Origin: Halieaceae bacterium
GTDB lineage: Bacteria > Pseudomonadota > Gammaproteobacteria > Pseudomonadales > Halieaceae
Direction of reading: 5' to 3'
DNA length: 64,000 nt
NCBI GenBank assembly: GCA_902623175.1
Contig: CACNSR010000012.1
Span: 1-64,000 of the forward strand
The position numbers were made by a program, and so were the translations under genes. This document shows, piece after piece, positions 1-64,000 of the stretch; the stretch's first letter is position 1, and every line of letters starts with the position of its first letter. Below the pieces are notes generated by a model that saw only the letters and a program-made list of their open reading frames with translations, did no database searches and was not told the origin of the DNA.

Positions 1-2340
1 CAGGAAAAGCTGGCGAGCTTTATCGAAAATCATCAGGGGCCCGTGTTGCTCTGTGCTGAGAGTCAGGGGCGCCGGGAGCTGCTGCTAGAAAATCTGGCCA
101 AGGCGGTGTTGCACCCCAAGGCCTGTGACAACTGGCCGGCCTTCTTAGACAGCCAGATCAATTTTGGGATCACCGTCGCGCCGGTGGATCGTGGGCTGTA
201 TGCCGGCCCCGGCCAGCCTACCGTGATTTGCGAGGCGCAGCTATTCGGGCAACGCGTGGCCCAGAGGCGCCGCCGCACGAGGCAGGAAGAGACCGATACC
301 GATGCCATCATTCGCGACCTCACGGAACTCAGGCAGGGGCTGCCCGTTGTGCACATCGAGCACGGCGTGGGCCGTTATCTCGGGCTACAGATACTGGAGA
401 TTGACGGAGACCCCGCCGAGTTTCTGTTACTCGAATACGCCGAGGGTAATAAGTTGTACGTGCCCGTAGGCTCGCTCCACCTGATCAGCCGCTACACCGC
501 AGGTGACCCGGGTACCGCGCCGCTCCACCGGCTGGGTAGCGAGCAGTGGGAAAAAGCGCGCCGCAAGGCACGGGAACGCGCCGCGGACGTAGCGGCGCAG
601 CTACTGGATGTTTACGCCAGGCGCGAGGCCCGGGTGGGGCACGCCCACGAACTGGACGAGGCCAAGTGGCTACAGTTCTGCGAGGGCTTCCCCTTCGAGG
701 AGACGCCTGATCAGGCCGCCGCCATCGCCGCTGTCAAAGACGACATGTGTGCACCCAAGGTAATGGATCGTCTTGTTTGCGGCGACGTGGGCTTTGGCAA
801 AACCGAGGTCGCCATGCGCGCGGCCTTCATCGCCGCACAGAATGGTCGCCAAAGTGCGATTCTGGTGCCCACTACCCTGCTGGCCAACCAGCACCACGCT
901 AACTTTCGGGACCGGTTTGCCGATTGGCCCTACACCGTGGAGGTAGTCTCGCGCTTTCAGTCTGCCAAGGACCTTGAGGGCATCATTGCTCGAGTGCAAA
1001 GTGGTGAAATCGATATTCTGGTCGGCACCCACAAGCTGCTGCAGAGCGATTTCGGCTTTCGCGATCTCGGCCTTCTGATCATTGACGAGGAGCATCGCTT
1101 TGGCGTGAAGCAGAAGGAGGCGATCAAGGCACTGCGCGCAGAGGTCGACATCCTCACCATGACAGCGACGCCCATTCCCCGCACCCTCAATATGGCACTC
1201 GGTGGTTTGCGCGATCTCTCCATCATTGCGACGCCGCCCGCGCGCAGACTCTCGATCAAGACCTTTATCCGCGAACACAGTATTGCTCTGATCAAAGAGG
1301 CGGTTTTACGCGAGACTTTGCGTGGGGGTCAGGTGTTCTATCTGCACAACGAGGTCAAAACTATCGAGGAGAGAGCGCGCAAACTCGGCGAGTTACTACC
1401 CGAACTGTCTATCGGTGTAGCCCATGGGCAGTTGCGTGAGCAGGCGCTGGAGAGAGTCATGTCAGACTTCTACCACCAGCATCACCATATTCTGGTCTGC
1501 TCCACGATTATCGAGACCGGCATCGATATTCCCAACGCAAACACTATCATCATTGAGCGGGCCGATAAATTTGGCCTGGCGCAATTGCACCAACTGCGCG
1601 GCCGGGTCGGTCGTTCGCACCACCAAGCCTACGCCTACCTGCTCAGCCCGCCGCGTTCCGTGATCACCTCCGATGCTCAGAAGCGCCTTGAGGCTATCGA
1701 GGCTGCGGGCGATCTAGGCGCTGGCTATCAATTGGCCTCCCATGACATGGAGATTCGCGGTGCAGGCGAGCTGCTGGGCGCTGAACAATCGGGGCAGATC
1801 CATCAGGTCGGGTTTTCTCTCTACCTCAACATGCTGGAAAGTGCCGTTGCGGCACTCCGCCGGGGTGACCTCCCAGATATCGATCAACCACTGGACACCG
1901 GCACCGAGGTGAAGCTCCATGTGCCGGCGCTGATTCCCGAGGACTACCTCCCCGACATCACGACCCGACTCGTGCTTTACAAGCGTATTGCCCAAGCGAG
2001 CAACGGAGATCAACTGCGCGAGATTCAGGTGGAGATGATCGACCGGTTCGGCTCGCTACCCGAACCCGTGAAAAACCTCTTCACCGGCGCATTAATCAAG
2101 GTGCGCGCCCAGCAGCTGGGCATCAGCGAAATCGATATGACAGATGAGGGTGGTAGTATCGAATTCACCGCCGCGACTGTTGTGGAACCCGCCGCTATCG
2201 TGAATCTGATCCAATCTGATCCGCTTTGCTACAGCCTCTCCGGAAGCGGCAAGCTCAGAGTGAAAAAATCCCTGCCCACCCTCTCCTCAAGGGCCGAGTT
2301 CGTCGACGCCCTAATAACACCATGGCTGGAAGCGGCATGA
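1..2340 (+). CDS. mfd: Transcription-repair coupling factor Mfd (5' partial; frame open from base 1)
   Basis: CarD-like/RID region (LPVVHIEHGVGRYLG), helicase motifs (GDVGFGKTEVAMRAAF, DEEHRFG, TATPIPRTLNMAL), TRCF C-terminus. Confidence 0.98.
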   Translation, partial: QEKLASFIENHQGPVLLCAESQGRRELLLENLAKAVLHPKACDNWPAFLDSQINFGITVAPVDRGLYAGPGQPTVICEAQLFGQRVAQRRRRTRQEETDTDAIIRDLTELRQGLPVVHIEHGVGRYLGLQILEIDGDPAEFLLLEYAEGNKLYVPVGSLHLISRYTAGDPGTAPLHRLGSEQWEKARRKARERAADVAAQLLDVYARREARVGHAHELDEAKWLQFCEGFPFEETPDQAAAIAAVKDDMCAPKVMDRLVCGDVGFGKTEVAMRAAFIAAQNGRQSAILVPTTLLANQHHANFRDRFADWPYTVEVVSRFQSAKDLEGIIARVQSGEIDILVGTHKLLQSDFGFRDLGLLIIDEEHRFGVKQKEAIKALRAEVDILTMTATPIPRTLNMALGGLRDLSIIATPPARRLSIKTFIREHSIALIKEAVLRETLRGGQVFYLHNEVKTIEERARKLGELLPELSIGVAHGQLREQALERVMSDFYHQHHHILVCSTIIETGIDIPNANTIIIERADKFGLAQLHQLRGRVGRSHHQAYAYLLSPPRSVITSDAQKRLEAIEAAGDLGAGYQLASHDMEIRGAGELLGAEQSGQIHQVGFSLYLNMLESAVAALRRGDLPDIDQPLDTGTEVKLHVPALIPEDYLPDITTRLVLYKRIAQASNGDQLREIQVEMIDRFGSLPEPVKNLFTGALIKVRAQQLGISEIDMTDEGGSIEFTAATVVEPAAIVNLIQSDPLCYSLSGSGKLRVKKSLPTLSSRAEFVDALITPWLEAA

Positions 2341-3701
2341 CGATGAGCATTAAGCCTCTGCGCGACAGTCTGGCGGCAGTCCTGACGCTGACCAGCCTCG
2401 CGCCACTCGCCGCGCCTCTGCCCGGTGGCTTTCAGCACTCGGGTTGGTATCAGTTTGAAGTTGTGGTGATGGTCGACACACGAGCAGAAACGCTGGAGAG
2501 CGAGACCTGGCCGCTTTTACCAACGGTCGGCTACCCCGCGCGTTGGCGCTGGCTTCAGGACACCGCCACGCAACGTGCGCTCGAGGCAGAATATCCCGAT
2601 GCAGTGGTCACCAGCAGTCCGGCGGGACATCTGACCGTGCGCCTTCCAGCGCCTCAGATCCCCCCATGGGAGCCGGACACAGAGATGCTCACCGAAGGCG
2701 ATATGAGCGTCATCAACGACTTGGTTGTGATCAGTCAAGACTCGAACACCTTCGCACTGCTAGCCGAAAAAACCAGGGAAGGGGAGATTGGCGAGGCCGA
2801 ATCAGAGGCGCCGCGCCCACTGTTACCGTTTGAACAAAGCGCGCCCGCAGAGGAGGAGAACTCGCCACTGCTCTCCTTGGAATCTCTGGGTGTGGCCATG
2901 CCAAATGAGGTTGGCGCGGACGCCCCGATCAATATTCCTTTTGCGCCCGAGATGGATGCCATATCTCTGAACCCCATCTCAGTGGCGGCACAAGCGATAC
3001 CGACACCCGCACCCTTTCTGCAACGCCCTCTCGATCAACTGGCGCCGGGCCTCGCGCGCTACCGACGCAACAGCGAAGATGACGTGATCGCCGCGGTTTC
3101 GTGGCTACAGGGCCCCGATAGCAACACGCTGCCGATTCTGCTCGAAATGGATAGCGACAGCGGCTACCCGATAATGCAGGGCTTCATTCAGTTGGTGCCG
3201 CGGGGCAACACCTGGCGCCTCGGTCTCAACTTCTGGGCTAACACGCACGGACATTACTTGCCGGAGATTTTTGAGATGCCCAGACCACCGGCTTCACCGC
3301 ATCGGATTGCCGTGTTGGCGACTGCCGCCAGGCCAAACCTGGAGGCCAGCCGCGGGATTGATATCAGGGGCATTGAGCAGCAACATACGGCGGGCGGCTT
3401 TTCACGGGCGGGCGCCGGCGAAGCTGACGCCACCTCAGAAACCAACGATGCATCAATGGCTGTAGAAGTCGAGGTGCCCCTCATCCCGGAGTGGCCGTGG
3501 CGGCATCTCGTGCATGTTGCCGACACCATCCCGCTGACAGAGAACCGGCTTCGCTACTTCGATCACCCAGTGATCAAGGTGCTGGCTATCTGGCGGGAGC
3601 TGAGTTGGTATGAGCTGTTCATTGAGGGTCAGGCACTAATGACTGCCCAGGATGATGTCAGCAACCCAAGCGCCACGAAGCTCTACGCTGCTGAAAATTA
3701 A
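2337..3701 (+). CDS. csiV: CsiV-family (peptidoglycan-binding) protein
   Basis: ATGA overlap with mfd; signal peptide then WYQFEVVVMVDTRAE...ETWP...; mfd-csiV adjacency. Confidence 0.7.
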   Translation: MTMSIKPLRDSLAAVLTLTSLAPLAAPLPGGFQHSGWYQFEVVVMVDTRAETLESETWPLLPTVGYPARWRWLQDTATQRALEAEYPDAVVTSSPAGHLTVRLPAPQIPPWEPDTEMLTEGDMSVINDLVVISQDSNTFALLAEKTREGEIGEAESEAPRPLLPFEQSAPAEEENSPLLSLESLGVAMPNEVGADAPINIPFAPEMDAISLNPISVAAQAIPTPAPFLQRPLDQLAPGLARYRRNSEDDVIAAVSWLQGPDSNTLPILLEMDSDSGYPIMQGFIQLVPRGNTWRLGLNFWANTHGHYLPEIFEMPRPPASPHRIAVLATAARPNLEASRGIDIRGIEQQHTAGGFSRAGAGEADATSETNDASMAVEVEVPLIPEWPWRHLVHVADTIPLTENRLRYFDHPVIKVLAIWRELSWYELFIEGQALMTAQDDVSNPSATKLYAAEN

Positions 3702-3717
3702 CGCGCAATCCAGCAGA

Positions 3718-4815
3718 CTAGCTGGCGGGCGCCTCGGCTTCTGGCGGACTGAGTAACACCGTTTGCGTCGGGAATGCCACCTCGGCACCATGCCCTTCGA
3801 TGATCTTCAGTATCTTGATCAAAACGTCCTGCTTGACCCCGTGATAAGTCGCCCAGTCGGTAGTTTGCGTAAAGCAATAAATGAAGAAGTCCAACGAAGA
3901 GGCGCCGAAGGCGACAAAGTTGACCATCAGCGTCTTGCCCTCGTCGATATCGTCGTGCGCAAGCAGCATCTCTTTGACCTCGGCCACCACTGGCTCCATT
4001 GCGCCGGCATCGTCGTAACGGATGCCAATGGTCTCGTAGATGCGTCGGTTCAGCATCCGCGACGGGTTCTCCAGCGCTACGGTTGAGAACACCGAGTTCG
4101 GCACATAAAGGGGTCGCTGGTCAAAGGTGCGGATGCGGGTCACCCGCCAGCCAACATCCTCCACGGTGCCCTCGATCTCCCGATCGGGAGATCGAATCCA
4201 GTCACCGACCGCGAAGGGGCGATCCAGGAAAATACTGAGACCACCCAAAAAGTTGGCCAAGAGGTCTTGCGCCGCAAAACCGACCGCGATGCCCCCAACA
4301 CCGCCAAAGGCGAGCAGGCCCGACACAGACACGCCGAGGGATTGTAGAATCATGATTCCGGCAACCACCCACAACACTATGCGACTCAACCGCGCGACCG
4401 CGCTGATCGTTGCGCGGTCACTCGAGGTCATCGCACCGCGGTGCTCGGCGAGTAACTCTTCCTCGACACCGCGGCTCAGACGATGCACAAGCCACCCAAA
4501 CAGCATCAACAGAGCCGTGTCAGACAATCGAAGCAGCGCTTCGCGAATGCCATCAAGCGCAGAAAAAAGGCTGAGTGACAGTAAGCCGAGCACCGCCCAC
4601 ATCACCCATTGAATGGGCGGGAAGATCGCGTACAGGACCACATCGTCCCACTGCGTCTCGGTGCGATCGGCGGCCGTAGTCAGCTTGCGGACAATGTGAT
4701 AGATCGCGTAATGCCCGACGACCCCCATGATCATAAGCGATGCAAATACGACCACACCAACAGGGAGGTGTAACGACGTTGCCAGAGGCGTGAGCAGCTC
4801 TTCCAAAAAGACCAT
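3718..4815 (-). CDS. Small-conductance mechanosensitive channel (MscS family)
   Basis: MscS signature [42 protein letters not shown]. Confidence 0.93.
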
Positions 4816-4881
4816 CGTAAAGATTTCCGCCGGGATACAGGTTCTATCCTAACGCAAACTTTAAACCGCCCTGTCTCAAAG

Positions 4882-4897
4882 CTGTACAAATACACAG
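4882..4897. promoter_or_regulatory. LexA box 1 (CTGTACAAATACACAG)
   Basis: Fits CTGT-N8-ACAG; upstream of lexA. Confidence 0.85.
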
Positions 4898-4898
4898 T

Positions 4899-4914
4899 CT
4901 GTATATATCATCAG
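4899..4914. promoter_or_regulatory. LexA box 2 (CTGTATATATCATCAG)
   Basis: CTG-N10-CAG, 1 bp after box 1. Confidence 0.8.
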
Positions 4915-4938
4915 CAAAACTCACACGGAGACTCACAC

Positions 4939-5535
4939 TTGAAGCTCACCGCGCGACAGGAGCAAGTGCTCGACGTGATCAGGCAGCACGTTGCCGACAC
5001 AGGCTACCCACCGACCCGGGCGGATATCGCCCGCGAACTTGGCTTTAAGTCGGCAAACGCTGCCGAGGAACACCTGCGGGCATTGACCCGGAAAGGCGCC
5101 ATAGAGATGATTGCGGGCGCTTCACGAGGCATTCGGCTGACTGAAAGATCGGGCCTGCCCATTGTGGGGCGGGTTGCAGCGGGCTCCCCGGTCCTCGCCA
5201 CAGAGCACATTGAGGATTACTGCGAATTGTCTCCGGGCTTCTTCTCGCCGCAGGCAGATTACCTGCTGAGGGTGACCGGTGACAGCATGAAAGACGTGGG
5301 CATCCTCGATGGAGACCTGCTGGCAGTGCACAGCACCCCGACGGCGCGAGATGGCCAGATTGTGGTCGCGCGAATTGAGGATGAAGTGACCGTTAAACGA
5401 CTCAAGCGGTCCGGGCAACACACCCTGAAGTTACTGCCAGAAAATGAGGACTTCGAGCCGATCGTGGTGGATCTGCGCAGCATCGAGTGCGCCATCGAGG
5501 GCATCAGTGTCGGCATTATTCGCCAGCAACGTTAA
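4939..5535 (+). CDS. lexA: LexA repressor
   Basis: [29 protein letters not shown], cleavage region [10 protein letters not shown]24 peptidase GDSMKDVGI. Confidence 0.98.
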
Positions 5536-5678
5536 CTTCCCACCCTTCTTTATCTCGAGTGCGGAGCTAAGCAGTCAACGCAATTTGTGAGAGAGGGAGA
5601 GCTATCCGAGGCGTCCTCAGTGGGCCCCTGACGTGGGAGGCGGGGCCGATTGCCCCGCTGTGTCAGCGCGCTACGAAA

Positions 5679-5930
5679 TTAGTGCAGCGTGTAAGTTTCT
5701 GACATTTCCGCGGTCTCGACTTCCAGATTGTTGACCTCAGCCAACTGAGCCGCCGCTTCAATGCCAGCCTGAATCATGACCTTAGCAATTTCCAGATTGT
5801 TGCCCATGAGGTACGCATTGGCCTCATCGGAAAACTGGATGCTCACCAGCGGTTCGGAGTCACCCTCGGCGCGCTGAAGCACCACTTCACCATCACCCAG
5901 ATCAACGATTTCAAGTAAGGATGTAGACAC
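5679..5930 (-). CDS. Conserved hypothetical protein (83 aa)
   Basis: ORF with coding-like composition between lexA and topA. Confidence 0.7.
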   Translation of the reverse strand: MSTSLLEIVDLGDGEVVLQRAEGDSEPLVSIQFSDEANAYLMGNNLEIAKVMIQAGIEAAAQLAEVNNLEVETAEMSETYTLH

Positions 5931-6036
5931 TAAATACCCTCTCTCTTAGGAAGAGCCACCGGCTACCACAACCAGTGATACTCCACGTTAACACTCTGAG
6001 CGGGCATCTGCCACTCGCGCACCGAGAGGTCGACAA

Positions 6037-6312
6037 TCAGGACCCATCAATGGCGTCGGGCAGCTCCTTTGCCCAGGCTTCGCATTGCGCCACATTAAAC
6101 TCCGTCTCCACCCCGAGACTATCCGAGCGCCGCACCACAGGTCGATCCGAGATGGGCGCCTTCAGCGCCGCAACCCAGGGACTTTGCTCCGACTGCGCGA
6201 AGGCCTCTACCTTAACGGGGCGCACCATTCCGGTCGGCAACGGTGGCAAATCACTCACCGAGCGCGGCGGACTGTCAGGGAGCTGTCGAATACGACAGGC
6301 GGCGAACAGCAA
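6037..6312 (-). CDS. Hypothetical (possible lipoprotein, start uncertain)
   Basis: ORF co-directional with topA; LLFAAC resembles a lipobox. Confidence 0.45.
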   Translation of the reverse strand: MLFAACRIRQLPDSPPRSVSDLPPLPTGMVRPVKVEAFAQSEQSPWVAALKAPISDRPVVRRSDSLGVETEFNVAQCEAWAKELPDAIDGS

Positions 6313-6482
6313 CCAACCGCAACCATCGAGCAGCTTGGCCTACACCGGACTGGCGTAGGCTTGACTCACCCGATTTTGCGGAACGTTGCCTAGCTGCAGC
6401 TCGGAGCGCCAGCCCGACAACAGAATATTGGCGTGGCAGAGGCTTTGATTGGCGTAAGCGAGCGGGTGGCTCAATCCGCGGC

Positions 6483-9230
6483 CTAATCTGCGGGCTTGGC
6501 TTTCGCTTTTGCCTTGGCTTTCGCTTTTGCCTTGGCTTTCGCTTTTGCCTTGGCTTTCACTTTTGCCTTGGCTTTGGCCTTTGTTTTGGCTCTGGGCTTT
6601 TTCGCTGTGCCCTCTTCAACCCATTTGCCATTATTAAACATCGCACGCCAGCCACTGGGCTTGCCGTCACGCTCCGACATCACATACTGCTCTTTCGTCT
6701 TCCGGCTATAGCGAATCTGACTGCGGTTACCCTGGTCATCGACATGCGGCGCGTCAAATAAAAAGTGATACTTGGGATCGATCTCGGCCTGATGCGGCAG
6801 CAACTCGTCAACAAAGGGTGGTCGGGTTTCGCGGTGCTTAGGAAACTGACTCGCTGCGAGAAAGATGCCCGAGGCACCGTCTCGAAGTACGTAGTAGTCT
6901 TCCACCTTCGCACACTGCAGTTCCGGCATGGGCACCGGATCCATTTTGGGCGGCGCAGCCTCGCCATTCCTCAATAGCTTGCGGGTATTGGTGCATTCCG
7001 AGTTGGTGCAACCGAAATACTTCCCGAAGCGTCCGGTTTTGAGCTGCATATCCGCGCCGCACTTGTCGCATTCAATGAGTGGCCCGTCGTAGCCTTTAAT
7101 ACGGAACTGGCCCTGTTCTACCTCATAGCCGTCGCAATCTGGATTGTTGCCACAGACATGGAGTTTTCGGGACTCATCGATCAGGTAGCTGTCCATCGCA
7201 GTGTTGCATTTGCCGCAGCGTCGCTTGGTCAGCAATAACCGGGACTCAGCCTCGTCGTCCGCATCGATGCTGATTGCCTCGTCTCCCGGGATCAAATTCA
7301 CAGTGCTCTTACAACGCTCTTTAGGCGGCAGGCTGTAACCCGAGCATCCCATAAACACACCTGTGCTCGCGGTGCGGATCTGCATCGGTCGCCCACAGCT
7401 GTCACAGGGAATACCGGTCGGCGTAGGATCGTTCGGTTGCATCCCATCGGGCCCATCATTAGCCGCTTGCGATAGCTTGCCGCTAAACTCAGCGTAGAAT
7501 TCGTTGAGTAGATCGGTCCAGGGCAGCAAGCCCTCAGCCACTTCATCAAGCCGCTCTTCCATTGTCGCGGTGAACCCGTAGTCCAGCAAATCACTAAAGC
7601 TGCCCTGCAGACGCTCGGTCACGATGTCGCCCATTTTCTCGGCGTAGAACCGCCGGTTCTCGAGTTTAACGTAGCCCCGATCCTGGATGGTGGAGATGAT
7701 GGCGGCGTAGGTAGAAGGACGACCAATACCGCGCTTTTCCAGTTCGCGCACCAAGCTCGCCTCGCCGTAACGCGCCGGTGGCTTGGTGAAATGCTGTTTA
7801 GGATCAAACTCCGTCACGGCCAAACCATCACCCACCGCTAGCGGCGGCAGCATGGCGTCATCCCCCTTGCGGGCGGCGGGCGGCTGCACCCTAGTGAAGC
7901 CATCAAACTCAATTACCCTGCCCTTGGCAGTGAGCCGGCAGTCAGCTGCCGTGACTACCAAGGTGGTCGAAAGATAGCGGGCAGGGGTCATCTGGCAGGC
8001 CACGAACTGACGCCAGATCAGGTCGTACAGACGCTCTGCATCGGGCTCCATGCCCGACAGCAAGCTGCTGCGCAATGTAACGTCCGACGGGCGGATTGCT
8101 TCGTGGGCTTCCTGAGCACCCTCACGCGAGCCGTAGCGAATGGGGTCGGCGGGCAAATACTCCGCCGAGAAATCTTTTTTAATCAAATTGCGACACGCAC
8201 TGACTGCCTCATCGCTGAGATTGGTGGAGTCAGTCCGCATGTAAGTAATGTAGCCCGCCTCGTAGAGACGCTGCGCGAGCGTCATGGTCTTCTTAACGCT
8301 GAATCCCATGCGCGTGCTCGCCGCCTGTTGGAGCGTTGAAGTGATAAACGGCGCCGGGGGCTTGGAGCTCGTTTTGCGGGACTCAAGATCCGTGACGCTA
8401 AAGCTCGCATCGCGCATGGCATCCACCGCGGCCTCGGCTGCTGCCTGGTTTTTTGGCTCAAATTTCTCGCCACCCCGGTGAGTCACCATGAATCTGACTG
8501 GCTCAATATCACCCGCGGCCAGTAGCGCGTGGACCTCCCAATATTCCTCGGGTACAAACGCGCGGATCTCCCGCTCTCGCTCCACAATCAGACGCACCGC
8601 GACCGATTGAACCCGGCCTGCAGACAGCCCGCGTGCGACCTTAGCCCAAAGCAGTGGACTCACTTCGAAGCCGACTACCCGGTCAAGAAAGCGCCGCGCC
8701 TGCTGGGCGTGCACGCGCGCCACATCCACTACTCCCGGCTCCTTGAAGGCGTCTTGAATGGCCTTTTCGGTAATCTCATTGAAGACCACCCGGTGGTAAC
8801 GGCTGGTGTCTCCACCGATCGCTTCCTGCAAATGCCAGGCTATCGCCTCACCCTCTCTGTCGAGGTCAGTCGCGAGGTAGATGGCGTCGCTGTCCTTGGC
8901 GAGCTTTTTCAGCTCAGTCACCACTTTCTCTTTACCGGGCAAAATCTCGTAGCGGGCTTGCCAGCCGTTATCCGGGTCAATGCCCATCCGTCGGACCAAC
9001 TGCTCGCGCTTTTTTCGAGCCTGGTAGCGCGCCTTCTCGTCAGGCGCCATTTTGCGGGTGATGGCTGCCTGAGCAGCGCGCTCCTTCGGGTCAGTGGGCT
9101 TGGCACTTCCCGAGGTGGGCAGATCGCGAATATGGCCTACACTGGATTTCACAATGAAATCCTTGCCCAGATATCTGTTAATGGTTTTCGCCTTGGCGGG
9201 CGACTCCACTATGACCAGTGCTTTACCCAT
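6483..9230 (-). CDS. topA: DNA topoisomerase I with Lys-Ala-rich C-terminal tail
   Basis: [22 protein letters not shown], active site [17 protein letters not shown], Cys4 zinc domains. Confidence 0.98.
6498..6587. repeat. 18-bp tandem repeat (ggctttcgcttttgcctt) encoding the KAKAKA tail of TopA
   Basis: Three exact consecutive copies then two degenerate ones. Confidence 0.85.
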
Positions 9231-9374
9231 AAATTGCGCTTGCCTGCATTGATTGAAGCGCCCGGACAGAGTAGCGGCCGCTGAAAGGTGGGCATCTATA
9301 AGGGCGATTGCGCTCGGGGTCAAGGCCCCACTGGAATCTTGCCATGTTCAAGCCGGCCCCCTGAAAGTACCGTC

Positions 9375-9830
9375 TTACTCAGCAGAATCAATGGCTTGCG
9401 AGAGCATATTTAAGCCCTCAACCCCCTCTTTCTCGTTCCAGAAAATACTCACGGTCTGCTCCGATAACTCGACAAAGGCGGCGCCTGAAGGCAAAGCCGA
9501 CAACCATTTAGGGGCCGTTGATACGCCCGTCGTCGGGGACCACTCACCGCCGACCGACACGAAGCGCGCATCCTGCCCAGCCACGTGAAGACTCGCCGGT
9601 AATCGTTTTTCATAGCAGGCAAACTCATCGTCGGACTCGAAGCGAAACCGGGGTGGTATGGGTGGCAGCGGGCGCAGGGAAACCCGCAAGTTAAAGGCTC
9701 GAGCCTGATCTCGCAGCGCCGCTCTCGCGCGCTGAGACTTGTTGGGCATCGCCGACATCAGCGGCGCGATGACCACTGCCAAACCCAATACAATCAGCAC
9801 ATAAACCACATCGATACTCCGGAGAGACAA
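9375..9830 (-). CDS. Hypothetical membrane-anchored protein (TTG or internal GTG start)
   Basis: N-terminal TM segment VVYVLIVLGLAVVIAPL; good coding length. Confidence 0.6.
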   Translation of the reverse strand: MSLRSIDVVYVLIVLGLAVVIAPLMSAMPNKSQRARAALRDQARAFNLRVSLRPLPPIPPRFRFESDDEFACYEKRLPASLHVAGQDARFVSVGGEWSPTTGVSTAPKWLSALPSGAAFVELSEQTVSIFWNEKEGVEGLNMLSQAIDSAE

Positions 9831-9898
9831 GCCCGTTGTTTTTGACTACATTTGACGTCACCAGTTTGACGCGACAACAAGGGAGCGTCGGAGAGAGT

Positions 9899-10336
9899 AT
9901 GCCCTACCAAAACATTCTCGTGGCAGTTGACCTCGGCGCCACCACCGAAACCGTCATTCAGCGGGCGGCGTCACTGACCAACCAAAATAACGCGCAGCTG
10001 CATGTGCTGCACGTGATAGAACCGCTGGCCATCACATATGGCGGCGATATCCCCATGGATTTCTCTGCCATTCAGGAGGAGATTCAGGGGCAAGCCAAAG
10101 ACCAGCTGGACAAGCTCTGCGCCACGCTGTCAGTGCCCGAGAGCAACCGCCATCTGGTGACGGGGCGCCCTGAATCAGAGATTCCCACTCAGGCCAAAGC
10201 CGTTGCCTGCGACCTGATTGTGGTGGGCTCCCATGCGAGGTGGGGTTTGGCGCTACTGTTGGGGTCAACCACCGACGGTGTCATGCACGGCGCCGAGTGT
10301 GATGTGCTCGCCGTAAAAGTCGACGCGGCGCTCTAA
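9899..10336 (+). CDS. Universal stress protein (UspA family)
   Basis: MPYQNILVAVDLG..., C-terminal VVGSHARWGLALLLGSTTDGVMHGAECDVLAVK. Confidence 0.93.
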   Translation: MPYQNILVAVDLGATTETVIQRAASLTNQNNAQLHVLHVIEPLAITYGGDIPMDFSAIQEEIQGQAKDQLDKLCATLSVPESNRHLVTGRPESEIPTQAKAVACDLIVVGSHARWGLALLLGSTTDGVMHGAECDVLAVKVDAAL

Positions 10337-10516
10337 CGCACAGGTCGCACTGACAAAGGACCGTGGCCGAATCGGCGCCATCAGCCCACAGCTGTACCGA
10401 CGCTGGCAGACGGAGCTTGGGCGACTAGCGCGAGACCATGGCGATGAAAAGTCCGCTTTATTCGCTTACCCACCGATGAAGCAACGCTTAAATTGAGTGC
10501 CTAAGCCGATAGGTTA

Positions 10517-11693
10517 TTAATCGACTGACCGCAGGGTCACGGATTGCTCCGACATGTACTTTTCCCACCAATAATGAAAGTTGCGGATCCGCCTTTCATG
10601 ATGAGAAATCCAGAGCCCCGTCATCCCGCGTGAGTGCAGACCTCTCTGCACGCCAGCAAGACACGACGCATCCTGATCCAACAAGAGCCCTGAGGACTGC
10701 TCGCCATAACGATAGAAATTATGGTCAGGGCGCTCATCAACACTGCCATCACCCAACTCGACGAACAAGTTGACTGCGCCGGCTTTAGCTCCAGCTGTAA
10801 CCTCCCCTTTGGGAACACGATTAAAAATCATGCGATGGAAATACATCTTGTCAGGGTCAGTCGGATGCGGACGATGTCGGAACATCCACATCTGCTCGCC
10901 AAAAAGATTAAACGTGATATTCGGAAAAACGTTGTAGTGGTAGTCCGCCGTTAGCTGATCGTCGGTAAGCTTTGAAAAATCAAGGCTGTTTTCATTAGTC
11001 ATTGAGCGTTTGTGCGCCGCCACTGCACCGCGCAGGTTGGTCACGTCACCCTCGAAAGACTCGACCGGAAAACCCTCTGATTTCAGATATTCCACCATCG
11101 TCTGGTTGAGCGCTTTATCCTCGCCAATTTTTCGGGGGCTGGGAATATACATGGGCGCAAGATGCTCAGGGACAATACCGAGATATTCGAACAAAGGTTC
11201 GATATCTGGGTCCATCGATATCCAGATAAACCCTCCCCATGCTTCACATCTGACCTCTTTAAGGCTCAGCTCATCTGCGGGCACACCTTGAGGAAAGTCA
11301 TGCGCCTCGGGTATCTCTTTGATGCTGCCATCCAAATAGTATTGCCAGCCATGAAAGCCACAGCTTAGGTAAGGGGAATTTCCACACTCCGATGCCTTCA
11401 GTTGATTTCCCCGGTGCTGACAAACGTTGTAGAACGCGCGAACAACACCATCCTCTGCATGGGTTACGAGAACTGACTCTCGAAGGTTTTCGAAAACAAA
11501 AAAATCGCCGGGCTCGGCAACATCGCGAGCCGCACCGGCCAGCAACCAGGTCTTCGACCAAATGCAGTCATCTTCCAGCTTTAGAAATACCGGATCTGTA
11601 TAGCGATCAACGGGAATACGCTCAAACCCAAGCTCAGGCTCCGGTGCTTTGGCTGTAGGCGTAAATACGAAGTCAGCGGGCTTGTCTATTCAT
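10517..11693 (-). CDS. Rieske aromatic ring-hydroxylating dioxygenase alpha subunit; 5' end disrupted (ATG at 11693 out of frame; intact ORF only from TTG 11545)
   Basis: Rieske CQHRGNQLKASECGNSPYLSCGFHGW; catalytic domain follows; see finding on the 5' frameshift. Confidence 0.8.
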
Positions 11694-11790
11694 TATGCTC
11701 CGTGTCTGCTTCTCGACAGCGCGGATCAGGTTATCAATCAGTCACAGCAGTAAGCAATGCGTCCCTCCGGGCACAGATGCTGGCAGGGTG

Positions 11791-12018
11791 CTATTCGCCC
11801 ATCACGAACGCCCTGAGCTGCGCCCCGTCGAAGGGCCACCCCAACTCGCGGCCCGATGCATCCTTCACGACCGGGATTCTGAAGCCGTACTGCTCCATCA
11901 AACCCAAGTCGTCAGCGATATCTACCGCCCGAAAAACATGCCTCCCCTGCTCGAGTATCTCTTCGGCATGCTCGCAGAGATGGCAGCCGGATGTGGTGTA
12001 GAGTGTAAGCGGCAGCAT
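11791..12018 (-). CDS. Glutaredoxin-family protein
   Basis: MLPLTLYTTSGCHLCEHAEEIL...YGFRIPVV. Confidence 0.88.
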   Translation of the reverse strand: MLPLTLYTTSGCHLCEHAEEILEQGRHVFRAVDIADDLGLMEQYGFRIPVVKDASGRELGWPFDGAQLRAFVMGE

Positions 12019-12042
12019 GATGAATTCTCCGTTGGGGTGAAC

Positions 12043-12810
12043 ATGCCTGAACAGTCCGATGCAGCATGGCATCCCGGCAAGGGCCTGACACTCTATGGCC
12101 GAAAGCCCGCGCTGGAGGCGCTGGAAGACGCGTCGCTGACCATTCACTGCCTGCATCTGGCCAACAGCAACCGGCCGACCGGCATTATCGCCCAAATCAT
12201 CTCAGAAGCAGAGAACCGGGGTATCGCCATTCGCTACCACGACCGGCAGGCACTCTCGCGGATATCGAGAAACGGCCGGCAGGATCAGGGGGTTGCGCTC
12301 GACGTCGTGTGCCCCAACTTAATGATGCTCGAGGCCTTCATGGATCTCCCGGAAAAGCCGAGAACCGTCCTAGCGCTTGATGGCGTGACGAATCCACAGA
12401 ATGTCGGGATGATTATTCGCTCGGCGGTCGCTGCCGGGGTGGACGGAGTGCTGTATCCCAAACGCGGCATCGCCTCATTGGGACCCCTCGTCATCAAAGC
12501 GTCAGCGGGAAATGTCTTCCGGGCGCCCATCATACGCTGCGACTCGACGGCGGCCGCGCTGACCACCCTCAAGGTCTATGGCTACCAGATCGCTATTTTG
12601 GAAGCCAAGGCGACAACGTCGCTGTTTGAGTTCAAAGCCGCCGACAACCTGGTCTGCGTGCTTGGGGATGAGAGCGAGGGTATAGGGCGAGAGGTCGCGG
12701 AGTTGGCTGACACCCGCCTCACTATCCCGATGGCAAATGGTGTGGAATCACTAAACGTCGCGGTGACCGCGGCGCTCGTTTCCTTTCATCTCGGGCAGAC
12801 CCCAGACTGA
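12043..12810 (+). CDS. TrmH/SpoU-family RNA methyltransferase
   Basis: LALDGVTNPQNVGMIIRSA, GDESEGIG, IPMANGVESLNVAVTAAL. Confidence 0.94.
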   Translation: MPEQSDAAWHPGKGLTLYGRKPALEALEDASLTIHCLHLANSNRPTGIIAQIISEAENRGIAIRYHDRQALSRISRNGRQDQGVALDVVCPNLMMLEAFMDLPEKPRTVLALDGVTNPQNVGMIIRSAVAAGVDGVLYPKRGIASLGPLVIKASAGNVFRAPIIRCDSTAAALTTLKVYGYQIAILEAKATTSLFEFKAADNLVCVLGDESEGIGREVAELADTRLTIPMANGVESLNVAVTAALVSFHLGQTPD

Positions 12811-12831
12811 GGTCCACCGTCGGGCAGTGGT

Positions 12832-15015
12832 TCAGTAGCCCCCGGGGGCCGATGCGTTGCCGTTGCCTACCGCCAGCCAAGCTTGCTGTATCACGTAGGC
12901 GCGAATGGCGTCAGTATCTTCCTTGGTGAGGTGCCCGGAAAAGGCGACCATGCCCTGCTTCTCCAGTGCGCCCTCGCGCACAACCTGATCCCAGGCCTGC
13001 TCACTTGCTGAGATCGCCGACCAGCGAAGATCGGGGATGACGCCGCCGCTGACCGCAAACGCTCCGTGGCAGAAGTGACAGTTCTCTGCAAAGCGCTGCA
13101 TGCCCAGCTGATGCTGTTCGGGCTCGCCATACATCGGGGACTTGGGTGTCGCCACCACCTGATCTGCCAGCGGCGCGGGCATCATCTCGTTGCCACCCAA
13201 CTTGAAGGTAATGACTCGTGCGGGTTCTTTACCCGCTGCCTGACCATAAGTAAATCCGGCAATTAGATTGGAGACGCTGCCCCAGCCGGAGAGCACGCTT
13301 AGATATTGCTCTCCATCGATTTCGTAGGTCATGGGTGCCGCCGCCGCGTTTCCTACCAACTGCTCGGCCCAGAGACGCTCACCGGTCTCGGCGTCGTAGG
13401 CGACCAAATCGCCAAACTTGTTGCCCTGAAATACCAGACCGGCGTCTGTACTCAGCACGCCACCGTTCAACGGCAGCGCAAAGGGAACCGCCCAGCGCGG
13501 CTCAGCCTTGACCGGATCCCAGGCCAGCAGCGAGCCACCATCCATATCAGCCACGGCATCGAGCGTGCCCGCCGGATACTCCACCGGCCATCCCGCGGCC
13601 GCGTCGTAGCCGATATTCCAGAATGACTTACTGTCCTCGACGTTGCGGGTTTTGTCATAAAAAAAAGGAATCTCGTTGACCGGAATGTAAACAAGGCCAG
13701 TGTCGGGATTAAACGCCATCGGGTGCCAGTTATGCGCTCCCGTCGGACCAGGTATCACGACAGTCAGCGCCATATCAACCGCGTCCTGTATCAGAACAGG
13801 TCGACCGTTCTCATCAAACTCCCCGGTAGTCCAGTTCTGCTGCGTAAAGGGTGTGGCAGAAATCAGCTCGCCGTCCGCGGCATCCAGTACATAAAAGAAA
13901 CCATTCTTCGGCGCCTGCATCACGACACGCCGGTCTGCACCACCCTCACCCAGCGGCAGATCTGCAAGCATGATTTGCTGGGTCGCGGTGTAGTCCCAGC
14001 GATCCCGGGGTGTCGTCTGGTAGTGCCAGCGGTATTCGCCGGTATCGGCGTCGACCGCTAGAATCGACGACAGGAACAGATTGTCGCCATCGCTATTCGG
14101 ATCGCGGATATCGGGATTCCAGGGCGACCCGTTACCCACGCCAATCAGGATCTGATCATTGACCGTGTCATAGACAATGGAATCCCATGCGGTACCGCCA
14201 CCACCATCGGTCACCCAGGCACCGTCGTCACCCCAAGTTTCGTTGGCCAGCTTGGCGAGGATGGCATCAGAAACAGCACCATCAGGCTTTTTCTCGGGGT
14301 TGGGCACGGTATAAAAGCGCCATACCAACTCACCGGTTGCAACGTCGTAGGCCGTCACATAGCCCCGGACACCCAGCTCTCCCCCTGCGTTACCAATTAT
14401 CACTTTGTCTTTGAAAACACGCGGCGCTCCAGTGATAGTGTAAGGCTTGGTTTGATCCACGGTGACCTCACTCCAGATCACCTCGCCGGATGCCGCATCC
14501 AACGCCTCAAGACGGCCGTCAAATACACCAATAAAAACCTTGCCGTTATGCACAGCCACGCCGCGGTTGACGACATCGCAGCACCCTTTGACAGCGTCCT
14601 CGCCCGAGACCTCGGGGTCATAGACCCATAGCTCCTCACCGGTCTTGGCGTCCAGTGCATACACCACTGACCACGCGCTGGACACATACATAACCCCGTC
14701 CACAACAAGCGGGGTCGCCTCGGCACCGCGCGGCTTAGCGGTCTCGTACACCCAGCCCACACCCAACTCAGGGAGCGTGTCGCGGTTAATCTGTCCCAGC
14801 GCCGAGTGACGCTGCTCGTCGTAGGTGCCACCGTAGGTCAGCCACATCTCGGGCTCTTCCGCTGCCGCGGCAATGCGATCCGTATCAACCTGCGCAACGG
14901 GCTTTACCCCCGACACGGCCCCGGAGGGCGCTGTCGTGTCGTCGGACTGTCCACCACATGCGCACAGCGTGGTGGCCAAACCGACGATAAAAGCGAAACG
15001 TGCGATACCGAACAT
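12832..15015 (-). CDS. PQQ-dependent alcohol dehydrogenase with C-terminal cytochrome c domain
   Basis: Vicinal Cys GCCDVVNRG, W-motif repeats, TPRDRWDYT active-site segment, haem site CHFCH. Confidence 0.95.
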   Translation of the reverse strand: MFGIARFAFIVGLATTLCACGGQSDDTTAPSGAVSGVKPVAQVDTDRIAAAAEEPEMWLTYGGTYDEQRHSALGQINRDTLPELGVGWVYETAKPRGAEATPLVVDGVMYVSSAWSVVYALDAKTGEELWVYDPEVSGEDAVKGCCDVVNRGVAVHNGKVFIGVFDGRLEALDAASGEVIWSEVTVDQTKPYTITGAPRVFKDKVIIGNAGGELGVRGYVTAYDVATGELVWRFYTVPNPEKKPDGAVSDAILAKLANETWGDDGAWVTDGGGGTAWDSIVYDTVNDQILIGVGNGSPWNPDIRDPNSDGDNLFLSSILAVDADTGEYRWHYQTTPRDRWDYTATQQIMLADLPLGEGGADRRVVMQAPKNGFFYVLDAADGELISATPFTQQNWTTGEFDENGRPVLIQDAVDMALTVVIPGPTGAHNWHPMAFNPDTGLVYIPVNEIPFFYDKTRNVEDSKSFWNIGYDAAAGWPVEYPAGTLDAVADMDGGSLLAWDPVKAEPRWAVPFALPLNGGVLSTDAGLVFQGNKFGDLVAYDAETGERLWAEQLVGNAAAAPMTYEIDGEQYLSVLSGWGSVSNLIAGFTYGQAAGKEPARVITFKLGGNEMMPAPLADQVVATPKSPMYGEPEQHQLGMQRFAENCHFCHGAFAVSGGVIPDLRWSAISASEQAWDQVVREGALEKQGMVAFSGHLTKEDTDAIRAYVIQQAWLAVGNGNASAPGGY

Positions 15016-15199
15016 GGCGCTCTCCCAAACTATTTTTCTTGTGCCATCGTGACGTTAGTGTAGCCAAATCAGGGCTGTTTGGGGTGGATTGAACGCGCGC
15101 ACCGGACGGCGGAGGAGATCACACGACGAGGACTTCACGACGCGGTTTTTGTCGAGCTCAGGGGGGATCTGACGGGGCCCTGCCATGAAGCAGAGCACA

Positions 15200-16375
15200 T
15201 TACTTGGACAGGAAAGACATCCCATCTTCCAGACCGCGCAACGTCAATGGGTACATCTTGCCGTCCATCAGCTGCCGGGTGATGGCAATCGACTGGGTGT
15301 ACTCCCATTCATCCTCGGGGACCGGATTAATCCAAATGCACTTCTCATAGGTTTCCCGAAGCCTGCGCATCCAGAGCTCCCCCGACTCTTCATTCCAATG
15401 CTCTACCGAGCCGCCGGGCTGCATGATTTCGTAAGGTGACATCGAGGCGTCGCCCACAAACACCACCTTATAGTCGTGCGCGTATTTGTGCATCAGATCC
15501 AGCGTGGCCTTGCGCTCATTGAAGCGACGAATATTATTTTTCCACACGCTCTCGTAGACAAAGTTGTGGAAGTAAAAGTATTCAAGGTGCTTGAACTCGG
15601 TCCGTGCCGCAGAAAACAGCTCCTCGCAGACTTTGACATGGGGGTCCATTGACCCGCCAACATCGAGGAACAGCAGCACCTTCACCGCATTGTGGCGCTC
15701 GGGCACCATTTTGATATCGAGCAAACCCGCGTTCCTAGCGGTGCACTTGATGGTGTCGTCCAGATCCAGCTCTTCAGTCGCCCCGGTGCGCGCAAATTTA
15801 CGGAGCCGACGCATCGCGATTTTGATATTGCGGGTACCTAACTCAACGCCATCGTCGAGGTTCTTGAAGTCGCGGCGATCCCATACCTTCACCGCGCGTT
15901 TGTTTTTGCTCTCACCGCCGACGCGAATACCTTCGGGGTGGTAGCCGTCATTACCAAACGGCGATGTGCCCTCGGTGCCAATCCATTTGTTACCGCCCGA
16001 GTGACGTTTTTTCTGCTCTTCCAGGCGCTCTTTGAACTGCTCAATCAGCTCTTCCAGGCCACCCAGACTTTCGATCTTGGCTTTGTCCTCTTCAGAGAGC
16101 TGCTTAATGAACTCCGAGCGCAACCAGTCGTCCGGAATCATCGCCTCAATAACATCGTCGAGGGCCTCCAGGTCCTGAAAATGCAGCCCAAAAGCGCGAT
16201 CAAAGCGGTCGTAGTATTTTTCATCCTTGACCAAAATCGCACGGGATAGCGAGTAGAAGTCATCCATGTCGCCGAAAGCGAGCCGCTGCTCCATCGCCTC
16301 CAGCAGATCGAGCAACTCCCGGGGCGTTACAGGCACCCCGGTGTCTTTCAACACATGGAAGAAATTAACCAGCAC
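15200..16375 (-). CDS. VWA-domain (CoxE-like) protein, GTG start
   Basis: LLFLDVGGSMDPHVKVCEELFSAAR MIDAS-like; follows the MoxR ATPase closely. Confidence 0.9.
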   Translation of the reverse strand: MLVNFFHVLKDTGVPVTPRELLDLLEAMEQRLAFGDMDDFYSLSRAILVKDEKYYDRFDRAFGLHFQDLEALDDVIEAMIPDDWLRSEFIKQLSEEDKAKIESLGGLEELIEQFKERLEEQKKRHSGGNKWIGTEGTSPFGNDGYHPEGIRVGGESKNKRAVKVWDRRDFKNLDDGVELGTRNIKIAMRRLRKFARTGATEELDLDDTIKCTARNAGLLDIKMVPERHNAVKVLLFLDVGGSMDPHVKVCEELFSAARTEFKHLEYFYFHNFVYESVWKNNIRRFNERKATLDLMHKYAHDYKVVFVGDASMSPYEIMQPGGSVEHWNEESGELWMRRLRETYEKCIWINPVPEDEWEYTQSIAITRQLMDGKMYPLTLRGLEDGMSFLSK

Positions 16376-16379
16376 TGAA

Positions 16380-17225
16380 CTAGCGGGCCTCGCGCCGATG
16401 CATGAAGGCCAGTCGCTCCAGCAACTGCACATCCTGCTCGTTTTTCAACAGCGCTCCGTACAGAGGCGGTATTGCTTTGGTCTGATCACGGTTTTTGAGG
16501 ATCTCATCGGGAATGTCATCCGCCATTAGGAGCTTCAACCAGTCAATCAGCTCTGACGTCGAGGGCTTTTTCTTCAGCCCAGGAATCTCACGCAATTCGA
16601 AAAAGACCTCCAGCGCTTCCTGCACCAGGCTCTTTTTGATCTTTGGGTAATGGACCGCAATGATCTCCTTCATCGTGTTCTTGTCGGGGAAATTGATGAA
16701 GTGGAAGAAGCAACGGCGCAGGAACGCGTCGGGCAGCTCCTTCTCATTGTTGGAGGTGATAATGATGATCGGCCGGTGTTTTGCCTTGATCGTCTCACCG
16801 GTTTCGTAGACGAAGAACTCCATGCGGTCCAGCTCGACCAGAAGATCATTGGGGAACTCGATGTCGGCCTTGTCAACCTCGTCGATCAGCAACACCACCT
16901 GCTCATCCGCGGTAAACGCTTCCCAGAGCTTGCCGCGCTTGATGTACTGGCCGATGTCCTCAACCTTGCCATCCCCCAGCTGTGAGTCTCTTAGCCGCGA
17001 CACCGCGTCGTACTCATACAAGCCCTGCTGCGCCTTGGTGGTGGACTTGATGTGCCACTGGATCAGCTCTTTACCCAGACCTATGGCCACCTCTTCTGCC
17101 AGCATGGTTTTTCCCGTGCCGGGTTCACCCTTGATCAGCAGGGGCCGCTGGAGCGATACCGAGGCGTCAACCGCCATCCGCAGATCGTCGGTCGCGACGT
17201 ACCGCTCTGTACCTTGAAACTTCAT
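16380..17225 (-). CDS. MoxR-family AAA+ ATPase
   Basis: Walker A GEPGTGKT, Walker B VLLIDEVDKAD, sensor ITSNNEKELPDAFLRRC. Confidence 0.95.
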   Translation of the reverse strand: MKFQGTERYVATDDLRMAVDASVSLQRPLLIKGEPGTGKTMLAEEVAIGLGKELIQWHIKSTTKAQQGLYEYDAVSRLRDSQLGDGKVEDIGQYIKRGKLWEAFTADEQVVLLIDEVDKADIEFPNDLLVELDRMEFFVYETGETIKAKHRPIIIITSNNEKELPDAFLRRCFFHFINFPDKNTMKEIIAVHYPKIKKSLVQEALEVFFELREIPGLKKKPSTSELIDWLKLLMADDIPDEILKNRDQTKAIPPLYGALLKNEQDVQLLERLAFMHRREAR

Positions 17226-17291
17226 AACTCACCGCTCTTGTACGAATTAATGAAGCCGAGCAGACTAACCGAAGTCCGCCTGACAAACCAC

Positions 17292-17633
17292 TCACGGGCT
17301 GGTGCGGCCCGCCTGTCTCCGCGCCCAGAAAAAGCCACCGACTGCACCTAACAGCGCACCGCCCAGCAGCCACAGCGCAGGGACGAGGGCGGACTCGAAG
17401 CCCTCGCCAAATAGCGTATTGAACACGACGATAATCAGCGCGGGCGCCATCGACTGAACCTCAGGGGCCGGAAACGCGGGGACCAACAAAACGCCCCCTA
17501 TTGCCCCGAGTGTCGCGCCGCTTAAGAGGGTAAGCGGCGTGGCGAACCACAGTCTGCGCATCAGTACGACACCGATCACCGCCACCACCCAGTAGATCAG
17601 TATAGCGGTGAGGTAAGACTGGATAGTCAGCAT
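17292..17633 (-). CDS. Hypothetical multi-pass membrane protein
   Basis: Several TM segments; overlaps the ycgL-like gene end. Confidence 0.65.
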   Translation of the reverse strand: MLTIQSYLTAILIYWVVAVIGVVLMRRLWFATPLTLLSGATLGAIGGVLLVPAFPAPEVQSMAPALIIVVFNTLFGEGFESALVPALWLLGGALLGAVGGFFWARRQAGRTSP

Positions 17634-17914
17634 GGCGTCGGCTCCGGGGTATCGGAAGACGGAGAGAGCTGGGGCGGTAGCTGCAAAAAATAACCTTTGG
17701 CGACGATCTCTTCCATCACGCGCGTCGCGCCATGCGCGGCGAGCGGCTGCTCGGCCGTCAGCGTCAGCGATAGCACCTTTTCGGCCGGCATAAAGACCTC
17801 CTTCAGACCATCGGGCCACTCACCGGGAGGCAGGCCTTCAGGGAGAAACAGAAACGTGTCCGGCCGTCGCGCGGTCTTAAAAACTTCTACCTCCATGGCA
17901 GCGGGTAACGTCAT
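17627..17914 (-). CDS. YcgL domain-containing protein
   Basis: VEVFKTARRPDTFLFLPE...LP..L; 4-bp overlap with rnd. Confidence 0.8.
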   Translation of the reverse strand: MTLPAAMEVEVFKTARRPDTFLFLPEGLPPGEWPDGLKEVFMPAEKVLSLTLTAEQPLAAHGATRVMEEIVAKGYFLQLPPQLSPSSDTPEPTPC

Positions 17915-19017
17915 GACGCCGCCGTCTCCTTCAAGCGCTGACGTAAAGGCGCCACCACGGTTTCTGCTCGCCAGCCAGACCAATTCTCAGGTGCCGTTAA
18001 GGAGGGGTTCATCTGCTCACGAACCAGGTGCTCCAAATCCGCTTTGGGCATGAGCACCTCGGCTGGAATATCCATGCTCTCGGCAATTTCCTTCAGGCTC
18101 TCGGACAGCATAGACACCGATCTGCGTTGCTCACTGGCTAGCGGCTTCAGGATCACGGCGGGTGGTTGATCTGTGTCGGTCTCCGCTGCGCCGACAATAC
18201 GCGCCACCAGCTCATCCCCGGCCCGTCGCACCAGTCCCTGTGGCATGTCTTCTACCGCAGCCAGTTCGCGGACCGACCGCGGGACAGCCCGCGCTACGCC
18301 CATGACGATCTTGTCGTTCAGTATCCAGCTACGGGGGCGGTCTCGGTAACGCGCTTCACTCTCGCGCCACTCGACGACCTCCGCCAACACCCTCTGTTGT
18401 TCCAATGGCAGACGATAGGCCGTTTTGAATTTGGCGATGGGCGGCTTACCGCCCGGGCGTAGGCGGGCCCCCTCTTCAAATACCCAGTCCAGACAATTGC
18501 GCTCCATGGCCTGATTTTGCAGCTGCACACCCATAGGGTGCAGATACGTCACATCCTGCGCCGCATAGAGCGCCTGCGCATCCGTAAGTGGTCGCTGCAA
18601 CCAGTCGGATTGGGTTTCATCTTTGGGGAGTTCGATATCAAAAAAGTGTGCGACCAACGCGCGGTAGCTTTGCCCTGCACCCAGCCCTACCAAAGCAGCT
18701 GCCCGCTGCGTATCGAATAGCGGAGCCGGCAGCACGCCGAGCCAATGGGAAAACACCTCCAGATCCTCACTCGCGCTGTGAATCAACTTGGTCTGGGAAG
18801 GGTCAGTCAAAAACACCCGCAACCCGCTTAGGTCATCAAGTTTTAGCGGATCAATCAGATAGGGCTCATTCCCCCAGCACAACTGCAGCAGGGCGACCTG
18901 AGGGAAAAACGTATCGCGACGCCGAAATTCGGTGTCAACCGCCACCATGGCGTGATGCCGATTGTCGGACAGTAGCGAGTCCAGTGCCTCGCTTCTTTCA
19001 ATTAGCGACCAGCTCAC
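17911..19017 (-). CDS. rnd: Ribonuclease D
   Basis: DEDD motifs VAVDTEFRRRDTFFPQVALLQL, HSASEDLEVF; HRDC domain. Confidence 0.96.
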   Translation of the reverse strand: MSWSLIERSEALDSLLSDNRHHAMVAVDTEFRRRDTFFPQVALLQLCWGNEPYLIDPLKLDDLSGLRVFLTDPSQTKLIHSASEDLEVFSHWLGVLPAPLFDTQRAAALVGLGAGQSYRALVAHFFDIELPKDETQSDWLQRPLTDAQALYAAQDVTYLHPMGVQLQNQAMERNCLDWVFEEGARLRPGGKPPIAKFKTAYRLPLEQQRVLAEVVEWRESEARYRDRPRSWILNDKIVMGVARAVPRSVRELAAVEDMPQGLVRRAGDELVARIVGAAETDTDQPPAVILKPLASEQRRSVSMLSESLKEIAESMDIPAEVLMPKADLEHLVREQMNPSLTAPENWSGWRAETVVAPLRQRLKETAAS

Positions 19018-19616
19018 TCGCGCACCACCGTTCTGCCGCTGAGTGCGTGTGCCAGCGTATTGACATCGGTGTACTCCAACTCGCCCCCGAGCGGCACACC
19101 ATGAGCAATCCGTGAGACCGTGATGGCGGCGGCGCGGGCCCGCTCACTGATGTAATACGCTGTGGCTTCGCCCTCTACAGTGGGATTGGTCGCCAAAATC
19201 ACCTCTTTGATCTCGCCACCTGCAAACCGCTGACACAGCGCCTTGAGGCCCAATTGCTCTGGTCCAATACCATCGATAGGCGACAGATGCCCCATTAGCA
19301 CATAGTAATGCCCCCGGAAGCTGCCGCTCTGCTCAATCGCCATGACGTCGGCGGGCGCCTCCACCACACAGAGCGTGGTCGGGTCTCGCTTGTGGTCGGA
19401 GCAGATCTCGCAGATTTCCAGCTCGGTAAAATTGCGGCAGCGACTGCAGTTCTTCACCGTAGACAGCGCCACTTCGATAGCCTCCGCGATCTGCTGGGCT
19501 CCCTCACGATCTCTCTCCAGCAGATGCAGGGTCATGCGCTGAGCTGACTTAGGCCCTACGCCGGGCAGGTGCCGCAAGCCTTCAATCAATGCTTCAATAG
19601 ACGGGCTTAATTTCAT
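19014..19616 (-). CDS. recR: Recombination protein RecR
   Basis: LRHLPGVGPKSAQRMTLHLL, Cys4 zinc finger, Toprim. Confidence 0.97.
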   Translation of the reverse strand: MKLSPSIEALIEGLRHLPGVGPKSAQRMTLHLLERDREGAQQIAEAIEVALSTVKNCSRCRNFTELEICEICSDHKRDPTTLCVVEAPADVMAIEQSGSFRGHYYVLMGHLSPIDGIGPEQLGLKALCQRFAGGEIKEVILATNPTVEGEATAYYISERARAAAITVSRIAHGVPLGGELEYTDVNTLAHALSGRTVVRE

Positions 19617-19674
19617 ATCAATCAGTCTGTTATCGACCAAAGGTCGTGCGGAAGCCGACTGATGGCACAGTCAC

Positions 19675-21687
19675 TCATGCGCGACTCTCGGCATCGGCGC
19701 CATGGCCCTCGGGCTCACCGTCGGCCAGGTTCGGCCGGATGCTGCCGGGAATGATCTGGCCATCGAAGGCCTTCATGAGGGTGTGCAACGCATCATCGCT
19801 GGAGATGGCCTGCTCGGCTGCGGCAAGGCGGGCGGCTGCTAATGCCGCCCTGTGATTGGCTGGCGTCCGACCACCATGGTCAGCCACTGAAATCTTGGCG
19901 CCGACAGCGTGGCCCAAGTGACGCGAGAGCGCCTGCGCCAGCTGAGCCGGGTGACGTTCGTTGAGCAAGGTTGCGTCTAGTTCGGCCAGACAGAAGCTCA
20001 GGCTCTCCCCCGCCACCTGACTTAATTCTAAGTTCAGGGCGATGTTTTGCAGGATACCGCTGAACTCGAACGCCTCGAACAGCTCGGGCCAGGTGTCTGT
20101 CGTGAGCTCCGCCAGCCTCACACGCCGAGAGGGTGTCTCGTCGGTCTCTCCCTCCTGCGTGATCTGCAGAGGCGCCCCCGAGACGCCCGGCTGGGACACA
20201 ACGGCCGAGCCATTCGCCGTGCCATTTATCGAGGGTGCTTGCCGCGACTCAGTAACTGCCGGCTCGCAAAAAAGATCTTTGGGCGAAGCACCCTCCTCTT
20301 GGGACACTGCCTCCTTGGCGGGCACACCCACACTCACCGCTTTACTCTGGGCGGCCTGGGTCGCAGCGTTATCAGATTCAGCGGGCTCTGGGCGATCTTT
20401 CGACGTCTCTGGTGCGTGTGTTGGCACCTGCCCGTTAAGTGAGGATGTGGCAGAGGGCTCTGCTGACGATGCTGTCTGCGCGGTGTGCTGAGTATCGGGA
20501 TTATGGTTTGCTTCCGGCGTCACATCGAGAGCCACCGGCGATACCGGTGGTTCAAGCTTTTTTGCCGTGGAGTCCCCCGCCGAGGGTTGCGGCTGAAAAA
20601 CCGCTGCGGGCCGGAAGGCGATCATCCGCAGCAGAATCATCTCAAGCCCAGCCCGGGCGGATGAGGCGAGATGCACCTCCCTTCGCCCACCGACGGCCAT
20701 CTGCCAGAACAGCTGGGTGTCATCAATAGTGGCCCGTGCAGCAAGCTCAACGATGCGAGCTTGATCCGGCCAACTGGTGTCCAGGGCATCGGGGACCGTC
20801 TGGGCAATCGTCATTTGATGCAGGATGTCACTGAGCTCATCCAGCGTTGAGACGAAGTCGGGCGCGTGCTCAGCGATTTGCGACACCAATGAAAGCACCG
20901 CAGCGGGATCTTCGTCCAATATGGCGGCCACTACATCCAGTACCCTGCCGCGGTCAACGGTGCCCAGCATTTCGGCCACATCAGCGCCGACCAGCTTGCC
21001 TTCACCATAGGCGATGGCCTGATCGGTCAGACTCAGCGCGTCGCGCATGGATCCTTCTGCAGCGCGAGCTATCAACGCAAGCGCTTCAGCATCTGCACTT
21101 ACCGACTCGGCCCCCAGAATATGCTCGAGGTGCGCGACGATCTGCTCAGGCTGCATGTTCTTCAAGTTGAACTGCAGGCACCTGGAGAGGACAGTCGCAG
21201 GCAGTTTCCGCGGGTCAGTAGTAGCCAGCAGGAACATCGCGTGGGGTGGCGGCTCCTCGAGGGTTTTCAACAAGGCGTTGAAGCTGTGGTTGGACAGCAT
21301 ATGCACCTCGTCGATCAGATAGATTTTATAGCGCGCATGGGTCGGCGTGTATTGCACGTTTTCTAGAAGTTCACGCGTGTCCTCGACCTTGGTCTTGGAC
21401 GCCGCATCGACTTCAATCAAATCAACCGATCGGCCCTCGGCAATTTCAGCGCAGGCACCACACTCCCCGCAGGGCATCGCGGTGACCCCGGTGTCACAGT
21501 TGAGGCATTTGGCGAGAATACGCGCAACGGTGGTCTTGCCCACACCCCGCGTACCGGTAAAAAGGTAGGCGTGATGGAGTCGACCTGATTCCAGCGCGTT
21601 CACCAGCGCTTGCAGCACATGCTGCTGCCCGACCATCTCGGTGAAGTTTCCGGGTCGCCACTTCCGGGCGAGAACCTGATGAGACAT
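19675..21687 (-). CDS. dnaX: DNA polymerase III subunit gamma/tau
   Basis: MSHQVLARKWRPGNFTEMVGQQHVLQAL, Walker A GTRGVGKTT, zinc Cys cluster. Confidence 0.97.
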   Translation of the reverse strand: MSHQVLARKWRPGNFTEMVGQQHVLQALVNALESGRLHHAYLFTGTRGVGKTTVARILAKCLNCDTGVTAMPCGECGACAEIAEGRSVDLIEVDAASKTKVEDTRELLENVQYTPTHARYKIYLIDEVHMLSNHSFNALLKTLEEPPPHAMFLLATTDPRKLPATVLSRCLQFNLKNMQPEQIVAHLEHILGAESVSADAEALALIARAAEGSMRDALSLTDQAIAYGEGKLVGADVAEMLGTVDRGRVLDVVAAILDEDPAAVLSLVSQIAEHAPDFVSTLDELSDILHQMTIAQTVPDALDTSWPDQARIVELAARATIDDTQLFWQMAVGGRREVHLASSARAGLEMILLRMIAFRPAAVFQPQPSAGDSTAKKLEPPVSPVALDVTPEANHNPDTQHTAQTASSAEPSATSSLNGQVPTHAPETSKDRPEPAESDNAATQAAQSKAVSVGVPAKEAVSQEEGASPKDLFCEPAVTESRQAPSINGTANGSAVVSQPGVSGAPLQITQEGETDETPSRRVRLAELTTDTWPELFEAFEFSGILQNIALNLELSQVAGESLSFCLAELDATLLNERHPAQLAQALSRHLGHAVGAKISVADHGGRTPANHRAALAAARLAAAEQAISSDDALHTLMKAFDGQIIPGSIRPNLADGEPEGHGADAESRA

Positions 21688-21711
21688 GCCAGACCATCCG
21701 CGATTAAAGGA

Positions 21712-21830
21712 GGCGACTCGGACAGCCACACCTCGGCACCCGAATCAGTAACTACCGTTGCTCCCTTCCGGGCCTGGCGGGGTTCATCACTTATCGCTGC
21801 GAGGGGACCATCCGAGTCACCACTGAGCCC
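21712..21830 (-). ncRNA. ffs: Bacterial small SRP RNA (4.5S RNA)
   Basis: Minus strand has GCCAGGCCCGGAAGGGAGCAACGG (SRP core) with closing stem GACTCGGA/TCCGAGTC; upstream of dnaX. Confidence 0.92.
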
Positions 21831-21910
21831 GCCTAGAGACGAGACCCGGTAGTGTCGCGAAAACCCTGCAGACACGCAAGCTGGAAGGCCAAAACCCGCT
21901 CTCTTCACAA

Positions 21911-21953
21911 AATGTTAATCGTATTTACATTTAATGTGAATCCGATTAACATT
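21911..21953. promoter_or_regulatory. 43-bp near-perfect palindrome; candidate operator of the RND/TetR operon
   Basis: AATGTTAATCGTATTTACATTTAATGTGAATCCGATTAACATT: 19 of 21 pairs symmetric about 21932; ends 44 bp before the adaptor start. Confidence 0.8.
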
Positions 21954-21997
21954 CGATTCCGTACCAACCCTCTTTTCGACCATTCGAGACTGAAGCT

Positions 21998-23140
21998 TTG
22001 AACCCGAATCTGATTAAATCCCTGTGGGCCGTGGCTTTGGCCATTGGCCTCAGCCTCGGCGGCACCGCGCTGATCAAAGCCAACAAGGTGACCACCACCT
22101 CAGTCGAGCGCACACCGATGCCAGTGGCGGCAACGCTTTACAGCCAGCAGGCCACTTTTACTCGGGATGCGCGATATCTTGGCGTGATTCGCGCAGGCTC
22201 AGACAGCGTAGTCGGTTTCGAGGTCTCGGGGGTGCTCACCAGCCTGACCGCGACCGAGGGTATGCGGGTGTCACCAGGTGATGTGCTCGCACAATTAGGC
22301 ACGGATCGCAGACAGGCACGTCTGGACGCTGCTGCTGCCGCCTTCGAGCGGGTCGTGGCAGAGCGGGCGCAATCTGAGGCGCGCGCTGAGCGGATTGCAC
22401 GACTGGTAGAGGCTGGATCAGCCTCAGAGCAAGACTACGACGATGCCAGATTCGCGGTACAAGCCCTCTCGGCCGCCGAGAACACCGCGGCCGCCCAGCG
22501 GCAGTCGGCGCAACTTGAGCTCGAAAAAAGCACGCTGCGCGCGCCCTATGAGGCCGTGGTGGCAGAGCGACTCGCCCAGACAGGCGCCGTCGTCGCGCCC
22601 GGTACACCAGTACTCCGACTAGTGACCGCTGCAGGCCGCGAGGCTCACGTGGGTGTGCCTGCTGATGTCGCGCGGCGACTTGTATCAGGACACACCTACT
22701 CGCTCTTGCTCCAGGGCGAGCAGGTCACGGCAGAGCTCCGCTCTATCCGTGACGATTTGGACCCCAACACCCTCACCGTAGGTACGGTTTTTGATCTGCC
22801 GGTCGATGCCCGTGTTGCGGTGGGAGAATCGGCGCTACTGCAGATTGCCGAAACGGTTAACTCCGCCGGCGGCTGGCTGCCTATCTCGGCACTGCTGGAG
22901 GCCCCCCGGGGTCTCTGGGACGTCCTCACGATCACACCGGATGCTGAGGGCAAGCAGCGAGCACAGCGAGAGAGTGTCGAAATTCTCTACACCCGAGGCA
23001 ACGAGGTGTTTGTGCGCGGCACCCTCGCAAACGAGGTGGCCGTGGTGGCCTCGGGCTTACAACGCATCAGCCCCGGGGATCTGGTCGAACCCGTTTTCGA
23101 TAGCGCCATGCCCAATACGGCAGCGGCGCCAGGCTCATGA
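21998..23140 (+). CDS. RND efflux periplasmic adaptor (HlyD/MFP)
   Basis: N-terminal TM, ISPGD/APYEAVVAERLAQTGAVVAPG lipoyl motifs. Confidence 0.93.
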   Translation: MNPNLIKSLWAVALAIGLSLGGTALIKANKVTTTSVERTPMPVAATLYSQQATFTRDARYLGVIRAGSDSVVGFEVSGVLTSLTATEGMRVSPGDVLAQLGTDRRQARLDAAAAAFERVVAERAQSEARAERIARLVEAGSASEQDYDDARFAVQALSAAENTAAAQRQSAQLELEKSTLRAPYEAVVAERLAQTGAVVAPGTPVLRLVTAAGREAHVGVPADVARRLVSGHTYSLLLQGEQVTAELRSIRDDLDPNTLTVGTVFDLPVDARVAVGESALLQIAETVNSAGGWLPISALLEAPRGLWDVLTITPDAEGKQRAQRESVEILYTRGNEVFVRGTLANEVAVVASGLQRISPGDLVEPVFDSAMPNTAAAPGS

Positions 23141-26100
23141 TCGCGAAACTGCTACACGCCAACACGCGCTATCTGGCGCTGGTAATTCTTGCCATTCTAG
23201 TGGTGGGCTATACCAGCCTGAGCGGCATGGCGCGCAAAGAAGACCCGGCCGTTACGCCGTGGTTCGCCTCAGTCCAGGTTTTCTTCCCGGGCGCGAGCCC
23301 CGCAAGAGTTGAGGCGCTGATTACCAAACCGATGGTCGATGCCCTCCGGGAAGAGTCCGATGTCATGGAGGTTGATGGCACGTCCGCGTCCGGTGTGTCA
23401 CTGATTTTCGTAGAGGTCGACTACAAAGCACCCCCGGCCCGACTGAAACAGATTATGGCTGAACTCCGCGACGTCGTTGACCGCGTGGCGATGACGTTTC
23501 CCGCCGGCACTTCGCCGCCTGACTTCGATGACGAAATCTGGACTGAATTCGTCAAGATTATTGCTATCAGCGGTGCTGACGGGCGCGAATTGTCGCCCGC
23601 GCAACTGCGAAGACAATCACTGCTGTTCGCTGATGCCGCACGCAGCGTGCCCATGACGCGCCGAGTCAAGCTATACGGGCTGCCCCATGAAGAGGTGCGC
23701 GTCGAACTCGACGAGACAAGGTTGTCGATGCTGGGCATTTCGATTGGCGAGATCTCCGCGGCGCTCGCTGAGGCCGATGCCAGGGCCCCTGCCGGCCAGC
23801 TAACCGGTGCAGGCGCCGCCTTGACAGTAGAACTGACCGGAGAGTTCACTGACCTCGAATCCGTGCGTAACGTGATCGTGCGCGGCCTGCCCGACGGACG
23901 CGCCATACGAATTTCTGATCTAGCTACGGTGCGTAAGACCGAGGTCACGCCATTTGAGAGCCTGTCACTTTCTAATGGCCAGCGCTCAGTGCTGATCGCC
24001 GCTGAGATGCAGCCGGGTTACCAAGTGGACCGCTACGGTGCGACATTCGATGCCTTCCTTGAGTCCTATCGTGCCGCCGCTCCCAATGGCGTGAGCATTG
24101 AGACCAGCTTCGATCAGGTGGGCTATAGCGTCGAGCGTCTGCTGAGCGTGGGTAAAAATTTATTGTTAGGCGTTATGCTGGTGATCGCGGTGCTACTGGC
24201 CACTCTAGGATGGCGAGCGGCACTAGTGGTCGCTGTAATCCTGCCGCTGTGCACGCTGATGTCAATGATCGCCCTCTTCTACCTGAAAATTCCGATTCAA
24301 CAAATGTCGGTGACGGGACTCGTAGTGGCACTGGGCTTGTTGGTTGATGGTTCCATCGTGATGACCGACGAGATTCGCAAGCGCCTGCTCGCCGGTCTAC
24401 CCCCGACCGAAGCGATGCGCCACGCCGTATCGCGCATGCGGATCCCGCTGCTGTCCTCCACTCTGACCACAGTGCTAGCTTTCATTCCAATGATCCTACT
24501 TCCCGGCGCCGGGGGGGACTTTTTAGGCTCGATCGCCGTAGCGGTCGTGGCGATGCTAGTGTCCTCTTTTGTGCTGGCAGTCGCCGTGACGCCAGTTCTG
24601 GCTTCCCGCTGGCTGCCCTCAGGCCTCGCGCTAGAGCGGCGGTGGTGGCGCGCAGGGGCCGACAACCAAAAATTGACGGATGCATTCCGACGCTCACTCG
24701 ATTGGTCTATTCGCAACCCTCTAGGCGCCTTCGCCCTCGCCCTGACGCTACCGCTGACCGGTTTCCTGAGCTTCAGTACCCTGACCCTGCAATTTTTCCC
24801 CGGCACCGACCGCGATCAAATGTATCTGGACGTCAAATTGCCCGAGGGAGCGTCGATTAACGATTCGCTGGCACTGGTCGAACAGCTCGATCAAAAGCTT
24901 CGCGCAGAGCCACTGATTCGCCGGGTCGACTGGTCGATTGGCGAGACTCCGCCGGAGTTCTATTACAACCTGCGTGCGAATACAAAAGGCGTACCGAGTT
25001 GGTCCCGGGCGCTGGTGTTAACCACCGATGAGAACCAAACCGACGCACTGATCCGAAGGCTGCAAAAAGAAATTGACTGGGAGTATCCCCAGGCGCAGAT
25101 TCTGGTTCGTGGCATCAACCAGGGGCCGCCGGTCGACGCGCCATTAGAGATCCGACTTTTCGGGCCCAGCACAGAAGTGCTGAAGACACTAGGAGAACAA
25201 TTCCGCCAGCGCATGTCCGCTCTGCCCGATATCACCCATACCAGAGTGTCCATGGCGCCGGCGCCGCCCAAGGTGGTCTTTGATCTCGACGAATCCGCTT
25301 TGAAGCGCGCCGGGCTCAGTAAGGCGGAGGTAGCGCAGGGCATCGAGAGCGCGCTGAAGGGTCGTGTCGGCGGCGAGTTACTCGAGGGGACCGAGCGGCT
25401 GCCGGTCCGGGCGATTTTGAAGCGCGAGGAATGGGATAGCACCGATGACCTCGCCAATATCCGGATTCCCGTGCAGCGCCGAGGCAGCAATACGCTGGTT
25501 CCCGCTGTGCCGCTTAGCGCACTGGGCAGTGTGTCGCTTATTCCCGATGAAAGCCCTATTGCGCGGCAAGATGGCGATCGATTGAATAACGTGCAGGGAT
25601 TTCTCAAGCGCGGCGTCCTTCCCGAGGAGGCTCTGAAAATGCTGGCGGCAGACTTACAGGCCAATCCGATCGCCCTCCCCAGCGGTTACTTTTTGGAGTT
25701 CGGTGGCGACAGTCAGGAACGCGGCGAGCTGATGCAGGACCTGATGGCGCCCATCGGTACAATCCTCGCCGCCATGCTGGCGACTATCCTGCTGACCTTT
25801 AACTCCTGGCGACTGACCGGCATTGCCTTTGGCGTCACCGGCTGCTCCTTTGGCCTCAGCCTTTTAGCGCTGGCAGTCTTCCAGTACCCGTTGGGTATTC
25901 AGGCACTGATTGGCGTCATTGGCTCAGTAGGTGTCTCGATTAATGCTGCAATTATCATTCTCAGCGGTCTCAAATTGAATGAACAGGCAAGCCTTGGCGA
26001 CCCCGATGCGATCGTCGATGTCGTCATGGACGCGAGTCGACACATCGTCTCAACCACTGCGACCACATTTGGCGGCTTCTTACCTCTGATTCTGGAGGGC

Positions 26101-26283
26101 AGCCAGTTTTGGCCGCCTTTCGCGATGGCCATTGCTGGCGGAGTGCTACTGTCGACCATCGTTTCTTTCTATCTCGTACCACCGCTCTACACCCTACTTA
26201 TGCATCCCGGAAGACACTTCCTCAAACCCAAAGTAGCGGTTGACGTTTCCGAAGCACCAATCGCTATGCATGAGGCAGCATGA
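23137..26283 (+). CDS. RND efflux permease (AcrB/HAE family)
   Basis: 1048 aa, duplicated RND architecture, 4-bp overlap with adaptor. Confidence 0.96.
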   Translation: MIAKLLHANTRYLALVILAILVVGYTSLSGMARKEDPAVTPWFASVQVFFPGASPARVEALITKPMVDALREESDVMEVDGTSASGVSLIFVEVDYKAPPARLKQIMAELRDVVDRVAMTFPAGTSPPDFDDEIWTEFVKIIAISGADGRELSPAQLRRQSLLFADAARSVPMTRRVKLYGLPHEEVRVELDETRLSMLGISIGEISAALAEADARAPAGQLTGAGAALTVELTGEFTDLESVRNVIVRGLPDGRAIRISDLATVRKTEVTPFESLSLSNGQRSVLIAAEMQPGYQVDRYGATFDAFLESYRAAAPNGVSIETSFDQVGYSVERLLSVGKNLLLGVMLVIAVLLATLGWRAALVVAVILPLCTLMSMIALFYLKIPIQQMSVTGLVVALGLLVDGSIVMTDEIRKRLLAGLPPTEAMRHAVSRMRIPLLSSTLTTVLAFIPMILLPGAGGDFLGSIAVAVVAMLVSSFVLAVAVTPVLASRWLPSGLALERRWWRAGADNQKLTDAFRRSLDWSIRNPLGAFALALTLPLTGFLSFSTLTLQFFPGTDRDQMYLDVKLPEGASINDSLALVEQLDQKLRAEPLIRRVDWSIGETPPEFYYNLRANTKGVPSWSRALVLTTDENQTDALIRRLQKEIDWEYPQAQILVRGINQGPPVDAPLEIRLFGPSTEVLKTLGEQFRQRMSALPDITHTRVSMAPAPPKVVFDLDESALKRAGLSKAEVAQGIESALKGRVGGELLEGTERLPVRAILKREEWDSTDDLANIRIPVQRRGSNTLVPAVPLSALGSVSLIPDESPIARQDGDRLNNVQGFLKRGVLPEEALKMLAADLQANPIALPSGYFLEFGGDSQERGELMQDLMAPIGTILAAMLATILLTFNSWRLTGIAFGVTGCSFGLSLLALAVFQYPLGIQALIGVIGSVGVSINAAIIILSGLKLNEQASLGDPDAIVDVVMDASRHIVSTTATTFGGFLPLILEGSQFWPPFAMAIAGGVLLSTIVSFYLVPPLYTLLMHPGRHFLKPKVAVDVSEAPIAMHEAA

Positions 26284-26900
26284 ACCAGACGCGCTGCAAC
26301 TATCACCATGGCGACCTGCGCAATGCGCTCATCATTGCCGCGGCCGAACTCATTGAGCGCGACGGCACCCTGGATTTCTCGATGGCTGAAGCGGCAGCCA
26401 GCGCGGGTGTCAGCGCTGCTGCGCCCTATCGACACTTCGCGGATAAAGAGGAGCTACTGCGTGCAGTGCGAGAGTTGGCGTTTCTTGGGTTGGGCTATGC
26501 CGCTGATGACATAGTTTCTGAATACCCTAGGGGCTCGGCGGAAGGCATTCTTGCGATGGGCCACATGTACCTCGCCTATGCTCGGGAAAAGCGCGCTTTC
26601 TTCTCGCTCATGTGGGAAGACCGTGGGGACATTGCCGAGCGGCGAGATAATGTGAGCGAGGAGCACGGCGGCTTTATGGTGCTGGTTGATCTGGTGAGCA
26701 CTTTTTGCGAGGCCAACGGACACGCATCAGTGAACAGCCTTCACCTAGCAACCCAAATCTGGTCAATGGGCCACGGCATTGCCACCCTGGAGGCCAACCA
26801 GTTGCTCGACCTGTTCGACCGCTCGATTCAACCCGAAACGCTTTTAGATGAAAGTGTGCGCACCATGTTGGCTGGCGTAGTAAGCGCACCCGCTGCCTGA
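26280..26900 (+). CDS. TetR/AcrR-family regulator
   Basis: N-terminal HTH YHHGDLRNALIIAAAELIERDG...AAPYRHFADKEELL; overlaps permease. Confidence 0.93.
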   Translation: MNQTRCNYHHGDLRNALIIAAAELIERDGTLDFSMAEAAASAGVSAAAPYRHFADKEELLRAVRELAFLGLGYAADDIVSEYPRGSAEGILAMGHMYLAYAREKRAFFSLMWEDRGDIAERRDNVSEEHGGFMVLVDLVSTFCEANGHASVNSLHLATQIWSMGHGIATLEANQLLDLFDRSIQPETLLDESVRTMLAGVVSAPAA

Positions 26901-26960
26901 TCGCTCCCCTGCACCATTTTACTTGGCCCCACTCTGCTGGGGTGGGATACTTCGCCCGCG

Positions 26961-27037
26961 CCGCCCGTAGCACAACTGGATAGTGCAACGGCCTTCTAAG
27001 CCGTAGGTTGCAGGTTCGAGTCCTGCCGGGCGGGCCA
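26961..27037 (+). tRNA. tRNA-Arg (anticodon TCT)
   Basis: Cloverleaf: acceptor CCGCCCG/CGGGCGG, loop CTTCTAA, T-loop TTCGAGT, encoded CCA. Confidence 0.95.
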
Positions 27038-27134
27038 TCCATTCGAATAGCGATTCCCATCCTGCGGGGACTAGGCACTGAGCATGAATTCCGGCAGGAT
27101 TTCGCTCAGACATTCCTCTGCACGCGGAAGCATA

Positions 27135-27635
27135 ATGCCCCGTCACATATTGATCGCCGATGGCCCAGCGCAACCTGATGCAACAGCGATCGATACGTTT
27201 TGGGCGGAGGCCCAGAGAAGCTTCCCCGGGCTCGGCGAGGACTATCAGGTCCGCTCCCTCGGCATTGACGCCGAGACAACCGCACAAATTCTCGAGTACA
27301 TCAAAACCCGCGACAAAGTGGCGACCTTTAGCTTGCCCTGGGTGATCGAGGCGAACGGCTTCCCCTACTCTGAACCCGGTACGCCCATCGTGCTCTGTGA
27401 CTACGTGGGCACACCGCATCTCATCGTGCGACTCACCGATGTGCGCGAAACCACCTTCGGGGAGATCGGTTACGCGGAGTCTTCTCTCGATGGCCCGCCC
27501 GTGCAGGACCCGGAGGTGTGGATACCGCTCCATCGCAAATACTGGAATAGCCTGCTGGCCGCTTATGGGCGCGAGTGCACTGACGACATGCCGGTGCTGA
27601 TCGAGCCTCTGGATTACATTGGCGAGATCATCTGA
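27135..27635 (+). CDS. ASCH domain-containing protein
   Basis: TFWAEAQRSFPGL...FSLPWVIEANGFPYSEPGTPIVLCDYVGTP...FGEIGYAESSLDG...VWIPLHRKYW. Confidence 0.8.
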   Translation: MPRHILIADGPAQPDATAIDTFWAEAQRSFPGLGEDYQVRSLGIDAETTAQILEYIKTRDKVATFSLPWVIEANGFPYSEPGTPIVLCDYVGTPHLIVRLTDVRETTFGEIGYAESSLDGPPVQDPEVWIPLHRKYWNSLLAAYGRECTDDMPVLIEPLDYIGEII

Positions 27636-28978
27636 TGGCCATCCCAACACACAGCCTCTACATCATCATTGGTGCTGGGATTCACGGGATCAGCACCGCC
27701 TACCACCTGGCGCTGCAACTCAAAGCGACCGGTAAGGGTGACGGGCGCGACATCATCATTCTCGACAAATCGGTTATCTGCTCTGGCGCGACGGGTATTG
27801 CCTGCGGGGTGATTCGCAATAACTACTTTCAGCCCGCCATGCGCGAACTCATGGCCCACTCGGTGAACATCTGGGAGAGCGACCCAGAGACCTACAGCTA
27901 CCACCCTGTGGGGTACATGCAGATCAGCTGTGAATCTATGCGTGAAGATGTGGCGGCAATCCACGCACAGCAACAGGCGATTGGATATGAGTCGGTTCTC
28001 ATCGAGGGCGCCGTAGGGAGTGAGCGCTATATGAAGGGTCTGTTCTCGGACTGGCGCGCACAGGGTATCACGTCTGTACTTCATGAGATGCCCGGCGGTT
28101 ACGCCAATAACTCCCGCGCCATGTACGGCCTCGCAGCGAAAGCCGAGGCGCTGGGTGTGCGCATCATCAGCGGCATTACCGTCAAAACGCTCGAGAGCGA
28201 CAACACTCATGCTATTACCGCAGTCGATACTGACCGAGGCCGCATTGAGTGCAATTACGCCGTGGTCGCGGCGGGCCCCTGGGTAAGGAGTTTCTGGGAA
28301 ATGCTGGAGCTCCCCATGGAGATCGGCATCCGCAACCCGGCAACCAGCGAGGTGACCGAGGGGATTCCCATGTGGGTCTACTGGTCACTGCAGGAAGGCA
28401 CGCTGGGCGTCGATCCCACACTTCAGGTGACCAATGACGGCGCCATGCCACCCGTTATTCATGTGGATACCGATGCGCCGCTCCATTCCAATGAAGATGG
28501 CCGGCTGATTACCGATCAACTTTGGGGTATCTACTACAAGCCCGACTTCCATTTTGGTGGCGTGCAGGGCGGGGCCGCACCCTTTATCGTCGACAAGCCC
28601 GCGGCAGACATTTCAGTGGACCCCTACGGGCCGGCCTCACCGGAGTTTGTGGTGGGTGCAGAATTCGCGGAGATGTGGGTGTCGGCACTGGCGCACTGCC
28701 AAGAACGATTTTCGGGCACCCTGCCCCGATTCAAAAAAGAACCCTCGGGTGGCATCGGCGCGTTCACCCCGGACAGCTTTCCGGTGTTCGACACCATGCG
28801 GGAGAACTGCTTTGTCATCGCCGACTCCAACCACGGCTACAAGATGATCGGCGTGGGCGAGTTGGTCGCCCAAACTATCTGTGGTGACAAGCCCGGACTC
28901 CTCGACCCGTTTCGCTTCTCACGCTACGCAGAGGGTGACCTTCACCCTGTCTCCAAAAGCCCTTTCCCATGGAGCTAA
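27635..28978 (+). CDS. FAD-dependent oxidoreductase (DAO family)
   Basis: Dinucleotide-binding YIIIGAGIHGISTAYHLA; DAO C-terminus; 1-bp overlap with the ASCH gene. Confidence 0.92.
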   Translation: MAIPTHSLYIIIGAGIHGISTAYHLALQLKATGKGDGRDIIILDKSVICSGATGIACGVIRNNYFQPAMRELMAHSVNIWESDPETYSYHPVGYMQISCESMREDVAAIHAQQQAIGYESVLIEGAVGSERYMKGLFSDWRAQGITSVLHEMPGGYANNSRAMYGLAAKAEALGVRIISGITVKTLESDNTHAITAVDTDRGRIECNYAVVAAGPWVRSFWEMLELPMEIGIRNPATSEVTEGIPMWVYWSLQEGTLGVDPTLQVTNDGAMPPVIHVDTDAPLHSNEDGRLITDQLWGIYYKPDFHFGGVQGGAAPFIVDKPAADISVDPYGPASPEFVVGAEFAEMWVSALAHCQERFSGTLPRFKKEPSGGIGAFTPDSFPVFDTMRENCFVIADSNHGYKMIGVGELVAQTICGDKPGLLDPFRFSRYAEGDLHPVSKSPFPWS

Positions 28979-29108
28979 GCAGCTGTTTAAAAGCACTTTA
29001 TTTTAAACGTTCAACCTCAAGCCCGAGTCAGCTCGGGCAAAGAAAAAAGGGATTTTCCCGGCCTTTAAGCAGGCGTAAACTGCCGCCCATTAACCTCACC
29101 GCGCCGAT

Positions 29109-30314
29109 ATGAAGCCCACTGATCCCATCGCCTCCACCGCTGATATCAGCCCTCACGGCACGGCTGATCCGGCCATTTCTGAGAGTAACGCAATACCCAA
29201 CCGGGCTTACACCAGTTACGACGAATGGCTGAAAGAGCGGGATACGGTCATCGCTCAAACCTGGGCGGGACTGGGGTTGAGCAGTGACATTGCCCAACCC
29301 GGTAGCGTCTACCCTGTCATGTTTATGGGGCTGCCGCTGGTGATGGTGCGTGACCAACGTGGGCGCGCTCGAGTGTTTCACAATGTGTGCCGCCATCGCG
29401 GCATGCAACTGGTCGTCGAGGCCGGTGACGCAGGCTTGGTCATCCGGTGTCCGTATCACAAGTGGGGCTATGATCTCAGCGGACAGCTGAAAACCACCCC
29501 CAATATCGGCGGCATGGGCGTACACGAAGTGGCTGGCTTTGATTGCGCTGATCACGCTTTGACCGGGGTTCGCTGCGATGAGTCCATGGGCGTGGTCTTT
29601 ATTAACATATCCGGTGATGCACCCGCATTGTCAGAGCATTTGGAGCCGCTACTATCGCGCTGGCACGACCTCGCGGGGCCGGCATTCGACCAGCAACTCA
29701 TCGCCGACACCAGTGATCATGGCTCGATGGAACTGCTGCTCAACAGCAACTACAAACTGGCGGTGGAGAACTATTGTGAATCCTACCACCTGCCCTTCGT
29801 CCACCCCGACCTAAATACCTACTCACCACTCGATGCGCACTACAACCTGACCGTTGATCCGCTCGCCTCAGGGCAAGGCACCCGGGTATATGATTTGACA
29901 CGGGGAGACAGCGAACCGCTGCCGCAGTTTTCAGAGTGGGATAGTAAGCGCCTCAAAACCGCGGAGTACATGTCGCTCTACCCCAACGTTTTGCTGGGCA
30001 TTCAAGCCGACCACTTTTTCGTCATTCTGCTGATGTCAGAAGCCGTAAATCAGACCCGGGAGCGGCTACAGTTTTTGTATGCCGATGCCGCCGCCATTGA
30101 TGAGATTTACAGGGCGCGGCGTGAGAACCTGCACACCGCCTGGAGCATTGTGTTTGCTGAGGACATTTCGGTGGTAGAGGGCATGCAAAGAGGCCGCGCC
30201 TCCCCTGCTTTTGATGGCGGACTGTTTACACCACTCATGGATGTGCCCACGCACCATTTTCACCAGTGGTTTCTCTCGCGTCTGGAGCAGAACACCACTC
30301 GCGTGGTGAGCTGA
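29109..30314 (+). CDS. Rieske aromatic ring-hydroxylating dioxygenase alpha subunit
   Basis: CRHRGMQLVVEAGDAGLVIRCPYHKWGYDL; NYKLAVENYCESYHLPFVHPDL catalytic iron site. Confidence 0.94.
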   Translation: MKPTDPIASTADISPHGTADPAISESNAIPNRAYTSYDEWLKERDTVIAQTWAGLGLSSDIAQPGSVYPVMFMGLPLVMVRDQRGRARVFHNVCRHRGMQLVVEAGDAGLVIRCPYHKWGYDLSGQLKTTPNIGGMGVHEVAGFDCADHALTGVRCDESMGVVFINISGDAPALSEHLEPLLSRWHDLAGPAFDQQLIADTSDHGSMELLLNSNYKLAVENYCESYHLPFVHPDLNTYSPLDAHYNLTVDPLASGQGTRVYDLTRGDSEPLPQFSEWDSKRLKTAEYMSLYPNVLLGIQADHFFVILLMSEAVNQTRERLQFLYADAAAIDEIYRARRENLHTAWSIVFAEDISVVEGMQRGRASPAFDGGLFTPLMDVPTHHFHQWFLSRLEQNTTRVVS

Positions 30315-30315
30315 C

Positions 30316-30345
30316 ATAAAAAACCCCGCAACAAGGCGGGGTTCC
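30316..30345 (-). terminator. Rho-independent terminator
   Basis: AACCCCGC-loop-GCGGGGTT followed by a T run on the minus strand. Confidence 0.8.
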
Positions 30346-30410
30346 CCATACAACGACTTCGACTCTCCGACCGGCGTCACTAAGACGCCGATGCAGTGCG
30401 AGTCTCGCCA

Positions 30411-31184
30411 TTAGCGGCGAATCGCAGTTGCGGCAAATGCGAAGCTCTCGCAGGTGCCCATCGCATTCCACTTGGCTTCCAACTCGGATCCGGTCCAGCT
30501 CTCGGTACCGGCCGTCATGGCAGCTTCGTCGCTAAAGAGGTCAAGCCAGACAAAATCCGCATCGTCCTGCTCGAACTGTGGCTCCATGGTGTAGTACCCA
30601 TAGCCTGCTGCATCACCCTCTTCGAGCCATGCGTCGTACTCGGCACGGAAGGTCGCAAAGGTGGCCTCATCAGCGCCTTCGTTCATCTTGCAAAAACTAA
30701 AGTTGGGCATGAAGGAACCGCCTGCAGGCACCGGCTCAAGATTCTTGTCCCAGCCACCGACAGGCTTGAAGGTGAACACATTCTCGGCCTTGTAAGAGAG
30801 CGCACCGTCGAGCTCAGCGGCCCATGCCTCTTCCTGATTGGCGTTCCAATGCTTCCACCCCGCCTCCCGCGCCTCACTCGAAGGCCACAGGAGCACCCAG
30901 ATCACATCGAAGTCTTCTGTCTCAAACTGAGGGGTGAGCACGTTGGCACCCATCATGTCGTAGCCACCCGCGTCGATGCGGCCGTTCCACCGCGCCACGA
31001 TGTCCGCGAACTGCTCCTCTGTGACATCCGGTCCGACGTCGTTCCAGATGTAATCGACAATCACATCATTAGCTGGCGCACTGGCTTCGGCAGGCGCCTC
31101 CGGCGCCTCACTGACTGGCTCCTGGCTCTGACCGCATCCCACTAACAGCGCCAAAGACGCCAAGACTGCAAATAGCATTTTCAT
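30411..31184 (-). CDS. Hypothetical lipoprotein with internal repeat
   Basis: Lipobox LALLVGC; two related segments (VIWVLLWPSSEAREAGWKHW / FVWLDLFSDEAAMTAGTESW). Confidence 0.85.
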   Translation of the reverse strand: MKMLFAVLASLALLVGCGQSQEPVSEAPEAPAEASAPANDVIVDYIWNDVGPDVTEEQFADIVARWNGRIDAGGYDMMGANVLTPQFETEDFDVIWVLLWPSSEAREAGWKHWNANQEEAWAAELDGALSYKAENVFTFKPVGGWDKNLEPVPAGGSFMPNFSFCKMNEGADEATFATFRAEYDAWLEEGDAAGYGYYTMEPQFEQDDADFVWLDLFSDEAAMTAGTESWTGSELEAKWNAMGTCESFAFAATAIRR

Positions 31185-31379
31185 AAAGACCTCCTGTTTT
31201 TTGTTTGACGCGACACGCGCTTAGTTCGAGTACAACAGCATCACGCCTCGGTCTCAAGTTTGGGAATGCACCAATTTAGTGCCCGCTTGATTCATTTGCG
31301 AAGCAGCGAATTTCATGAAGTAATGCACAGCGGCGGTCTCAATAAGGCTGAGACCCAGCCATTAATTGAGTCTGGAGCG

Positions 31380-32147
31380 TCACATTTTGGGGTGCTGACT
31401 GACGGTGCCCCCTTCGACCGCGTACTGCCCACCGGTGCAGAAACTCGCCTCGTCAGAGGCCAGAAAGACCGCCATGGCGGCGACCTCCTCTACGGTGCCC
31501 ATACGATTGAGGGGCGACATCTTGTTACAGGCTTCTTCTACTTCAGGCGCCTGCTCGATGGCAGTCTTAAGAATATTGGTCAACGTTGCGCCGGGGTGGA
31601 TCGAGTTACACCGGATGTTGAACCCCTCATTGGCGCAATGCACCGCGACAGACTTGGTCAGACCTACTACGCCCGCCTTGGACGTCGTATAGGCGACATC
31701 AGGTATTGCCAGATAAGAAGTAGACGACGCTGTATTAATAATGGACCCGCCCGAACCACCGGGATTGTCGCGCATCAGCGATATGGCCATCTGGCAGCCC
31801 AGCATCATACCCAAAAGGTTGATGCTCATTAGCTGCTGCCAAGCATCAACCGTGACGGCGGTGATATCTTGACCAGTCACTACACCAGCGTTATTCACAA
31901 GAATATCGAGCCGTCCCCCGTCATCCCGAATCTTTTTCTCAAGCAACTGCCAGCTATCGGCCGAACTGACATCCAGCAGCGCGAAATCAGCGCCGCACTC
32001 AGCCGCTATACGGGATCCATTGGCCTCATCGACATCAGCAAGGATGACTTGGGCAGCCTCAGCACAGAAACGCCTGACCATCCCCTCGCCGATACCTGAG
32101 GCACCTCCTGTGACCACTACGACCTTGTTTTGTAATCGATCAGACAT
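31380..32147 (-). CDS. SDR-family oxidoreductase
   Basis: TGGASGIGEGMVRRF, NNAGVV, YTTSKAGV. Confidence 0.94.
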   Translation of the reverse strand: MSDRLQNKVVVVTGGASGIGEGMVRRFCAEAAQVILADVDEANGSRIAAECGADFALLDVSSADSWQLLEKKIRDDGGRLDILVNNAGVVTGQDITAVTVDAWQQLMSINLLGMMLGCQMAISLMRDNPGGSGGSIINTASSTSYLAIPDVAYTTSKAGVVGLTKSVAVHCANEGFNIRCNSIHPGATLTNILKTAIEQAPEVEEACNKMSPLNRMGTVEEVAAMAVFLASDEASFCTGGQYAVEGGTVSQHPKM

Positions 32148-32361
32148 CCTGCATTCCGCGTTAAAGGACTGCATTGGAGAGTAACACTCGCGGTTGGACG
32201 GTTCTGCCCCGATAAAGCCGCTACCTTGAACGAAGTGAATACCGACAGAGCGCGACTCAATGTGCCGATGGCGAAGCGTAGCGGCGGTTAGAGGTCCGGC
32301 TTTTACTTCCGCAAAGCCATCCTGCAGTACACTGCTCGCAAGTCCTCGCGTGAGAGCCACT

Positions 32362-33198
32362 ATGAGCACTGCCTCAGTCGCCACTATTTATCGCTACCCC
32401 GTGAAGTCCATGATGGGAGAGACGCTGAGCGAAGCAGATATCGGAGAGGCCGGCATACCGGGTGATCGCGGCTGGGCGGTGCGAGATGAGAAACGTGGCG
32501 GCATCCGAGGCGGGAAAAAGATCCCACAATTGATGACCCTGGCAGCACAATCTGGGCCCGCAGCGCCGCTCATCACTGCCCCGGATGGAGACTCAGCCTC
32601 TGCAAGCTCTGAGGTCATTAATGAATGGCTCAGCGACAAGCTGGGTCACCCGGTGACTTTGTGGCCACTGCTCCCTGCCGACCAGCTGCACCATTATCGT
32701 CGCGGCGCACCCGATACCGAAGATTTTGAGCAGGAGCTGAGGGCAGTATTCGGGCGATTACCGGATGAGCCGCTCCCTGATCTCGCGGGATTCGAAGAAC
32801 TACTGGAGTTTGAGTCGCCGCCAGGCACCTATTTTGATGCGTTTCCAATATCTATCATGAGCCAGCAGTCGCTGAACACCATGAATCAGCTAGGGGGTGA
32901 GTCGCAATTTGACGTCCGACGCTTCCGACCGAACCTGCTAGTCGACATCCCCGACACCGATCACCCCTTTCCCGAGCAAGCTTGGGTAGGCAAGACCTTG
33001 TCGGTCGGCAGCGTGACGCTGAACATCGACATGACGTGTCCGCGTTGCGCTATGACCACACACGGCTTCTGCGACCTGCCGCAAGATACGCAAATCATGC
33101 GCAACTTGGTGGCCAATAGTGAAGGCAATCTGGGAATTTATGCGTCGGTAGTGCAGGCGGGCAAGGTGACCGCAGGGGATTCAGTCAGCGTGATGTGA
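32362..33198 (+). CDS. MOSC domain-containing protein
   Basis: MOSC N-terminal IYRYPVKSMMGE; DVRRFRPNLLVD; CPRCAMTT. Confidence 0.92.
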   Translation: MSTASVATIYRYPVKSMMGETLSEADIGEAGIPGDRGWAVRDEKRGGIRGGKKIPQLMTLAAQSGPAAPLITAPDGDSASASSEVINEWLSDKLGHPVTLWPLLPADQLHHYRRGAPDTEDFEQELRAVFGRLPDEPLPDLAGFEELLEFESPPGTYFDAFPISIMSQQSLNTMNQLGGESQFDVRRFRPNLLVDIPDTDHPFPEQAWVGKTLSVGSVTLNIDMTCPRCAMTTHGFCDLPQDTQIMRNLVANSEGNLGIYASVVQAGKVTAGDSVSVM

Positions 33199-33202
33199 CG
33201 CC

Positions 33203-33460
33203 TTATCGGCGTCCGTGGTCATCCCAGCGGAGCACCGTTAAGTTCGAGACGCCCAGCAAACGAGCCGCTTCATTAAGCGTATAGCCTTGCTCGATGTAAG
33301 ACTGGAGTGCTCTCAGGCGACGTTGATGCGCTAGATCATAGACCTGCGCGGGGGTTTTGCTCGCCGGTGAGCTCTCCTCATCTCGATCGGTGTTACCACC
33401 GTTGACGCGCTTAATGGGCGCACGGTTGCCTAGTGGGAAATGACTGAATCCGAAGATCAT
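33203..33460 (-). CDS. Small putative HTH protein
   Basis: GYTLNEAARLLGVSNLTVLRWDDHGRR resembles an HTH. Confidence 0.6.
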   Translation of the reverse strand: MIFGFSHFPLGNRAPIKRVNGGNTDRDEESSPASKTPAQVYDLAHQRRLRALQSYIEQGYTLNEAARLLGVSNLTVLRWDDHGRR

Positions 33461-33843
33461 GAGCGATGCCTGAGGGCGGTTTCGCAGGTTGTACCCACCC
33501 CAACGCCGATTGGATCAAACAAAATCTGGACAAAGGGGCTTTGTGCTCGAGCTCAGGGCGCGAAAGGATGCTTTTAAGCTAGCTCACAGGCTTATCAGGC
33601 GCACCTGAATCAGCAGATACTCAGCTGGAAACCGACATCGCCCCTATAAACACTGCTGATAAAAAGAGATTGAGCTTGTTCATTTTTTCTCCCTGCCAAC
33701 ACGGTTGATCGCTTCTAAGGTTGCTGACATCCAGATACAGTGCTCTCTCGCGCGACGATGGATTCCGACTTGGCATAACCTGCTAATCCGCGCCCGGCAT
33801 CGATGACGAAAAAAGTGACAATCTTCGAGACAGCTTTTATGTC

Positions 33844-33917
33844 TGGAGCGGGTGATGGGAATCGAACCCACGTTTAAAGCTTGGGAAGCTCTCGTTCTAC
33901 CATTGAACTACACCCGC
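33844..33917 (-). tRNA. tRNA-Gly (anticodon CCC)
   Basis: Minus strand GCGGGTGTAGTTCAATGGTAGAACGAGAGCTTCCCAAGCTTT...CACCCGCTCCA. Confidence 0.95.
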
Positions 33918-33964
33918 CGAGCAGCAGGAGCTTACCCTCGTGTTGCCTGGTCGGCAAAATGGGC

Positions 33965-34444
33965 TCAGCCGAGATCCAACGCTTTGAGTGCGGCCAGCAG
34001 CTCGGTGTGGTGGTCTTTGGTTTTGAACTTATCCATGACCGCCTTCAGTTTGCCGTCCTTACCAACGATGAAGGTCGTGCGCAAAATGCCGTCGAACTCG
34101 CGGCCCATGAACTTTTTAGGGCCCCAGGCGCCGTACTTGTCCGCGGTGGCGTGGTCTTCGTCACTAAGCAGCTGGAAGTTGAGCTCGTCGCGCTCAACGA
34201 ATTTGGCGAGCTTATTGACAGGATCCGGGCTGATACCCAGCACCAGCGTGTTTAGGCCCTTCAATGCCTTGGCCGAGTCTCTGAGGCCCTGCGCCTGCAC
34301 CGTGCAACCGGGCGTCATCGCCTTGGGGTAAAAGTATACCACCACCGCCGACTTGCCCTTGAAGTCAGTGAGGGAGACTGTGTTGCCTTTATGATCTGAG
34401 AGTGAAAACTTGGGCGCCAGATTGCCCACCTTGGGAAATGCCAT
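33965..34444 (-). CDS. bcp: Thioredoxin-dependent peroxiredoxin (Bcp-type)
   Basis: VVVYFYPKAMTPGCTVQAQGLRD. Confidence 0.93.
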   Translation of the reverse strand: MAFPKVGNLAPKFSLSDHKGNTVSLTDFKGKSAVVVYFYPKAMTPGCTVQAQGLRDSAKALKGLNTLVLGISPDPVNKLAKFVERDELNFQLLSDEDHATADKYGAWGPKKFMGREFDGILRTTFIVGKDGKLKAVMDKFKTKDHHTELLAALKALDLG

Positions 34445-34532
34445 ATCGGCCTCCGAATAAAGTCACTGTGAGTGGTCCTGTTACGTTGGCTCATCCGGCA
34501 GGGATCAGCAAACCGTCGACGTACTCGATTCT

Positions 34533-35072
34533 CTAGCGCCGCGGATATTCGATAACAGTGTTGCGGATCGGGTACTGCCCTATTTTTCGATCTTCGAGAA
34601 ACTCTCTGAGCAGTTCCCTGACAGTGGGAAACGCCAGCTCCTCCCAGGGGATCTCCTGCTCGGTAAAGAGCGCGCTCTCCAGCGACTCGGGGCCGACACC
34701 AAAGTCATCGTTTTCAATGCTGCAGCGATAAAACAGATAAACCTGGCTGATGTGAGGCACATCAAAGATGCGATAGAGCTCTAGATCAATGGCCTTGGCC
34801 GCTGCCTCCTCCCACGTTTCGCGAGCCGCGCCCTCGGCAGAGGTTTCGCCGTTTTCCATAAAGCCGGCGGGTAGCGTCCATTTTCCAAAGCGCGGTTCGA
34901 TAGCCCGCTTGCAAAGCAAAATACGGTCGCCCACCGTAGGCAAACAGCCCACGATCACCTTCGGATTGATGTAATGAATGTGGCCACAGCTTTGGCAGAC
35001 ATGCCGTTCGCGGTTATCGTCCTCGGGGATCTGCAGGGCAACCGGCCCACCACAAAAGTTACAAAACTTCAC
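34533..35072 (-). CDS. NUDIX hydrolase with N-terminal zinc ribbon
   Basis: CNFCGG...CQSCGHIHY; Nudix box GFMENGETSAEGAARETWEEA. Confidence 0.94.
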   Translation of the reverse strand: MKFCNFCGGPVALQIPEDDNRERHVCQSCGHIHYINPKVIVGCLPTVGDRILLCKRAIEPRFGKWTLPAGFMENGETSAEGAARETWEEAAAKAIDLELYRIFDVPHISQVYLFYRCSIENDDFGVGPESLESALFTEQEIPWEELAFPTVRELLREFLEDRKIGQYPIRNTVIEYPRR

Positions 35073-35530
35073 TGGGCTTCCCCCGACTGCCAGCGCGCCC
35101 GGCGCGCAATATCACTATCGCGACTCGCCACCCACTGCTCTCCCGCGGGCCCTTGTTCACGCTTCCAGAAGGGCGCATCGGTTTTCAAGGTATCCATTAT
35201 CAATTCGCAGGCACTGATCGCCTCACCCCGATGGTCCGCAACCGCACCGACCCACACAATCGTCTCCGACACTGCCAACAGACCGAAGCGATGCACAATC
35301 CGCCAATTGCGTAGCCCGAAACGCTCGGCCGCCAATTGGCCGAGGTCCGACAGCACTTTTCGTGCCATTTCCGGGTAATGCTCCAGCTCCAACTCGGTCA
35401 CCGCATGCTGGTCGGAATGATCGCGAACGTATCCTGTAAACGTGACGACTGCGGCACCCGGACGGTCCCCAACAAGCTGAGTGTATTCGGCCGCGACGTC
35501 AATCGCCTCGCTTTGGAGCGCTACCGACAC
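35069..35530 (-). CDS. moaE: Molybdopterin synthase catalytic subunit MoaE
   Basis: FTGYVRDH...LELEHYPEMA, HRFGLLAVSETIVWVGAVADHRGEA. Confidence 0.96.
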   Translation of the reverse strand: MSVALQSEAIDVAAEYTQLVGDRPGAAVVTFTGYVRDHSDQHAVTELELEHYPEMARKVLSDLGQLAAERFGLRNWRIVHRFGLLAVSETIVWVGAVADHRGEAISACELIMDTLKTDAPFWKREQGPAGEQWVASRDSDIARRARWQSGEAQ

Positions 35531-35531
35531 G

Positions 35532-35801
35532 TTAACCCCCGGTCATCGGCGGGAAGAACGCGAGCTCGTCCCCCTCAGAAACTACCGCGTCAGTGAAGAC
35601 CACCTTGTGATTGAGCGCGTGCACCAAATTCGGCTGGTTCAGGGCCTCTTTCCATGCCGCACCGCGCTGGGACAACAGCGCTTTAATCGCCGCCACATCT
35701 AATTGAGCAGACGCCTGGGAGATATCGGAAATAGCCAGCTCAAACTCGCTTTCGCCCAGTGCCTCACGCAGCGCTGAAAACAATTTAATCGTTATGCTCA
35801 C
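35532..35801 (-). CDS. moaD: Molybdopterin synthase sulfur carrier MoaD
   Basis: C-terminal [13 protein letters not shown]; between moaE and moaC. Confidence 0.93.
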
Positions 35802-36282
35802 GCTGCCACTCGCCACTCACGCCACCTGACTTACGAGTCAGCTGCGTGTTCTCAATGGTCATACCGCGATCCATCGCTTTGCACATGTCATATAACGTCA
35901 ATGCTGCAATAGACGCTGCAGTCAGCGACTCCATCTCCACACCTGTTTGGCCCATCACTTTGCAGGTCGCCTCGATCTGCACGCCAGGAAGATCCTCATC
36001 AGGCAGCAAATCGATCTTGACGGAGGACAAGGGCAGAGGATGACACAGCGGAATCAACTCCGAGCACTTTTTGGCCGCCTGAATGCCGGCAATGCGCGCC
36101 ACCGCCAACACATCCCCTTTGGGTGTGTTACCGCCGACTATGGCTTCCAGTGTCGTCGCCTGCATGCGCACACAGGCTCTCGCGGTGGCCTCGCGCGCGG
36201 TCACCGCTTTTTTGCTCACGTCGACAATGTGCGCCCGACCCGCATCGTCAAGATGCGTCAGGCGATCTGAGTTCTCAGGCAT
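35785..36282 (-). CDS. moaC: Cyclic pyranopterin monophosphate synthase MoaC
   Basis: [50 protein letters not shown]. Confidence 0.97.
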
Positions 36283-36326
36283 GGTCCAATGCTACCACTC
36301 CGGTGCGATAAACGGCATAAGCTGGC

Positions 36327-37661
36327 ATGATGCCCCACTTCACAGGGTTACCCCCCGGACACCGCATGATCGCCGATCAGACCCCAGCACCTTGCATCTG
36401 TTACCGCTGGACGGTGCTCGTGATGCTGACGCTGGTTTACACCTTCAATTTTATTGATCGTCAGATCCTCGTCATCCTGCAGGAGCCGATCAAAGCCGAT
36501 TTAGGGCTAAGTGATGCGCAGCTGGGCTTACTGACCGGCTTCAGCTTCGCGCTGGTCTATGTCACCGCGGGCATTCCTATCGCCTGGGCGGCCGATAGAA
36601 GCAATCGACGCAACATCGTCGTCGCCTCGCTCGCCTTTTGGTCATTTATGACTGCCATCTCCGGCCTGGTACAGAACTTTGGCCAGTTACTGGCGGCGCG
36701 ATTGGGCGTAGGCGTGGGAGAAGCCGGCGGCTCTCCGCCCTCACACTCCATGATCAGCGACTATTTCCCGCCAAGCAGCCGCGGTACGGCATTGTCGTTT
36801 TACAGCATGGGTATCTACATAGGTGTTCTGTTCGGTTTTGCCGCAGGCGGCTGGATCGCCGAAAACTTTGGCTGGCGCAATGCTTTTTTCGTAATCGGTG
36901 TCCCAGGCATTCTTTACGCGCTAGCAGTGCTCTGGGTCGTCAAGGAACCGAAGCGCGGCCAGTTCGACGTGGGTGGCACCCCCCCTAAATCCAGCCTGAG
37001 CGAGACTATGAACTGCCTGCGCGGCCGGCCGACCTTCTGGTGGATCTCAATAGGCTGCGCCTTCACCGCCTTTGTTTCCTACGGCAACGGCAATTTCATG
37101 CCCTCTTTCCTGATGCGCAACCACGGCCTGTCTCTGGCCGAGGTGGGCGCCACTCTTGGCTTGATATCTGGCCTGTCAGGGGCCATCGGCACCTTTCTCG
37201 GCGGCTTTCTGTCTGATCGCCTCGGGGTGAGAGATATTCGCTGGTATGTGTGGCTACCCATACTCGGGGGACTCACGGCCATGATTCCGGCGTACTTCAC
37301 CCTGCTAGGCGAGAACACCACACTCATTATCGCCGCGATGATCCCCTCTCAGATTCTGGGGGCGCTGTATCTCGGGCCATGCATCGCCACCTGCCACAAC
37401 CTGGTGTCACCCGGCATGCGCGCCATGGCCTCCGCTATCTTGTACTTTGTGCTGAACATCATTGGCCTTGGGTTGGGTCCCTTAACCGTCGGTATATTGA
37501 GCGATGCCTTTTCAAGCACTTATGGGGACAACAATTTGCGCTACGCCATGGCCACCACCCTCACCATTAGCCTGGTGGGTGTCTTCTTTTTATCAATGGG
37601 CGTTCGCAGCCTGAAGCGGGATTTGGAAATCAACCGAGAGGCACTGGCGCACGCAGAGTGA
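36327..37661 (+). CDS. MFS transporter (Spinster-like)
   Basis: 12-TM pattern, FNFIDRQILVILQEPIKADLGLSDAQLGLLTG. Confidence 0.92.
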   Translation: MMPHFTGLPPGHRMIADQTPAPCICYRWTVLVMLTLVYTFNFIDRQILVILQEPIKADLGLSDAQLGLLTGFSFALVYVTAGIPIAWAADRSNRRNIVVASLAFWSFMTAISGLVQNFGQLLAARLGVGVGEAGGSPPSHSMISDYFPPSSRGTALSFYSMGIYIGVLFGFAAGGWIAENFGWRNAFFVIGVPGILYALAVLWVVKEPKRGQFDVGGTPPKSSLSETMNCLRGRPTFWWISIGCAFTAFVSYGNGNFMPSFLMRNHGLSLAEVGATLGLISGLSGAIGTFLGGFLSDRLGVRDIRWYVWLPILGGLTAMIPAYFTLLGENTTLIIAAMIPSQILGALYLGPCIATCHNLVSPGMRAMASAILYFVLNIIGLGLGPLTVGILSDAFSSTYGDNNLRYAMATTLTISLVGVFFLSMGVRSLKRDLEINREALAHAE

Positions 37662-37792
37662 CCCGACAGAGTACGTTATGCAATCACCGGACCAGCCATT
37701 CAACCAAAACACGTGACAGACGACAGTAATATTTGACTTTAAACTACGGAGTGAGCCCTTATGAGACCCGCATAAAAAGGAGCATAATCATA

Positions 37793-38683
37793 ATGAAAGC
37801 TCTCGCACTCACAATCGCCACCGTTGCACTGATATGTAGCACACCTGCCGCGCAGGCGGAAAAAGCCGTCAGCTTTGAGCGCAGCTATGTGACCCACGAA
37901 TGGGGTCAGATCCACGTTCTGACCTCGCAACCCGAGGTGCCCGTCAACCCGACTCCGCTGGTCTGTTTCGCGCCCAATCCGTACTCTGGGAACTACTACC
38001 GATTGTTCATGAAAGCCTTAGGCAGCGATCGGACCATGCTGGCTCTGGATTATCCGGGGATTGGACAGTCGGATACCTATCCGGGCGAGCTGGATATGGG
38101 CACGCTAGCCGAAATTATGGCCGACAGCCTGACATCACTGGGTTGGGGACCTGAGGGCGCCGGTCCAGTCGACCTATGCGGCTATCACACCGGCACTATG
38201 CTCGCGACCGAGCTGGCGATCACGCATCCAGAGCTGGTGCGCCGCATCATCTTGATGGGCATCCCCTATTACGACGCAGCAGGCAGGCAAGAACGACTCG
38301 ATCGGCTTGCTCGGGTCAAGCCCTGGCCCGATTCCTTCGCCGCCGTGGCCCAGGACTGGATATTCGCCGTAGAGATGCGCAACGAAAAAGTGTCGCTGGA
38401 GCGCGCCTTCGGTAACTATCTGGAGTCTGCTGGGGCGTGGCAGGGTAAGGCCAGAATCTATGGCGCAGTATTCCAGTACCTCGCAGAAGAACGCGCGCCA
38501 TTGCTGACCCATCCTGTACTAGTACTCAACCCTCACGGTAACCTGAAAGAACCCTCCCGAACCTACGCTGAGCTGATAGAGGACGCGACGCTGATCGAAT
38601 TACCCGACCTCAAATACGGGATTTTCGACGCCGCACCAAATGTACTGGCCTCCCATGCGCGACCGTTTTTGAATCAGCGTTGA
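37793..38683 (+). CDS. Exported alpha/beta-fold hydrolase-like protein (GYHTG at the elbow)
   Basis: Signal peptide; alpha/beta hydrolase core MLALDYPGIGQSD, DLCGYHTGTMLATELA. Confidence 0.85.
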   Translation: MKALALTIATVALICSTPAAQAEKAVSFERSYVTHEWGQIHVLTSQPEVPVNPTPLVCFAPNPYSGNYYRLFMKALGSDRTMLALDYPGIGQSDTYPGELDMGTLAEIMADSLTSLGWGPEGAGPVDLCGYHTGTMLATELAITHPELVRRIILMGIPYYDAAGRQERLDRLARVKPWPDSFAAVAQDWIFAVEMRNEKVSLERAFGNYLESAGAWQGKARIYGAVFQYLAEERAPLLTHPVLVLNPHGNLKEPSRTYAELIEDATLIELPDLKYGIFDAAPNVLASHARPFLNQR

Positions 38684-38799
38684 CCTGAGCTAACGACTTC
38701 CACCCTTCAATCCAGCCGGTTCGAGGGTGGATGCTTGGATTCAAAACGCATATTGATGTAACTTTATATCAAATAAAAATTCTTGCGGAGAATGCGTTA

Positions 38800-39399
38800 A
38801 TGAAACTCAAGTTAACTGGTCTGCTACTCACACTGTTGATTCCCCTCGGCTTGTCCTCACCGGCTTTGGCGGGGCACCACGAAAAGGAAGAGGCCGGCGA
38901 TCCCATCGCCGCGGCCGCAGAGTACCCGCTGTTGCTGCGCCGCACCACGCTGATCGTGCGTGATATCGAAGCGTCTCTGAAGCTCTACCGCGATGGATTG
39001 GGCATGGAGGTCATCTATGATCAGGAGATCAACCGCCCACACTCCAGTGAAGATCGCGAGCAGCGCCTCAGGCTCATTTTCCTCAAGGCCTCACATGACT
39101 ATGTAGGCGTCATCGGGCTAATCGACTACGAGTACGGCTACCCTGATCACCCCGCTCACACAAAACCCGTGCGGCGAGAGGGCTTCACGCCCGGCAACGC
39201 CGTTTTAATCTTCAACACCGACGGGCTAGAGAAAAGGTGGCCAAACATTGAAAACGCGCCAGGCGTAGAGATCATCAGTAAACCCAAACTAACGTCATAT
39301 CCCGGCTACGGGGGCAAGGACGAGATCCGCGTACTAGTATCCAAATTTTATGACGCAGACGGCTACATTTTGGAGGTCAACCAAATTCTCTCTGACTGA
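38800..39399 (+). CDS. Exported VOC/glyoxalase-family protein
   Basis: Signal peptide ...SSPALA; LLRRTTLIVRDIEASLKLYRDGLGMEVIYD. Confidence 0.85.
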   Translation: MKLKLTGLLLTLLIPLGLSSPALAGHHEKEEAGDPIAAAAEYPLLLRRTTLIVRDIEASLKLYRDGLGMEVIYDQEINRPHSSEDREQRLRLIFLKASHDYVGVIGLIDYEYGYPDHPAHTKPVRREGFTPGNAVLIFNTDGLEKRWPNIENAPGVEIISKPKLTSYPGYGGKDEIRVLVSKFYDADGYILEVNQILSD

Positions 39400-39523
39400 C
39401 TTGCGCCGCGACACAGGGCGCCAGTGAATGGGGCGCCCGGTATATCCCTTGCAAGTTGAAGATGAGGGGAGTACTTTACTCTTGCGCCGTGGCGCTATAA
39501 ATAAAAAAACCTGGGGGAAAAAG

Positions 39524-39937
39524 ATGTCTGAACTCGACTTATTCGGTTTCATCGGCATGAACCGGTCGGTATTTGCTACATTTTTCTTGTGTGGCGTATT
39601 GATGCCACTGGCCGTCGTAGTCATCGCCTATCTCTTCAGAAACTTTCCGACTGTCGTTCGTAGCGGAGCTATGGTGTCCACCTTGATTGGGGTTGTCATG
39701 CTGACCTTCTTCTCGATGAGTTCGCAGAATGCCCTGTTCATGATGCTTACCATGCTCAGCGAAATGGCAGGAAACGGATCCGAAGTGGCAACGGGCTTCC
39801 TGACCTCGGCCGGAATGCCGATTGGGGAGACTATCAATCCACCTGGTTGGATGATGGCGCTGTCGTTGGTGCAGGTAGTGATCAACCTTGTCCTGACCGT
39901 TTATGTATTCCTGTTAGCCAAATGGGATAACAGCTGA
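39524..39937 (+). CDS. Hypothetical multi-pass membrane protein
   Basis: Several hydrophobic helices, terminator downstream. Confidence 0.75.
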   Translation: MSELDLFGFIGMNRSVFATFFLCGVLMPLAVVVIAYLFRNFPTVVRSGAMVSTLIGVVMLTFFSMSSQNALFMMLTMLSEMAGNGSEVATGFLTSAGMPIGETINPPGWMMALSLVQVVINLVLTVYVFLLAKWDNS

Positions 39938-39964
39938 CATTCAGACTTCTGTGCAATGTCTTCC

Positions 39965-39989
39965 AAGGGGGCTAATGCCCCCTTTTTTT
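39965..39989 (+). terminator. Rho-independent terminator
   Basis: AAGGGGGCTAATGCCCCCTTTTTTT. Confidence 0.9.
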
Positions 39990-39995
39990 AGCCGC

Positions 39996-40424
39996 TTATT
40001 TGAGTTGCGACACCCTGAAATTCATAGTCTTGGCCACAAAGTCTGCCTCGCCCGAGACAATGTTGATCACGCCATCCGACACCATGTCTAGTGAGTACAT
40101 CTTGAATATGCTGCCCTCTCGGCGATACACGCCTTGCAGTGTGGCGGTGGCGAACTGCTCACCATTTTGCGTCCACGCAAAGCCCGTAAATTCCCCCGAG
40201 TCACCCAAACCGAGCTTGTCAGTGAATTCATAAGACAGCCAAACTCGACCATAAGGACCCGCCTCACCGGTGGCTGAAATCTTATAATTGGTGCCATCGG
40301 TCGTGTGCGCAGAATCAATATCAAAGTTGGCGGTGAACTCGTCTTCGCCGTAATCCAAATCCTGAGCGACGGCAAACGGCATCAACACCGCCGCGGTCAA
40401 AATCAAAACGATCTTTTTCAACAT
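39996..40424 (-). CDS. Hypothetical exported protein
   Basis: Signal peptide MLKKIVLILTAAVLMPFAVAQ, beta-rich remainder. Confidence 0.75.
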   Translation of the reverse strand: MLKKIVLILTAAVLMPFAVAQDLDYGEDEFTANFDIDSAHTTDGTNYKISATGEAGPYGRVWLSYEFTDKLGLGDSGEFTGFAWTQNGEQFATATLQGVYRREGSIFKMYSLDMVSDGVINIVSGEADFVAKTMNFRVSQLK

Positions 40425-40879
40425 CTTGCTTCCCCTTGGTGTGAGTTATCAATTGCGTGTTGTTTCGTGCGTTATGGCAGACCAGAGCGAATCGCGGCCT
40501 GACGGCCCGAAAATCTCATGAATGCACTCCAGAGAACAAGCAGTCGCCTCGTTTAGCACTGGTTTGAAACGGGGCTCAACGTGTCACCAGTTGCTCAGCA
40601 TGAGAAAGCTTTGTGCATCACGCTCATCGTCTAGGCATTCATTATTTAACCAATCGACTTTTCGCTAAAAACGCCAAACCTTCTAAAACCAACTGCGGCC
40701 CGGTCTTTACGATGTATTAAAACACTTGCAAAGTTGCCCTCTCACCTGCGGTAGTGGCTAATGTCGCCTGCTCGGTGCCTGCGCCGACAAACCCGGAAGC
40801 AAAGGCTGGTTCGAGGACATGAGCGCAAAAAGCAAAGGGGAATGGAGGTGAGGGGGCCAAGACTTGCTTCGCGCACTGC

Positions 40880-41011
40880 TTGCCGGAGAGCACTACGATT
40901 GGCAGCGAGGTCTGGTGCGAAAGCCTGAAAGAGACGCCCAAAGGCGAATAGACGACCCAGGAAGTGAAGGAATATGCCAAGTACTGCGCGGTAGACCAAG
41001 TCAGTCAGTAA
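40880..41011 (+). pseudogene. Decayed DUF3012-like short lipoprotein
   Basis: Frame reads [41 protein letters not shown]; amber stop (40949-40951) where Trp is expected from memory; N-terminus out of frame. Confidence 0.6.
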
Positions 41012-41084
41012 AAATGCCCCCAAGGCGGCGTTCACGGCGCTTCTACTCCTTTTCTTGTGCCGCGGCGCAGGTCACAATTCGGCA

Positions 41085-43655
41085 ATGAGCGACGCCACAC
41101 CCGCCACCCACACGCCCATGATGCAGCAGTACCTCGCGATCAAAAGCGAGCATCCGCACGCACTGCTTTTCTACCGAATGGGCGATTTCTACGAGCTGTT
41201 TTACGACGATGCGGAAGCCGCATCGAAGCTGCTCGACATCACCCTAACCAGTCGAGGCAAATCGGCCGGTGACGCCATCCCAATGGCCGGCGTGCCCTAC
41301 CATGCAGCCGAGAGCTATCTCGCGAGACTGGTGAAAGCGGGACGCTCAGTGGCCATCGCCGAACAAATTAGTGATCCAGCAACCAGCAGAGGGCTGGTCG
41401 AGCGGGAGGTGGTGCGCATTGTGACGCCAGGCACACTGACCGATGAGTCTCTGTTGGAGGCACGCCAGGATGCGCTGATTCTAGCCATCGGGGTGAACAA
41501 AATAGGCTACGGACTGGCCTGGCTGGATGTCAGTAGCGGCCGCTTTCTAGTCTCAGAGGTCGCGGGCGACATGGCGCTCGAAGCCGAAGTAGCGCGGCTG
41601 GCCCCTGCGGAGATTCTGGTACCCGAGTCGAGTCATCTCGCAGACGAGTCATGGCATGGCGCCCTGCGTCGGCAACCTGACTGGCGCTTCGATGAGACCG
41701 GGGCCCGGGAAGATCTGCAGCGGCAATTCCGAACCCAAGACCTCGACGGTTTTGGTTGCGGCAGACTCACGGTCGCCATCGCAGCCGCAGGCGCATTGCT
41801 CAACTATGTCAAAGACACACAGCGTAGCGACCTGCCACACATTCGCGCCATCCACCTCGAGTCACAAAGTGGCGCCGTGATTCTCGATGCGGCGACACGC
41901 CGCAATCTGGAGATCGACCTGACACTGAGCGGCGGCGAGGAGCATACGCTCTACGAGGTCTATGACAGTACGGTCACCGCCATGGGTGCCCGGCATCTCC
42001 GCCGCTGGCTGCATCGGCCGATTAATGACCGCGGTGACATCGAGCGGCGACTGGATGCAGTGGAATCCATGATTCAAGCGTATCGCTTTGAGTCACTCCG
42101 CGAGGCACTCAAGGACATCGCTGATCTGGAGCGGATTCTTTCGCGGGTCGCGTTGGGCTCAGCGCGCCCCCGGGATCTGAGTCGACTTGGGAGCAGCTTG
42201 GCACAAATACCGTTGATACGGAGCCGCCTTCCCGCCGAATCCAACTTACTCAAGGAATTGGCCACCGCTCTGCCCGATTACGTGACGCTAACTGAACTCC
42301 TCGAGCGCGCCATCATCGAGAACCCGCCTGTGTTAATCCGCGACGGCGGCGTGATTGCCGCAGGCTACGATGAGCAGCTCGACGAGCTGCGCGGCATCAG
42401 CGACAACGCAGGCGCCTATCTGCTAGAGCTTGAGCAGAGTGAGCGTGATGCAACCGGCCTATCGACACTCAAGGTCGGTTACAACCGGGTACACGGCTAC
42501 TACATTGAGATCAGCCGCACTCAGTCAGGACAGGCGCCCGAAACCTATCAGCGCCGCCAAACGCTGAAAAATGTCGAGCGGTTCATTACGCCCGAGCTGA
42601 AAACGTTCGAGGACACGGCGCTGTCCAGCAAAAGCCGCGCACTCGCGCGGGAAAAGCACCTATACGGGGCGTTGGTGGCAAAGGTAGCGGAATCCCTCGC
42701 CCCACTGCAGACGACCGCCACCGCGCTGTGTGATCTTGATGTGCTCGCGTGTTTTGCAGAGCGTGCGACCGTGCTCGATCTGTGCCGGCCCCGCTTTACC
42801 GATCACAGCTTGCTGCAGATTGAGGGAGGTCGTCACCCCGTGGTGGAAGCGGCACGGGACGTCCCGTTTATCGCCAACGATACACAGCTCGATCACAACC
42901 GACGGATGTTGCTGATCACGGGCCCTAACATGGGCGGTAAGTCCACCTACATGCGGCAAAACGCGCTGATCGCACTGCTCGCCCATGTCGGTGCGTTTGT
43001 ACCCGCGCAGGCGGTTTCATTGTCGTGCCTGGATCGTATCTTTACGCGGATCGGCTCTTCCGACGATCTCGCGAGCGGCCGTTCGACGTTTATGGTCGAG
43101 ATGACCGAAACCGCCAATATTCTGCACAATGCCACCGAGCGCAGTCTGGTACTCATGGATGAAGTCGGTCGCGGCACCAGCACCTTTGACGGGCTGAGCA
43201 TTGCCTGGGCTACGGCGCTGTCACTGGCCAATCAGGTGCAGGCCCTCACGTTTTTTGCCACCCACTATTTCGAGCTCACTGCGTTGCCCGAACAACATCC
43301 TGCAATGGCGAACGTCCACCTCGATGCTACCGAACACGAAGATCATGTCGTGTTTCTCTATCAAATTCAGGAAGGCCCTGCCAACCGCAGCTTCGGACTA
43401 CAGGTGGCCAAACTCGCTGGCGTTCCAAAGGAGGTTCTCGAGTCAGCTCAAGACAAACTCCACGAACTCGAGAGCGGCATAACCGCGGGGCCTCCTCCCG
43501 TCCAAGCGGAGCTGTTCTTGGCAGCGCTACCAGCATCCGCCCAGCCCTCACCCACGCTTGAGGCACTGCGGTCACTGGATCCTGATAACCTCAGTGCCAA
43601 AGCGGCACTGGACTCGATCTATCAACTGAAACAGAAACTTGACGATGAAACCTGA
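41085..43655 (+). CDS. mutS: DNA mismatch repair protein MutS
   Basis: [43 protein letters not shown]. Confidence 0.98.
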
Positions 43656-43715
43656 CCAGTTTTCAAAACAGTTCACAGCCAGTATCCTTCGCCGTGGGAT
43701 GAGTGAGGTATTGGT

Positions 43716-44039
43716 ATGGCTTTCGTTGTTGGCGAGGATTGCATCAAGTGCAAGCACACTGATTGCGTTGAGGTCTGCCCGGTAGATTGTTTTTACGAGG
43801 GGCCTAATTTTCTGGTCATTAACCCCGACGAGTGCATCGACTGCGCGTTGTGTGAACCGGAATGCCCGGTCGATGCGATCTACTCAGAGGATGAGCTCCC
43901 CAGCGATCAGGAATCGTTCCAGCAATTGAACGCGGAGCTGGCTGAGATCTGGCCAAATATCACGGAACGGAAAGATCCCCCGCCCGATCACGCGGACTGG
44001 GCAGGCAAACCCGGCAAGCTCGAGTTACTAGAGCGCTGA
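43716..44039 (+). CDS. fdxA: 7Fe ferredoxin FdxA
   Basis: [48 protein letters not shown]. Confidence 0.97.
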
Positions 44040-44130
44040 GCACAGTGCGCCCCGTGACCGAGGGCACCAACTTTAAGTTAACCCACCATAACAGTCACGG
44101 TCGTAGTGTAGTGATGTGAGTATGACTTTG

Positions 44131-45012
44131 TCAGCGTTGAGGTAACAGTAAGGTGGGATTCACAGGCAGGCCGTTGCGCCGGATCTCGAAGTGCAACTTC
44201 ACCGAGTCACTGCTGGTGCTACCCATGCGAGCAATCACCTGACCAGCATCAACATGTTGACCCTCCGCTGCCAGCAGGGCATCGTTGTGGCCATACGCGC
44301 TTAGGTAGGTGTTATTGTGCTTAACGATAAGCAGCGCGCCATAGCCGGTGACACCTGTGCCCGCATACACCACCTCACCTGCTGCCGTTGCCATCACAGG
44401 CGAGCCGCGTTCGCCAACCAAATCAATGCCTTTGTGCCGCTCGGCTGAGTAAGCGCGACTCACTGTTCCCTCAGCAGGCCAGAACCAAAGGTCCACCGGC
44501 GCATTGGGCATAGGGGTCTGCGCAGGAGACGACGTGTACGCGGCCGGACCTGTTTCTGACTGTGTGGTGGCTGACTTGGCAGTAGCTGTGGCATTGCCCG
44601 CTGCATTCTCCGGAGTAGTCTTGCCAACGCGAGGCATCGCACTAGCATCAGACGGGTTTGCCTCGGATGCCGCCGGGGCGCCTCCGAGCGCGGCATCCGG
44701 TGCGGTTCTTAGGCTTTGTCCCACCCTAATCACATAGGGCGGATCGATGTTATTCAGACTCGCGAGCGTTCGATAGTCCATCCCCAGACGAAAGGCAACC
44801 GCGTAAAGCGTATCTCCCGGCTCCACCACGTAGTCCGGGCCAGCGGCCAAATCGCGTTCATAATCCGGAAGATTGGTGTTTGCCTGGCGCACTTCGGGTG
44901 GGACATCCACCGCCGCTACTGACTTGTTTTCAATGATCGCGGGCGGATTGTCAGCGCAGCCAACAAGGAGCAACAGGCTCGCCACCAGGCTCTGGCAGCA
45001 ACGCACTGTCAT
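44131..45012 (-). CDS. nlpD: NlpD-like LysM/M23 peptidoglycan hydrolase family lipoprotein
   Basis: Lipobox LLLLVGC, LysM YVVEPGDTLYAVAFRLG, M23 KGIDLVGERGSPVMATAAGEVVYAG. Confidence 0.9.
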   Translation of the reverse strand: MTVRCCQSLVASLLLLVGCADNPPAIIENKSVAAVDVPPEVRQANTNLPDYERDLAAGPDYVVEPGDTLYAVAFRLGMDYRTLASLNNIDPPYVIRVGQSLRTAPDAALGGAPAASEANPSDASAMPRVGKTTPENAAGNATATAKSATTQSETGPAAYTSSPAQTPMPNAPVDLWFWPAEGTVSRAYSAERHKGIDLVGERGSPVMATAAGEVVYAGTGVTGYGALLIVKHNNTYLSAYGHNDALLAAEGQHVDAGQVIARMGSTSSDSVKLHFEIRRNGLPVNPTLLLPQR

Positions 45013-45013
45013 A

Positions 45014-45919
45014 TTACAGACCTCGACGCGAAGCCAATGCCTGCGTACCCCAGACAAAAAAACATCCAATTAGGCAGGCACCTAAACAGGCTGACAACTG
45101 TGCATCGGTGACCGTGGACGGTAACACGGGCCGCGAGGCTGAAATCGCTCCCGCAGCAGTATTCAGTAGCACTTCTTGTCGCCATGGCCATACCGCCACC
45201 AATGAACCCATCAGCACACCGCTCAGGAATGCCATAGCCAGTGCCCGATAGCGCTGCAGACAGCGCTGAAGCAGCCGCGCGAATAGCAGCAACCCCGTCA
45301 CACAACCCGCGGCGAGCACCAAAAGTTCAGTGACCTGCAGCGTCTTGACCGCTGACAACACTTGCTCATACATGCCCATCAGCACCAGCAAAAAGCTTCC
45401 CGATATCCCAGGCAAAATCATGGCGCAAATCGCGATCGCGCCGGCAAAAAACAAGCCAGGAAGGCCGGCGAGAAACGACACGGGAGGCATCAAGACGGCA
45501 CCCACGGCGATGCAGACTCCGAAAGTGAACCCCGCGAGACAGTCGATGCTATCAAACGTCACCTCGTCCCGAATCAGCAGCACCGAACTGATCAGAATCA
45601 GTCCTGAAAAGAACGACCATAGCGGCTGTGGATAGTGGGTGAGCAACCAATGAATGACCGAGGCCATAGAGAAAATCGCGATCAGAATACCCAGCAGCAG
45701 GATCGACAGAAATCCGCCGTCAATTCGATGCCACAGCTCATTCCAACGACCACTCACCGCCATAGAGAGTGCATCGCCGTCGGCCGACACAATGGCTTTC
45801 AGCAACTGCTCGTAGATGCCGGTAATCAATGCGATCGTGCCACCAGAGACACCCGGCACGATATCCGCCGCGCCCATCGCCAGACCGCGGGCAAACACCC
45901 CTGCCGGCGAGCGCTTCAC
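45014..45919 (-). CDS. DUF368 domain-containing membrane protein
   Basis: GLAMGAADIVPGVSGGTIALITGIYEQLL; PGISGSFLLVLMGMYE. Confidence 0.93.
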   Translation of the reverse strand: MKRSPAGVFARGLAMGAADIVPGVSGGTIALITGIYEQLLKAIVSADGDALSMAVSGRWNELWHRIDGGFLSILLLGILIAIFSMASVIHWLLTHYPQPLWSFFSGLILISSVLLIRDEVTFDSIDCLAGFTFGVCIAVGAVLMPPVSFLAGLPGLFFAGAIAICAMILPGISGSFLLVLMGMYEQVLSAVKTLQVTELLVLAAGCVTGLLLFARLLQRCLQRYRALAMAFLSGVLMGSLVAVWPWRQEVLLNTAAGAISASRPVLPSTVTDAQLSACLGACLIGCFFVWGTQALASRRGL

Positions 45920-46569
45920 CGGCTCACACCTCGCACCATGGGAACAAAATTGACTTCTTCAATCACCTCTTCGACGTAACCCTCAGCAGTTGCGGTCACC
46001 ATGATGAGCTGCTGCCGTTCGCCACCTACAGGCAGGATCAGCCTGCCTGTAGGTGCAAGCTGTTTCAGCAACTGGGTAGGCAGATGCTCAGGCGCGGCAG
46101 CGCCCAGAATTAAATCAAAAGGTGCCTCGCTGGCCCATCCGTCCAGACCATCTCCGTGCCTTAGCCGCACGTTGCGCACTCGCAGCGCGCGCAGCTGCTT
46201 CCGCGCCCGCTCCAATAGCGGCTTGATGCGCTCAATCGCGCAAATCTCATCCACAAGACTGGCCAATATCGCTGTTTGGTAGCCCGAGCCGCTACCCAGC
46301 TCCAGCACTTTTTTCGGACGCCCCCGGGCCAGAGCGAGCTCACTCATCCTGGCGACCACATAGGGTTGCGAGAGCGTCTGGCCGTAGCCAATCGGCAGCG
46401 CCGTATCCTCGTAGGACCGATGCGCGAGCGCCTCATCCACAAATAAATGACGAGGCACGCTGCGAATTGCCTCCAACACCTCAAACTGCGTGATGCCCTG
46501 ATCCATCAGCCGCTGTATAAGTCGCTCCCGCGTTCGCTGGGAGGTCATACCGATACCCTGCTGGCTCAC
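45916..46569 (-). CDS. pcm: Protein-L-isoaspartate O-methyltransferase
   Basis: [50 protein letters not shown]. Confidence 0.95.
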
Positions 46570-47054
46570 GCGGAGGCGCTCTCATTCGTCAGCAGCGCCA
46601 CCGCATGGCTGGCAATACCTTCCTCGCGCCCCACAAAGCCCAGTTTTTCAGTGGTGGTTGCCTTGACGTTGACACTGCCCACTAACACTCTGAGGTCGGC
46701 TGCGATGCGCTCACGCATTCCATCAATGTGCTCGCTCAGTCGCGGGGTTTGGGCGATCACGGTAAGATCAACATTAACTACTGTCCAACCGGCTTCATCC
46801 AACAGCGCGACCACTGCGCGCAAGAGCGTTCGACTGTCAGCATCACTAAAGGCCGGATCGGTATCGGGAAAATGCCGGCCGATATCACCGAGGCCCGCCG
46901 CACCCAACAGCGCATCACAGAGCGCGTGCAACACCACATCCCCGTCGGAGTGCGCTATCAGTCCGCGCTCCCAGGAGATCTGGACACCGCCTAATACGAC
47001 GGCATCGCCTTCGCCGAAGGCATGTACATCGTAACCGTGGCCAATGCGCATCAT
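46566..47054 (-). CDS. ispF: 2-C-methyl-D-erythritol 2,4-cyclodiphosphate synthase
   Basis: [48 protein letters not shown]. Confidence 0.97.
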
Positions 47055-47058
47055 GTCA

Positions 47059-47754
47059 CTACCCTCTTCTCTTTCTCAGCACCAGATCCGCAAACGCCAG
47101 GTCTGCTTCAACGGTGACCTTAATGTTGCTCGAGGGCCCCTCTACCACGTGAACAGGCTCACCCGCCCGCTCCATCGCCATGGCTTCATCGGTGACCGAG
47201 CGGCCTTCCTCCAGACACCGACCCAATGCCGCATGCAAAGCGAACAGGGGAAATAATTGGGGCGTCTGTGCCCGCCAAAGCGACTGGCGATCGACTGTAC
47301 CTGAGACCTGCCCGCCCTCATCGACCTGCTTAAGGGTGTCTGCGACCGGCTCGGCGAGGATCACGCCCTCTCCCGACTGCCGAGCCTGTTGAATTAACGC
47401 CGTCAGGGATTCAAGCAGCAAACACGGACGCGCGGCATCGTGAACCAGCACCCAGTCTTCTTCTGAACTCTCAGTGGCCAATAGCTCCAGCCCCGCCATG
47501 ACAGAATCCGCGCGCTCGTCGCCACCGGGTGTGGTTTGCACGCGCACGTCCGCCAGGCTGTCAATCGCATCGGCGCGCCGATCAGAGGGATCGAGCGCCA
47601 CCACAATGCCGCGAATATCCGGACTGGCCAATAATGCGCGCAGGGTGTGCTCCATCAGCGGCGCACCGGCGATTTCGCGATATTGCTTGGGAACCTCGCC
47701 ACCAAGGCGACGCCCCGACCCAGCCGCCGGCACCACTGCCCAGATGCTGTTCAC
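47059..47754 (-). CDS. ispD: 2-C-methyl-D-erythritol 4-phosphate cytidylyltransferase
   Basis: [35 protein letters not shown]. Confidence 0.97.
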
Positions 47755-48034
47755 GGCGCCTCGTGCTCCTCTACGAATTGATAATAGACCTCACCTTCTT
47801 TGATCAGACCAAGGTTCTCGCGCGCGTTTCTCTCAACAGCCTCTGTGCCACCCTGCAAGGCGATGACCTCCTGCGTAAGTGCCTCATTACGCGCCGTCAG
47901 CTCGGCTTTTTCTGCCTCGGCTTCCTCGAGCTGCACCTGCAGCCTGTTAGCTTCAGCAAGACCGCCCTCTGCAAACCACAGCCGGTACTGCAGCAGCAAA
48001 AAAAGACCCAATAGCCCGCCTATTAGCCAGCGCA

Positions 48035-48035
<1 letters not shown>
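47751..48035 (-). CDS. ftsB: Cell division protein FtsB
   Basis: Single TM plus coiled coil, RNARENLGLIKEGEVYYQFV; between eno and ispD. Confidence 0.94.
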
Positions 48036-51951
<3,916 letters not shown>

Positions 51952-53257
51952 TCAAAGTGACGAAGAAAGGCGCCAAATGGGTCGCAAACCGGGGTCCGCT
52001 AAGGTGCCTTCGAGCGCTGTCGCCCCCGACAAAGGACCAGCAGGCAGCACCCATACAGGCCCTGTTTCTGACTTCAAAACAAGTAGATGGCGACGCCACC
52101 ACGGGGGAATTCTCATCTCTTGCAGCCACTTATTAGTTGATTTTTGAGGTCGGTTAAGCGGCGTTACCGACTCTGTGCGCCCACTGACGCTACCGGATAA
52201 TCGCGCGCCCGGAGCTAGCCCCGGACCGTCATCAGCTGGCTCCCAGTCAAGTCGCCCCCAGTCGCCCTCGGCTGACTCTCCTACCACAACCTTTTCGGGG
52301 AAGAGGCAATCCTCGACAGGCTCGCTGACGCTAACGATCCAGCCGCTCCAGGCGCGCAAGCAACCATCTCCCCAACGCAACTCGGGCAGACGATCCGATG
52401 CCGCGTCGAGTGCCTGCCTCGCCAGCTCGAGTAGCCGGCGTCGATCGGGCGAGTCGATATCAGACTCGCCTAACCACTGGTGGATCTGAGCCGCCAACTC
52501 CGCCACATCGACGGTCGGATCGATGACCAATGCTGCCTCGCCCATCGCGGTCTCGGTCCGTGGAAGCGGCAGTTGACTCAAACGTTGCTGCGCCATAGCC
52601 TGCAGTCCGGCTGCTCGCTGGATAGTCTCCCGGTATCCCGGCCAACGCTCTGCTATCGAAGGCAAGATAGTCTGTCGCAGATAATTGCGATCCTGTTCGG
52701 TCTGAAGATTGGAGGGGTCGGTCACGTACTCAAGTCCCGCAGCCTCAACCGCACCGCGCAGAGCGTCTGAAGGCGTATTAAGCAACGGCCGGAAAATCCG
52801 TCCCGCGCCGCAGGCCCGCTCTCTGGGAATACCGGACAAACCCCGCGGACCGGCGCCGCGCAGCAGACGCAAAAGTACCGTCTCCACCATGTCATCGGCG
52901 TGATGCGCGGTGAAGAGAATATCGCCCTCGGCCAATACACCCTCAAAGGCCAGGTATCTCTCGCGGCGTGCATCGGCTTCCACCCCGCGACCGCTGGGCT
53001 CGATGTTGCACACATTGATGTGCAACGGCACGTCTAGGCTGTCGGCGTGTCGCTGACAGAGGTCGCTCCAATCCCCCGCAGCAGCATTCAAACCATGGTT
53101 AACGTGAATGGCGAGCAGGGGGGGGGCCTGATAACGCATCGCGATAAGCCGCCAGCGCATAAAGTAACGCGACACTGTCTGCGCCGCCAGAGAGTGCCAC
53201 CCACCAGTGGGGCGCTTCTAACAGTGCATCAGGAAAGGGGTTCAGGATCTCGCGCAC
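51952..53257 (-). pseudogene. tilS: tRNA(Ile)-lysidine synthase, frameshifted at a C9 tract (sequence error, phase variation or mutation)
   Basis: PP-loop HWWVALSGGADSVALLYALAAYRDALSGPP in one frame; LLAIHVNHGLNAAAGDWSDLCQRHADSL... in the next, joined at 53118-53126. Confidence 0.9.
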
Positions 53258-53274
53258 GTCGCGTGAACCGACAC

Positions 53275-54222
53275 TCAGTTACCGTAGGACATCAGCCTTC
53301 GGTAACGTGCCTCAAGCAGGGTATCGGTATCCATTGCAGACAGCCGATCCACCTGATCCAATAAGTGCCCCCTCAATCGCCTCGCCATCTCAATTGGGTC
53401 GCGGTGCGCACCACCGAGCGGCTCCGGGATCGTCGCGTCGACAATGCCCAATTCCTCGAGCTTTGAGGACGTCACGCCCATGGCCGCCGCGGCATCCGGG
53501 GCAAACTCGGAGCTCTTCCAGATGATGTTGGCGCAGCCCTCAGGAGAGATCACAAAGTAAGTGGCGTACTGCAGCATGGCAAGATGGTCGCCCACCCCGA
53601 TGCCAAGCGCACCGCCCGATGAACCCTCACCAATCACGATACAAATCAAAGGGGTTTTCAGACGCGACATCACCGCCAGGTTTTGGGCAATCGCCTCACT
53701 GATGCCACGCTCCTCTGAATCTATGCCAGGGTAGGCCCCAGGTGTGTCGATCAAGGTGACCACCGGCATTTTGAAGCGCTCTGCCATCTCCATTAGGCGC
53801 ATCGCTTTGCGGTAGCCCTCGGGCTTGGGCATACCGAAATTACGGTAGACCTTATCTTTGACCGCACGGCCTTTTTCCTGACCGATCACCATGACCGGGC
53901 GCCCGTCGAGGCGGGCAATACCCCCCACAATCGCCTTGTCATCGGCAAAGTGGCGATCGCCATGTAATTCATCAAATTCGGTGAAGATTTCAGGGATGTA
54001 GTCGAGGGAGTACGGCCGTTGAGGGTGCCGGGCCACGCGCACAATGTCCCAGGCGCTTAGATCCGTATAAATCTTCTCGGTCAGCGCGGTCGATTTCTCC
54101 CGCAGGCGGTCAATCTCGTCGCCCAGATTCAGATCGGCACCGTCGCCCACGCCCTGCAGTTCCTCAATCTTCATTTCGAGTTCTGCAATCGGTTGCTCAA
54201 AGTCAAGATAGTTTGGATTCAT
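53275..54222 (-). CDS. accA: Acetyl-CoA carboxylase carboxyltransferase subunit alpha
   Basis: [53 protein letters not shown]. Confidence 0.98.
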
Positions 54223-54340
54223 AGTGTTACCCCATACCAACGCGGGTGGTAGGTTGAATCGAGCGACGGAGTCTACAAAGGGAGCGGGCCTGCGTCACGC
54301 CCACTGTTAAAAAGTCAGGTATCTGGTTACCCTGCCGGCC

Positions 54341-55342
54341 ATGATCGACCTCGGCCATAGTCCACATCGCCCGCCACCGCGCCTGATTCTCGCCCCCATG
54401 GAGGGGGTCGTTGACGCGGTCATGCGTGAGCAGCTCACCGCCATTGGCGGTTACGAGCGCTGCGTGACCGAATTCGTGCGAGTGTCTCAGACTGTCCTCC
54501 CGAAGCGGGTTTTTTTTCGTTATGCCCCTGAACTGCGACAAGGCGGACTCACTTCTTCAGGCACCCCTGTCTACCTTCAACTCTTGGGCTCGAACCCCGA
54601 GCTGATGGCCGCTAACGCGGCGCGTGCAGCCTCGCTTGGCGCACCAGGTATTGATCTGAATTTCGGCTGCCCTGCAAAAACCGTCAATCGATCGCAGGGC
54701 GGTGCTGTGTTGTTACGCTCCCCCCAACTCATCAGATCGATCTGCGAACAGGTGCGCGACAGGGTGCCCGAAAGCACACCGGTTACGGCAAAGATCCGTC
54801 TGGGCTATGACAGCGACGAACGCTTTGAGGAGATCCTAAACGTGCTGTCGGGCGTTGCCCTCTCAGAGATCACCATCCATGCCCGCACTAAACGACAGGG
54901 CTATCGTCCCCCCGCGCACTGGCATCAGCTTAGACAAGCCCACCTGACGCTCCCCTACCCCGTCATCGCCAATGGCGAGCTCTGGACGCCCGCCGATGTG
55001 GCACGTTGCGCCGAAATCAGCGGCTGCGATGCTTTCATGCTCGCCCGAGGCGCGCTTTGCCGCCCGGATTTCGGGGCCGCGATCGTGGCGGCTCATCGAG
55101 GCGAGGTGGGCCCGGCATTCAGCTGGCCTGAGGCACAGCAGCTACTAGTGACGTTTTTGGCCCGTAACCGTGCGCTTTACGACCCACGCTACGCGGTCAA
55201 TCCGGTGAAGCAGTGGCTCGTCTACCTGAAGGTTTACTACCCACAGGCGGCCGCCTTGTTCAGCGAGGTCAAAAGGATCACCGACCCCGACGATATGGCA
55301 CTGGCCCTGCAAGGCCGATCAGCACTTTCGCGGGCCGCCTGA
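54341..55342 (+). CDS. dusC: tRNA-dihydrouridine synthase (DusC-like)
   Basis: LILAPMEGVVDAVMREQLTAIGGYERCVTEFVRV; GIDLNFGCPAKTVNRSQGGAVLL. Confidence 0.92.
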   Translation: MIDLGHSPHRPPPRLILAPMEGVVDAVMREQLTAIGGYERCVTEFVRVSQTVLPKRVFFRYAPELRQGGLTSSGTPVYLQLLGSNPELMAANAARAASLGAPGIDLNFGCPAKTVNRSQGGAVLLRSPQLIRSICEQVRDRVPESTPVTAKIRLGYDSDERFEEILNVLSGVALSEITIHARTKRQGYRPPAHWHQLRQAHLTLPYPVIANGELWTPADVARCAEISGCDAFMLARGALCRPDFGAAIVAAHRGEVGPAFSWPEAQQLLVTFLARNRALYDPRYAVNPVKQWLVYLKVYYPQAAALFSEVKRITDPDDMALALQGRSALSRAA

Positions 55343-55393
55343 TCACTATCGACAAACACGCGCTGCGAAGATATGCCCTGAGGACACGAAACG

Positions 55394-56935
55394 ATGACCA
55401 CCCTGGCTGAAGAAAACCAAACCGACCTGTGGGGCCACCCCCGCGGGTTATACATCTGCTTCGCCACGGAACTGTGGGAGCGTTTCTCCTTCTACGGCAT
55501 GAAGTATCTGTTGCTCCTATATCTCACCAAGTACCACCTGTTCTCCGACGCGGCAGGTTTAGGTGTATTGGGCAGCTACGCCTCCCTCGTTTATGCTATG
55601 CCCGTGCTGGGCGGCCTCATTGCCGACCGGTTTATAGGTATGCGCAAAGCGGTCACGTTTGGCGGCTTGCTGCTTGTCGCCGGGCACCTCGGCATGGCGT
55701 TTGAGGGCGAGGCAGCCCGTCAAACGGCGGCCGGTATCGTCCGCGACGATCAGGCGCTGTCGCTCTTCTATCTCTCACTGGCGTTGATCGTGGTCGGGGT
55801 CGGATTTCTCAAACCCAATATTTCGACGGTGGTCGGCAAGCTCTACCCCGAGGGTGACCCCCGCCGCGACGCGGGCTTCACGATTTTCTACATGGGCATC
55901 AACATAGGTGCCTTCAGCGCGACGTTGCTCTGCGGTTGGCTGGGTGAAGTTTATGGCTGGTCCTGGGGCTTTGGCGCGGCGGGTGTTGGCATGTTGCTCG
56001 GCCTCATCGTTTTCCAGTGGGGGCAAAGCACCCTCATGGGCCACGGCGAGCCCGAACACCCGGAGCGGCTCACGCAAGGCGCTGGTATCCCCGGGTTGAA
56101 TATCGAGCAGGCCATTTACGCGGGCAGTTTCCTCATGGTGGCCGTGGTCTGGCAGCTGGTGCAACTGGCCGACATAGTGGGAACGCTGCTGGACGTACTG
56201 TCGCTGACGGTGTTCGCGGGTCTGGGGTGGTTTTTGCTGTTTCGCTGCACAAAGGTTGAACGCGACCGAATGTTTGTCCTGATTCTGCTGACCCTCTCAA
56301 CGGTGATTTTCTGGGCGCTGTTCGAGCAAGGTGCTGGCTCCATGACACTTTACGCAGACCGCGTCACGGACAAGACGCTGTTTGGCACGACCTTCACCGC
56401 CGCGCAATTCGGCGCCGCCAATGCCTTCTTCATTTTCTCTCTGGCACCGCTCTTTGCCATGCTCTGGATCCGCCTCGGGCGGCGAGGCTGGGAACCCGGC
56501 ACGCCGGTGAAGTTTTCCCTCGGCATCGCTCAGGCGGGTCTGGGTTTTGGCGCGCTGGTCTATGGTGCACAGTTCCCCGATCAGACAGGCGTGGTCTCGG
56601 CCTGGTGGCTCATCTTGGCTTACCTGCTTCATACCACGGGTGAGCTGTGCCTGAGCCCGGTAGGCCTGTCGGCGGTCACCAAACTCGCGGTCCCGTCGGT
56701 GGTCGGTGTAATGATGGGCACCTGGTTTTTGGCGTCAGCCTACTCCTCCTACGTCGCCGCGCAAATCGCCACCATCGCTGCCCGCCCCGCCGACGAGGCA
56801 AGTCTCGACCTCACCGATGCACTATCGGGCTACACCGAATTGTTTAGTCAGTTGCTCACGATCGGTGTAGCTGGCGGCGCGGTGTTACTGGTGCTGTCGC
56901 CGGTGCTGAAGCGCATGATGCACGGCGTGCGATAA
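55394..56935 (+). CDS. POT-family oligopeptide:H+ symporter
   Basis: LWERFSFYGMKYLLLLYL; GVGFLKPNISTVVGKLY; FTIFYMGINIGAF. Confidence 0.95.
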   Translation: MTTLAEENQTDLWGHPRGLYICFATELWERFSFYGMKYLLLLYLTKYHLFSDAAGLGVLGSYASLVYAMPVLGGLIADRFIGMRKAVTFGGLLLVAGHLGMAFEGEAARQTAAGIVRDDQALSLFYLSLALIVVGVGFLKPNISTVVGKLYPEGDPRRDAGFTIFYMGINIGAFSATLLCGWLGEVYGWSWGFGAAGVGMLLGLIVFQWGQSTLMGHGEPEHPERLTQGAGIPGLNIEQAIYAGSFLMVAVVWQLVQLADIVGTLLDVLSLTVFAGLGWFLLFRCTKVERDRMFVLILLTLSTVIFWALFEQGAGSMTLYADRVTDKTLFGTTFTAAQFGAANAFFIFSLAPLFAMLWIRLGRRGWEPGTPVKFSLGIAQAGLGFGALVYGAQFPDQTGVVSAWWLILAYLLHTTGELCLSPVGLSAVTKLAVPSVVGVMMGTWFLASAYSSYVAAQIATIAARPADEASLDLTDALSGYTELFSQLLTIGVAGGAVLLVLSPVLKRMMHGVR

Positions 56936-57070
56936 ATCAAATCTAGGCAGGCCGCTGTTCATGGACACACCGATGGACGCACCGATCTGCAAAGAAGTAC
57001 CAGCCTCTGCCTGCCGGAAAGCCCTGCAGACTTGCTACTCTTCGCGGGTCATTAAACGCGGAAAAATCAG

Positions 57071-58264
57071 ATGTCAGATCGGCGATTTGAGATTGTGCTG
57101 TACGGCGCGACCGGTTTTACCGGCAAACTGGTGGCAGAGTATCTAGCTGAGGCGCACCCAGATCTCAAGTGGGCTATTGCAGGACGCAGCCAGCAAAAAC
57201 TAGACGAAGTTCGGCAAGTGGTAAATCTGCCGGAGTTGCCCATGATCACGGCTGACAGCGCCGATCCTGCCTCACTGACTGCCATGGCCGAGCAAGCCAC
57301 TGCGCTAATTAGCACAGTGGGACCCTATGCGAAGTACGGCACACCCGTCCTCGAAGCTTGCGCGACCGAGGGCACTCACTATTGCGACCTCACTGGCGAA
57401 GCACAGTGGATGGCGGAAGTGTATGAGCAGATCGACCCGATCGCTAAGGACAGTGGTGCGCGGCTTGTGCACTGCTGCGGGTTCGATTCGATCCCCTCAG
57501 ACCTATCCGTGTTCTTCCTGCAGAACCATTTCAAGGAACGCTTCGGCAGATACGCCACCCATGTAACCGGCCGCATGGGCCGAGCCTCGGGGGGCGTCAG
57601 CGGTGGCACAGTCGCAAGCCTGATGTATGTTGCGGAGCAGGCTTCCAAAGACCCGGTAATCAAGGAGCGGGTCATGGATCCCTACGCGCTCTATCCTGCC
57701 GGCCTGGATAAGGGATTGGATGGCCCAGATCAGGCGGGTATCTCCTGGGACGACAACTTCGAGTCCTGGACAGGCCCATTTGTCATGGCGGCCATCAATA
57801 CTAAAGTGGTTAGACGCTCCCACGCCCTCGCGGGCCTGCCCTACGGCGAAGACTTCCGCTACGACGAGTCCCAGCTGTGCTCGAGCCGCGCCAAGGCGTT
57901 GTTGAGCGCGGGAGGCTTGGGCGCGGTGATGGCGGGAACCTTTTTCTCTCCGACCCGGGCGCTCCTGAAAAAAGTGCTGCCCGAACCCGGTGAGGGACCT
58001 AACGAGACCACCCGCAACAATGGTTTTTTTGAGTTTTGGGCGCATGGCACCGACAACGATAATCAACTGCGCGTCAAAGTAGCGGGGCAGCGCGACCCGG
58101 GCTATGGAGCTACCTCGCGCATGCTGGCGCAAGCGGGCCTTTGCCTCGCGCGGGATGAGCTTTCTGTAGGCGGCGGCATTTGGACCACTGCCAGCGCTAT
58201 GGGAGACCCGCTTCTGGCGCGCCTAGCTCAGGTTGATATCCACTTCTCAGTGGTTGAGGACTGA
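57071..58264 (+). CDS. Saccharopine dehydrogenase-like / trans-acting enoyl reductase family protein
   Basis: FEIVLYGATGFTGKLVAEYLAE; VGPYAKYGTPVLEAC; GFDSIPSDL. Confidence 0.92.
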   Translation: MSDRRFEIVLYGATGFTGKLVAEYLAEAHPDLKWAIAGRSQQKLDEVRQVVNLPELPMITADSADPASLTAMAEQATALISTVGPYAKYGTPVLEACATEGTHYCDLTGEAQWMAEVYEQIDPIAKDSGARLVHCCGFDSIPSDLSVFFLQNHFKERFGRYATHVTGRMGRASGGVSGGTVASLMYVAEQASKDPVIKERVMDPYALYPAGLDKGLDGPDQAGISWDDNFESWTGPFVMAAINTKVVRRSHALAGLPYGEDFRYDESQLCSSRAKALLSAGGLGAVMAGTFFSPTRALLKKVLPEPGEGPNETTRNNGFFEFWAHGTDNDNQLRVKVAGQRDPGYGATSRMLAQAGLCLARDELSVGGGIWTTASAMGDPLLARLAQVDIHFSVVED

Positions 58265-58440
58265 TCCGAATCACTTGAGGGTGGGATCGCATCGCAAAAA
58301 AGTAGCCGGAGGGCGGCTCGTATTTAAACTTCTCTCCGCCTAGCTTGGCTTCCTTCACCAAACCACACTTAGCTATGGTAAATGTCGCCATGCCGCTAAG
58401 GGTATTGTATTGCTCATCGCCCGCGTTGACTTTAAGGAAT

Positions 58441-58480
58441 CTTGATCCACGTATATCACCCTTGATCCACGAATATCACC
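58441..58480. repeat. Tandem duplication of a 20-bp unit (CTTGATCCACGWATATCACC)
   Basis: Two abutting copies, 19/20 identical, across the 3' end of the next SDR gene. Confidence 0.9.
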
Positions 58481-59207
58481 AGGGGATGCTCTCACCCCGC
58501 CAGTCGAGATACGAGAGCTCACCATCCGCCTCAAGGCTAGCAAGCACTGTGTCGAGCGCCTTAGCTGCCCGCGCAGGTGAGAACAGTTTTTCCGGTGCGA
58601 CGTTGGCCTGAAAAGGCTGGGACAACGGGGTATCTACCGTACCGGGGTGGTAGGCCATGATCTTGGCGGCAGGGTTGACTCGCCGCATCTCCAGCGCCGC
58701 ACAGCGCAGCATCATATTTAGCGCCGCCTTGCTGCCGCGATAGCTGTACCACCCGCCGAGACCGTTATCGCCGATGCTACCCACTCGAGCTGACAGCACC
58801 GCAATACGCGGCGCTGCGCTGCGCTTGAGAACGGGTGCCAGCGAAGCCAACACCCGCATCGGCAGAAACGTATTGATCTCGAATACCTGCTCCATCGCAC
58901 TCGTTTTCAGCTGATTGAGTGCCCGCTCCGGCCGATAGCCCTCCCCCTGCAAGACTCCGTTACAGATGACCAGTCGGCTGATATCCGCTGACTGTTCCTG
59001 CAATTGAATAGCAAGCGCCGCCAGCGCGGCCTCACTGTAGTCACACTGGTGAGTCTGCACGCCGAGCTGCTCAACCACCGCGAGTGAGTCCGCTGATCGC
59101 GCGACCGCAAGAATCCGCTGCGCGCCCTCGCCAGACCATATCTCGATCAGTGCGCGCCCGATCGCGCTTCCGGCGCCGATCACTATATCCAGACTGATGC
59201 TGCTCAT
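58476..59207 (-). CDS. SDR-family oxidoreductase (CsgA-like)
   Basis: DIVIGAGSAIGRALIEIW; YSYRGSKAALNMM. Confidence 0.88.
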   Translation of the reverse strand: MSSISLDIVIGAGSAIGRALIEIWSGEGAQRILAVARSADSLAVVEQLGVQTHQCDYSEAALAALAIQLQEQSADISRLVICNGVLQGEGYRPERALNQLKTSAMEQVFEINTFLPMRVLASLAPVLKRSAAPRIAVLSARVGSIGDNGLGGWYSYRGSKAALNMMLRCAALEMRRVNPAAKIMAYHPGTVDTPLSQPFQANVAPEKLFSPARAAKALDTVLASLEADGELSYLDWRGESIPW

Positions 59208-59283
59208 TGCCCTTACCTCATCCGACACCCAACCTAATTAGGTTAGGCTGTTCTCTTCTTCTTACGACAGGACGGGCCGCCAG

Positions 59284-60174
59284 ATGACTTCACCGCACCG
59301 CATCGCTTTCATTGGATTAGGTGCCATGGGCTACCCCATGGCCGGTCACCTGGCGCGCGCAGGGCATGAGGTAACCGTCTTCAACCGCACCATCGGCCGC
59401 GCCGAGGCGTGGCAACGCGACTACGGCGGCCACGTTGCGCCAACACCGGCAGCCGCGGCAAAGGACCAAGACGCCGTGATGTTGTGCGTGGGCAACGACG
59501 ATGATGTGCGCGAAGTCGTCATCGGTGAGCACGGCGCGATCTCATCAATGCGCGAAGGCGCGCTCCTTGTTGACCACACCACCACCTCAGAGGCTCTTGC
59601 TAAGTCAATGGCAACCTCGGCCAATCAGTCGGGTGTGGCATTCCTCGATGCGCCCGTTTCAGGAGGACAAATCGGCGCGGAAAATGGCGCATTGACGGTC
59701 ATGGTAGGCGCTCAAGAGCATGCCTTCATTGAGGCTGTGCCGCTGATTGAGTGCTACGCCAAAAGCGTTCGGCGTATGGGGCCGGTCGGCGCCGGGCAGC
59801 TAACCAAAATGGTCAACCAAATCTGCATAGCGGGGCTACTACAAGGATTATCTGAAGGCATTCACTTTGCCGAGCGCGCCGGGCTTGATGTCCCGGCCGC
59901 CATAGAGGTCATTGCGCAGGGGGCGGCACAGTCATGGCAGATGAATAACCGCGCCGAGACCATGATCAGGGGTGAGTTCGACTTTGGCTTCGCGGTTGAC
60001 TGGATGCGCAAGGACTTGGGCATCGCAATTGAGACCGCTCGGTCGGTAGGGGCCGAGGTGCCTGTCACCCAATTGGTCGATACCTTTTATGCGGACGTAC
60101 AAGGGCTCGGAGGACATCGGTGGGACACCTCGAGCCTGATTCAGCGGCTGCGCGCTAGTGAGGCCAATCGCTAA
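59284..60174 (+). CDS. NAD(P)-dependent 3-hydroxyacid dehydrogenase family protein (GarR/HIBADH-like)
   Basis: IAFIGLGAMGYPMAGHLARAGHEVTVFNR; FLDAPVSGGQIGAENGALTVMVG. Confidence 0.94.
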   Translation: MTSPHRIAFIGLGAMGYPMAGHLARAGHEVTVFNRTIGRAEAWQRDYGGHVAPTPAAAAKDQDAVMLCVGNDDDVREVVIGEHGAISSMREGALLVDHTTTSEALAKSMATSANQSGVAFLDAPVSGGQIGAENGALTVMVGAQEHAFIEAVPLIECYAKSVRRMGPVGAGQLTKMVNQICIAGLLQGLSEGIHFAERAGLDVPAAIEVIAQGAAQSWQMNNRAETMIRGEFDFGFAVDWMRKDLGIAIETARSVGAEVPVTQLVDTFYADVQGLGGHRWDTSSLIQRLRASEANR

Positions 60175-60252
60175 GACTCCGCGGCGACTTCTTGTATTGT
60201 GGGTTAAACTGCAGCCAACGCCACCTCGTCGACTAAAACCCCCAGCGCAACC

Positions 60253-61032
60253 TTACATCGCGCCGGGAAACGCGCCGCCATCGAGCAGGATGTTCTGGCC
60301 AATCACAAAGCCTGCCTTCTCCGAGCACAGCCAGGCGCAGGCAGCGCCAAATTCGTCAGCGGTGCCAAAACGGCCGGCAGGTACGGTGGCGGTGCGCGCC
60401 TCGCGTGCCTCAGCCTCGGACGTGCCCCGTGCCGACGCGTCGACCTGATCAAGCATCGCGAGCCGGTCGGTGTCATGTAACCCGGGTAAGAGGTTGTTGA
60501 TCGTGACGCCACTGCCCGCGACCTGCCGTGACACTCCCGCCACGTAGCCCGTAAGACCGGAACGTGCGGTATTGGAGAGTCCAAGCACGGGTATCGGCGC
60601 CTTCACGGCTACGCTGGTGATATTAACGATCCGGCCCCAGCCGCGCTCCATCATGCTGGGCAGCAGCGCCTTGATCAGTGCGATAGGCGTTAACAAATTC
60701 GCATCAAAGGCAGCAATAAAATCATCGCGATCCCAGTCGGTCCACATGCCAGGCGGCGGGCCGCCCGCATTGGTTACCAGAATATCGACGTCACCTGCCA
60801 CTGCGAGCACCGCCGACTGACCCGCCTCACTCGTGATATCTGCGGCGATCGTCTTCACCGCAACGCCGTGGGCGTCCTGTATTGAGGCTGCGGTCGCCTC
60901 CAGTGCCTCACTGCCCCGCGCATTCAAAACAAGATCGACGCCCTCTGCGGCAAGCGCTTCTGCGCACCCTTTTCCTAAACCCTTTGAGGAAGCGCATACC
61001 AGTGCAGTGCGTCCTTTAATACCGAGATCCAT
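60253..61032 (-). CDS. SDR-family oxidoreductase
   Basis: ALVCASSKGLGKGCAEALAAEG; VTNAGGPPPG; ENITLLDGG-like tail QNILLDGGAFPG. Confidence 0.93.
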   Translation of the reverse strand: MDLGIKGRTALVCASSKGLGKGCAEALAAEGVDLVLNARGSEALEATAASIQDAHGVAVKTIAADITSEAGQSAVLAVAGDVDILVTNAGGPPPGMWTDWDRDDFIAAFDANLLTPIALIKALLPSMMERGWGRIVNITSVAVKAPIPVLGLSNTARSGLTGYVAGVSRQVAGSGVTINNLLPGLHDTDRLAMLDQVDASARGTSEAEAREARTATVPAGRFGTADEFGAACAWLCSEKAGFVIGQNILLDGGAFPGAM

Positions 61033-61136
61033 AAGCGGCGACTCCTGTAAACTCAGGCCGATTATCCGCTATCCGGCGGTCACTGTGCGAGTCGAAAAGC
61101 CAACCCACGTGATCCGAGTATCACCGGGAGACCAAT

Positions 61137-61583
61137 ATGTCCGCTAATCCTTTTTGGGAAGCCAAGTCGCTCGGCGCTATGACCGACGCAGAGTGGGAGT
61201 CACTGTGCGATGGCTGCGGGCAGTGCTGTCTTCACAAGCTGGTCAATGAGGACACCGCCGACGTGTTCTACACCCGGGTGGCCTGCCAACTGCTAGATGA
61301 CGAGACGGGTCGATGCACACGTTATACGACACGCCTTGTGGAAGTTGAAGACTGCCTCGACGTGCGTCGTATGAGTGCTGCTGAGCTGGCGTGGATGCCA
61401 CGAACCTGCGCCTACCGACGCCTGGCGGAGGGGGAGTCGCTCCCATGGTGGCACCCTCTGATAACAGGGGACCCGCAGTCGACCTCCAATGCCTGCATGG
61501 CCCTCTCGGGCAGAACGATCAGCGAGACCGCGGCCGATCTCGATCAACTGGAGGCCGAGATCATTGAGTGGGTCGATATCTGA
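61137..61583 (+). CDS. YcgN-family cysteine cluster protein
   Basis: PFWEAKSLGAMTDAEWESLCDGCGQCCLHKL. Confidence 0.93.
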   Translation: MSANPFWEAKSLGAMTDAEWESLCDGCGQCCLHKLVNEDTADVFYTRVACQLLDDETGRCTRYTTRLVEVEDCLDVRRMSAAELAWMPRTCAYRRLAEGESLPWWHPLITGDPQSTSNACMALSGRTISETAADLDQLEAEIIEWVDI

Positions 61584-61592
61584 GGGCGAGAA

Positions 61593-62048
61593 TTAGCCTA
61601 ACTTGAGCGCCCGACTTAACAATCGATCCAATTGATCAGCGAAGGCCTTGCGATCGGTCTGATTGAGCGGCGGCGGGCCACCAGTATGCTCGCCAGAGGC
61701 GCGCATAGTTTCCATGAAGTCGCGCATTTGTAAGCGTTGGCGAATGTTGTTTTCCGTGTAGCGCTCCCCCCTAGGCGTGATCACCAGAGCGCCCTGCTCG
61801 AGCACCTCGCTGGCGAGTGGGATATCGGCAGTGATCACTAGGTCACCCTCCTCTACTCGGGCGACGATTTCATGATCTGCCATGTCGGGGCCCTTGGCAA
61901 CCTGATACAAGCTAATCAGGGGGGAGGCAGGAATCTGGAAGGACTGGTTAGCGAAAAGCGTGAGCTTAACGCTGCGCTTTTGTGCGGCGCGATACAGAAT
62001 GTCACGGATCACCACGGGGCAAGCATCGGCATCGACCAGAATGTTCAT
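61593..62048 (-). CDS. YaiI/YqxD (DUF188) family protein
   Basis: MNILVDADACPVVIRDILYRAA; DLVITADIPLA. Confidence 0.95.
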   Translation of the reverse strand: MNILVDADACPVVIRDILYRAAQKRSVKLTLFANQSFQIPASPLISLYQVAKGPDMADHEIVARVEEGDLVITADIPLASEVLEQGALVITPRGERYTENNIRQRLQMRDFMETMRASGEHTGGPPPLNQTDRKAFADQLDRLLSRALKLG

Positions 62049-62208
62049 TGTACTTGGTTGACCTCGTCACCTATGCAGCCGCCGGCTACCTATTGCATAG
62101 CTTCACTGTCTGTATGGGGAGCCGCAATGGCCCCCCTCCAGCGCTGGCGAGGCCTTGCCAACTGTGTATACTACGCGCCCCGGCAAGGTGCTGCCCTGTT
62201 GGCTTTGC

Positions 62209-62285
62209 GCGGAATTAGCTCAGCTGGATAGAGCGTCGGTCTACGAAACCGAAGGTCGCAGGTTCGACTCCTGCATTCCGCGCCA
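62209..62285 (+). tRNA. tRNA-Arg (anticodon ACG)
   Basis: Cloverleaf GCGGAAT/ATTCCGC, loop CTACGAA, TTCGACT, encoded CCA. Confidence 0.96.
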
Positions 62286-62308
62286 TCTCCGCTCTGGCCA
62301 CTCTGGTC

Positions 62309-62605
62309 TCAGCGCGTCACGGCTTCCAAGATTTCGATTTCCGGTCCGCCGGCTACCAGACCAGCCAACTGTTTACTGGCCTCGCGAAACTAATCGCTCT
62401 TGCCATGCGCTTCGAGGGCCTCTGGGCTATCGTACTGCGCCATCACCTTATACACCTGCAGATCGCTGCCACTTTTATGCAGCGCGGAAAATACATTGCC
62501 GGGCTCGTTAGCCCTCACCTTTTCAGTAATATCCAAAAACGTTTGCTCGAACTCATCGTTCTTGCCTTACACAACAGTAATCGTCGCCAACAAGCCAATA
62601 GCCAT
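62309..62605 (-). pseudogene. Antibiotic biosynthesis monooxygenase (ABM)-like gene with two in-frame stops
   Basis: Frame reads MAIGLLATITVV*GKNDEFEQTFLDITEKVRANEPGNVFSALHKSGSDLQVYKVMAQYDSPEALEAHGKSD*FREASKQLAGLVAGGPEIEILEAVTR*. Confidence 0.85.
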
Positions 62606-62840
62606 AACGTGCCTCTAAGTTGAGTGTAAATGATGGGTCATGCTGCGCAGTGTATCCGAGGACAATGCAACACTCAGTGGCCTCGCGCGAATAACCGTCA
62701 TACGTCTCCTCCACTGGCTGGATCCACTTCGGCTTTCGAAGCACGGAACAAGACACCACCCTATGCTTTAGACAGGTCACTGCGGTCATGTCCGGATACA
62801 CTCGCCAATCACTACACCAACCCGATCAGAGGAGTAACAC

Positions 62841-63275
62841 ATGAGGGCGAGCGCCGAACTGGTGCCAATGGGCACCATCACCGCACAGCTGGGGCAGCGT
62901 ATTGAGGTAGGCGACGGGCCTAAGGGCGCTCGGTTGCTGGTGGATGTCACCAGCGTTGAGGTCGAAAGCGATCGACTGCGCGCTAGTCTGGCGGCGACCG
63001 ACGCAGCAGACTGGCTGACGGTCGGCAGTGACGGCACCGTTGGCTGTGTCGACGTGCGACTAACCCTGAAAACTGATGACGGCGCCTACATCTACGTCGA
63101 GTATGGCGGGCGGGCCGATATGGCCAATGGCCTGATCGTCACCGCGCCCACTTTTCAGACCGGCGATGATCGCTACGCCTGGCTCAACCGGATTCAAGCG
63201 GTCGGCGCCGGATCTCTAGGTGAGGATGGGGTCCTGACCTACTCTCTCTATGAGGTTGTCCTCAGTCGGAGCTGA
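62841..63275 (+). CDS. DUF3237 domain-containing protein
   Basis: GARLLVDVTSVEVESDRLRASL; VRLTLKTDDGAYIYVEYGGR; TFQTGDDRYAWLNRIQAVG. Confidence 0.88.
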   Translation: MRASAELVPMGTITAQLGQRIEVGDGPKGARLLVDVTSVEVESDRLRASLAATDAADWLTVGSDGTVGCVDVRLTLKTDDGAYIYVEYGGRADMANGLIVTAPTFQTGDDRYAWLNRIQAVGAGSLGEDGVLTYSLYEVVLSRS

Positions 63276-63310
63276 GTTTCCCTGCGCGGCTGTTTCGCTA
63301 CAGTGACGTC

Positions 63311-63499
63311 ATGCCACGTCGAACGTATGAATCAGACGGACACCGCGTCGAGGTCGTAGAAGATCTCGACGCACTGGTATCTGACAAGCGCGAAGGCTGG
63401 CGTGCGACACCGGCTAAGGCGCGGAGACGGCAGCGTCGCTATGGTAAACGCTTGACCAAAACAATTCTTCGTGCGGATGTGGATCGTGACGGGAGCTAG
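63311..63499 (+). CDS. Small hypothetical protein
   Basis: 62-aa ORF, basic C-terminus, no recognised domain. Confidence 0.4.
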   Translation: MPRRTYESDGHRVEVVEDLDALVSDKREGWRATPAKARRRQRRYGKRLTKTILRADVDRDGS

Positions 63500-63589
63500 C
63501 CACACCCTCCACTAAAATTGCATAAATAAAGCCCGCACAGGCCCGAGCATCAGGCTGAGTGAGTCCGCAAAGAACAAAAATAAGAGCAC

Positions 63590-63634
63590 AAAAAAAGCCC
63601 CATCAAAGCCGCCGGTGAGGCGCTTTTCTGGGGC
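63590..63634 (-). terminator. Candidate minus-strand intrinsic terminator
   Basis: GCCCC...GGGGC hairpin followed by T7 on the minus strand. Confidence 0.6.
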
Positions 63635-63862
63635 CGTTTCAGACTTTTGGTCCGACCCTGTGTACGCCCTCCGCCATGAGCGGATCACTACCATCCCCCC
63701 CATACAGATATCCCAGCCGCCCCCGCGCGCCTCACACCTCTCATTTAGAGGCGCTGCAGTAACTGCGGCTTGCTTCATGACAATGCAACAGAATGTCGTT
63801 AACGTAGAGTGAGTCGGTGCACTTGCCACCAATCAACAAAAACGCAATAAGGGGAAAAAGCA

Positions 63863-64000
63863 GTGAAATACTGGGTCAATACATTGTTTAGCCTGCTCAT
63901 CGTGATGGCGATGAGTCCGGCGCAAGCACAGCAGGACATGCCGCAGCTAGGTGCCATCGAGAGCTGGGGCTGCCAAATGAACGAAGGCAAATCCATGTCG
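63863..64000 (+). CDS. Exported hypothetical protein (3' partial, GTG start)
   Basis: SD-like GGGGA; (M)KYWVNTLFSLLIVMAMSPAQAQQDMPQLGAIESWGC runs off the window. Confidence 0.65.
   Translation, partial: MKYWVNTLFSLLIVMAMSPAQAQQDMPQLGAIESWGCQMNEGKSMS

Follow-up and report, generated by a model that had tools for sequence, protein, structure and literature searches.

The 43-bp palindrome at positions 21,911–21,953 of the window (the whole stretch of Halieaceae DNA that was analysed, 64,000 nucleotides) is better read as a tandem of two 21-bp palindromes repeating with a 22-bp period. In all likelihood these are operators for the TetR-family protein encoded in the adjoining operon, which would bind each of them as one dimer and repress its own gene together with those of an efflux adaptor and permease. 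The paired sites very probably form a genuine genetic switch; others of its kind are known. Autorepression by this TetR had been proposed in an earlier sequence-only reading of the same DNA, and comparative evidence strongly supports that assignment of the regulator (conservation of the sites across Halieaceae, their absence together with the operon, and use of the same core by distant tetR homologues); the claims of that reading about nesting and operator length appear to be wrong.

Two adjacent palindromes ahead of an RND pump operon

The operon starts with an RND periplasmic adaptor gene (21,998–23,140, plus strand; TIGR01730, 165.5 bits against a cut-off of 94.9) read from a TTG codon, at which TTG or GTG is aligned in close relatives. 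An RND permease gene (23,137–26,283, plus strand; PF00873, 415 bits), whose closest solved structures by sequence are MexK and 6vej, overlaps the adaptor stop, and the permease stop is in turn overlapped by a TetR-family regulator gene (26,280–26,900, plus strand) that is syntenic in orthologues. Both regulator domains scored above gathering: the N-terminal TetR helix-turn-helix (PF00440, 41.5 bits versus 24) and the TetR-type C-terminal domain (PF13305, 44.9 bits versus 26.8). The profile matches and overlapping reading frames place the RND adaptor and permease in one operon and bear out the earlier placement of an adaptor–permease–tetR operon, regulator last, just downstream of the dyad.

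Right of tetR lies a tRNA gene (26,961–27,034). On the left flank of the dyad, outside the system, a divergent gene for the bacterial small SRP RNA (ffs; 21,717–21,813, minus strand; RF00169, 70.4 bits) is accompanied by dnaX, also on the minus strand. A stretch at 21,850–21,880 (TAGTGTCGCGAAA...GCAAG), conserved in the alignment of relatives, is read as the putative promoter of the SRP RNA itself (minus strand, TTGCGT-17-GACACT) and not as part of the operator.

The dyad is centred on position 21,932, and both its sequence and its coordinates agreed with the earlier reading. Recomputed pairing confirmed 19 of 21 positions, the highest of all 43-bp dyads in a scan of the whole window (runner-up 15/21). 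The best dyads in Markov-simulated windows (n = 20) reached at most 17/21, and under a binomial model ~4 × 10⁻⁵ dyads of 19/21 are expected per 64 kb. G+C content was 23% in the dyad stretch versus 58% in the window.

Each half of the dyad is itself palindromic, a feature that the sequence-only reading had overlooked along with the mirror-image hexamers on the minus strand and the SRP RNA gene on the other flank. Putative operator 1 (AATGTTAATCGTATTTACATT; 21,911–21,931) pairs with itself at 8 of 10 positions and putative operator 2 (AATGTGAATCCGATTAACATT; 21,933–21,953) at 9 of 10, neither being assigned a strand; a single T separates them and their centres are 22 bp apart. Both match AATGTnAATnnnATTnACATT perfectly. 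A pattern search of the 2.39-Mb Luminiphilus genome returned just these two perfect matches, and the remaining fits listed had three mismatches each.

Conservation of the sites and of the promoter

Phylogenetic footprinting, suggested earlier as a check, found the palindromic sites kept upstream of orthologous operons, whose named relatives were Luminiphilus and other Halieaceae. The sites occupied the same place in orthologous loci, ~4.3–4.4 kb before tetR, and at least one was present in every distinct orthologous Luminiphilus operon with upstream DNA (31/31 loci). A pair was retained in 24 of these loci and a single copy in 7; the second site is therefore not indispensable, and the unit is 21 bp. 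With lone 21-bp sites kept in orthologous loci, the proposal of an unusually long composite operator was not borne out. Among the 24 pairs the period was mostly 22 bp (16 loci), otherwise 21 bp (5), 23 bp (2) or 20 bp (1). Two additional loci, L140 and L042, stand outside the count of 31 owing to misplaced search windows, and the pair is present in both; L044 belongs elsewhere and was not counted among Luminiphilus loci. When 14 close relatives were aligned, conservation formed an island coinciding with 21,911–21,953, and the central 3 bp of each site varied.

Matches with at most one mismatch were found in 24 of 57 Luminiphilus genomes, and all 24 carried one in the gap upstream of the adaptor gene. 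The sole additional match of this quality in those genomes fell within an oxidoreductase gene (G041). In five genomes with sites and no tetR match (G023, G024, G031, G041 and G050), the contig stops short of the expected tetR position. One genome assembled as a single contig (G056, 99% complete) had neither an orthologue of the operon's tetR nor the palindrome; dnaX and the SRP RNA gene were present there, with an island similar to that at 21,850–21,880.

In G055 (contig C6, 58,798–59,406; the region of L042 and L130), the tetR match is interrupted by three stop codons, the adaptor match is fragmented and the paired sites are intact, a state that could reflect sequencing errors or operon decay. 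Genome G006 (L032, L030) carries two tetR relatives of this type on separate contigs, at 66% and ~52–55% identity, and the copy having upstream DNA shows a single site.

In other Halieaceae genera, the pair was present in 19 of 20 operons with a spacing of 20–22 bp. The lowest-scoring of the 19 was L215; at the exception, L211, the adaptor match is merely fragmentary. Three of the paired loci (L200, L202 and L204) have the operon and both sites with no SRP RNA or dnaX match in ~1.5 kb of upstream DNA. Taken with the absence of operon tetR and palindrome from G056, these loci indicate that the sites follow the operon.

A consensus scan recovered both hexamers of the promoter named in the sequence-only reading, TTTACA (21,924–21,929) and TAACAT (21,947–21,952), with a 17-bp spacer. 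The first lies in the right arm of operator 1 and the second in that of operator 2; together they would form the promoter of the operon (21,924–21,952, plus strand). A mirror-image hexamer pair occurs on the minus strand, as a palindromic dyad would lead one to expect. In the Luminiphilus tandems, right arms were more strictly kept than left arms; position 16 was T in 18/24 left sites and A in 21/24 right sites (Fisher p ~3 × 10⁻⁵, kinship ignored), a bias that fits a -35 element of TTTACA and a -10 element of TAACAT. At loci of the other genera (L197–L216), a TTGAC -35-like motif stood just left of operator 1 (15/19 loci), and TAACAT-like letters were found in the right arm of operator 1. With a -35 outside operator 1 in those genera, the hexamers named for the window are candidates only. 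Promoter-like hexamers overlap both sites in the window and the -35 position differs between genera: the operator pair seems to have kept its place as the promoter register shifted, and Luminiphilus seems to have lost the outer TTGAC and to use hexamers inside the operators.

Proposed repressor arrangement and its alternatives

In the arrangement that we infer, the TetR-family repressor made from the last gene of the operon would bind as one dimer per 21-bp operator. The two dimers would sit adjacent to each other and on the same face of the DNA, since the 22 bp between site centres amount to about two helical turns. Together they would cover the -35 and -10 elements and turn off adaptor, permease and tetR alike, until a ligand, probably a pump substrate, released the repressor.

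Several characterized systems resemble parts of this arrangement. By sequence, the nearest solved permease belongs to MexJK of Pseudomonas aeruginosa. MexL, which is linked to MexJK, is a TetR-family repressor like the regulator here, a likeness at family level. In Tn10, as is proposed here, promoters are overlapped by two palindromic operators (tetO1 and tetO2) through which a repressor acts on its own gene and on an efflux gene (PMC3037858, PMC3511530); however, Tn10 tetR is divergent from tetA, whereas the present tetR closes the pump operon, and the two sites here nearly touch, unlike tetO1 and tetO2, and differ from them in sequence. An experimental precedent for the predicted layout of paired palindromes over an efflux promoter under a TetR-family repressor is FhtR of Enterococcus faecalis, which binds two palindromes, P1 and P2, in the -35/-10 region of the hrtBA efflux promoter, either of them alone being enough for repression (PMC7858072). 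Its palindromes are 14 nt long, its transporter is a different (heme) exporter and its inducer is heme.

The sequence-only reading had instead placed nested dimers on a single 43-bp operator, one on the outer arms and one on the inner arms. The whole 43 bp does pair at 19/21 and both sets of arms are symmetric, but any tandem of two like symmetric sites is bound to be symmetric about its own centre, which accounts for the apparent nesting of the arms. Moreover, seven orthologous loci have a lone 21-bp site, the spacing is not fixed (20–23 bp), and in distant homologues the 19-bp core occurs singly or as cores 19–45 bp apart. Judging from TetR–DNA structures, a single TetR dimer could not span the outer half-sites of the 43-mer. 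With side-by-side 21-bp sites and loci that have just one of them, two nested dimers were not borne out, and we regard this arrangement as very unlikely. Somewhat less improbable, though still unlikely, is an arrangement like that of QacR and CprB, in which pairs of TetR-family dimers share one operator region (PMC6018408, PMC4150764) and would here bind each 21-bp unit from opposite faces, at sites that overlap. Such binding is known for several family members including CprB (PMC6018408, PMC4150764), itself a weak sequence match to this TetR. However, there are two separate sites here, each a plain palindrome around a single central base, which a review describes as the usual operator (among PMC6018408, PMC4150764).

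The palindrome might alternatively belong to the divergent SRP RNA/dnaX side, or serve as a promoter for both directions, since the minus strand has mirror-image promoter hexamers and most relatives have the SRP RNA and dnaX as neighbours. We consider this extremely improbable: a conserved island of its own lies upstream of the SRP RNA, with a similar one in the palindrome-free G056; L200, L202 and L204 keep the operon and the pair where SRP RNA and dnaX matches are missing from the ~1.5 kb upstream; and conservation is lacking at the positions of the minus-strand hexamers (position 6 in each site). Tandem 21-bp operators for the operon's own TetR remain much the most likely reading.

A shared core upstream of distant tetR genes

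Fifty-seven distant loci were picked by protein similarity only. The core ATGT-N11-ACAT occurred in the interval -250 to +20 relative to the tetR match in 30 of them (expected count 0.2 by Markov shuffling, or 0.13 judging by the remaining sequence of those loci), although several Corallococcus loci are closely related and the 30 are not independent events. Loci with the core came from cyanobacteria, myxobacteria, mycobacteria and others. Many had two cores; the spacing was 22 bp in two loci from myxobacteria and ranged from 19 to 45 bp in the others. Across L044–L100, several phyla share this core ahead of tetR relatives, frequently as a pair (19–45 bp).

About half of the distant homologues had no ATGT-N11-ACAT core in the upstream region searched. 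The whole PF13305 family was rejected as the carrier of the operator, the core being present in just 3 of 28 gammaproteobacterial members, a rough lower bound because reading frames were chosen mechanically and some are wrong; two of the three have a YHHG/APYRHF-type DNA-binding region. Given its absence from about half of the distant homologues and most PF13305 members, the operator appears to follow a helix-turn-helix sub-group. YRHFADKE is conserved in the distant set partly through selection, this peptide having served as a search seed. Comparison by eye did not bear out a simple dependence of the operator letters on one residue of the recognition helix. Literature searches for the operator letters and for the name 'WHG domain' found nothing relevant.

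We lean slightly towards a broader reading, in which a TetR sub-group with a YHHG-L start and an APYRHF-type recognition region shares one operator grammar, ATGT-N11-ACAT. That grammar would reach from Halieaceae to cyanobacteria, myxobacteria and mycobacteria, with tandem sites a frequent form. The recognition code could then be worked out from natural variation, and in Halieaceae the two sites would keep a distance of about two helical turns as the promoter changes position around them.

The analysis also corrects a general trap, as tandem palindromes always mimic one long nested palindrome. The switch itself is of a known kind, and the shared operator grammar is a useful side lead: it offers a large natural alignment from which to learn how TetR-type proteins recognise DNA and why the pairs hold a spacing of about two helical turns. 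For marine Halieaceae, the outcome firmly predicts which protein regulates which operon, and through exactly which DNA sites.
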